Part shown: positions 1-20,167 of the stretch, piece after piece | Position numbering within the stretch: the stretch's first letter is position 1 | Layout: each line of letters opens with the position of its first letter | IMG/VR virus record: IMGVR_UViG_3300009610_000995 | Location: 1-20,167 of that record | Strand: one strand, 5' to 3' | Source: a virus | Length of the DNA stretch: 20,167 bases | Position numbers and translations under genes: made by a program | The notes under the pieces: model-generated | What the model was told of the DNA's origin: nothing | Seen by the model: only the letters and a program-made list of their open reading frames with translations | Databases searched by the model: none

Positions 1-387
1 GCGGGGGTATTTGTTATACATGTCGCCGCGGATGCCGGCGGCCTGAGCATCCTTGGCGGTGAAGGTGGACTTGCCGAGTTCCTTGCCATCCTTGGCGAGG
101 AAGGAGAGGGTGCAGCCATCCTGCTCGAGCCGCTCGACGCGGAAGTCGTAGCCATGCTGGCGGATCAGGGCAGCCATGAGATTGGCGGAGAGCGTGACCT
201 TGCCCTTGATGAGCGAGATGCCCATCATCGAGGCGATCGGGGGCAAGCCCAACTCCTGGCCGGCGAGCACCTTGACACAAGCCTGAGCCGCGTCCTTGGC
301 ATCTTGAAAATAGCCGGACTTGGCGAGCAAAGCGCCGAGGGTCTGGACTTCGGCCAGACCCATGCGGGCGGGAAGATTCTCCTGCAT
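1..387 (-). CDS. RecT-like single-strand annealing recombinase, N-terminal part
   Basis: This gene runs off the left edge, so only 129 N-terminal residues are visible. The protein starts MQENLPARMG and shows a pattern I know from phage RecT-type annealing proteins: an early helix on gaining and losing alanine and lysine, a GQELGLPPIASMMGI block (about residues 45-59), an IKGK turn, LSANLMAALIR, then STFTAKDAQAAGI and a KYPR motif at the edge. Such proteins anneal single-stranded DNA during phage recombination and replication. Its ATG overlaps the TAA stop of the upstream gene by one base (TAATG), so the two are translationally coupled and share the promoter at 699-727. The identification rests on motif memory and could instead be a related ERF/Bet-type annealing protein. 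The missing C-terminus prevents a firm family call. Confidence 0.62.
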   Translation of the reverse strand, partial: MQENLPARMGLAEVQTLGALLAKSGYFQDAKDAAQACVKVLAGQELGLPPIASMMGISLIKGKVTLSANLMAALIRQHGYDFRVERLEQDGCTLSFLAKDGKELGKSTFTAKDAQAAGIRGDMYNKYPR

Positions 388-674
388 TAGAGATCCACCC
401 CGGCGAGGGAATCGACCCGGACCCCGTCCTGTTCGGAGTGGCCGGCGGGGGCCAGCTCGCCGTCCGAGTCGCGGTCGAGGTGGGCGGCGATGGTTTCCAT
501 CTCGGCGAGCGCTTTCTCCATCTGGCCCATGACGTGGGCGATGGCGGCCGGGCGGAAGAACACCGTCATCTGGTTGCCCTCCCCGTCGTAGATCGAGAAC
601 CAGGCGGCGCCGTCACGGCGTGTGGCCTCGATGGTGACCGGGCTGGTCTCGGTGCTGTGAATAGTGGCGGTCAT
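387..674 (-). CDS. hypothetical 95-aa phage protein
   Basis: I do not recognise this 95-residue protein. It has a compact predicted beta-rich first half (AAWFSIYDGEGNQMTVFF, residues about 24-41) followed by a helical stretch rich in Met, Glu and Ala, and an acidic polar tail. No signal peptide or membrane segment is visible. The ATG at 674 is preceded by AAAGGATC and an AC-rich spacer, the same initiation leader used by several other leftward genes, which supports this start. It is the first gene after a consensus promoter at 699-727 and is directly coupled to the RecT-like gene, so a role in replication or recombination is a guess from position only. Confidence 0.72.
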   Translation of the reverse strand: MTATIHSTETSPVTIEATRRDGAAWFSIYDGEGNQMTVFFRPAAIAHVMGQMEKALAEMETIAAHLDRDSDGELAPAGHSEQDGVRVDSLAGVDL

Positions 675-698
675 GTGTGTGTGATCCTTTCTGTTCTG

Positions 699-727
699 AT
701 AATAGCCTGAATCTAGGTAGATGTCAA
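699..727 (-). promoter_or_regulatory. sigma70-type promoter TTGACA-17-TATTAT
   Basis: On the minus strand, TTGACA (727-722) and TATTAT (704-699) are separated by exactly 17 bases. It lies upstream of the ATG at 674, leaving a short leader with a Shine-Dalgarno site. The spacer holds the operator-like palindrome TCTAGGTAGA (712-721), so a bound protein would block RNA polymerase. Confidence 0.78.
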
Positions 728-757
728 GAGGCTAGGTAGATATATTTGTTAGGTAGA
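712..757. promoter_or_regulatory. operator cluster, three TCTANNTAGA-like sites
   Basis: Three sites follow each other: TCTAGGTAGA (712-721), GCTAGGTAGA (731-740) and a weaker GTTAGGTAGA (748-757). Their starts are 19 and 17 bases apart. The same arrangement occurs at 1834-1879 and, slightly changed, at 6480-6526. The first site fills the promoter spacer and the second abuts the -35 box. The third overlaps the stop codon of the upstream PAPS-reductase-like gene. The core is a 10-bp imperfect palindrome, as expected for a dimeric repressor. Confidence 0.68.
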
Positions 758-1609
758 GAAGTCGAACTCCATCTGCAAGGAAGTTTCGTACACCTCGCAA
801 CTCTCCGAGCAGGTGCCGCTATCCTCTTCCCGGAACATCCGGCTGGTGTCGCCGGCCTCGCGGAATCCCTGGAGCAGGTCGGCGGTGGACTGAAAGCCGC
901 GGAAGATCTTCCTCGGGCCGGGCACGTAATTCGGACCCACATCCGAGTACAAATCCTCGAGCTTCAGGAAGAAGTCGAAGCGCTCCGGCTCGGTACGGTA
1001 GATGGTGTTGAGCTTGGGCGCAGACTTCTGAAAGCAGGTGACGCAGTTGCCGAGATGCTCGGGGATCTGGAGATCCCAATCGAACTGTTCGAAGAACCAC
1101 AGGACATCCTGTTTGCGGGTGGGCCACCGGTCGACGAGCGGGTAGATGATGCGCTGCGAAGTGGCGTTGGGGGAAACGCGGCGGCGCTCGTCGGCGCGGA
1201 TGCCGATGGCGATCTGGTAGTCCTTGCCCCACAACGAGTCAGTGTAGGAGGCCATCGTATTGCCTTTGAGTTCGCGGGTGCAGAGCTTGAAGACTTTGTT
1301 GGGCAGGCCGTACTTGCCGGCGACTGCTTCGAAGGGTTCGCCGTGGCGGCTGGCGGTTTCATACCGGACCACCTGATGAGTGCAGGATTTGCGGCCGGGG
1401 TTCACGTTTGCTTCCAGCCATACCAGTCCGAGACCCAGATGGCGATCGACGGCATCGGCAAAGCGGAGCGTGTCTTCATGCTCGAGGCCGGTGTTGGCGA
1501 AGGTGAAGGCCATGTTGTACTCGTCGCGGCAGTGCTCCATGAGTTTGAAACACATATAGGCCGAGGTCCGGCCGCCCGAGAACGATACCTGCAGGTTGGG
1601 GCGGCTCAT
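749..1609 (-). CDS. PAPS reductase-like PP-loop enzyme
   Basis: This 286-residue protein belongs to the phosphoadenosine phosphosulfate (PAPS) reductase-like branch of PP-loop (adenine nucleotide alpha hydrolase) enzymes. The N-terminal nucleotide loop is SFSGGRTSAYM (residues 9-19). It is followed by FANTGLEHEDTL (37-48), a CTRELK block (110-115) and a CVTCFQK pair of cysteines (189-195) that could bind metal or take part in thiol chemistry. Phage members of this family are common, but their substrates are mostly unknown, so sulfate reduction should not be assumed; nucleic acid modification is equally possible. The ATG at 1609 follows AGAAGAA, five bases after the stop of the 66-aa gene, so the two form an operon driven from 1821-1849. 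A second, different PAPS-reductase-like protein, containing an intein, lies at 8258-9964. Confidence 0.85.
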   Translation of the reverse strand: MSRPNLQVSFSGGRTSAYMCFKLMEHCRDEYNMAFTFANTGLEHEDTLRFADAVDRHLGLGLVWLEANVNPGRKSCTHQVVRYETASRHGEPFEAVAGKYGLPNKVFKLCTRELKGNTMASYTDSLWGKDYQIAIGIRADERRRVSPNATSQRIIYPLVDRWPTRKQDVLWFFEQFDWDLQIPEHLGNCVTCFQKSAPKLNTIYRTEPERFDFFLKLEDLYSDVGPNYVPGPRKIFRGFQSTADLLQGFREAGDTSRMFREEDSGTCSESCEVYETSLQMEFDFST

Positions 1610-1614
1610 TTCTT

Positions 1615-1815
1615 CTATGCTGGCGGCGCCACTTCGATCACGGCGAGGTCTTTGCCTTCCGGGTCATCTTCGAGGGACCAATGATCGCCGTCTTCCCAAA
1701 CGATGAGTTTGCCCTCTTCGGCCATCATCACATCGCCCCGGCTCGGCTCTTCGCCTTCGTTGCGCCATTCGACCTCGGTGCCGAGCGGCAAACTGTTGAA
1801 CTGTTCGATCGTCAT
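1615..1815 (-). CDS. hypothetical acidic 66-aa protein
   Basis: This 66-residue acidic protein begins MTIEQFNSLPLGTEVEW and looks like a small beta-barrel fold: short strands separated by charged turns (GDVMMAEEGKLIVWEDG). I do not recognise a named family. It is the first gene of a two-gene unit with the PAPS-reductase-like enzyme. The start at 1815 fits the conserved N-terminus, but there is no strong Shine-Dalgarno site. The predicted -10 box ends only about five bases upstream of the ATG, so this gene may be translated from a leaderless transcript. A function linked to the downstream PP-loop enzyme is possible but only inferred from position. Confidence 0.7.
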   Translation of the reverse strand: MTIEQFNSLPLGTEVEWRNEGEEPSRGDVMMAEEGKLIVWEDGDHWSLEDDPEGKDLAVIEVAPPA

Positions 1816-1820
1816 GCTTC

Positions 1821-1849
1821 TATACTCTCATTTTCTATCTAGATGTCAA
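1821..1849 (-). promoter_or_regulatory. promoter TTGACA-17-AGTATA, near-leaderless
   Basis: The -35 box TTGACA is at 1849-1844. With a 17-base spacer the -10 position reads AGTATA (1826-1821); TATAGA at 1824-1819 is an alternative with a 19-base spacer. Either choice places the transcription start at or within the ATG at 1815. The operator TCTATCTAGA (1834-1843) fills the spacer right after the -35 box, as in the promoter at 699-727. Confidence 0.62.
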
Positions 1850-1879
1850 GAGGCTAGGTAGAATAATCTGCTAGCTATT
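1834..1879. promoter_or_regulatory. operator cluster, second copy
   Basis: TCTATCTAGA (1834-1843), GCTAGGTAGA (1853-1862) and a degenerate GCTAGCTATT (1870-1879) are spaced 19 and 17 bases apart, exactly as at 712-757. The bases between the first two sites, including the -35 box, are identical in both clusters. The third site overlaps the stop codon of the 61-aa gene upstream. Confidence 0.68.
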
Positions 1880-2060
1880 CTAAATCCTGCGGCTGGTACA
1901 CGTAGGGATCGGCGGAGCGCACCCGCTCGAGGCCGGCCAGCCGCGCCTCCAGGTCGAGGATGCGCTTCTCGGTCTTGCCGGCAGTCCACGAGGCTACCAT
2001 CACATTGCCCAAGGTGAGGCCGCAGGCTAAGAGAGCGGCGGTATAGCAAAGCCAGTCCAT
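1875..2060 (-). CDS. 61-aa membrane-anchored protein with helical tail
   Basis: This 61-residue protein has one N-terminal hydrophobic segment (about residues 2-25, starting MDWLCYTAALLACG). A charged helix follows (KTEKRILDLEARLAGLERV, about 29-47) that could form a short coiled coil, then a polar C-terminus. The start was set at 2060 because this ATG overlaps the upstream TAA (TAATG); a longer reading to 2195 only adds sequence overlapping the upstream gene. A bitopic protein with a cytoplasmic coiled coil would fit a spanin-like or membrane-attached accessory role, but nothing decides between these. It is the last gene of the run that begins at 4048. Confidence 0.68.
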   Translation of the reverse strand: MDWLCYTAALLACGLTLGNVMVASWTAGKTEKRILDLEARLAGLERVRSADPYVYQPQDLE

Positions 2061-2335
2061 TACGATTCTTCCTCCAGGATTCTCACGTCGCACTCGCAGT
2101 AGAGCAGCGGCATGCCGCACTCGACGCACCGCACCGGCTCGGGTTCCGGCTCCGAGCACGCGCACTCGATGAGCGGGAGCTTGCACCACGGGCACAGCGT
2201 ATCTTTGGTTTCGGCGGCCTCGCGGTAGGCGGCTTCGAAGTTCTTACGGGTTCCCGGGGAGATGAAGTCTCCGGCCAAGCCTTGCATGCTGCGCAGCAGG
2301 TCTTCCCAGGTCTCTTCGGGCAGGCTGATGGTCAT
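2060..2335 (-). CDS. small cysteine-rich zinc-binding protein
   Basis: This 91-residue protein has a helical N-terminal half and a cysteine-rich C-terminal half. The cysteines come in two units: CPWC followed by CAC (about residues 48-60), and CVEC followed by CEC (about 69-82), separated by a Pro-Glu linker. This looks like a tandem zinc ribbon or treble-clef-like site and suggests nucleic acid or protein binding. The ATG at 2335 overlaps the upstream stop (ATGA) and its own TAA overlaps the next ATG, so it is embedded in a tightly coupled operon. I cannot assign a family name. Confidence 0.75.
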   Translation of the reverse strand: MTISLPEETWEDLLRSMQGLAGDFISPGTRKNFEAAYREAAETKDTLCPWCKLPLIECACSEPEPEPVRCVECGMPLLYCECDVRILEEES

Positions 2336-2922
2336 GGCGCTACCCCCAATTGCGGGAGAGCCTGCGACAGCGCCTGCATCTCCCTCATCGAGCGGATCGA
2401 ATAGAAAATCACCTTGCCATTACTCATCGGGAAGTGGCTCTTCTGGTGGCGCCGGATGACACCGTGCTCATCGAGCACCGGGTCGAGATACACCTTGATA
2501 TCGCGGAGGTGATTGTCGGCGGCAAAGTCGGGGCCCAGCTCTTTAATCGTGGCTTGTCTCCAACTGTAGAAGTTGACGCGCACTTTCATGGCGGTGCGCT
2601 CCTCGCCGGCATCGATGGTGATCGTTTTCTTCGCCGTGGGATCGCCTCCAACCTGCTGACAGATCATGAGATAGATCTCGTGGCCGGGGATAAGGTCGCG
2701 CCGCTTGACCGACTCGTTGGACTTGGCTTTCGCCTTGGTCCTGGCGGTCACGCGCTTCTTGTAATCCCCCTCGGCCGCCGGCAACCGCGGGGCGTTGCCC
2801 ATGTTCTTCACATCGACGGCGAGCGGAGTGGTGGCGCCCTCGAACACCTTGGGCTTGGGATCGGTGTACGGATGAATCTCGCGCTCACGCGGAGCGGGGA
2901 TGATCGGACGGGGCAGGCTCAT
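2332..2922 (-). CDS. hypothetical 196-aa phage protein
   Basis: I do not recognise this 196-residue protein. The N-terminal 60 residues are proline-rich and basic (MSLPRPIIPAPRERE). The centre is very lysine- and arginine-rich (KKRVTARTKAKAKSN), and the C-terminal half (from about residue 75) looks like a folded alpha/beta domain with YLMICQQVGG, KVRVNFYSWRQATIKELG and VIFYSIRSM. The basic stretch suggests DNA or RNA binding. The start at 2922 is chosen because it forms an ATGA overlap with the upstream gene; the open frame continues to 3150, but that extension overlaps the two upstream genes and has a poor composition. Confidence 0.72.
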   Translation of the reverse strand: MSLPRPIIPAPREREIHPYTDPKPKVFEGATTPLAVDVKNMGNAPRLPAAEGDYKKRVTARTKAKAKSNESVKRRDLIPGHEIYLMICQQVGGDPTAKKTITIDAGEERTAMKVRVNFYSWRQATIKELGPDFAADNHLRDIKVYLDPVLDEHGVIRRHQKSHFPMSNGKVIFYSIRSMREMQALSQALPQLGVAP

Positions 2923-3080
2923 GGTTCGGTGGTCTCCTTGGGATTGCGGGGATCGGCGGCGCTGCGCTTGTCCGGCGGCCAGGGATGGCGGCCATAGAGC
3001 ATCAGGTCCAGGTGCCAGTCCCTCACCATGGCGAGGACAGCGTACTCGATAAGCTTGCCCGCTTTCTCTTCCAGGGTCAT
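2919..3080 (-). CDS. hypothetical 53-aa protein
   Basis: This 53-residue protein starts MTLEEKAGKLIEYAVLAMV and has one long amphipathic helix, then a HLDLMLYGRHPWPPDK stretch and a polar tail. No family is recognised. Both ends overlap neighbours by four bases (ATGA at 3077-3080 and at 2919-2922), which strongly supports this start over the longer reading to 3128. The coupling means it is probably made in fixed ratio with the zinc-binding protein upstream and the 196-aa protein downstream. Confidence 0.65.
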   Translation of the reverse strand: MTLEEKAGKLIEYAVLAMVRDWHLDLMLYGRHPWPPDKRSAADPRNPKETTEP

Positions 3081-3304
3081 AAGACTCCCTCCAACGGAAT
3101 GTTGCGGGCAACGCGGCACGGCGGACACACGCGCGCCCGCACCAGGCCAAGCCTCAACCGCTCACCGGCGGCCGGCTCGAGGCAGAAATGGCACCGCGGC
3201 TCTGAGCGATGCGCCCGCGGGATCATCACCTCGAGATACTCCACAGGCACCGCCTCGCCGGTCATGCGAATGCCTTTATGCAAATAGGCTTGTCTACGGA
3301 TCAT
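3077..3304 (-). CDS. 75-aa zinc-finger-like protein
   Basis: This 75-residue basic protein carries two CxxC pairs, CHFC (about residues 38-41) and CPPC (about 60-63), with about 18 residues between them, a typical four-cysteine zinc knuckle. The rest is arginine-rich, so nucleic acid binding is plausible. The ATG at 3304 overlaps the stop of the upstream gene (ATGA) and the stop overlaps the next ATG. An internal Met at residue 14 is an alternative start but lacks this overlap. Several other short four-cysteine proteins occur in this window (2060-2335, 6957-7148, 7943-8161). Confidence 0.72.
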   Translation of the reverse strand: MIRRQAYLHKGIRMTGEAVPVEYLEVMIPRAHRSEPRCHFCLEPAAGERLRLGLVRARVCPPCRVARNIPLEGVL

Positions 3305-3630
3305 GGCTTTTCTTTCAAGGGCTTGGCTTGCCGATTAGGCTGGACATGCAGATGGGGATAACGGATACGGAGATCCTCGAGCACCTCCGCCGCCGCCAGC
3401 TTACTCGCCTGATCCCGCCGCCTCACCCGCACCCTGAAATCCTCGGCGATGGCCTCGAAATACACGGCCAGCCCCGACAACGCATCGTCGCCGAAGTAGG
3501 CGAGCAGATACGAAGCCTCGGCATACGCGGCGCTCCGCAGCAGATCCGGATGCGACGACGAAAGCCGCTCCCGGGACAGACCCGAGAACGGCTTGCGCGG
3601 AATCGGTTTTACCCGGTTCTCTGGCTCCAT
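3301..3630 (-). CDS. hypothetical 109-aa helical protein
   Basis: I do not recognise this 109-residue protein. It has a basic, proline-containing N-terminus and then looks almost wholly helical, with alanine-rich, acidic and arginine-rich stretches (AAYAEASYLLAYFGDD, about residues 34-49; RVRVRRRDQASKLAAAEVLE, about 66-85). The ATG at 3630 lies four bases after the stop of the upstream secreted protein. Its last dozen codons include one copy of the dispersed 12-base repeat GCTTGCCGATTA (3326-3337, plus-strand reading), so the C-terminal residues are partly dictated by that repeat. Confidence 0.68.
   Translation of the reverse strand: MEPENRVKPIPRKPFSGLSRERLSSSHPDLLRSAAYAEASYLLAYFGDDALSGLAVYFEAIAEDFRVRVRRRDQASKLAAAEVLEDLRIRYPHLHVQPNRQAKPLKEKP
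3326..3337. repeat. dispersed 12-bp repeat, copy 1
   Basis: GCTTGCCGATTA on the plus strand, 22 bases from the start of the next leftward gene and inside the 3' end of the 109-aa gene. Identical copies lie at 4194, 4503 and 6775, all in the same orientation. Confidence 0.7.
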
Positions 3631-3634
3631 GCGG

Positions 3635-4048
3635 CTAGTACACCAGCACTCCCATCACCGGAGCCATCGGATAGGCCGGCAGCACCGGCGTGTAGTAGGT
3701 CATCGCCGGACGCACCGGCGAGGGAGCATGGTACACCGGATAGCCTCCCGTGTAGGACGGCCGCGGCGCAATCACGATCGGCGCCTCGGTGGCATACGGA
3801 TTGTTGGCGGACTGATTCGAGTACGGCGAACCATACCTGCCATACGGGTTGTTGACGCTGTCGGACTGGTACGGCGAGCCATACCGCCCATACGGATTGG
3901 CGATGCTATTCGGGTCATACCGATTCGACGAGAGATTGCCGAGATACTTGCCGTCGCGGCTGACGACGATCGGAGATTGGGCCGACAGCGTGATGCCCGC
4001 GGCCAGCGCCAGTGTGCAGAACCGGCTAAAGCCAGTGATGAGTTTCAT
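3635..4048 (-). CDS. exported protein with NPYGRYGSPY repeats
   Basis: This 137-residue protein has a clear Sec signal peptide: MKLITGFSRF with a basic start, a hydrophobic core and a likely cut after LSA (about residue 23). The mature part opens with SRDGKYLGNLSSNRYDPNS, then carries two full NPYGRYGSPY repeats and a degenerate NPYAT copy (about residues 50-87), ending in a Pro/Tyr-rich tail. I know this repeat pattern from small secreted bacterial proteins of unknown function; it is unusual next to phage replication genes and may be a host-derived morphon. The ATG at 4048 follows the AAAGGATC plus AC-rich leader, which rules out the earlier in-frame TTG at 4069. A hammerhead ribozyme and a promoter precede it. 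Confidence 0.78.
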   Translation of the reverse strand: MKLITGFSRFCTLALAAGITLSAQSPIVVSRDGKYLGNLSSNRYDPNSIANPYGRYGSPYQSDSVNNPYGRYGSPYSNQSANNPYATEAPIVIAPRPSYTGGYPVYHAPSPVRPAMTYYTPVLPAYPMAPVMGVLVY

Positions 4049-4075
4049 TGTGTTGTGTGATCCTTTCAAGGTAAA

Positions 4076-4136
4076 AGCCTGTCTCTTCAGGCGCGGGAGG
4101 CTATCCCCGCGCGACCCGGAGCAGCCGGGTTTCGAC
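4076..4136 (-). ncRNA. hammerhead ribozyme (type II), copy C
   Basis: Minus-strand order: GAAA core (4133-4130); stem III CCCGG/CCGGG (4129-4125 with 4119-4115) with loop CTGCT; T4114 paired to A4130; cleavage-site C at 4113; stem I GCGCGGG/CCCGCGC (4112-4106 with 4097-4091) with loop GATAGCCT; CTGAAGA core (4090-4084). Stem II is GAC (4083-4081) with GTC (4136-4134), followed by AGGCT (4080-4076), complementary to AGCCT in the stem-I loop. All universal hammerhead core bases are present. Predicted cleavage is between 4113 and 4112, 64 bases upstream of the ATG at 4048. This copy has the best stem II of the three. Confidence 0.86.
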
Positions 4137-4147
4137 CTTTGTTCTAC

Positions 4148-4175
4148 TTTATACGCTTTTGTCTGACTTTGTACA
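4148..4175 (-). promoter_or_regulatory. candidate promoter TGTACA-16-TATAAA
   Basis: On the minus strand TGTACA (4175-4170) and TATAAA (4153-4148) are 16 bases apart. The predicted start near 4141 would put the first transcribed bases right at the stem-II strand of the hammerhead at 4076-4136. No TCTANNTAGA operator is present here. Confidence 0.5.
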
Positions 4176-4193
4176 GTTATTTCGTTGAGCTAA

Positions 4194-4205
4194 GCTTGCC
4201 GATTA
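4194..4205. repeat. dispersed 12-bp repeat, copy 2
   Basis: GCTTGCCGATTA on the plus strand. On the minus strand it supplies the TAA stop of the 26-aa reading frame at 4203-4283 and lies about 19 bases upstream of the candidate promoter at 4148-4175. Confidence 0.7.
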
Positions 4206-4283
4206 CACCCGCCGCCGCAAGCGCAGCCCGACCGGCCACAGCAGCAGCCAGAGCATGAGGCCAAACGGCCGGCGCGCGGTCAC
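4203..4283 (-). CDS. candidate 26-aa membrane peptide
   Basis: A 26-codon frame begins with GTG at 4283, overlapping the TGA stop of the upstream gene as GTGA, a classic coupling arrangement. The peptide has a basic start (TARRPFG), a single hydrophobic stretch rich in Leu and Trp (MLWLLLWPVGL, about residues 10-20) and an RRR end, so it could insert into the membrane. Its TAA stop falls inside the dispersed 12-base repeat. No family can be named for so short a frame, and it may be fortuitous; the overlap and composition are the only evidence. Confidence 0.4.
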   Translation of the reverse strand: MTARRPFGLMLWLLLWPVGLRLRRRV

Positions 4284-4462
4284 CGCTTGACCGCCGGATA
4301 GAACAGGGAATACCCGTTATCCGCCCAATTCGACCGCTTGACCGCGGCGCCCGTGCGATCCGCCTCGAGCTGAGCCGCGGCATTAGCCTGCTTCAATTCC
4401 GAGTCGCGAAACGATACCCGCTCGCCATCGACGGCGACGTAGCAATACTTCAGTTCCCGCAT
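4280..4462 (-). CDS. hypothetical 60-aa protein
   Basis: This 60-residue protein begins MRELKYCYVAVDGERVSF, a predicted beta hairpin, followed by a helix rich in Ala, Gln and Glu (SELKQANAAAQLEADRTG, about residues 21-38) and a C-terminal strand ending YSLFYPAVKR. I do not recognise the family. The ATG at 4462 was chosen because it follows a GGGAAAC site and an AC-rich spacer matching the leader of its neighbours; the frame is open further upstream, but that extension lacks a leader and would overlap the end of the 47-aa gene. It is one of several small adaptor-sized proteins in the same operon. Confidence 0.68.
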   Translation of the reverse strand: MRELKYCYVAVDGERVSFRDSELKQANAAAQLEADRTGAAVKRSNWADNGYSLFYPAVKR

Positions 4463-4502
4463 GTTGTTGTTTCCCACTTTCTGTTGAATAATCTCGAGCT
4501 GG

Positions 4503-4514
4503 GCTTGCCGATTA
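4503..4514. repeat. dispersed 12-bp repeat, copy 3
   Basis: GCTTGCCGATTA on the plus strand, in the 142-base gap between the 47-aa and 60-aa leftward genes, 41 bases upstream of the ATG at 4462. Confidence 0.7.
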
Positions 4515-4604
4515 GAAGCTCCCAATTTGCCCCAGGAACGCGCGCGCCCTTCGGGTGGCTCCGGACCCACCAGGGAGACCGCCGCAACGCCCCACGCGCT
4601 ACCC

Positions 4605-4748
4605 CTACTGCGTTTGCCAGGGATTCTCCTGGACTTCGACCTTCTCGCCATGGAGCAGATGCGCCCACGCAATATCCTGCGCATCTTCGCGCCTTATGCC
4701 GTGATACCGCGCCACGCCATTGACGTGAACCGTGTAGATTGTCTTCAT
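4605..4748 (-). CDS. hypothetical 47-aa protein
   Basis: This short gene encodes 47 residues starting MKTIYTVHVNGVARYHG, with a helix (REDAQDIAWAHLLHGE, about residues 20-35) and the end VEVQENPWQTQ. The ATG at 4748 is preceded by AAAAGGGACACACAAC, a near-perfect match to the shared leader of leftward genes, which is the main evidence that it is real. The pattern of a short beta hairpin plus one helix resembles the 60-aa protein just downstream (MRELKYCYVAVDGERV), so the two could be distant relatives. Function unknown. Confidence 0.68.
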   Translation of the reverse strand: MKTIYTVHVNGVARYHGIRREDAQDIAWAHLLHGEKVEVQENPWQTQ

Positions 4749-4821
4749 GTTGTGTGTCCCTTTTGTGCGATAGATTCGCGCCTACGCTCACCCCGCGGAT
4801 AAGCGTAATGCGAGCCCACCA

Positions 4822-5061
4822 CTAGACCAAACGCAGCGCACAGGCCAAATGCATCTCTTCATGCCCCATCGATACCACCCGCCCGCCACCATACAGACAC
4901 CACGTGCTATCCACACCCGCATAATGGCTGTGGTTGTGCACCGTCAGCGCCACACCCTGTGCGCGATAAACGCGCGTCTCGTGGTTCCGGCCTTCCATGA
5001 AGGACTCCGCTAACGTGAGTCCGTGTCTTTGCGCCAATACTTCGAAACGTATGCTTTTCAT
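4822..5061 (-). CDS. hypothetical 79-aa protein
   Basis: This 79-residue protein begins MKSIRFEVLAQRHGLTLAES and is mixed alpha/beta, with several histidines (HNHSHYAG, about residues 42-49; GHEEMHLA, about 66-73) and a Cys. The histidine-rich centre could bind a metal, but no known motif is clear. The ATG at 5061 is preceded by AAGGGAACACACAACA, the strongest form of the leftward initiation leader. It sits 36 bases after the stop of the Gp88-like gene. I do not recognise the family. Confidence 0.72.
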   Translation of the reverse strand: MKSIRFEVLAQRHGLTLAESFMEGRNHETRVYRAQGVALTVHNHSHYAGVDSTWCLYGGGRVVSMGHEEMHLACALRLV

Positions 5062-5097
5062 TGTTGTGTGTTCCCTTCTATTCCCAAATCTTCGCGC

Positions 5098-5871
5098 CTA
5101 AGCGGCCGCGCCAATCTGTATCAACTGCGATTGCACAACGAACGAACTCTGGACCTTCTTTGCCTCTCCCTTTGCCCGTAGCCCGACGATCACCCCCCGC
5201 GGATCGAGGAAACGAACGTCATGCTCATCGCCATCAATCACGCGATAACCGTTCCACGATTCAGGCAAATCTTGCCCGCGACGAGTATCAAAAACAACGG
5301 AGACATTCACGCCATGCGCCAGAGCCTCGAGACACTCCGCCAGATTCTCCCCGCTGTACGAAAACGTCAGCTGATAGTTGTAACGCGTCCGCAACCACGA
5401 TTTCGGCAACTTCGTGTAATCGTAGAACATCACCTGCGGAAACTCGCGTGCCATCATCATCGCCACCCAAGGCAAATCAGAAGTCCCGTTAAAGCGAACG
5501 GCCGGCTTCAATCCCTCCCTCTCCGCTTCCCGTATCAATGCCTTGATATCCCTCCGCAACGCATTCAGAAACGACTCGCGATCCTCCCACAACCAAACCG
5601 TCTTCCCAATCCGTGCCCGCTTGATCTCAGGAAATATCTTCGATCGACCGCTGTCATACAGACATGCTTCGATGCATCCCTCCGTAGCGAACGTACAAAC
5701 ATTCATCACCCCAGATTCATTCGCCGGCGCCAAATAGCAGATACCCGTCAATACCCCTAAACTCTCTCCCTTGATCGTCTTGGCGTTCTGTGTCTGCAAC
5801 ACAGCCCCGCGCTTGTACCCTTCCTGATACCCTGCTACTACCGCCGACCGCAACCCTTCAATAAATCCCAC
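5098..5871 (-). CDS. Gp88-like phage protein
   Basis: This 257-residue protein matches the phage Gene Product 88 family known from mycobacteriophages and many metagenomic phages. The diagnostic stretch is GVLTGICYLAPANESGVMNVC followed by EGCIEACLYDSGR (about residues 39-76), giving a C59-x6-C66-x3-C70 cysteine cluster. Later conserved-looking blocks are VRFNGTSDLPW (125-135), FYDYTKLPKSW and LRTRYNYQLTFSYSGEN. The family has no proven function; the cysteine cluster suggests metal or cluster binding. The start is GTG at 5871, chosen because AAGGGA lies eight bases upstream, right after the hammerhead element at 5886-5939. Confidence 0.85.
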   Translation of the reverse strand: MGFIEGLRSAVVAGYQEGYKRGAVLQTQNAKTIKGESLGVLTGICYLAPANESGVMNVCTFATEGCIEACLYDSGRSKIFPEIKRARIGKTVWLWEDRESFLNALRRDIKALIREAEREGLKPAVRFNGTSDLPWVAMMMAREFPQVMFYDYTKLPKSWLRTRYNYQLTFSYSGENLAECLEALAHGVNVSVVFDTRRGQDLPESWNGYRVIDGDEHDVRFLDPRGVIVGLRAKGEAKKVQSSFVVQSQLIQIGAAA

Positions 5872-5885
5872 TGTTCTAATCCCTT

Positions 5886-5939
5886 AGCCTGATCTTCAGA
5901 CCACGGAGGCTATCCCGTGATGACGCCCGTAGGCGTTTC
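5886..5939 (-). ncRNA. hammerhead ribozyme (type II), copy B
   Basis: Minus-strand order: GAAA (5939-5936); stem III CGCC/GGCG (5935-5932 with 5927-5924) capped by TACG, a UNCG-type tetraloop; T5923 paired to A5936; cleavage-site C at 5922; stem I ATCACGG/CCGTGGT (5921-5915 with 5906-5900) with loop GATAGCCT; CTGAAGA (5899-5893); then TCAGGCT. AGGCT (5890-5886) complements AGCCT of the stem-I loop. Stem II next to the core is weak. It begins six bases after the stop of the 73-aa gene and ends beside the AAGGGA ribosome binding site of the Gp88-like gene. Cleavage is predicted between 5922 and 5921. Confidence 0.84.
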
Positions 5940-5944
5940 ACTCC

Positions 5945-6166
5945 CTATAACGCCCGGTACCGTGCCGCAAAATGCATCTCCAAACGCAACAACGGTCCAT
6001 ACGCTTCCACGTCTATTCCCGGCTCTGCCTTCGCTTCCCGGATCAGTGAAAGCATCCACATCAGCGCCTTCTTCTCATCCATAACCTTCGCTCCCGTCTC
6101 CGCTTGCCACGCCTTCAGCAGCCCTTCCCTCGTCAACGTCGCCTTCATCCAAAATGCCTTGTTCAT
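5945..6166 (-). CDS. hypothetical 73-aa protein
   Basis: This 73-residue protein is largely helical: MNKAFWMKATLTREGLLKAW, then MDEKKALMWMLSLIREAKAE (about residues 29-48), an acidic loop (PGIDVEAYGP) and a final helix LLRLEMHFAARYRAL. No cysteines, signal peptide or membrane segment. I do not recognise it. The ATG at 6166 follows AGGGAACACACACAA, the canonical leftward leader. It is bracketed by two hammerhead elements (copies A and B), so self-cleavage at both would release it as its own monocistronic RNA. Confidence 0.72.
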   Translation of the reverse strand: MNKAFWMKATLTREGLLKAWQAETGAKVMDEKKALMWMLSLIREAKAEPGIDVEAYGPLLRLEMHFAARYRAL

Positions 6167-6184
6167 TTGTGTGTGTTCCCTATC

Positions 6185-6238
6185 AGCCTGATCTTCAGTG
6201 CACAGAGGCTATCCTGCGCAGACGCCCAAAGGCGTTTC
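6185..6238 (-). ncRNA. hammerhead ribozyme (type II), copy A
   Basis: Minus-strand order: GAAA (6238-6235), starting one base after the upstream stop; stem III CGCC/GGCG (6234-6231 with 6226-6223) with loop TTTG; T6222 paired to A6235; cleavage-site C at 6221; stem I TGCGCAG/CTGTGCA (6220-6214 with 6205-6199) with loop GATAGCCT; CTGAAGA (6198-6192); then TCAGGCT. AGGCT (6189-6185) complements AGCCT in the stem-I loop (6210-6206). Stem I differs from copy B but stays paired. TCAGGC could alternatively pair with GCCTGA in the end of the upstream gene. Cleavage is predicted between 6221 and 6220. Confidence 0.84.
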
Positions 6239-6239
6239 A

Positions 6240-6458
6240 CTATTCAGGCAACTCCAATCCACGCGCGTCGAGCATCTCCTGCAACGGCATCTCCTGCTGA
6301 AACTCCTCTGCCTTCAACTCCACGCGCGTCCCATATACCGCCTCTAGTTCTATCTCCAACTCCGCCGTCGCCGCCCACAACGCCTCTTGCGCTTCCGCCG
6401 CTATCCTCAGCAATTCGTATGCTTTCGTCAATCGCTTGTCATGTGCTGTGTTGTTCAT
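6240..6458 (-). CDS. hypothetical 72-aa helical protein
   Basis: This 72-residue protein appears wholly helical and acidic: MNNTAHDKRLTKAYELLRIA, then alanine/glutamate-rich repeats (EAQEALWAATAELEIELEAV, about residues 22-41), and a C-terminal EFQQEMPLQEMLDARGLEL. It could form a coiled coil. No family is recognised. It is the first gene of the leftward operon starting from the promoter at 6465-6493. No Shine-Dalgarno site precedes the ATG at 6458, and the -10 box ends only six bases upstream, so translation from a leaderless mRNA is likely. Its stop codon is immediately followed by hammerhead copy A. Confidence 0.7.
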   Translation of the reverse strand: MNNTAHDKRLTKAYELLRIAAEAQEALWAATAELEIELEAVYGTRVELKAEEFQQEMPLQEMLDARGLELPE

Positions 6459-6464
6459 ATTCAG

Positions 6465-6493
6465 ATAGTAACTTGAACCTCTATCTAGAACAA
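6465..6493 (-). promoter_or_regulatory. promoter TTGTTC-17-TACTAT, leaderless
   Basis: On the minus strand TTGTTC (6493-6488) and TACTAT (6470-6465) are 17 bases apart. The predicted transcription start coincides with the ATG at 6458. An operator palindrome TCTATCTAGA (6480-6489) overlaps the -35 end and spacer, as in the two other leftward operator promoters. Confidence 0.66.
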
Positions 6494-6526
6494 TAGGACT
6501 TAGGTACTGTTTTGAGATTACCTACA
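6480..6526. promoter_or_regulatory. operator cluster, third copy
   Basis: TCTATCTAGA (6480-6489) is followed 19 bases later by CTTAGGTACT (6499-6508, core TAGGTA kept) and 18 bases later by ATTACCTACA (6517-6526, the inverted form of the core). The 19-base first step matches the clusters at 712, 1834 and 9967. The outer sites are weaker than in the other clusters. Confidence 0.55.
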
Positions 6527-6774
6527 AGTTGCTACGATCGCAAAGATTCGTAGCACACTTTCACTGCCTTTGGTCTGCGACCGACCGCTCCTTCGCCGGG
6601 TATTTCAGGCCAATGCCACAGCTCACAGCTCGTTTCGTGGGCAAAGGAGCCTACCACAGGGGGAAGATGCGCCAATGCCTGCGCGCAGCGCAGCCTTTGG
6701 TGCAATCGATGCTCGTATGCCGCAGCCGTTGAGGGCTCTCGAGGGCTGCGAGGCCGGCAATCGCACAGCGCCTG

Positions 6775-6786
6775 GCTTGCCGATTA
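6775..6786. repeat. dispersed 12-bp repeat, copy 4
   Basis: GCTTGCCGATTA on the plus strand inside the non-coding divergent region, the only copy outside the leftward gene block. Confidence 0.7.
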
Positions 6787-6903
6787 CAGGCATGCATTGC
6801 ATGCAGCCGGCATGCGAACAAGGGCCGGGGCACCCCCATGCCGGGGGGGCGGTGTGGTTTCAGTTAGGCTCGGAGCGAAATCTGTCGGGTATTTTGGAAT
6901 AGT

Positions 6904-6921
6904 GATTCACGTAGGTGAATC
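6904..6921. promoter_or_regulatory. palindromic operator candidate GATTCAC-N4-GTGAATC
   Basis: A perfect 7-bp inverted repeat with a 4-base centre lies 36 bases upstream of the first rightward gene. Its sequence is unrelated to the TCTANNTAGA sites, so it may bind a different regulator. No clear -35/-10 pair could be placed around it. Confidence 0.45.
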
Positions 6922-6956
6922 GGTTAGGTTGTGGAAAAGAGTAAGATGGGGGCGAT

Positions 6957-7148
6957 ATGGGGCCTTTGTATCTGATACGAAGAGGGGAAAAAGCGCGGCC
7001 GATGTGTGTAGGGTGCAAGAAGGCTGGGGATGAGGGGGTAGTAGTGACAGCGGGGCGTGTGCACATCTGCAAGGCGTGCAAAGGGAAGCTGAACCGAGGG
7101 GAAGGGCTGTATGTGGATCAGGAGTACGTGAAGCGGTGGGCAATGTAG
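6957..7148 (+). CDS. small four-cysteine zinc-ribbon protein
   Basis: This 63-residue protein has a CVGC pair (about residues 17-20) and a CKAC pair (about 39-42) separated by a GVVVTAGRVHI strand, the spacing of a small ClpX-type or RecR-like zinc ribbon. It ends in a basic, helical tail (YVDQEYVKRWAM). Such modules bind nucleic acid or act as protein adaptors. The start is uncertain: ATG 6957 has a G-rich upstream stretch, while ATG 7002 directly before CVGC would give a 48-residue protein. It heads the short rightward module that also includes the winged-helix protein. Confidence 0.58.
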   Translation: MGPLYLIRRGEKARPMCVGCKKAGDEGVVVTAGRVHICKACKGKLNRGEGLYVDQEYVKRWAM

Positions 7149-7160
7149 TAATGTCTATAC

Positions 7161-7565
7161 GTGAACGGAAAAACCGATCAGTCTGTGAACGGAAATTCCG
7201 TTCAGTCGAAGAGGTACGCGCGGATCCCTGCGACGGTCCTGCATGACGTGGAACTGAGTATAGGGGCGAAGCTGGTGTATGCGGAGATTGCGCTGCACGT
7301 ATGGCAAGGATCAGCGGCATGGGTAGGGCAGAGGCGGCTGGCGAAACAGTTGGGGTTTCACCAGGAGACGGTGTTGCTGGCGATCCGGGAATTAGCAGCG
7401 CGGGGGCACCTGAAGGTAAGCGGGGAGGGGAAGGCGCGGCGGACGTACGTGCTGTTGTCGCCGGTATTCTCGCAAAAGCAGGGGCAGGAGACGGTGATTG
7501 TGTCGGCGCCGGGTGGGGCTCGCCGGATGGTGAGTGTGGATTTGGAGCGGGAGAAGGTGGGATGA
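7161..7565 (+). CDS. winged-helix (HTH_36-like) DNA-binding protein
   Basis: This 134-residue protein has a helix-turn-helix domain of the kind found at the N-terminus of phage and plasmid replication initiators and some regulators: YARIPATVLHDVELSIGAKLVYAEI (start of domain, about residue 19), then WVGQRRLAKQLGFHQETVLLAIRELAARGHLKV (about 54-86), with the recognition helix near HQETVLLAIRELA. The C-terminal part lacks a recognisable domain. The GTG start at 7161 sits inside a palindromic DNA repeat (7162-7204), so the protein may bind its own gene start, as replication initiators or autorepressors do. Its stop overlaps the next ATG (ATGA). Confidence 0.78.
   Translation: MNGKTDQSVNGNSVQSKRYARIPATVLHDVELSIGAKLVYAEIALHVWQGSAAWVGQRRLAKQLGFHQETVLLAIRELAARGHLKVSGEGKARRTYVLLSPVFSQKQGQETVIVSAPGGARRMVSVDLEREKVG
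7162..7204. repeat. tandem palindromic iterons at the 5' end of the HTH gene
   Basis: Two units start with TGAACGGAA, 24 bases apart. The second is a perfect 19-base palindrome, TGAACGGAA-A-TTCCGTTCA (7186-7204). The first (7162-7180) has the same left arm and a CCGATCA right arm with one change. Both are followed by GTC. They encode a repeated VNG in the protein. Confidence 0.62.
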
Positions 7566-7765
7566 AGCTGCCGGATTTGCGGGAAGCGTTTCTCGACGGG
7601 AAGACGAAGCTGCGGCGGTCGAGCTGGGAGAGTGGGCGGTATATCTGGGCGCCTCCGCTGCCCAATGTGGCGGTGCTCGATTCGTCGACGGGGACGAAGT
7701 GGATTTCGAATCTTGATGATGGGGATCACGAGGCGGAGGACTGGGAAGTTCTCGAGGTGGTGTGA
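7562..7765 (+). CDS. DUF2829 protein, possible Tad2-like anti-Thoeris factor
   Basis: This 67-residue protein matches the short DUF2829 pattern: an N-terminal LREAFLDGKTKLRRSSWESG (about residues 6-25; the usual EAL-lk-GkkvaR--W), a central strand region (AVLDSSTGTKWI) and the closing HEAEDWEVLEV (about 56-66). Some DUF2829 proteins of phages, named Tad2, bind the cyclic ADP-ribose-type signal of the Thoeris defence system and so block it. Whether this copy keeps that activity cannot be seen; it is shorter than typical members. The ATG overlaps the stop of the HTH gene (ATGA), so the two are co-expressed early-type genes. Confidence 0.7.
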   Translation: MKLPDLREAFLDGKTKLRRSSWESGRYIWAPPLPNVAVLDSSTGTKWISNLDDGDHEAEDWEVLEVV

Positions 7766-7825
7766 TAGGCTGAAGCCGTCAGACTGGTTTGGTTGGAACT
7801 TCTAGCAGAGCCATATGCATCGGGG

Positions 7826-7850
7826 GCCGCGGTGAATCAGACATCGCGGC
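7826..7850 (+). terminator. possible terminator hairpin
   Basis: A 6-bp perfect stem GCCGCG/CGCGGC with a 13-base loop is followed by TCTTGGTGTTT. It lies 61 bases after the DUF2829 gene. The T-rich tail is interrupted, so termination is uncertain. Confidence 0.35.
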
Positions 7851-7903
7851 TCTTGGTGTTTATGCCATAATCAGGAACGTTAGTCATTTGTGTATGTGTT
7901 CCC

Positions 7904-7934
7904 GTGGCGCCGGCAGATCCCACTCCGGCGCCAC
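7904..7934. other. 10-bp perfect inverted repeat
   Basis: GTGGCGCCGG and CCGGCGCCAC are separated by 11 bases. The hairpin ends eight bases before the ATG at 7943. On the minus strand it directly precedes an orphan copy of the AC-rich leader. Either a terminator relic or a translation-control hairpin is possible. Confidence 0.5.
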
Positions 7935-7942
7935 AAATATTT

Positions 7943-8161
7943 ATGCTCACTTCCCTCAAATGCCCGATGTGCCGAGCCTCCAGCGTCTCACTATGTGAGA
8001 CGGGGGAATGGCTGTGCGTTCATTGCGGCTGCTGCGGGATTGCCGGCGTTGCCACCGGGAAGGTGTTCTCGATCCGGGAGCGGCGGAGCGTGCGGATGAT
8101 GGCCCAGGTTCCCAGGAAACCGGCGGCGGCTGAAACGGTCGCCCCTCCGCCGGCATCTTAA
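7943..8161 (+). CDS. 72-aa zinc-binding protein
   Basis: This 72-residue protein begins MLTSLKCPMCRASSVSLCET and continues WLCVHCGCCGIAG, giving a CPMC/CVHCGC four-cysteine zinc ribbon with extra cysteines (about residues 7-32). The rest is basic and proline/alanine-rich with no recognisable domain. It may bind nucleic acid. The start was placed at ATG 7943 just before the first cysteine pair; a GTG at 7904 would lengthen it but that sequence forms the inverted repeat. No good Shine-Dalgarno site is seen, so expression is uncertain. It ends 96 bases from the convergent intein-containing gene. Confidence 0.55.
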   Translation: MLTSLKCPMCRASSVSLCETGEWLCVHCGCCGIAGVATGKVFSIRERRSVRMMAQVPRKPAAAETVAPPPAS

Positions 8162-8257
8162 GGCCAGGGCGCAGCGGCCGCAGACCGAGCAAGGGTTTTG
8201 TTATCCAACCTGTGGATTCCCGTTGCGCCCACTGATAGCACCGCGATAGCAGTGATA

Positions 8258-9964
8258 TCACTCCCCGGCGATCTTCTCTTCGGCGAACTGGCAGAAGAAC
8301 GAGCAGGAGAAGTTCAGCTCGCCCCCGCGTTTGCCGGGTCCGGGCGGCAATTCGGCGAGGCTCATCCGCTCGCCTTCCCGTGGCCCCGAGCGGTGCTGCA
8401 GGAAGTAGGCGCCTTCGCCGATCTCTTCCTGGATCTTCTTCACCGCGGCAAAGCGTTCCGGGAAATCGGCGCGGATGGCCTGCCAGTAGGACTGGCCGCC
8501 CTTGGGGCAGCCGAGGCAATTGCCGGTGAGGATGTTGCCTTCGAGCGTAAAGGCTTGCCCCTCCGGCACCACCGCGCAGAACACCTCTTCGACCCGCTCG
8601 GTTGGTTCCACCGATACCACGATCCACGGATGCGGCTCGCGCGGGTTCGACCACAGGAAGCGCCGCCGGTGCTCTTCGATGAGAAAGAAATCCTCGCGCA
8701 GGGTGTCTCCGATCAACGAGAGCGAGTAGAGCGCCGACTCCTCGCGCCCGGCAAAGCCGCGCCGCATCACCTTCCGGATGGAGTTGACGCCGATCCCCAA
8801 GCGAATGGCCACGTTCCGCGCGAATTCCACATGCGTGTAGTTAGCCGAGGATAGGGTGTAATCTCCTCGCTCGGACACGCAGCCATCGGCGGCGAAGTAT
8901 CCAGCTAGCCACCCGTATAGGTAGCTCTGGCACTCCTCGAGCGGGGGTAGATCCTTCCAGTGCCTCGGCAGATCCTTCACCTCGATCCCAGCTTGGGAGG
9001 GACGAGTGGGGCTGAGTGGAAAGTAGCGGAGGAGTTCGCGGTCCTTCTCGCCGCACAGGACCACCGTCCCGGCCGTATTCAACGTACTCTGGCGCGAGCC
9101 GTCCCCGAAGACGATCCCTTGGGCAATCCCGAAGGCCGAGGGCCGCACGCGCGCTCCTAGGCGGCCGAACACGCTCCGCAGCCGGTCGCCCGGTCTCAGT
9201 TCCTCGGTAGTGCGCTCGAGTTTGGCCGCGTGCACGTACTGCTTGACGAACCAGCGATGGCCCGCCGTAGCGAAGATGACCTTCTCGGTAGAGTTGCGCC
9301 GAACAGACAGTTTCATCAACGGCTGCTCGCCGAAGGAGTGGATCGAGGCTTCTTCCCACCCGCCCCCGGCTCCCCGCACTCGCACGGTCTCCCCCACGGC
9401 AGCGCCCAGCGTCCGGACCCCCATGTCCGTCAGGAATTCGGTGTCGCCCGAAAAACAATTCGCATTGTCGTAGCCGAGTTCGTACATGATGGGGATGCGG
9501 AGGCCGGCGCGCTCCACGATGGCGAGGCAATCGCCTTTGTCTAAGCCCTCCTCGATCAGCGGCGCCCGGAATGTCTCATCCGGGTAAAGGTCTTGGAGAT
9601 TCGAGAAGCGGTCTTCTTCCTCGCGCGTGAAGCCGAATACCGACACGTCGCCCGGCAACATGATCTTTTTGAGCAGCTTGCGCTTCAGCTCCTGCGAGCA
9701 CGGCGCCCCGTTCGGCCCCTTGATGTAGCGCTTCCTCTTCCACACCTCGTCGGTCGACGCTCCGTAGGTTTCGTCCCGCAGCACCGTCACAGGGTGGCCA
9801 AACCAGGTTTCGCAGTCGGCGAGGAACCGCCGGTTGTCCGGGTGCTCCTCCACGAGGAACGCATTCACGATCACCACGTCATTGTGATCCTGTTCGGCTA
9901 GGATCAGTTTAGTCGCCACCGCCGAGGCCGCGCCGCACGAGAACTGGCATACGTACCTGGACAT
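8258..9964 (-). CDS. PAPS reductase-like protein containing an intein
   Basis: This 568-residue precursor is a phage PAPS-reductase-like PP-loop protein split by an intein. The N-extein (1-169) has the loop QFSCGAASAVATKL (7-20), EEHPDNRRFLADC (39-51), KGPNGAPCSQELK (82-94) and ends GYDNAN. The intein spans C170 to N482. The C-extein (483-568) starts CLGCPKGGQSYW and ends near CSFFC. Splicing would join GYDNAN to CLGC and give a 255-residue enzyme of normal length for the family; the insertion sits exactly at the conserved cysteine pair. Substrate unknown. The ATG at 9964 has AGGTGG about 11 bases upstream and faces a divergent promoter carrying an operator palindrome. Confidence 0.9.
   Translation of the reverse strand: MSRYVCQFSCGAASAVATKLILAEQDHNDVVIVNAFLVEEHPDNRRFLADCETWFGHPVTVLRDETYGASTDEVWKRKRYIKGPNGAPCSQELKRKLLKKIMLPGDVSVFGFTREEEDRFSNLQDLYPDETFRAPLIEEGLDKGDCLAIVERAGLRIPIMYELGYDNANCFSGDTEFLTDMGVRTLGAAVGETVRVRGAGGGWEEASIHSFGEQPLMKLSVRRNSTEKVIFATAGHRWFVKQYVHAAKLERTTEELRPGDRLRSVFGRLGARVRPSAFGIAQGIVFGDGSRQSTLNTAGTVVLCGEKDRELLRYFPLSPTRPSQAGIEVKDLPRHWKDLPPLEECQSYLYGWLAGYFAADGCVSERGDYTLSSANYTHVEFARNVAIRLGIGVNSIRKVMRRGFAGREESALYSLSLIGDTLREDFFLIEEHRRRFLWSNPREPHPWIVVSVEPTERVEEVFCAVVPEGQAFTLEGNILTGNCLGCPKGGQSYWQAIRADFPERFAAVKKIQEEIGEGAYFLQHRSGPREGERMSLAELPPGPGKRGGELNFSCSFFCQFAEEKIAGE
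8519..9457 (-). mobile_element. LAGLIDADG homing-endonuclease intein (313 aa)
   Basis: The intein begins CFSGDTEFLTD (block A, catalytic C170) and has the block B motif ATAGHRWF (TxxH, residues 232-239). Two LAGLIDADG-type motifs follow, IAQGIVFGDGS (280-290) and LYGWLAGYFAADG (349-361). It ends VVPEGQAFTLEGNILTGN followed by the +1 Cys. The terminal Asn (N482) is present but the usual penultimate His is Gly. Splice residues C1, TxxH, N and +1 Cys are all in place, so splicing is plausible. The endonuclease motifs look intact, which suggests it is still able to home. Confidence 0.9.
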
Positions 9965-9986
9965 ACTCTAGTTTACCACCTATACT
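9958..9986 (+). promoter_or_regulatory. promoter TGGACA-17-TATACT, near-leaderless
   Basis: TGGACA (9958-9963) and TATACT (9981-9986) are 17 bases apart on the plus strand. Eight bases follow before the ATG at 9995, so the transcript would start at or next to the start codon. It drives the rightward late block. The same 30 bases separate it from the divergent ATG at 9964. Confidence 0.62.
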
Positions 9987-9995
9987 CTAGGTAGA
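9967..9995. promoter_or_regulatory. operator pair at the divergent 9964/9995 promoter
   Basis: TCTAGGTAGA (9986-9995) abuts the -10 box and ends on the A of the ATG; a degenerate TCTAGTTTAC (9967-9976) lies 19 bases before it. The 19-base step matches the three leftward clusters, so the same protein probably controls both directions here. Confidence 0.6.
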
Positions 9996-10495
9996 TGCCT
10001 GATCCAGTCAACGGGGATGAATCCCCCGCCAAGAAATCCCACAAGCGCGTCAGCCTTTCGAACTCCTGGAACACCGAAACCGGCACGCTTCGGATCGAGT
10101 GGCGCGACCATCAGGAAACCGTCTTCAACCTCGGCGAGCTGCCGCAGGCCATCGTCAATGACCTTTGTTATCATGGACTTCTGGCGAGGATTCAGCAGGC
10201 ATATGTTTCCGCCGCCGGTTCCCCGCCCGCGGCGCGGGACCGCGCACACAAGCTTTGGGAAAGCCTGAAGTCGGGCGACTGGGGCTTGAGCCGCGGGGAG
10301 AAATCCTACAGCATCGTGGTGCAGGCCCTGGCCGTCCTATTGAAAATCTCAGAAGGCGAGGCGCAGGCGCGCTTTCACTCGCTCTCTGCCGACAAGCGCA
10401 AGGAAGTGGCGAGCCGGAGTGACGTGGTGGCCCAGGTCGCCAAGCTCAAAGCCAAGGCCAATCCCCTCCAAAGCTTAGACTCGATTTTGAAGTGA
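9995..10495 (+). CDS. hypothetical 166-aa phage protein
   Basis: This 166-residue protein has a beta-rich start (TGTLRIEWRDHQETVFNLGELP, about residues 29-50 in pieces), then a helical centre (YHGLLARIQQAYVSAAG) and a helical, basic C-terminus with DKRKEVASRSDVVAQVAKLKAKA. It resembles a widespread phage protein type with a short beta segment, a GDW/GLSRG loop and a C-terminal helix of repeated K and A, but I know no function for that type. It is the first gene after the operator-controlled promoter, without a Shine-Dalgarno site. The next gene starts one base after its stop. Confidence 0.72.
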   Translation: MPDPVNGDESPAKKSHKRVSLSNSWNTETGTLRIEWRDHQETVFNLGELPQAIVNDLCYHGLLARIQQAYVSAAGSPPAARDRAHKLWESLKSGDWGLSRGEKSYSIVVQALAVLLKISEGEAQARFHSLSADKRKEVASRSDVVAQVAKLKAKANPLQSLDSILK

Positions 10496-10496
10496 C

Positions 10497-10697
10497 ATGG
10501 AAAATCCCCTCGCCGGATTGTCGAAAGCCGATGTCGACCGCAAGCTCTTCTACGAAGGCGACTCGTTCCGGTTGCAATATCTGCTCTATGCGCTCGGCCA
10601 CTCGATGACGTGGGAAGAGATCGACCGAGCCATTTACCGGGAAGTGGAGAAGCAAGCCCTCGGCCGCCGCCGCGGCCTGTTCACCAGTTCGAAATAA
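10497..10697 (+). CDS. hypothetical 66-aa protein
   Basis: This 66-residue protein begins MENPLAGLSKADVDRKLFYEG and looks helical throughout, with a WEEIDRAIYREVEKQALGRRRG end. No cysteines or membrane segment. I do not recognise it. It begins one base after the stop of the 166-aa gene, so it is probably coupled to it. The short length, helical content and basic tail would fit a small DNA-binding or adaptor protein, but this is a guess. Confidence 0.65.
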   Translation: MENPLAGLSKADVDRKLFYEGDSFRLQYLLYALGHSMTWEEIDRAIYREVEKQALGRRRGLFTSSK

Positions 10698-10710
10698 ACC
10701 AGGAGTAATC

Positions 10711-11187
10711 ATGCCCGCAGAACAAGAAGAAACCGAAGCCGCCGCCATCCCGCCAAACCAGATCCTCGTAAGGGCTTTTCGTGGTTACCTTTATAGCCCC
10801 ATCACCAAGAAGCTTTACTCAGCCGTCACGCGCGAGGAGAATGGCCCCTCCACTTTCGAACGCCCGTGGTCGGTGCAGATCGGCTTCGGCTTCGAGACCC
10901 CCATCGTCGCCCTCTCCCCCCTCGACTACCCCACCGCCGAAACCGCCGAGTGGACCCTCACCTGGGCGCGCACCAACTGGCCCACCCTCACCTGGGACAT
11001 CGTGGTCCCCGAGCCGTCCGGCGGCTTCGTCACCGAAAGCCAATACCTGCTCGTAGCCTGGAACGGCCAGGATCTCTACGAGGCGTACTCAGCGGGGCAG
11101 TGGGCGTTCCTGTATGACCGGGACGGTCAGGACGCAGCCTATCAAGCCCGCACCGCGGAGTTGAAGCAAGCCGGCTTCGCAGTCTAG
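10711..11187 (+). CDS. hypothetical 158-aa protein
   Basis: This 158-residue protein has an acidic, alanine-rich N-terminal tail (AEQEETEAAAIPP) followed by a folded domain rich in aromatic residues (FRGYLYSPITKKLYS, WSVQIGFGF, WTLTWARTNWPTLTWD, AYSAGQWAFLYD). The tryptophan density and strand pattern suggest a beta-rich fold. I do not recognise a family. The ATG at 10711 has AGGAG seven bases upstream. It is followed two bases later by the methyltransferase GTG start, so they are likely in one operon. Confidence 0.7.
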   Translation: MPAEQEETEAAAIPPNQILVRAFRGYLYSPITKKLYSAVTREENGPSTFERPWSVQIGFGFETPIVALSPLDYPTAETAEWTLTWARTNWPTLTWDIVVPEPSGGFVTESQYLLVAWNGQDLYEAYSAGQWAFLYDRDGQDAAYQARTAELKQAGFAV

Positions 11188-11189
11188 CC

Positions 11190-12368
11190 GTGGTCTACTA
11201 CAACGAGATTGACGAAGCCAAAGCCGAGTGGTTAAAGGAACTGATCAAGGAAGGAGTCATTGCCGATGGCCTCGTCGACCGGCGTTCAATTAGAGATGTT
11301 TCCCCTGGAGACCTGGACGGATTCATCCAGTGCCACTTCTTTGCCGGTGTGGGAATCTGGTCCTACGCCCTCACCCTCGCCGGCTGGCCCGCCGATAGAG
11401 CCGTGTGGACCGGCTCCTGCCCCTGCGGACCCTTCTCTTCCGCCGGCAAAAGAGCAGCGCAAAACGATCCAAGGCATCTTTGGCCAGACTTCTTTCGCCT
11501 CATCGAAGCACGAAGACCTGTCTGCGTCCTTGGCGAGCAGGTATCGTCGATTGACGGCCTCGGCTGGCTCGACCTTGTACTCGCTGACCTGGACTCAGCG
11601 GCTTACACCCTCGGGGCACTCGATATCTGCGCAGCGGGCGTCGGCGCTCCCCACATCCGCCAGAGGCTCTATTGGGGCGCGCGGCTGGCCCACGCCCACC
11701 AGCGAGGATGCCAGCCAGTCGAACCGGTCGAACATGGAGGAGCGGATAGCGCGCACAAACTGGAATTCGATCTGCCTCGGGCAAATGGCCCATCTGGCGG
11801 GCTGGAACACGCCGAGGGCGACGGACGGATCGAACGGCGGGCCGAATCAGGCCAACGGGGCCCTGTCGGCGGATGCGGCGATGTGCGGCTGGGCGACTCC
11901 GACGATGCGCGACTCGACCAACGCGGCCAACGCGACATGCTCCCGCTCGAACCCGGACTCGCAGCACCACGACGGCTGGACGCTGATCGACCAATCGAGG
12001 TTGGTGGGCTGGGCCACTCCGAAAGCCTCGGATGGGGACGGCGGCAGGACGACGATGACCAAGGGCGGGGGCAACTCCCATTTACAGATCGAGGCCCGTT
12101 TAACGGCTTCTGGCGAGGGGCCCACTGGGTTCTTACTCGGCCCCAACGGCTGGGAGACGTACCCAGCCTCCGGCCAATTGAACCCAGGCCACTCCCGCTG
12201 GCTGATGGGAATCCCGGCGATCTGGTGCGAGTGCGCCATCCGGGCTTCCCGCTCGCTCAAGGCGAAGAAGCGCGCGTCCTCCGCCTCCGCGGTTACGGGG
12301 ACGCAATTTGCGCCAGTCAGGCCGCCTTCTTCGTGAAAGCTTTCATGGAAGAGTTGGAAGAAGAGTAG
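11190..12368 (+). CDS. C5-cytosine DNA methyltransferase
   Basis: This 392-residue protein is a phage cytosine-C5 DNA methyltransferase. Visible motifs are I (FFAGVG, about 50-55, SAM binding), IV ([12 protein letters not shown], 75-86, with C79 the catalytic cysteine of the PC motif), VI (GEQV, 115-118, the ENV site), VIII (IRQRLYW, 156-162) and a C-terminal motif X-like [14 protein letters not shown]. Residues about 165-330 form a glycine- and arginine-rich stretch that serves as target recognition region and is coded in parallel with another protein in the +1 frame. The GTG start at 11190 lies two bases after the upstream stop. It probably modifies phage DNA against host restriction. Confidence 0.87.
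11266..12336 (+). CDS. protein encoded inside the methyltransferase gene, another frame
   Basis: A 356-residue frame lies wholly inside the methyltransferase gene, shifted by one base. It does not look like a chance frame. It repeats a GWxTPxxxD motif four times ([36 protein letters not shown]) and has [20 protein letters not shown] and the ending [17 protein letters not shown] recall this pattern from proteins annotated in many phages beside or inside cytosine methyltransferases, with no known function. The ATG at 11266 has AAGGAG nine bases upstream, a good ribosome site; an earlier TTG at 11260 is less likely. Serine/proline richness is partly imposed by the overlap. Confidence 0.62.
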
Positions 12369-12513
12369 CGAGACGCGCCGCGCCTTTGTACAATTGAATC
12401 TCGCCACGAAGAAGCATGGAGGAGTGAGCTGGTAACTCGGAGGAGGCCGGCTCACTTTGACTTCGAGAGCACTGCGTCCGATAATCAGATTCGATCCATC
12501 TCATTACATCCAA

Positions 12514-12545
12514 GGCATCGGGACGATCCCGGTGCCTATTTTTTT
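12514..12545 (+). terminator. rho-independent terminator
   Basis: A 10-bp hairpin (12514-12523 with 12527-12536, one G-T pair, 3-base loop CGA) is followed by TATTTTTTT. It ends the transcript through the methyltransferase gene. It is the clearest terminator in the window. Confidence 0.85.
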
Positions 12546-12572
12546 GCCATAACCTCCAACGAGGAATATACT
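12544..12572 (+). promoter_or_regulatory. promoter TTGCCA-17-TATACT overlapping the terminator
   Basis: TTGCCA (12544-12549) begins inside the terminator T-run; TATACT (12567-12572) follows after 17 bases. The predicted start is next to the ATG at 12580, again close to leaderless. A GAGG sits about 15 bases upstream of that ATG but would not be in such a transcript. Confidence 0.55.
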
Positions 12573-12579
12573 CAACAGC

Positions 12580-12711
12580 ATGCCGCCTGAAGAACCGGAA
12601 GAGTTCGAACTCGACCCCGACATCCCCCCCGCCCGGTATGATCCCATCGAGAACGAATCCGATATCCCCGACCTGCCCGAAGACGACGAGATGGAAGTGA
12701 AGGAGATCTGA
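12580..12711 (+). CDS. 43-aa highly acidic protein
   Basis: This 43-residue protein is strikingly acidic: MPPEEPEEFELDPDIPP at the start, NESDIPDLPEDDEME near the end, and only a few basic residues. It is probably disordered. Small acidic phage proteins can act as DNA mimics or inhibitors of host enzymes, but no motif supports this here, and a structural or chaperone role is as likely. It has its own promoter just after a terminator, and converges with the HNH endonuclease gene one base after its stop. Confidence 0.6.
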   Translation: MPPEEPEEFELDPDIPPARYDPIENESDIPDLPEDDEMEVKEI

Positions 12712-12712
12712 C

Positions 12713-13270
12713 CTAGAGCAGGTGTCTCCAGGATCTTCCTGCGAGGAGGTCGCGGATGGATGCATGGTCCACTCCGAACTTTGCACCGAGTTTATTCCGG
12801 CTGATAGAACCGGTGGCATAGAGCCTTCTGATCTCGATCACTTCGGCTTCTTTCAACTTGGAGAAGGAGCACTTCTCTCCGCGCACTACCAGTTCCGGGT
12901 GTCTGTTGGCGTAGTGGTTCTCCCCGGTTGGAAGAAGGCCCTTGGCCAAGGCGTCACGGGTATTGTCCGCTATTGTGCCGAGAAACAAATGCGCGGGGTT
13001 ACAGCAGGCTTTCACATCACATTTGTGACAGACGCAGAGAGGACCGGGGTCCACTCCATAGGTGAGAAAGTAGGCCAAACGATGCGCTCTAGCGCGTCCC
13101 TGCCGCTTTGCTCCCAAGCCGGTGTTGTAACCAAACGCTCCGTATCCGCTCACCGTGTGGCCTGTCCACAACCAACAGTCCTCCAGCCCGCGCTTGTCTA
13201 TCTTGGACCATAATTTGACGATGTCCTTTTCAGGAAGTTTGGGCAATGGGTTAGGCTTAGGATCAGCCAT
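12713..13270 (-). CDS. HNH homing endonuclease
   Basis: This 185-residue protein is a free-standing HNH endonuclease of the phage type. It has WLWTGHTVSGYGAFGY (33-48), RAHRLAYFLTYG (61-72), the metal/active-site block CVCHKCDVKACCNPAHLFLGT (79-99, with H82, cysteine pairs and NPAHL) and DNTRDA (103-108). A C-terminal helix-turn-helix follows (KLGAKFGVDHASIRDLL, 160-176) that would direct binding. The ATG at 13270 has AAGGAG five bases upstream. It lies on the opposite strand between rightward late genes, as expected for a mobile homing gene. A longer reading to 13357 adds only an unlikely N-terminus. Confidence 0.88.
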   Translation of the reverse strand: MADPKPNPLPKLPEKDIVKLWSKIDKRGLEDCWLWTGHTVSGYGAFGYNTGLGAKRQGRARAHRLAYFLTYGVDPGPLCVCHKCDVKACCNPAHLFLGTIADNTRDALAKGLLPTGENHYANRHPELVVRGEKCSFSKLKEAEVIEIRRLYATGSISRNKLGAKFGVDHASIRDLLAGRSWRHLL

Positions 13271-13396
13271 GCGATCTCCTTCACAGATTGCAACGGTCAG
13301 GGTCGACGCGGTGTTCGAAGCACTGCGCGACCCGAATCTATTGTGCCAGAAAAGCATCCGGGTGTAGCATGAGTTTCACCCTCAAAGGAGAATCCG

Positions 13397-14278
13397 GTGG
13401 CAATTGGAACACAGCTTGACCAATTTGGAAGGCCAATCGACAACAGCTTTTTTGGAGGCGGAGGTTTAGGCTCGGCATTGGCCACGCTCCCCGGCACCCC
13501 CGTCTTGGACGGCGGCACGAACGTCAGCAACACGCCCGCACCAGGATCCGGGCAAGGCATCGGCACCACCACCGGCGGCGGCGGCACACCCAAACTACCT
13601 GACGATCCGTCAGCCAGCGGGCGCAATACCGGCGAGACCGGCGGCTCCCGCATCCCCCCGCCAAATCCCGTGGCCGGCGTCCAACAGCCCGGCGCCAACT
13701 TCTGGGGCGAACAGAATCCTTGGGCGCAGAACGTGGGTGCGTCGATCAACGATCAACCGGTGAGCTTCGCTTCTCCCGGCAATCCCAACACAAATTATGT
13801 GACCGAGGATGCAGCCAAGAAATTGGGTTCCACGTTTGGGGCGAATGTTGTCAGCCAGAATCTTTCGAATACCGCCAGTCCCGGTTCCTCTGCTCCAAGT
13901 GCGCCAATGTACGCTTTGGATTTTGGACGTGGCGACCCGCAAGATGCCGGAATGGGAGCTTGGCAACTGGCAAGGGGCGATAGCCCCGAGCTTGTGGCTC
14001 AACGCTACGCTGCTGGTCTGAACAACACTGGATGGGGGGGGCCAGCTCCCGCCACCGCAAGGGCGGATAGTGATGGGCTCTGGAATTACAGCACGCCGAT
14101 CAGCACGAATACCCCCACCGCCGCTCAATCGGGCTTCTTCGCGCCACAGCCGGACGCAGGTGCCGGGCAGTACGCTCGCAACCTCGCCGGTGAAGGTAAT
14201 TACGGGCAGTCGAGCGGCTCGGGAGCCGATCAAGCAGCCCTTATCCAATGGCTCCGTTCCCAACTCGGCCAAGCGTAA
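13397..14278 (+). CDS. low-complexity phage structural protein candidate
   Basis: This 293-residue protein is rich in Gly, Ser, Pro, Asn and Thr, with almost no hydrophobic core: GGGGLGSALATLPGTP, SGQGIGTTTGGGG, then PGNPNTNYVTED and QWLRSQLGQA at the end. It starts with MAIGTQLDQFGRPIDNSFF. Such disordered proteins are common among phage virion or ejection proteins, but no domain is recognisable. The GTG start at 13397 follows AAAGGAG by seven bases. It lies upstream of the terminase genes and after the inserted HNH gene, so it may belong to the head or tail gene block. Confidence 0.65.
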   Translation: MAIGTQLDQFGRPIDNSFFGGGGLGSALATLPGTPVLDGGTNVSNTPAPGSGQGIGTTTGGGGTPKLPDDPSASGRNTGETGGSRIPPPNPVAGVQQPGANFWGEQNPWAQNVGASINDQPVSFASPGNPNTNYVTEDAAKKLGSTFGANVVSQNLSNTASPGSSAPSAPMYALDFGRGDPQDAGMGAWQLARGDSPELVAQRYAAGLNNTGWGGPAPATARADSDGLWNYSTPISTNTPTAAQSGFFAPQPDAGAGQYARNLAGEGNYGQSSGSGADQAALIQWLRSQLGQA

Positions 14279-14282
14279 TTTG

Positions 14283-14312
14283 TTGACTCGTCTGCTCTTG
14301 GGAGCGTAAACT
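14283..14312 (+). promoter_or_regulatory. candidate promoter TTGACT-18-TAAACT
   Basis: TTGACT (14283-14288) and TAAACT (14307-14312) are 18 bases apart in the gap before the small terminase. No TCTANNTAGA operator is present. The transcript would have a leader of about 140 bases with three hairpins: 14315-14329, 14376-14405 and 14409-14441. Confidence 0.5.
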
Positions 14313-14408
14313 TGCGGCATTGGGCCGCGACTAATCTTCCGGCCTCCGACAGTTGTTTGGGCACGACTTGTATTTGAGCGGGTCGCTCGTGATCCATCCC
14401 CGCTCATC

Positions 14409-14441
14409 GGGGCCTGATGTTTCCGCAACCGATCAGGCCCC
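14409..14441 (+). terminator. strong hairpin before terminase (terminator or leader)
   Basis: GGGGCCTGAT and ATCAGGCCCC form a perfect 10-bp stem with a 13-base loop, followed by CTATTTAGG. The tail is weakly T-rich. It ends six bases before the AGGAA ribosome site of TerS, so it could terminate read-through or control translation. Confidence 0.5.
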
Positions 14442-14458
14442 CTATTTAGGAATTTGAT

Positions 14459-14953
14459 TTGGCAACCGAACTCAAAAGTCTGTCCTACCGTCACCAGGCT
14501 TTGCTGAACTGGATGCTGGCAAATCCGCATCGCCAGTTGCGGGAAGCAGCCATCGAACTCAATTACGGCCGCCAATACATCCACATCCTGGTACACAACG
14601 ATCTCTTCCAGCAGGCTTATAAAGAAGCCTGCAAGGAAGCCGGGAAGGAAGCCGTCTTTGTCGGTGCCCAGATCACGGACAAATTAAATTCTTTGGCCCA
14701 CCGCGCGCTTGATGAAGTGGATAGAAGGCTCGAAGAGAACGAGCTCGAGTCGCGCGAACTGCTCACCGCCGCCAAGCTTTCTCTGACCGCCCTCGGCTAC
14801 ATCAACCCCAAGGGCTACTCGACGGACATGCACGTCCACTCGCACCTCCAGGTCGACGTCAACATTATCAATGAGGCGCGCGAGCGGGCGCTCCAACGCC
14901 GCAGCGCCGTGCCCCTCACCCTCGAAGCCAACCTCGAAGAACAGGAAAGTTAG
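14459..14953 (+). CDS. small terminase subunit (TerS)-like protein
   Basis: This 164-residue protein lies just upstream of the portal-terminase block and has the make-up of a small terminase: an N-terminal DNA-binding helix-turn-helix (YRHQALLNWMLANP then LREAAIELNYGRQYIHILVHND, about residues 10-48) followed by long charged helices for oligomerisation (ITDKLNSLAHRALDEVDRRLEENELE, about 71-97). It recognises packaging sites in phage DNA and hands them to TerL. The start is TTG at 14459 with AGGAA six bases upstream; this codon gives the best fit to the MATELKSLSYRHQ start. The next gene begins right after its stop. Identity is inferred from position and fold pattern. Confidence 0.72.
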   Translation: MATELKSLSYRHQALLNWMLANPHRQLREAAIELNYGRQYIHILVHNDLFQQAYKEACKEAGKEAVFVGAQITDKLNSLAHRALDEVDRRLEENELESRELLTAAKLSLTALGYINPKGYSTDMHVHSHLQVDVNIINEARERALQRRSAVPLTLEANLEEQES

Positions 14954-15742
14954 ATGCAAACCACCACGATGGAAGAACTCGCCGAGCGCCTCTACACGGC
15001 CAAGGCCCAGATGTCGGACTGGATGACGGCGGAGACGCTCGCCCCCATTCCGGCGTGGAGTGAGACCCAGCGCACCGTGAAGAATGCCTGGTACATTGTC
15101 GCCCAGGAAGCCATCGACGCCGGGGAGGAAGCTCCTCCGCCCCCGCCGCCTATCCTCTTTGAAGCATCCGCCGGCGAGTCGGCCGATCCCAAGGCGATCG
15201 AGATCCTCGGCCCGCGCCCCCAATGGGCTGCGCTCCCCGAGAGCCTCTCCGCCGACTGGGCCGCCGTGGGCGAGGTGGCCTCGGATGTGATGGAAGATCT
15301 GCGGCGCGATGTCAAGCCGCTGCCCCTTAAGAAGAAGATGCACGCCGAACCCACCGAGCCGCCCCCCGGCGGGACGCTGCCCGATGTGGCCGGAGTCACC
15401 ATTGCGCCGCTCGAGCAGAACTTCCCCTCGACCGGCGGCACCGGCGCGGTCACGGTCACCATCACCGAACCGGGCATCGATAACACCTGGCAGGTCGACA
15501 AGCAGAGTGAAGCCACCTGGCTGACCATTGACTCACCAGTCGAAGACACCCCGCAGTCAGCGGACGGAACCGTGAGCTATACCGTGGCAGCCAACACGGG
15601 TGCGACCGAACTGCGCGGCGCGCTCTACATCAACGGCAAAACCCACACGGCCATCGTGGCGCCCGCCGCCGCCGGCACCTTTGCCGCCCAATCCTCCGCG
15701 CACGCCGCCGCCACCACCACCAAGAAGGCGAATCATAAATAA
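14954..15742 (+). CDS. BACON-domain protein, late operon
   Basis: This 262-residue protein has three parts. Residues about 6-54 (EELAERLYTAKAQMSDW to AWYIVAQEAI) form a helical module that also starts the next protein. Residues about 60-140 are proline-rich linker. Residues about 148-236 look like a BACON-type immunoglobulin-like domain: FPSTGGTGAVTVTI, TWQVDKQSEATWLTIDSP, GTVSYTVAANTG and GALYING (with W179 and W189). BACON domains of phages are thought to bind glycans or mucin-like surfaces. It starts directly after the TerS stop, and AGGAAAG lies inside the TerS end. A virion-surface or decoration role is plausible. Confidence 0.7.
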   Translation: MQTTTMEELAERLYTAKAQMSDWMTAETLAPIPAWSETQRTVKNAWYIVAQEAIDAGEEAPPPPPPILFEASAGESADPKAIEILGPRPQWAALPESLSADWAAVGEVASDVMEDLRRDVKPLPLKKKMHAEPTEPPPGGTLPDVAGVTIAPLEQNFPSTGGTGAVTVTITEPGIDNTWQVDKQSEATWLTIDSPVEDTPQSADGTVSYTVAANTGATELRGALYINGKTHTAIVAPAAAGTFAAQSSAHAAATTTKKANHK

Positions 15743-15756
15743 GGAGAAATAACGAG

Positions 15757-16122
15757 ATGACAGATACGAGCTACTCGAAACCCGAACCCACGCCGCTCCC
15801 CGCCCCCGGTACCGAGCCGACCGCCGAAGGGCTGGCCGAGAAGCTCTACGAAGCCTGGGCGTCTTACTGGAAGACCGAGGCCAAGCGCCCCTCCTGGAAG
15901 GAAACCGACCTGTCCGCCAAGCTCCGATGGCGCGCCGTGGCCAATCTCGCTATCGGCCGCGGCCCCTTCGACGACCCCGACGAACACCGCCGCATGGTGG
16001 AGGACGACCGCTGGGCCTTCCAGCACGTCCGCGACATGGCCTTCGCCGATGCGCCCGGCGCTGAGCCCAAGCCCAAGCCCGTTCCGCCGGCGCCACCGGT
16101 GGCCACGCCCGCTCACAAATAA
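15757..16122 (+). CDS. 121-aa protein sharing a module with the BACON gene
   Basis: This 121-residue protein begins with a proline-rich start and then the helical module TAEGLAEKLYEAWASYWKT, WKETDLSAKLRWRAVANLAI (about residues 22-67), which parallels residues 6-54 of the BACON-domain protein (LAERLYTAK, WSETQRTVKNAWYIVAQEAI). A second helical half (DDPDEHRRMVEDDRWAFQ) and a proline-rich tail follow. The two neighbours probably arose by duplication. Function unknown; position between TerS and TerL suggests a packaging or head role. The ATG at 15757 has AAGGAG ten bases upstream. Confidence 0.7.
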   Translation: MTDTSYSKPEPTPLPAPGTEPTAEGLAEKLYEAWASYWKTEAKRPSWKETDLSAKLRWRAVANLAIGRGPFDDPDEHRRMVEDDRWAFQHVRDMAFADAPGAEPKPKPVPPAPPVATPAHK

Positions 16123-16125
16123 CCG

Positions 16126-17637
16126 ATGAAGCAGAAAGCTCCCCCGTCCGTCGACCTCAACGAATTAGTATCGTTGTGCGCCACCGACGGGGAGCTGTTC
16201 TGCCGCACCTTCTTCCCCTCCGCCTTCCGCCAGTCCTCGCCCGAATTCCACCGCGACATGTGGGCCGACCTGATTGACCCGGGCGTCAATCTGTCCGCCT
16301 TCTCGGTTTTTCGCGGAGGAGCCAAGACCACCCTGCTCCGCTCCTTCGTGGCCTGGAGTGTCGCCTATCGCGCCTCGCGCACCATCGCCTACCTCGGCGC
16401 CTCGACCGATAAGGCGCACGAGTCCGGTGACTGGCTGCGCCGCTTGATCGAGGGAAACTCCGAGGACGGTCTTTCCTTCGCCCAGGTGTTCGGCCTGCGC
16501 CCCGGCAACGTATGGAACTCCGACCGCCTCGATATCCTCTGCCGCTTCGAAGCCTCGAAACCGGAAACCACCATCACGCTCGTCGCCCTCGGCATCACCT
16601 CCTCGGTGCGCGGCCTCAACATCAATAACTTCCGCCCCGACCTGGTGATCCTCGACGACGTGCAGACCGAGGAGAACGTCGGCAACGAGACCCAGCGCTC
16701 GAAGCTGAACGAACTCGTCTACGCCTCGATCGTCAACACGATGGCGCCGCGCAGTGAAGCGCCCAATCGCAAGATGGTGCTCTCCAATACGCCCATGCGC
16801 CCGCAGGATCTCATCGCCAAGGCCGAGCACAACCCCGACTACAAGTTCCGGAAGTTCGGCATCCGGGACGAGGCGGGACGCAGCCGGTGGGAGGAGCGCT
16901 TCCCCACCGAGGAGATCAACCGGGAAGAAGACGCGGCGCGCCGCGAGAACCAGTGGGCTTACTTCGCGCGCGAGAAGTTATGCTGGCTCGTCCCCGACGA
17001 AGGCCAGTTCTTCCGGCCCTCCGACCTCCGCTTCTATGAAACACCTCCCGCCAATATGGTCACCGCGTATGCGATTGATCCGGTGCCGCCTCCCACGGCC
17101 GCCCAGGTGGCCGGAGGCATGTCGTCGAAGGACTTCGAGGCGCACGTTGTCGTGGGAATGACCGCGAGCCGCGATGTCTACGTGCTCGAGATGTCCACCT
17201 CGCGCTCTCATCACCCCGACTGGTCCGCGAATAAGTTCTTCGAACTCGCCGGGAAGTGGAAACCCATCCGCTGCCGCGTCGAAGGCATCGCCTACCAGGC
17301 CACCTTGAAGTGGTACCTCGACGAGCAGATGAAAAAGCGCGGCCGCTTCCACGTCGTCGAGATCTACAAGGACCAGCGCGCCAAACCCATCCGCATCCGC
17401 CAGTCGCTCGCCGGCCTCGCCTCGAATGGGAAACTCTACGTCCAAAGATCGATGATCGACTGGCTCGCGCAGTGGGAGACCTACCCCGGCTGCGACCACG
17501 ACGATCTGATGGACGCGACGGCGATGGCCGTATCACTCGTGCTTGAACTCGGCGACGGCATGGGCGACTTCGAGGATATAGCCGGCTCCGGTGCCATGAA
17601 ACAACTGGAGTACGCAGGATATAGGCAGTGCCCATGA
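16126..17637 (+). CDS. terminase large subunit (TerL)
   Basis: This 503-residue protein is a phage terminase large subunit, the ATPase-nuclease that packages DNA into the prohead. The ATPase half has a variant Walker A, FRGGAKTT (62-69; Gly-Gly-Ala-Lys in place of the usual G-x-G-K), and Walker B VILDD (174-178). The nuclease half has the RNase H-like acidic residues D318 (YAIDP), E386 (VEG), and the cluster DHDDLMDA (D457-D463). Length and order are usual for the family. The ATG at 16126 lies three bases after the upstream stop. It is followed 10 bases later by a holin-like gene. Confidence 0.92.
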   Translation: MKQKAPPSVDLNELVSLCATDGELFCRTFFPSAFRQSSPEFHRDMWADLIDPGVNLSAFSVFRGGAKTTLLRSFVAWSVAYRASRTIAYLGASTDKAHESGDWLRRLIEGNSEDGLSFAQVFGLRPGNVWNSDRLDILCRFEASKPETTITLVALGITSSVRGLNINNFRPDLVILDDVQTEENVGNETQRSKLNELVYASIVNTMAPRSEAPNRKMVLSNTPMRPQDLIAKAEHNPDYKFRKFGIRDEAGRSRWEERFPTEEINREEDAARRENQWAYFAREKLCWLVPDEGQFFRPSDLRFYETPPANMVTAYAIDPVPPPTAAQVAGGMSSKDFEAHVVVGMTASRDVYVLEMSTSRSHHPDWSANKFFELAGKWKPIRCRVEGIAYQATLKWYLDEQMKKRGRFHVVEIYKDQRAKPIRIRQSLAGLASNGKLYVQRSMIDWLAQWETYPGCDHDDLMDATAMAVSLVLELGDGMGDFEDIAGSGAMKQLEYAGYRQCP

Positions 17638-17647
17638 AGGAGAACAA

Positions 17648-17851
17648 ATGGATCAGTTAATTCAGTTGATCATTTACATCATAGTGTTCGCCGTCGTCGG
17701 GTACGGGCTTTGGTGGGTCTGCGTCAAGTTCGCCCTGCCGCAACCCATTGTTTGGATTGTCGGAGCGATTTTGCTGATCATCCTGCTCCTGTTCGTCAGC
17801 CATCAACTCGGGGTCGGCGGCGCCGGCGGGAGGCTATTCCCTGCGCGATGA
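17648..17851 (+). CDS. two-helix membrane protein, holin-like
   Basis: This 67-residue protein has two transmembrane helices, about residues 4-28 (IIYIIVFAVVGYGLWWV) and about 33-52 (IVWIVGAILLIILLLFV), joined by a KFALPQP turn, then a small Gly-rich tail. It resembles the short two-helix membrane proteins common in phages (Thivi_2564-like), and a holin role in lysis is possible. It starts after the TerL stop with GAAGGAG upstream. Its TGA overlaps the next ATG (ATGA), beginning a chain of overlapping tiny membrane genes. Confidence 0.7.
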   Translation: MDQLIQLIIYIIVFAVVGYGLWWVCVKFALPQPIVWIVGAILLIILLLFVSHQLGVGGAGGRLFPAR

Positions 17852-17970
17852 CTCTCAAAACCAAGTACCGGATTTCGATCATCGGCGACGTGGCCTACAA
17901 AGCCTCCATGCTCGCCGGATTCTGCGGAGCGGTCTACATTCTCGCCGTCGGTTTGGCGCACTATCTATGA
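17848..17970 (+). CDS. 40-aa single-helix membrane protein
   Basis: This 40-residue protein overlaps the holin-like gene by four bases (ATGA). It begins MTLKTKYRISIIG and has one hydrophobic helix (about residues 20-39, MLAGFCGAVYILAVGLAHYL). The basic N-terminus suggests N-in, C-out. It is too short to name. Membrane peptides next to a holin can be antiholins or spanin-related, but this is inferred only from context. Confidence 0.6.
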   Translation: MTLKTKYRISIIGDVAYKASMLAGFCGAVYILAVGLAHYL

Positions 17971-18102
17971 AAATCCCGAGCCAACCTCCGCGTCTCCATG
18001 CGAACATGGGATTCCTCTACGGTTCGGAATTTCTACAACATGGGACGCACGCCACTCCGCTTTCAAACCCTGACCGGCCTCGAACCAGCCTGGAGGAGAC
18101 CC

Positions 18103-18180
18103 ATGAGTTGGCCGGAAATCGCGATAGCCGTCCTGATTCTGATCGGCGTGGTCTACCTTATTTGGGAACTCCGCAAATGA
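18103..18180 (+). CDS. 25-aa single-helix membrane peptide
   Basis: This 25-residue peptide starts MSWPEIAIAVLILIG and is nearly all one transmembrane helix with a charged end (WELRK). The ATG at 18103 has GGAGGAG eight bases upstream, a strong ribosome site; the frame is open from 17998 but the upstream part is unlikely protein. Its TGA overlaps the next ATG (ATGA). The 132 bases between 17971 and 18102 hold no convincing gene. Confidence 0.58.
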   Translation: MSWPEIAIAVLILIGVVYLIWELRK

Positions 18181-18257
18181 CGGACGTACAGTTCTACATC
18201 CTGTTGATCGTGGCGTGCGTCGGCTTCCTGTTCGCACTCCGGGAGTTGGGCAAATGA
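18177..18257 (+). CDS. 26-aa single-helix membrane peptide
   Basis: This 26-residue peptide starts MTDVQFYILLIVACVG and ends LRELGK, one helix and a charged tail much like the peptide before it (ELRK). Both ends overlap neighbours as ATGA, including the portal start at 18254. The similarity of the two peptides suggests duplication. A longer frame from 17967 reads through this segment, but its N-terminal part has no protein-like features. Confidence 0.6.
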   Translation: MTDVQFYILLIVACVGFLFALRELGK

Positions 18258-20167
18258 GAGGCAAGTTTTCCATTCCTTTTGATTCGGAAGTCCACGAGGA
18301 AGTTCTCGACAAGCTACTCCACATGTTTAGCTCCTCGCGGAATCGCATGTCTTCCCGGCATGAGAAATGGAAAAAGGCCGAGGATCTATACCGCGCGTAC
18401 CTTCCCGAAACGGAAGCTTCCTCGAAGAAGCAGCGCGCCCGCGAACAAGGCTCCGCCTCGCAGTTCAGCGAAGTGGTTCTGCCTTACTCCTACGCCCTCG
18501 CGTTGACATCGCACACATACGCGACCAGCGTGTTTCTTGGCCGCGATCCGGTCTGGCAATTCCGCGGCCGGCACGGGGAGACCGAGCAGTCGACGCAGTG
18601 CCTCGAAGCCCTGATCGGCTACAACCAGGACATCGGCGACATGGCAACCAACGAGTTCATCTGGCTGCTCGACGCCATCAAGTATGGCTGCGGCGTAGTG
18701 GGTTCGGATTATGCCAAGGAATACCAGATCTTCTCGGAGTACCAGCCCATCGCCCCAACCCTCGGCGGCATCGACCTCGGCGCCGACCCCAAGTGGGAGC
18801 TTGTAGAGGAGCGAGTCGAAGGCTACTGCGGCAACCGGCTCACCAACGTCCGCCCCTACGATTGGTATCCGGATCCAGGTGTTCCCCTCGTCAACTTCCA
18901 GGACGGCGAGTTCTGCGGCCACACGATGATGATGGGTTTGGAACGGCTCCGCTCGATGAAGACCGAGTGGGATCTGTTCAACCTCGACCAACTCGAGGGC
19001 GGCATGGGCGTGGGCGGCAACAACATGGCCCCGTCTACGGCCGGCAGCCGGGATAACATGCTCGCCGCCGAAAAGGTTTGGGATCCCAAGGATCTCAAGG
19101 GCGGCAAGGTCGGCATCTTCCGCGTTGTCGTCAACGTGGTGCCGGAGGCGTGGAAGCTTCCCGGCAAGTACTACCAGAAGTGGGAATTCCTGGTGGCGAA
19201 TAACTCGGTCATCATCAAGGCTTCGCCGTTGGGGCTCCGTCATTGTAAGTTCCCCTACGACGCCATCGCGTGGGAATGTGACGGTTACGACTCGTCGACG
19301 CGCGGCATGATGGAAGTCACCAAGCCGCTCAACGACGTGATCAACTGGCTCTACAACACCCACATGTTCTCGGTGCGGCGCTCGCTGAACGGCAACCTGA
19401 TCATCGATCCGGACCGCATCAATGTGAAAGACTTGATCGACGGCGGACCCGGACGGATCGTCCGCATGCGCCCCGGCACAGGCTATGGCACCGACGTGCG
19501 CTCCGCCGTCGCTGAATTGATGAACGTCGATCCCACTCGAGGGCATCTCTCGGACACGCAGTTCACCGAAGGGCTGATGCAGCAGATCACCGGGAGTAAC
19601 GACTCCCTCATGGGTTCGCTCGGGCGTGGGCGAAAAACGGCGACGGAAGTACGCACCGCCGCCGCGCAGGGGGCGAACCGCATGAAGACGTTCTGCGACT
19701 TCGCCTCTGCTCTGGGCTGGTCGCGTTTAAGCCGCAAAATGGTGGCGAACTTACAACAGTTTTACGACCAAGAGAAGATGTTCCGTATCGCCGGCGACCT
19801 GATGCAGGGCACCAAGTTCGTCAACGTCGATAAGACGATGATCACCGGCGAATTCGACTACGTGCCCGTCGACGGCACGCTGCCGGTGGATAGGTTCGCG
19901 CAAGCGACTTTATGGAAGGAAATCTTCTCGGTGATCGGGAAGAACCCGCAGATCGCCCAGCAGTACGACATCTCGCGGATCTTCGGGCACATGGCATCGC
20001 TCGCGGGTTTGAAGAACATCACGCAGTTCCGGATCACTCCGGACGAGGCGGCGATGCAGCAGGCGCAGGCCGGAAATCTAGTCCCCGCGGGGCAGGCAAT
20101 GGGAGGCGAAGGCGGTGGCGGATACCCCGGAACAAGTCCGACAGCAGCGATTGCAAGCATGGTCAAC
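18254..20167 (+). CDS. phage portal protein, N-terminal 638 residues
   Basis: This gene runs off the right edge after 638 codons. It overlaps the preceding tiny gene as ATGA. The protein resembles large podovirus-type portal (head-tail connector) proteins: a charged helical start (HEKWKKAEDLYRAYLPE), RPYDWYPDPG (about residue 200), the FPYDAIAWECDGYDSSTRGMM loop, DVINWLYNTHMFSVRRSL, LMGSLGRGRKTATEV (about 454-468; TATEV typical of portals) and a Gly/Gln-rich C-terminal part near the edge. Portals form the dodecameric ring at one prohead vertex through which DNA is packaged by TerL. Position after TerL agrees. Confidence 0.88.
   Translation, partial: MRGKFSIPFDSEVHEEVLDKLLHMFSSSRNRMSSRHEKWKKAEDLYRAYLPETEASSKKQRAREQGSASQFSEVVLPYSYALALTSHTYATSVFLGRDPVWQFRGRHGETEQSTQCLEALIGYNQDIGDMATNEFIWLLDAIKYGCGVVGSDYAKEYQIFSEYQPIAPTLGGIDLGADPKWELVEERVEGYCGNRLTNVRPYDWYPDPGVPLVNFQDGEFCGHTMMMGLERLRSMKTEWDLFNLDQLEGGMGVGGNNMAPSTAGSRDNMLAAEKVWDPKDLKGGKVGIFRVVVNVVPEAWKLPGKYYQKWEFLVANNSVIIKASPLGLRHCKFPYDAIAWECDGYDSSTRGMMEVTKPLNDVINWLYNTHMFSVRRSLNGNLIIDPDRINVKDLIDGGPGRIVRMRPGTGYGTDVRSAVAELMNVDPTRGHLSDTQFTEGLMQQITGSNDSLMGSLGRGRKTATEVRTAAAQGANRMKTFCDFASALGWSRLSRKMVANLQQFYDQEKMFRIAGDLMQGTKFVNVDKTMITGEFDYVPVDGTLPVDRFAQATLWKEIFSVIGKNPQIAQQYDISRIFGHMASLAGLKNITQFRITPDEAAMQQAQAGNLVPAGQAMGGEGGGGYPGTSPTAAIASMVN

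Follow-up and report, generated by a model that had tools for sequence, protein, structure and literature searches.

A conserved palindromic motif forms a putative operator set at three orthologous promoters of a tailed-phage group and was copied to a fourth promoter in one member

We found that the 10-bp palindrome TCTANNTAGA, which has a 2-bp centre, is a non-random and conserved motif by the measure of sequence statistics and comparison. It constitutes a set of putative operators at three orthologous promoters, here called A, B and C, which is conserved in a group of tailed phages and has been copied to a fourth promoter in the DNA analysed here. One regulatory protein very probably binds the motif. 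We favour, with reasonable confidence, the more specific hypothesis that the sites are operators of one dimeric repressor that would block RNA polymerase at A, B and C.

The Phage Window and Related Genomes

The window, i.e. the whole stretch of DNA analysed, is an entire virus record of 20,167 bases and represents a fragment of a tailed phage. It carries genes for a large terminase (TerL), a head-tail adaptor/portal, a RecT-like protein, a cytosine methyltransferase and an HNH endonuclease. Relatives were gathered by means of TerL, the HTH protein and DNA patterns. They comprised five near-complete genomes of 43-45 kb (G001, G002, G003, G007 and G014; together about 221 kb) and three shorter ones (G004, G005 and G006). 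Both ends of G001 lie within the portal gene, so that this genome is probably near-complete and circularly permuted. All TerL matches in the phage collection showed less than 60% identity. A TerL search of a one-genome-per-species collection (genome_contigs) found no relative, and therefore no prophage form is known.

Several spots in G001, G003, G007 and G014 carry HNH endonuclease genes, some of them adjoining TerL and portal. Two long overlapping plus-strand frames of the window, 11190-12368 and 11260-12336, each match a DNA-methyltransferase PHROG: phrog_363 at 4e-63 and phrog_1008 at 1.5e-26, respectively. Both of these frames may be coding, because the second one is 64% identical in G001.

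The Palindrome Lies at Four Sigma-70-Like Promoters

The motif core is CTANNTAG, most commonly in the form CTACCTAG or CTATCTAG. A first-pass annotation of this DNA had reported exact or near matches at 712, 1834, 6480 and 9986, and we found the motif to be exact at all four positions, as compared with about 0.07 copies expected. Markov simulations of orders 1-3 gave 0.06-0.075 exact sites per window, with a maximum of 1, and produced no CTANNTAG pair at 19 bp. Copies with one mismatch are present at 731 and 1853. The same annotation had placed the sites in promoter spacers or at the -35 and -10 boxes; indeed, all four exact sites are located at sigma-70-like promoters, where they overlap the -35 box, the spacer, the -10 box or the start region. 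The same operator-like sequence is thus found at two or more promoters above chance, as in a repressor-operator regulon. A literature search for the literal motif gave unrelated papers among the 15 matches listed of 58.

Promoter A directs transcription leftward, ahead of ORF 387-674 and the RecT-like gene. Its elements, and those of a duplicate of it, are as follows.

699-704, minus strand: -10 box TATTAT of promoter A, with a 17-bp spacer
712-721, minus strand: operator O1 of promoter A (TCTACCTAGA in the direction of transcription), exact motif immediately downstream of the -35 box
722-727, minus strand: -35 box TTGACA of promoter A (TGTCAA on the plus strand), read directly
731-740, minus strand: operator O2 of promoter A (TCTACCTAGC), 19 bp upstream of O1 and identical in G001
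748-757, minus strand: operator O3 of promoter A (TCTACCTAAC, 2 mismatches), 17 bp beyond O2, with a counterpart in G001
749-1815, minus strand: cassette of a PAPS-reductase-like ORF (749-1609) and a small ORF (1615-1815), between the two copies of promoter A
1834-1843, minus strand: O1 of the duplicated promoter A (TCTAGATAGA), exact motif
1844-1849, minus strand: -35 box TTGACA of the duplicated promoter A, read directly
1853-1862, minus strand: O2 of the duplicated promoter A (TCTACCTAGC), 19 bp from O1

Counted from the hexamers, the operators of promoter A have their centres near -25.5, -44.5 and -61.5, and O3 overlaps the final codons of the PAPS-reductase ORF. The duplicate has a weak -10 box, the best being TATAGA at 1819-1824 with a 19-bp spacer. 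The copies at 712 and 1834 share 23 identical bases, TCTACCTAGCCTCTTGACATCTA, and by this likeness the pairs 712/731 and 1834/1853 are not independent observations, but copies of one promoter. The sequence upstream of 1834 and that downstream of 712 both match the single promoter A of G001, which places the cassette between two copies of promoter A. The cassette was not found at the corresponding place in the relatives compared. This promoter duplication around the PAPS-reductase cassette suggests a route by which accessory genes may enter an existing regulon. The cassette gene is the second PAPS-reductase-like gene in the window; the other, ORF 8258-9964 on the minus strand, carries a LAGLIDADG-containing insert that is probably an intein.

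Promoter B opens the leftward arm and precedes its first gene; over about 55 bp this element is almost unchanged among the relatives. Its -10 box is TACTAT at 6465-6470, separated by a 17-bp spacer from TTGTTC. A LexA-like reading of AGTACCTAAGTACT in this promoter was considered.

6480-6489, minus strand: O1 of promoter B (TCTAGATAGA), exact motif, overlapping the -35 box
6488-6493, minus strand: -35-like box TTGTTC of promoter B, read directly and conserved
6499-6508, minus strand: second element of promoter B (AGTACCTAAG), diverged from the motif by 4 mismatches, yet conserved in relatives

Promoter C is directed rightward and precedes an ORF that is near-leaderless. In the window, its ATG begins 9 bases past the -10 box (9981-9997), and in the alleles of relatives that were read the start lies within about 15 bases of that box.

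9958-9986, plus strand: promoter C, TGGACA, 17-bp spacer, TATACT, read directly
9967-9976, plus strand: weak second site of promoter C (TCTAGTTTAC, 3 mismatches), within the -35/-10 spacer; a better match, TCTAGTTAAG, is found in G003
9986-9995, plus strand: operator of promoter C (TCTAGGTAGA), exact motif, which starts on the final base of the -10 box and extends to the ORF 9995 start codon
9995-10495, plus strand: ORF 9995, 166 aa, with homologues in all seven relatives holding the region (frameshifted in G004)

The Putative Operators Are Conserved in Related Phages

In the relatives, promoters A, B and C again carry the motif. O1 of promoter A has orthologues in G001, G002, G003, G007 and G014, and O1 of promoter B is kept in these five as well as in G005 and G006. 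Counterparts of the promoter C operator are found in G001, G002, G003, G004, G006, G007 and G014. The first-pass annotation had made its claim depend on enrichment of the motif at promoters in relatives, and a scan of the five near-complete relatives bears this out: all nine exact motifs fall inside A, B or C, intervals that make up about 0.75% of the sequence of these genomes and were drawn after the site positions had been seen. When the genomes were scanned with a matrix trained solely on the six sites of the window, the top three to five matches of each were likewise located at these three promoters; for G001 this applied to the top three, and the C site tied for fourth. The best matches in a reversed-sequence control reached 13.5-17.2 bits, so that the margin is modest. 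Weak C sites scored 10.4 bits in G001 and 11.7 bits in G014 with the window-trained matrix, and 8.4 bits in G007 with a larger matrix.

At A and C the sites persist, although the promoter sequence around them has been replaced between relatives: A exists in three alleles and C in several, and none of these lacks a site. A strict geometry containing TTGNCA was found, among 2.9 million viral contigs, in one related phage and two unrelated AT-rich contigs only. In the latter two, L049 and L050, the match lies inside an ORF and was treated as chance. Taken together, the putative operators are conserved at orthologous promoters, as in a regulon, and the earlier proposal of a shared operator for one dimeric regulator at several promoters appears well supported by this conservation. 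The proposal that the regulon is phage-wide did not survive, as strong sites are limited to three promoters and the structural half of the five near-complete genomes contains none.

The spacing of the sites is less regular than previously described. Pairs exactly 19 bp apart had been proposed at all four positions. Such pairs are seen at 712/731 and 1834/1853, but not at 6480 and 9986, where the partner sites 6499 (CTTAGGTACT) and 9967 (TCTAGTTTAC) carry four and three mismatches out of eight, and are matched equally well by 8% and 1.7% of window positions, respectively. Similarly, among the third sites proposed for the three leftward clusters, the one at 748, with 2 mismatches, is the sole convincing case, whereas those at 1870 and 6517 have 3. 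Spacings in the relatives are 17, 18, 19, 20 and 22 bp, mostly within 17-22, with 10, 12 or 32 in some alleles. At promoter A they are 17 + 19 in the window and G001, 17 + 22 in G003 and G007, and 32 in G002 and G014; at promoter C they range from 10 to 20 depending on the phage. Since the spacing differs among alleles, strict helical phasing is no property of the system. A fixed 19-bp pair is, on these alleles, an overstatement, and the idea of cooperative dimers two helical turns apart is supported only in part, as the spacing varies and 19 bp corresponds to 1.8 turns rather than 2.

Candidate Binding Proteins and Mode of Action

No gene for the binding protein had been obvious in the window. 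This held, among the matches listed, after Pfam and PHROGs profile scans of two sets of selected ORFs from the relatives: A2, of 129 ORFs, and A5, of 56, the latter being almost wholly a subset of A2 chosen without obvious endonucleases, helicases and winged helices. Among the families listed (for A2, 25 of the 39 Pfam families and 25 of the 115 PHROGs families), none was CI/Cro-like, ribbon-helix-helix or integrase, and the DNA binders were replication-type winged helices and endonucleases. A role in lysogeny is not supported, because no integrase or CI-like match was among those listed. The scans covered selected ORFs, with the A2 families partly listed, and may therefore have missed a binder. 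We infer that the binder is phage-encoded, in which case it probably comes from a family missed by current profile libraries.

The palindromic form of the motif points to dimeric binding, and the overlap of the sites with the -35 box, spacer, -10 box or start favours occlusion and hence repression. According to the repressor hypothesis, one dimeric DNA-binding protein would bind TCTANNTAGA in clusters of one to three operators, which would cover the -35/spacer region of the leftward promoters A and B and the stretch from spacer to start codon at the rightward promoter C. When bound, the repressor would keep RNA polymerase off A, B and C, and the leftward arm and ORF 9995 would be shut down or delayed. 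The fourth promoter in the window would have joined the regulon via duplication of A around the PAPS-reductase cassette.

A possible but rather doubtful alternative is that a host transcription factor binds the sites, either exploited by the phage or acting on it, so that no phage gene for the binder is needed. This accords with the lack of a classical phage repressor among the matches listed for the scanned ORFs, and with a TerL that has no relative in the one-genome-per-species collection and no known prophage form. However, the reason why a phage that shows no lysogeny genes should keep host-repressor operators on strong early promoters is less apparent. Moreover, the host is not indicated by the window. 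ORF 3635-4069 (minus strand), a possibly host-derived gene for a repeat-rich, secreted-looking protein with NPYGRYGSPY repeats, has homologues in four unrelated bacterial genomes, and host inference through it was rejected.

Within the repressor hypothesis, ORF 9995 is a weakly supported candidate for an autoregulated operator-binding protein. Its homologue in G002 is basic (pI 9.5). The AlphaFold2 model of ORF 9995 had a mean pLDDT of 69, and a fold search returned significant viral matches that were unnamed, with TM-scores of at most 0.35, none of them informative; tblastn against the phage collection found no homologue. We consider it unlikely that this near-leaderless ORF, with its own operator at the start, represents an undescribed DNA-binding family that represses A, B and C for timing in a phage without a lysogeny module. 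A model of another ORF, at 2332, was uninformative (mean pLDDT 45).

It also seems quite unlikely that the regulator is an activator, which would raise transcription at a defined stage from sites in the spacer or upstream of the -35 box, in the manner of the phage P1 late activator at its late promoters. Promoter A does have operators upstream of its -35 box (centres about -44.5 and -61.5), an activator could bind at -25 and -44, and the -35 box of promoter B, TTGTTC, is poor. On the other hand, the -35 box of promoter A is a perfect TTGACA in the window, G001, G002 and G014, and the site at C is placed between the -10 box and the start codon; such positions favour occlusion.

The sole clear HTH protein in the window is encoded between B and C.

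7161-7565, plus strand: HTH_36 winged-helix protein of the replication-initiator type, by Pfam and PHROGs

Its gene location, its assignment to replication initiation/HTH_36 and the iteron-like 17-22 bp spacing of the repeats would suit a protein that binds the sites as iteron-like repeats or for autoregulation. Nevertheless, we regard this as very unlikely and rejected the protein as operator binder. By tblastn, by which a very diverged homologue would be missed, no counterpart was detected in G004 or in G014, although G014 retains all three promoters. The winged-helix protein between B and C is of three types (window, G001 and G007; G002 and G006; G003), and the putative recognition helix residues differ between the window and G001, yet 36 bp of promoter A are identical between these two. 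Finally, although 2.4 copies with at most one mismatch are expected by chance in the window, a mere coincidence or a non-specific property of strong promoters in this GC-rich genome is contradicted by the exact-site counts, the positional restriction and the conservation across relatives, and is extremely improbable.

The repressor hypothesis, if the binder is phage-encoded, would imply early-gene repression in phages without visible lysogeny genes. The comparison also defines a putative regulon by one consensus that is shared among three orthologous promoters; the TerL of this phage group lacks a match of at least 60% identity in the phage collection.

Comparison with Known Systems

In lambda-type CI/Cro systems, clusters of two to three short palindromes overlap the -35/-10 regions of early promoters, and the window likewise has clusters of short palindromes overlapping the -35/-10 regions of promoters. 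In contrast to lambda, no CI/Cro-like protein or integrase was among the matches listed for the scanned ORFs, the palindrome is merely 10 bp with a 2-bp centre, and A, B and C do not share one common control region. The late-promoter activator (Lpa) sites of phage P1 are inverted repeats in the promoter spacer region, a placement also seen here, but here the -35 boxes of the promoters can be recognised, and one operator occupies the interval from the -10 box to the start codon. The Lpa family had a single match to a conserved protein, which was not significant (E = 0.093). Unlike plasmid iterons, which cluster at one origin and go with a conserved Rep, the sites are distributed over three promoters, and the winged-helix protein is variable and was not detected in G014.

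The mycobacteriophage stoperators are bound by one repressor at several genome sites, which downregulates early lytic promoters; the stoperator sequence is asymmetric, the sites are numerous across the genome, and the repressors also terminate elongation (PMC9283540). The phages studied here resemble stoperator phages in having several sites for one, here proposed, repressor, but differ in that the sites are palindromic and their strong copies confined to three promoters, instead of being asymmetric, many and partly outside promoters. The kind of system is a familiar one.

Follow-up and report, generated by a model that had tools for sequence, protein, structure and literature searches.

In this work, we report that three type II hammerhead motifs (elements A, B and C) lie on the minus strand of a phage that is represented solely by environmental sequence, and we propose that they probably self-cleave the leftward polycistronic transcript in its intergenic gaps during synthesis. 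The window, namely the whole stretch of DNA that was analysed, is a virus record of 20,167 bases; its plus strand encodes portal and terminase-like proteins, and it also has a leftward gene block (Table 1). No close named phage was found, the best terminase match being 31% identical.

Table 1. Hammerhead elements and neighbouring genes of the leftward region, in window positions
Feature	Position	Strand	Details
72-aa hypothetical gene	6240..6458	-	apparently first of the leftward operon; UAG stop overlaps C
Element C, type II hammerhead	6182..6242	-	RF02276, 28.9 bits; 84% identical to B over 57 nt
C, stem III	6235-6231/6226-6222	-	UUUG loop; otherwise same as B
C, cleavage	between 6221 and 6220	-	
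C, stem I	6220-6214/6205-6199	-	UGCGCAG/CUGUGCA
C, core	6198-6192	-	U10.1.U11.1
C, pseudoknot	6211-6206 with 6189-6184	-	
73-aa hypothetical gene	5945..6166	-	bracketed by C and B; no Pfam or PHROG match
Element B, type II hammerhead	5883..5943	-	RF02276, 32.7 bits; orthologs with covarying stem I and pseudoknot
B, stem III	5936-5932/5927-5923	-	ACGCC/GGCGU; UACG loop
B, cleavage	between 5922 and 5921	-	
B, stem I	5921-5915/5906-5900	-	AUCACGG/CCGUGGU
B, core	5899-5893	-	U10.1.U11.1
B, pseudoknot	5912-5907 with 5890-5885	-	
GP88-family phage protein	5098..5871	-	PF17338, phrog_1617; GTG start
Element A, type II hammerhead	4073..4137	-	RF02276, 37.5 bits; orthologs in 5 relatives
A, GAAA	4133-4130	-	
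A, stem III	4130-4125/4119-4114	-	ACCCGG/CCGGGU
A, cleavage	between 4113 and 4112	-	after C4113
A, stem I	4112-4106/4097-4091	-	GCGCGGG/CCCGCGC
A, core	4090-4084	-	CUGAAGA
A, stem II	4136-4134/4083-4081	-	GUC/GAC
A, pseudoknot	4102-4098 with 4080-4076	-	AGCCU with AGGCU
137-aa gene, hydrophobic N-terminus	3635..4048	-	follows element A in relatives too

The preliminary description had placed three leftward elements here, and all of them were recovered on the minus strand. The core CUGAAGA, the GAAA and a GUC cleavage site are present in A, B and C alike, in accordance with the type II definition (core CUGANGA, GAAA and a UH cleavage site), and they run in the order GAAA, stem III hairpin, cut, stem I hairpin and CUGAAGA, with stem II open. 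In the Rfam search of the window, the match to each element runs from the first to the last position of RF02276. The type II order claimed earlier is borne out. The expectation that Rfam models would match all three held in part: A exceeds the curated gathering cut-off (37 bits for RF02276), whereas B (E = 0.003) and C (E = 0.03) fall below it, with E values computed for all 4227 Rfam families against the whole window. A pattern of loop I, core and tail (GATAGCC-N7-12-CTGANGA-N2-5-AGGC) matched three times in the window versus 0.00 expected, and never in 100 shuffles. Furthermore, a structural scan specifying GAAA, both stems, the core with its 3-8 pair and the pseudoknot gave a single match in reversed sequence (2.9 Mb on 2 strands), or about 0.007 expected per window; therefore, three in one 20-kb window are far above chance. 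Neither Rfam nor the structural scan revealed a fourth element in the window. Taken with the covariation in homologous phages and the position of the elements, which follow a stop codon and precede a ribosome binding site, these model matches confirm, at the level of sequence, that A, B and C are genuine type II hammerhead motifs.

The loop GAUAGCCU is common to the three elements, and its (U)AGCCU pairs with the AGGCU(A/G) just 3′ of stem II, forming a loop I/3′-tail pseudoknot of 5-6 bp in each, a feature that is common but not invariable in type II hammerheads and that the first reading of the sequence had missed. Stem I comprises 7 bp in each copy with three different sequences, as had been described; the reported variation of stem III, however, holds for A versus B and C and not for B versus C, which are identical there except for the loop. 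Stem II is present but minimal: it has 3 bp in A, including the G10.1-C11.1 pair, and a single G-C behind a U.U mismatch (10.1/11.1) in B and C. Element C starts inside the UAG stop codon at 6242-6240, whose G6240 is the stem II G able to pair with C6190. When the RNA was folded as transcribed only to the end of stem I, stems III and I were optimal in A, B and C, that is, before the core is made, which renders folding during transcription plausible. Pseudoknot-free folding of the three was uninformative (z -1.1 to -2.3); for B it preferred a core-hiding hairpin, and both folds became comparable with a pseudoknot term. A conserved alternative hairpin in B was rejected, as the orthologs do not preserve its stem.

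Relatives were found through the 137-aa, GP88 and terminase-like proteins, and the elements themselves were not used as queries. Element A precedes the same gene in five of them (L303, L304, L305, L306 and L308), L306 being identical to L307 over the stretch compared. In the A set of six sequences, 120/120 compared cells are paired, and three pairs are doubly changed, one each in stem III (C-G to G-C), stem I (A-U, G-C or G-U) and the core. The last is the catalytic pair 3-8: the window has C-G, four relatives have U-A, and L306 has U-G. The B/C set, consisting of five sequences (B, its counterparts, and C as a paralog), has all 94 cells paired; three stem I pairs and one pseudoknot pair are altered on both sides, the latter exchanging C-G and G-C among the relatives of B. 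Sliding the structure by 1-3 columns left 32-48% paired in the A set, and a slid structure left 27-43% in the B/C set. The preliminary description had staked its reading on the covariation of stems I and III in homologous phages, and pairs kept through compensatory changes are what was found. Few sequences were compared and the shuffles are blind to kinship, but the patterns in the orthologs of A and B consistently point one way, to selection on the RNA fold. In one relative (L306/L307), both elements carry UUUGAAGA, one base longer than the consensus core, in place of CUGANGA; owing to this altered core, ribozyme activity there may be reduced or lost, and its elements may be weak or dead.

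The set of elements and genes turns over among the relatives. Element A and its downstream gene stay together, and L303, L304, L305, L306 and L308 each have another, unrelated gene immediately upstream of A, a gene that is missing in the window. Element C and the 73-aa gene are absent from three relatives (L221, L222 and L226), and B is apparently absent from L304, which indicates that no fixed set of cuts is required. B and C form direct repeats around the 73-aa gene, and their 84% identity suggests that a hammerhead was duplicated around an inserted gene.

As to the placement, the preliminary description had the cuts falling 50-64 bases 5′ of three start codons, which agrees with the measured 64 nt for A (137-aa gene), 50 nt for B (GP88-family gene) and 54 nt for C (73-aa gene). 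Its phrase "three in tandem genes" is loose, since the GP88 gene, a 79-aa ORF and two smaller ORFs separate B from A. The gap from the stop codon to GAAA is 1 nt in C and 5 nt in B, where the stop is that of the 73-aa gene; before A no upstream gene is left. A promoter scan showed no sigma-70-type promoter directly before A. The stretch directly before A is AT-rich, and this is conserved among relatives.

We regard a role in mRNA processing as the best reading of A, B and C. The single bond cut in each would lie between two closed hairpins, stem III upstream and stem I downstream. Because these hairpins flank the cleaved bond, the stem III hairpin, bearing a 2′,3′-cyclic phosphate, would close the upstream mRNA a short way after its stop codon, and the downstream mRNA would begin with a 5′-OH stem I hairpin that precedes its own start codon by 50-64 nt. 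One transcript could in this way yield separately folded and separately decaying mRNAs of single or few genes, with each ribosome binding site insulated from upstream sequence. A hairpin at a 5′-OH start confers resistance to 5′-end-dependent decay, and one at the 3′ end protects against 3′ exonucleases. As a type II hammerhead leaves both new ends in such hairpins, we favour cutting into separately stable mRNAs, which extends the proposal of Perreault et al. (PMC3088659). What we observed is sequence, structure, conservation, covariation and placement; from these we infer that the RNA is cut, that its ends are protected and that expression is affected.

Type II elements with stems and pseudoknot were also collected by pattern scans of IMG/VR; as the first viral scan was loose, only matches with both stems and the pseudoknot were retained. 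Samples were chosen by loop and tail sequence and not by the upstream flank, apart from one scan in which GTG was set in front of AAAC; they are a non-random sample of the family, and simple rules served to define the ORFs. In 57 of 68 non-redundant elements (84%), a start codon preceded by a Shine-Dalgarno-like sequence follows the cut at no more than 120 nt, compared with 36% for the same start-codon criterion at random same-strand positions, and the distance from cut to start is mostly 44-66 nt, typically about 54 nt. All elements share one strand in each of 25 multi-element loci (25/25, some loci overlapping), and neighbouring pairs bracket exactly one ORF in 11 of 21 cases. The U.U at 10.1/11.1, a variant known to be tolerated, occurs in 12/68 elements, one scan having been built to find it.

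An alternative, which we regard as rather unlikely, is that the ribozymes are gated by translation: a terminating ribosome would cover GAAA and stem III, and cleavage would track upstream translation density, because the upstream stop falls within stem II or next to it. In 38 of 88 non-redundant elements, the distance from the end of a stop codon to GAAA is exactly 2 nt, compared with 0-11 elements (typically about 4) at any other distance; 33 of these 38 stops close the longest of the three upstream frames, and the 21 elements of the 88 that were not used to form the idea show the same 2-nt peak, with 8/8 in frame. The A ortholog has a stop at 2 nt in L303, L305 and L306, and in C the stop codon itself supplies the stem II base able to pair Watson-Crick. 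We did not find this geometry in the openly licensed literature searched, chiefly at the level of titles and abstracts. However, tight packing of phage genes yields the same geometry, a reading frame enters or crosses the element in L308 and L304, and the gap at B is 5 nt. The broader proposition, that phage type II hammerheads are built onto the upstream stop codon so that termination gates cleavage and couples mRNA separation to translation, is likewise improbable. We also doubt that the elements persist chiefly because they mediate gene exchange, with similar hammerheads serving as short homologies for swaps of accessory genes and RNA cleavage secondary. The slot upstream of A, which is empty in the window and occupied in five relatives by five small genes without relation to one another, and the extra hammerhead-gene unit formed by C and the 73-aa gene between direct repeats would fit such a role, but the compensatory changes in stems, core and pseudoknot show that selection acts on the RNA fold and not on sequence identity.

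It is very unlikely that the hairpins serve as intrinsic terminators or have decayed to remnants devoid of ribozyme activity, even though the tail of A coincides in part with a terminator-like hairpin and the core is altered in L306: the core and the pairs are conserved in orthologs, and the terminator reading was rejected because terminator-like matches stand at the chance level (3 versus 2.5 expected). Least credible of all is the release by paired cuts of a small or circular RNA between the elements in place of mRNAs. In VIPR, vrRNA arrays interspersed with hammerheads are reported (PMC13142463), wherein tandem hammerheads would split a long transcript as here, and a similar-looking array occurs in Marinithermofilum abyssi (L363). 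The units there are guide-like RNAs, whereas the intervals here carry protein genes, including the Pfam GP88 gene, and a VIPR-type array was rejected as no GGY/NN repeat lies between the hammerheads or elsewhere in the window.

The proposed processing of the leftward mRNA has precedents. Clustered type II hammerheads in phages were already described in 2011, and A, B and C fit that kind. The type II hammerheads, the loop I/3′-tail pseudoknot, the U10.1-U11.1 mismatch and the U3-A8 variant are all in Perreault et al. 2011, and the pseudoknot was found to be critical for fast cleavage (PMC3088659). The same study described multiple hammerheads flanking prophage genes, one triple set among them being active both in vitro and in E. 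coli; its clusters include the triple set around ardA in Agrobacterium tumefaciens and those of Azorhizobium caulinodans and Clostridium scindens. An mRNA 5′ end of halovirus HF1/HF2 maps to a hammerhead-variant site (PMC3088659). Therefore, three in one operon region are not special, contrary to the preliminary description, all the more since we saw 6-7 Rfam matches per contig in three phage contigs (G010, G011 and G012). The present elements share the permuted order, core, GUC site, minimal stem II and pseudoknot of RF02276, and apart from the scores of B and C below the curated cut-off nothing goes beyond the described range. As in the prophage clusters, several same-strand elements flank single genes or short gene blocks, here beside portal and terminase-like proteins, but the phage lineage and the genes (GP88, small hypothetical proteins) are others.

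A 2017 review regarded the biological role of prokaryotic hammerheads as an open question (PMC6155905). The present locus adds a clear hammerhead set with orthologs, including a natural exchange of C3-G8 and U3-A8 between orthologs. The regular geometry among the elements collected, with a stop 2 nt before GAAA, a start about 54 nt past the cut, and often one gene per pair of ribozymes, points to gene-by-gene mRNA processing.

The non-coding block at 4766-4824 begins directly 3′ of a TAG stop, and its flanks share roughly 79-88% identity with the relatives L221 and L222, against a far higher value for the block itself (see table). A long hairpin is predicted for this block, with two compensatory changes in a further relative, L308; a comparison with Rfam gave no match, and its occurrence is, as far as seen, limited to the phage group of the window. 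The second intergenic block is GC-rich and is also predicted to fold, with no compensatory changes in the predicted fold among the five relatives, and a repeat inside it recurs at 4187-4205 and 6768-6786.

Conserved and candidate features of the window
Feature	Position	Strand	Basis
Non-coding block	4766-4824	minus	~98% identity in L221 and L222
Second intergenic block	4480-4612	minus	kept in five relatives
Conserved leader ahead of first operon gene	6455-6514	minus	comparison with relatives
Candidate intein-split protein gene	8258-9964	minus	LAGLIDADG_3 domain match

The operon leader is a possible promoter or operator; in relatives it contains inverted repeats, AGTACCTAAGTACT-like and AGATAG..CTATCT. 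Both ends of the candidate intein-split protein, judged by eye, resemble PAPS-reductase, and the protein looks to be interrupted by an intein carrying the LAGLIDADG_3 domain, reading CFSGDTEFL ... ILTGNC/LGCP at the putative intein.

In L306/L307, the 8-nt core UUUGAAGA replaces CUGANGA in both hammerheads of the phage, which may reflect parallel change or homogenisation between elements, and in L304 an ORF (4855-5025) crosses the entire hammerhead and stops over the start codon of the next gene.

Four other phage contigs (L039, L029, L231 and L354) carry type II hammerheads in arrays of 5-7, with mostly 330-800 nt between neighbours, and several of them enclose a single small gene each. Marinithermofilum abyssi (NZ_BMHQ01000020.1; L363:7058-7890) has seven type II hammerheads at a spacing of 122-146 nt, with non-coding, GGY/NN-like linkers; two genes precede them, one for a 210-aa protein and the other HNH-like. 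With its interspersed hammerheads, this array resembles the VIPR vrRNA arrays (PMC13142463), and it looks like one of them.

Follow-up and report, generated by a model that had tools for sequence, protein, structure and literature searches.

The window analysed here, meaning the whole stretch of 20,167 bases of viral DNA, carries terminase and portal-like genes. Its minus strand also encodes three type II hammerhead ribozymes, each in a gap between leftward genes. Rfam reports one Hammerhead_II (RF02276) above its curated cut-off of 37 bits (C, 4137-4073 minus, 37.5 bits) and two further ones at a looser limit (A, 5943-5883 minus, 32.7 bits, E 7.3e-7; B, 6242-6182 minus, 28.9 bits, E 7.3e-6; E-values computed within this record). 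A separate motif scan recovers the same three. The genes and ribozymes are listed below in the direction of transcription.

6240..6458, minus strand: 72-aa ORF preceding B, with a TAG stop (6242-6240) that overlaps ribozyme B
6184..6240, minus strand: type II hammerhead B (RF02276 and motif scan); GAAA from 6238, stem III 6235-6222, C17 at 6221, predicted cut 6221/6220, stem I 6220-6199, core 6198-6192
6206..6213, minus strand: loop I of B, GATAGCCT (from the sequence)
6185..6189, minus strand: pseudoknot 3′ strand of B, AGGCT (from the sequence)
5945..6166, minus strand: 73-aa ORF lying between the two ribozymes B and A; 5 nt separate the end of its TAG stop (5947-5945) from the GAAA of A
5885..5941, minus strand: type II hammerhead A (RF02276 and motif scan); GAAA from 5939, stem III 5936-5923, C17 at 5922, predicted cut 5922/5921, stem I 5921-5900, core CTGAAGA 5899-5893; stem II a U-U (5892/5940) and a single C-G (5891/5941)
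5907..5914, minus strand: loop I of A, GATAGCCT (from the sequence and covariation); 5911-5907 pairs with 5890-5886
5885..5890, minus strand: pseudoknot 3′ strand of A, AGGCTA, of which AGGCT is 5890-5886 (from the sequence)
5098..5871, minus strand: GP88-family gene directly downstream of A (PF17338, E 1.3e-43)
4076..4136, minus strand: type II hammerhead C (RF02276); stem II of 3 bp (GTC 4136-4134 / GAC 4083-4081), C17 at 4113, predicted cut 4113/4112
4098..4105, minus strand: loop I of C, GATAGCCT (from the sequence)
4076..4080, minus strand: pseudoknot 3′ strand of C, AGGCT (from the sequence)
3635..4069, minus strand: ORF downstream of C, likely really starting at ATG 4048; without a family match

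The virus has no close named phage that we could find, since all matches of the window's terminase to phages lie below 60% identity; a blastn search of positions 3600-6500 against phages returned weak matches alone, to six Mycobacterium phage records and all within the GP88 gene. Elsewhere in the window, a PAPS-reductase-like ORF (8258-9964 minus) matches its family at residues 3-171, then runs through a long unmatched stretch into a tail resembling the second half of such a protein, which makes an intein-like insert possible.

Anatomy of the three ribozymes

All three copies contain the core CUGANGA ... GAAA ... A15.1-U16.1 with H17, closed stems I and III and an open stem II, and with the Rfam Hammerhead_II match at each site, one of them above the cut-off, their identity as hammerheads holds. 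The sequence-only reading that led to this analysis spanned 5886-6213, from the 3′ strand of A to the loop of B, and so omitted the 5′ half of B and the whole of C. It was right that the loop GATAGCCT is identical in A, B and C despite differing stems: stem I has 7 bp in every copy, with letters that covary between copies (ATCACGG/CCGTGGT, TGCGCAG/CTGTGCA and GCGCGGG/CCCGCGC, respectively). The loop sequence GATAGCCT also occurs once on the plus strand, near position 3739, outside any hammerhead. Likewise as claimed, AGCCT of the loop is the exact complement of AGGCT in the tail, giving five pairs in every copy, with an extra U-A in A and an extra U-G in B. Because the three copies have the same loop and tail, they count as one instance and not as three.

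The stem II of A and B is indeed very weak, consisting of a U-U at 10.1/11.1, one C-G pair and then an A-A; in B the sole Watson-Crick pair uses the G (6240) of the upstream TAG stop. Copy C has G-C at 10.1/11.1, a position that is a consensus pair and not a strict requirement. The scores of A and B illustrate that Rfam matches below the threshold can be genuine members of Hammerhead_II.

Covariation in relatives carrying the GP88 gene

Two virus contigs carry a relative of the GP88 gene with 93% protein identity, and in both a hammerhead lies just before it. Its loop and tail read GTTAGCGG and TCACGCTAA, where A has GATAGCCT and TCAGGCTAA. Comparing related sequences for complementarity, we found that loop and tail had changed together: the pair between loop position 14 and tail position 4 is C-G in A and G-C in both relatives, and six Watson-Crick pairs are kept in both. 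At the ends of the pseudoknot, T-A becomes G-A, which costs one pair, and A-A becomes T-A, which adds one. The U-U mismatch is also conserved in both relatives.

At the position of C the two relatives hold a hammerhead-like element for which Rfam gives no call, with the core TTGATAA (C3U together with G8A) and the tail GACAGGCT. This core recurs in loci L257 and L467, where loop and tail are complementary over a long stretch, and it fits the U3-A8 variant described in the accessible text of PMC3088659. The joint C3U and G8A change (TTGANAA) with a retained pseudoknot in L655:4920-4990, L656:5106-5175, L257 and L467 is a known rare variant.

A survey of hammerheads in virus contigs

For a wider view, patterns with a fixed stem III and a free loop and tail were run across virus contigs, along with one extra scan that fixed the loop; the survey set is a sample, among the matches listed, obtained from four stem III seed sequences or from the loop. 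Limits on stems and length cut the 834 unique candidates among the matches listed to 777, and one more was dropped for lacking upstream flank, leaving 776. Decoy cores yielded 2-28 candidates against 813 for the true core among the matches listed. At least four consecutive Watson-Crick loop-tail pairs are present in 52.4% of the 777 among the matches listed, compared with a mean of 16.2% when tails are shuffled, and at least five in 30.4% compared with a mean of 4.2% (maximum 5.8% in 200 shuffles). DNA taken 15 nt further downstream as a control gives at least five pairs in 1.5% of the same 777 ribozymes among the matches listed. For A itself, 0.08% of 5000 letter shuffles match the energy of the loop-tail duplex.

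Covariation is also seen in 113 non-redundant ribozymes among the matches listed that have a 22-nt stem-I hairpin and a 3-bp stem II and lack the seed loop: 69.0% of predicted-pair cells are Watson-Crick against 43.9% shuffled (maximum 47.8% of 1000), slid registers give 25-30%, and each of loop positions 11-14 shows three or four pair types. A bulged class (n=50, among the matches listed) gives 56.0% against 42.2% shuffled. The class with a 2-bp stem II behaves differently. Its 47 non-redundant members among the matches listed reach 25.9% in the register of A and B against 28.2% shuffled, and the best of their slid registers gives 49%. The register thus differs between subclasses; the one used in A and B finds support in their own relatives and in few other ribozymes. 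A scan for the U-U subclass (GTGAAAC...CTGANGATC) returned 63 stretches, of which 11 rows were assessed and four (L595, L596, L633, L615) judged not convincing for poor stem III and runs of 2-3 pairs; at least four pairs occur in six of the seven convincing rows, two of them the GP88 relatives, and L622 has three. Together, the covariation in the relatives and in the 113 non-redundant ribozymes makes the proposed reading of the pseudoknot as a tertiary contact between stems I and II well supported at the sequence level.

In loci seeded on stem III only, 374 of 485 ribozymes with a stem-I hairpin of at least 19 nt show at least four pairs, among the matches listed. The contact is not universal. 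A separate class of 279 survey ribozymes among the matches listed has a stem-I hairpin of 17-18 nt; a run of four pairs is present in 21 of them and absent in 258. A group of 223 ribozymes among the matches listed has a 17-nt stem-I hairpin with a loop near GTNANGC, mostly a 4-bp stem II, and lacks the pseudoknot; these probably use another tertiary contact.

It had also been suggested that the pseudoknot replaces the weak stem II of A and B. Of the ribozymes with a 22-nt stem-I hairpin among the matches listed, those with a 2-bp stem II have at least four consecutive pairs in 67% of cases (n=52), those with 3 bp in 86% (n=139) and those with 4 bp in 92% (n=13). A shorter stem II brings no increase in frequency and replacement is rejected; the pseudoknot accompanies stem II instead of substituting for it.

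A separate array was seen in Marinithermofilum abyssi (NZ_BMHQ01000020.1, L660:7054-7910), where seven type II hammerheads, each scoring above the Rfam cut-off, form tandem units of ~128 nt with G-rich spacers and without an obvious gene, directly after an HNH-like ORF. Hammerheads beyond these seven were not found in that genome. If active, the array would release RNAs of ~128 nt.

Position of upstream stop codons

The two TAG stops at 6242-6240 and 5947-5945 have many counterparts, as across virus loci among the matches listed the upstream stop abuts or enters stem II far above chance. The layout was scored as the stop of a frame of at least 40 codons no more than 60 nt upstream plus a start with a Shine-Dalgarno-like site no more than 70 nt downstream, and was found in 550 of the 730 ribozymes with enough flank among the matches listed, against 278 of 3650 random places. 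A gene ends between -150 and +70 of the GAAA in 494 of 609 ribozymes with distinct upstream DNA (among the matches listed), 259 of these ends lying at -5 to -1, 97 at -10 to -6 and 36 at 0 or beyond. Stop triplets at -3/-2 close a frame of at least 60 codons in 243 of 305 cases among the matches listed (background 5182/22398), and with one ribozyme per locus such a stop lies at -8 to -1 in 231 of 342 among the matches listed.

The layout may come from tight packing of genes or from a coupling of termination to cleavage, and genome compactness alone could produce it. On the second idea, which we regard as unlikely, type II ribozymes are placed so that the stop abuts or enters stem II; a ribosome terminating there would cover the core, so that termination would gate cleavage, and the pseudoknot would let stem II shrink to one pair that shares a base with the stop, as in B. 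We recognised no earlier description of the layout in the openly accessible literature, judged by titles and the beginnings of abstracts, and the phrase 'stop codon' is absent from the main text of PMC3088659; the regularity is possibly unreported. If functional, it would offer a direct test of the long-open role of phage hammerheads, namely whether upstream translation controls the cut.

Proposed role and alternative explanations

The reading that we favour, with a probability of about 0.93, is that A, B and C are type II hammerheads with a loop-tail pseudoknot that cut a phage transcript between genes. Stems I and III would form hairpins beside a short, open stem II, and loop I would pair with the tail just past stem II in a pseudoknot that keeps stems I and II next to each other. 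The predicted self-cut after C17 would split a long phage transcript into single-gene messages, the upstream fragment ending in the stem III hairpin and the downstream fragment beginning with a 5′-OH, stem I and the pseudoknot, followed by a ribosome-binding site. That A, B and C cut, and the purpose of the cut, we infer; the likely role is the cutting of polycistronic phage mRNA between genes. Anatomy, conservation, covariation and gene layout were obtained here, and cleavage, the need for the pseudoknot and cleavage in E. coli come from the work of others on other type II ribozymes.

The pseudoknot would sit in the downstream product and touch a Shine-Dalgarno-like site; in A, AGGCTA adjoins the AAGGG of the GP88 gene. 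It might accordingly be mainly a stable 5′ end or a translation element on the cut message and not an accelerator of cleavage, an idea that we hold to be rather improbable given the direct rate effect of mutants published in the accessible text of PMC3088659.

The core CTGA can also pair with the tail TCAG in A (5899-5888 minus) and B (6198-6187 minus), and the nested folds of both include this CUGA-AGA-UCAG hairpin; in A it is the minimum-energy nested fold in place of the hammerhead. By rough sums without pseudoknot penalties, the nested fold compares with hairpins I and III plus the loop-tail duplex at -24.2 against about -23.8 kcal/mol in A, -22.1 against -23.8 in B and -32.4 against -31.1 in C. 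A and B could then be decayed or switchable, the hairpin trapping core and tail so that the ribozyme stays off until the core is freed, and the UCAG tail does recur in L601, L606 and L636 of the U-U subclass. However, GAAA, CTGANGA, UH and the stems are intact, the orthologue is conserved, the tail UCAC of a relative shortens the hairpin, and UCAG may be no more than a consequence of combining the C-G pair with the pseudoknot strand. We therefore consider decay or switching improbable enough to carry little weight.

That the complementarity is a coincidence kept by recent duplication of the three copies would suit a loop and tail identical in all three, hence one observation within the window, but it is already refuted by the covariation, as relatives change both strands together and hundreds of unrelated loop/tail pairs among the matches listed remain complementary, and its chance is negligible.

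Comparison with known type II hammerheads

According to the accessible text of Perreault et al. 2011 (PMC3088659), in the majority of type II hammerheads loop I forms a pseudoknot with the tail that follows stem II, and kinetics of compensatory mutants showed that it is required and directly affects the rate. The same source reports that type II ribozymes cleave in E. coli and phage-type arrays cleave in vivo, that type II clusters flank phage genes and probably cut long transcripts, and that a U10.1-U11.1 mismatch with a weak one-pair stem II as well as U3-A8 covariation occur in nature. A figure legend in the review PMC6155905 describes type II tertiary interactions as usually Watson-Crick pairs.

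The suggestion of a distinctive hammerhead variant is accordingly set aside, as the loop-tail pseudoknot is the standard type II contact published in 2011, and the accessible text of the same paper also covers the U-U mismatch, the U3-A8 core and a stem II of one pair. Relative to RF02276 and that text, the ribozymes of the window share the core, the closed stems I and III, the open short stem II, a loop I-tail pseudoknot of at least four pairs (here 5-6), clustering between phage genes and the U10.1-U11.1 mismatch (A and B); the U3-A8 covariation is likewise described there. No difference of principle separates them, A and B falling below the Rfam cut-off, and none was found from the type II hammerheads in the accessible part of PMC6155905. 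With the pseudoknot already described in PMC3088659, the finding is a correct rediscovery: the pseudoknot in the window is real, well supported and ordinary, and a published tertiary contact is confirmed across a large set of virus sequences among the matches listed.

Follow-up and report, generated by a model that had tools for sequence, protein, structure and literature searches.

M.EaeI and M.EcoHK31I are grouped as methyltransferases of the same kind. Methylation in vitro by enzymes of the M.EcoHK31I type needs both chains, and a partner restriction enzyme is present. In 1995, Lee, Kam and Shaw reportedly found the smaller chain of M.EcoHK31I to be encoded within the larger gene but in a different frame. 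M.EcoHK31I (YGGCCR) is a two-polypeptide C5 methyltransferase with motifs I-VIII and X on the larger chain and motif IX on the smaller one, and its predicted recognition domain was assigned to the larger chain (PMC3404938). M.AquI (CYCGRG) is a split methyltransferase. Methyltransferases of Bacillus phages (SPR, H2 and others) carry tandem recognition domains that give them several targets (PMC8936443), and recognition domains feature a P(S/T/C/A)PT(I/L/V) “TL” motif (PMC2413257). A phage methylase gene has been described whose ShiLan domain hides an HNH endonuclease in a different frame (PMC11855218). A prior report of nested methyltransferase subunits in phages was not found in the open-access papers searched, beyond mentions of EcoHK31I.

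The DNA analyzed here (the window) is a virus record of 20,167 bases. An earlier note, made from its sequence alone, had proposed that two proteins are encoded in one stretch, and both frames are indeed open: 11190-12368 is the outer gene (alpha) and 11266-12336 the inner one (beta). As the note also described, the inner frame has its own ribosome site (AAGGAG, with a spacing of 9 nt to the ATG), four repeats (at 11686, 11803, 11890 and 12010) that coincide with the low-complexity region of the outer protein, and a conserved-looking C-terminus that begins at 12178. The features of the locus are as follows.

11190..12368, + strand: alpha, predicted catalytic subunit of a C5-cytosine DNA methyltransferase; 392 aa from a GTG start
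11251..11256, + strand: Shine-Dalgarno AAGGAG, 9 nt 5' of the beta ATG, from sequence
11266..12336, + strand: beta, recognition-type modules and motif IX; ATG start, 356 aa, nested, +1 frame
11337..11357, + strand: alpha motif I, FFAGVGI
11412..11450, + strand: alpha motif IV, with the catalytic Cys
11529..11549, + strand: alpha motif VI, LGEQVSS, the equivalent of ENV
11584..11643, + strand: beta conserved core, overlapping the part of alpha that separates motif VI from motif VIII; hardly varies among 109 beta sequences
11649..11675, + strand: alpha motif VIII, PHIRQRLYW
11686..11802, + strand: beta module 1, WPTPTSED...
11803..11889, + strand: beta module 2, WNTPRATD..., family 3; the family occurs in 18 loci and also in RcSalem
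11890..12009, + strand: beta module 3, WATPTMRD..., a recurrent family also in L001 and L002
12010..12177, + strand: beta module 4, WATPKASD..., with the linker to motif IX
12178..12225, + strand: beta motif IX; in hhalign it falls on motif IX of single-chain methyltransferases
12288..12308, + strand: alpha motif X, RGYGDAI

An upstream TTG at 11260 would lengthen beta by 2 aa. In motif IX of beta, the W, L, M, G and P residues are near invariant among the 109 beta sequences. The genes neighboring the pair were scanned against PHROGs. A terminase large subunit (16126-17637, + strand; PHROG_38, E 8e-66) is located downstream. Two genes of the phosphoadenosine-phosphosulfate-reductase family (749-1609 and 8258-9964, both on the - strand; PHROG_424, E 9e-50 and 5e-43) are also found in the window, and the gene at 8258-9964 features a long additional C-terminal part.

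The locus resembles M.EcoHK31I in that the larger chain has motifs I-VIII and X, motif IX is found on the smaller chain only (hhalign E 5.9e-8), and the smaller chain lies in another frame within the larger gene, as is said of that enzyme. It departs from the view of M.EcoHK31I taken in PMC3404938, as the recognition region here points to the smaller chain, beta; also unlike M.EcoHK31I, beta bears several exchangeable modules and occurs in phages. The hidden HNH endonuclease is likewise an additional protein read out of frame from a phage methylase gene, but that gene is a different one (gp65) and the endonuclease a homing insertion in it, whereas the second frame described here appears to be a conserved part of the enzyme.

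By sequence, alpha is identified as a C5-cytosine methyltransferase. It matches PF00145 (E 4e-10, 40.1 bits; cut-off 22) and PHROG_363 (E 4e-63), and motifs I, IV, VI, VIII and X were located in it, motif VI of the window reading EQV, not ENV. The earlier note had all catalytic motifs kept by the methyltransferase; this did not hold for motif IX, which was not recognizable in the alpha alignment and sits on beta. Neither was a target-recognition region recognizable in alpha. The C-terminal stretch of alpha is itself conserved (e.g. DGKWRPVEPGTFPLA in most relatives), which leaves a small probability that alpha has an unusual motif IX of its own. Beta matched PHROG_1008 (E 1.5e-26) and PHROG_31772 (E 7.5e-13), both labeled DNA methyltransferase, and no Pfam or NCBIfam model above cut-off. 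When beta profiles were searched by sequence against solved structures, no methyltransferase was retrieved, only unrelated weak matches. The AlphaFold model of beta alone, for which four rows were left out of the alignment, was poor (pLDDT 62, pTM 0.30), with the conserved core being the part predicted best.

Alpha and beta very probably constitute a heterodimeric C5 methyltransferase like M.EcoHK31I, with an interchangeable module array on the nested beta. Alpha would provide S-adenosylmethionine binding and the catalytic cysteine (motifs I-VIII) as well as motif X. Beta would be initiated inside alpha from its own ribosome site and would give what alpha lacks: four target-recognition-type WxTPxxxD modules of ca. 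36 aa and motif IX, the element by which the recognition domain of single-chain enzymes is packed against the core. Once assembled, the two chains would be an active enzyme with phage DNA as its substrate and probably with several target sequences, and the methylation would protect this DNA from host restriction; phage orphan methyltransferases usually serve in anti-restriction. The module DNA as read by alpha would be a nearly unconstrained linker that must only stay open. Subunit assembly, methylation activity, one specificity per module and an anti-restriction role are the parts of this proposal that we infer.

A one-frame form of the enzyme is represented by gp70 of Mycobacterium phage ShiLan and by related proteins from viral contigs. 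Single chains of this actinophage type contain motifs I-VIII, several LPTPxxxD modules, LxPAFSEWMMGWPAGW and RIIGNG. All 15 aligned members of the single-chain set match PF00145, and one single-chain model superposed on M.HhaI with a Z of 22 over residues 1-380 (Foldseek E 2.6e-13). In hhalign comparisons to this set, the nested-beta profile aligned (E 5.9e-8) across the modules and motif IX, and the alpha profile aligned (E 3e-18) from motif IV to motif VIII only. Because of these profile alignments, the best reading of beta is that it corresponds to the recognition region of a C5 methyltransferase together with motif IX, although the earlier note had called the inner protein functionally unknown.

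Beta proteins contain from 1 to 14 modules, mostly 1-4, with a median length of 36 aa (the conserved TPSGR core was excluded from the counting). The 559 modules fell into 82 recurrent families and 141 singletons. Module order was unique in 181 of 194 beta proteins, and the 33 copies of family 1 were found in 32 neighbor contexts. The same family never occurred twice in one protein, compared to 10.8 (6-17) occurrences by random draw. Module families are common to nested, split and single-chain proteins; examples are one module in the split L464 (76% identity) and another in the single-chain L482 (70%), both of which contain two stops in the alpha-equivalent frame. The number of stops per module in the -1 (alpha) frame was 0.13 in nested, 1.49 in split and 1.30 in single-chain proteins. 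As judged from these comparisons, the function is carried by the beta frame, and modules are shuffled between phages by gain, loss and swapping. The W-P-T-P start of the modules recalls the “TL” motif of recognition domains (PMC2413257), a resemblance only. A particularly extended array was that of L002:2904-4956, with an alpha of 681 aa and a beta with 14 counted modules; both frames are open throughout, which makes this an exceptionally long dual-coded stretch.

The beta units (ca. 36 aa, exchangeable, never duplicated) would be comparable to the recognition units of about 40 aa in multispecific phage methyltransferases if each of them reads DNA; unlike in the single-chain SPR and H2 enzymes, the array of the window is on a separate nested subunit. 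A variant of the preferred reading, not exclusive of it, is that alpha and beta form a methyltransferase in which only one module (e.g. the one nearest motif IX) reads DNA, the others being spacers or protein-interaction repeats. The range of module numbers, without an obvious limit, would accord with this, as would the low confidence of the modules in the beta model and in the single-chain model too. However, the modules are diverse and fall into discrete recurrent families with many neighbor contexts and without repetition in a protein, as expected for distinct specificities, and phage methyltransferases with several tandem recognition domains are known (PMC8936443). The one-module variant is accordingly considered a possibility, but a rather doubtful one.

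Split relatives were collected by searching viral contigs for NPxWVEWLMG and then for relatives of three odd cases. In these loci, alpha stops at about 165-315 residues, past motif VIII, and the +1 frame continues alone with modules, motif IX and motif X. The C-terminus of split beta aligned to the single-chain set across motifs IX and X (E 4e-13). Among 73 classified loci, motif X was confined to alpha in 38 and to beta in 20, and no locus had it on both; it was on beta without a recognized alpha in that frame in four and in a joined frame in one, and it was recognized on neither subunit in the remaining 10. The annotation of some split pairs, e.g. Mycobacterium phage Dylan gp7/gp6, lists both genes as DNA methylases. 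The split relatives L290, L301, L302 and L387 look much like M.AquI; unlike in M.AquI, however, their two genes overlap, the second one being in the +1 frame and holding the whole WPTP array. The window differs further from M.AquI in keeping motif X on alpha and in having a fully nested beta. In the split-type locus L387:2488-3592, the beta ATG is only a few bases past the alpha ATG (MNELALF / MSWLYS), so that the two starts are near-simultaneous. In Mycobacterium phage Babsiella (L553:601-2448 and 1139-1447; gp54/gp55), a small gene is annotated inside a large methyltransferase gene. Finally, L366 encodes, on the reverse strand, a single chain with motifs I-VIII followed by LNPDWVEWLMGYP and RLMALGNS, together with a +1 frame of 177 codons that has LPTP/FPTP modules and ends 5' of motif IX; it is possibly an intermediate between the one-chain and two-frame forms.

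The substitution test suggested by the earlier note was carried out with 41 disjoint pairs of related loci, substitutions being classed by their effect in both frames, and two-frame constraint was present. For the beta frame, dNN/dNS was 0.54 (0.46-0.63) and dSN/dSS was 0.43 (0.37-0.52); changes in alpha that also alter beta are depleted. As a control, the same quantities were computed on the +1 frame in 32 pairs of flanking genes and were 0.73 (0.58-0.86) and 0.72 (0.54-0.87). The dN/dS estimator is simple and biased below 1 (control 0.73), but the beta values are still lower than those of the control. In the +2 frame of alpha, dNN/dNS was 1.27. Beta is under purifying selection. By region, the alpha dN/dS and the two beta ratios were 0.15 and 0.53/0.37 for motifs I-VIII, 0.80 and 0.51/0.41 for the modules, and 0.21 and 0.32/0.24 for the IX/X region, where both proteins are constrained. 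Upstream (5') of the beta start, alpha had 0.13 and the other frame 0.95/1.59, i.e. the constraint is on alpha only. From these regional ratios, alpha is close to unconstrained exactly at the beta modules.

These data bear on the reading in which alpha needs no partner to be a complete methyltransferase and beta, itself a real protein, does something else (e.g. in regulation, anti-restriction or anti-defence). Most motifs are on alpha, which also has the conserved C-terminus 5' of motif X, and nested overprinted genes often code for accessory factors. Against this, the modules and motif IX of beta align to single-chain methyltransferases in the right order, motif X shifts between alpha and beta across relatives, and the would-be recognition region of alpha is near neutral (dN/dS 0.80) and is absent in split relatives. 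A separate job for beta is therefore judged very improbable, in favor of the heterodimeric methyltransferase.

Two contigs, L418:2216-3229 and L375:4036-5112, have a single open frame that runs from methyltransferase motif I/IV into the beta frame with modules and motif IX. These joined frames may represent a natural fusion or a sequencing frameshift. Their union of the N-terminal part of alpha to the beta frame would suit a model in which ribosomal frameshifting yields an alpha-beta fusion with beta as its tail; yet the beta start and its ribosome site precede the catalytic motifs of alpha, and the joined contigs may be sequencing errors. Such frameshifting is very improbable.

With the window alone, a +1 run of the observed length was kept in 176 of 20,000 synonymous-codon shuffles (0.9%), which makes a moderate case against chance. 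For the wider analysis, 199 distinct alpha proteins were assembled from viral and genome collections plus a few phage records; 198 loci were usable. Over the span common to them, the +1 frame had 24 stops, compared to 626 expected from shuffles; the check for +1 stops in homologues that the earlier note had called for thus turned up nearly none. The +1 frame was fully open in 179 of the 198 loci, with about 10 expected; since related loci are not independent, these stop and locus counts are not to be taken as probabilities. The depletion of +1 stops held in every GC class. In the +2 frame of the 198 loci, 2418 stops were found, slightly above the expectation of 2172. As +2 stops are not depleted, composition is not the reason for the open +1 frame. 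Of 197 loci, 57 had a Shine-Dalgarno match of at least 5 nt for the first ATG of beta; among other out-of-frame ATGs in alpha, 5.6% had one. A chance open frame was ruled out by the synonymous-codon shuffles and the substitution tests. Two proteins are truly encoded by one 1.1-kb stretch. The notion that the +1 frame is an untranslated by-product of GC content and alpha codon use, to which the frequency of long spurious frames in high-GC phage DNA and the 0.9% of window shuffles lend some color, can be dismissed as having next to no probability in view of the missing stops (24 vs. 626), the two-frame constraint, the ribosome sites, and the split and single-chain relatives that read the same sequence without an alpha overlap.

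Of 50,697 phage records, 154 contained beta, among them epsilon15, BcepC6B and numerous phages of Rhodobacter and Klebsiella; beta was also present in chromosomal contigs of many bacteria. The earlier note had regarded such full-length overlap as rare; it proved to be the usual arrangement among the relatives found, which were picked by similarity to the window. The two-frame arrangement is present in hundreds of phages and prophages and is rarely annotated. Most of the listed records have one gene annotated, with the exceptions of Xanthomonas phages PhiXhv-5 and PhiXhv-28 and Escherichia phage K1G (ORF30), in which the nested frame is annotated as an Mte8-like protein or a DNA methyltransferase. 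These annotations are a label only, with no function beyond it and no link between the two frames. K1G ORF30 (L551:1589-2281; “putative Mte8-like protein”) is a nested beta with a single module. It is close in size to the EcoHK31I small subunit.

Taken more broadly, it seems somewhat likely that these loci form a large, mostly unannotated phage class of heterodimeric multispecific methyltransferases with swappable beta-frame cassettes, for which alpha serves as a permissive linker and each swap has to be tolerated by both frames, and in which single-chain, split and nested forms coexist. The finding would assign a function to a family that is labeled only generally (PHROG_1008, PHROG_31772) or missed by databases, half of the enzyme being lost by gene callers that forbid nested genes. 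It would also establish that hundreds of phages and prophages retain a full-length sense-sense overlap. The sharing of one enzyme by two overlapping frames becomes testable, as alpha is variable exactly where beta is constrained. The 82 recurrent families would be natural recognition cassettes with specificities that methylome sequencing could reveal, and their exchange would be a reason for a possibly quick change of phage methyltransferase targets.
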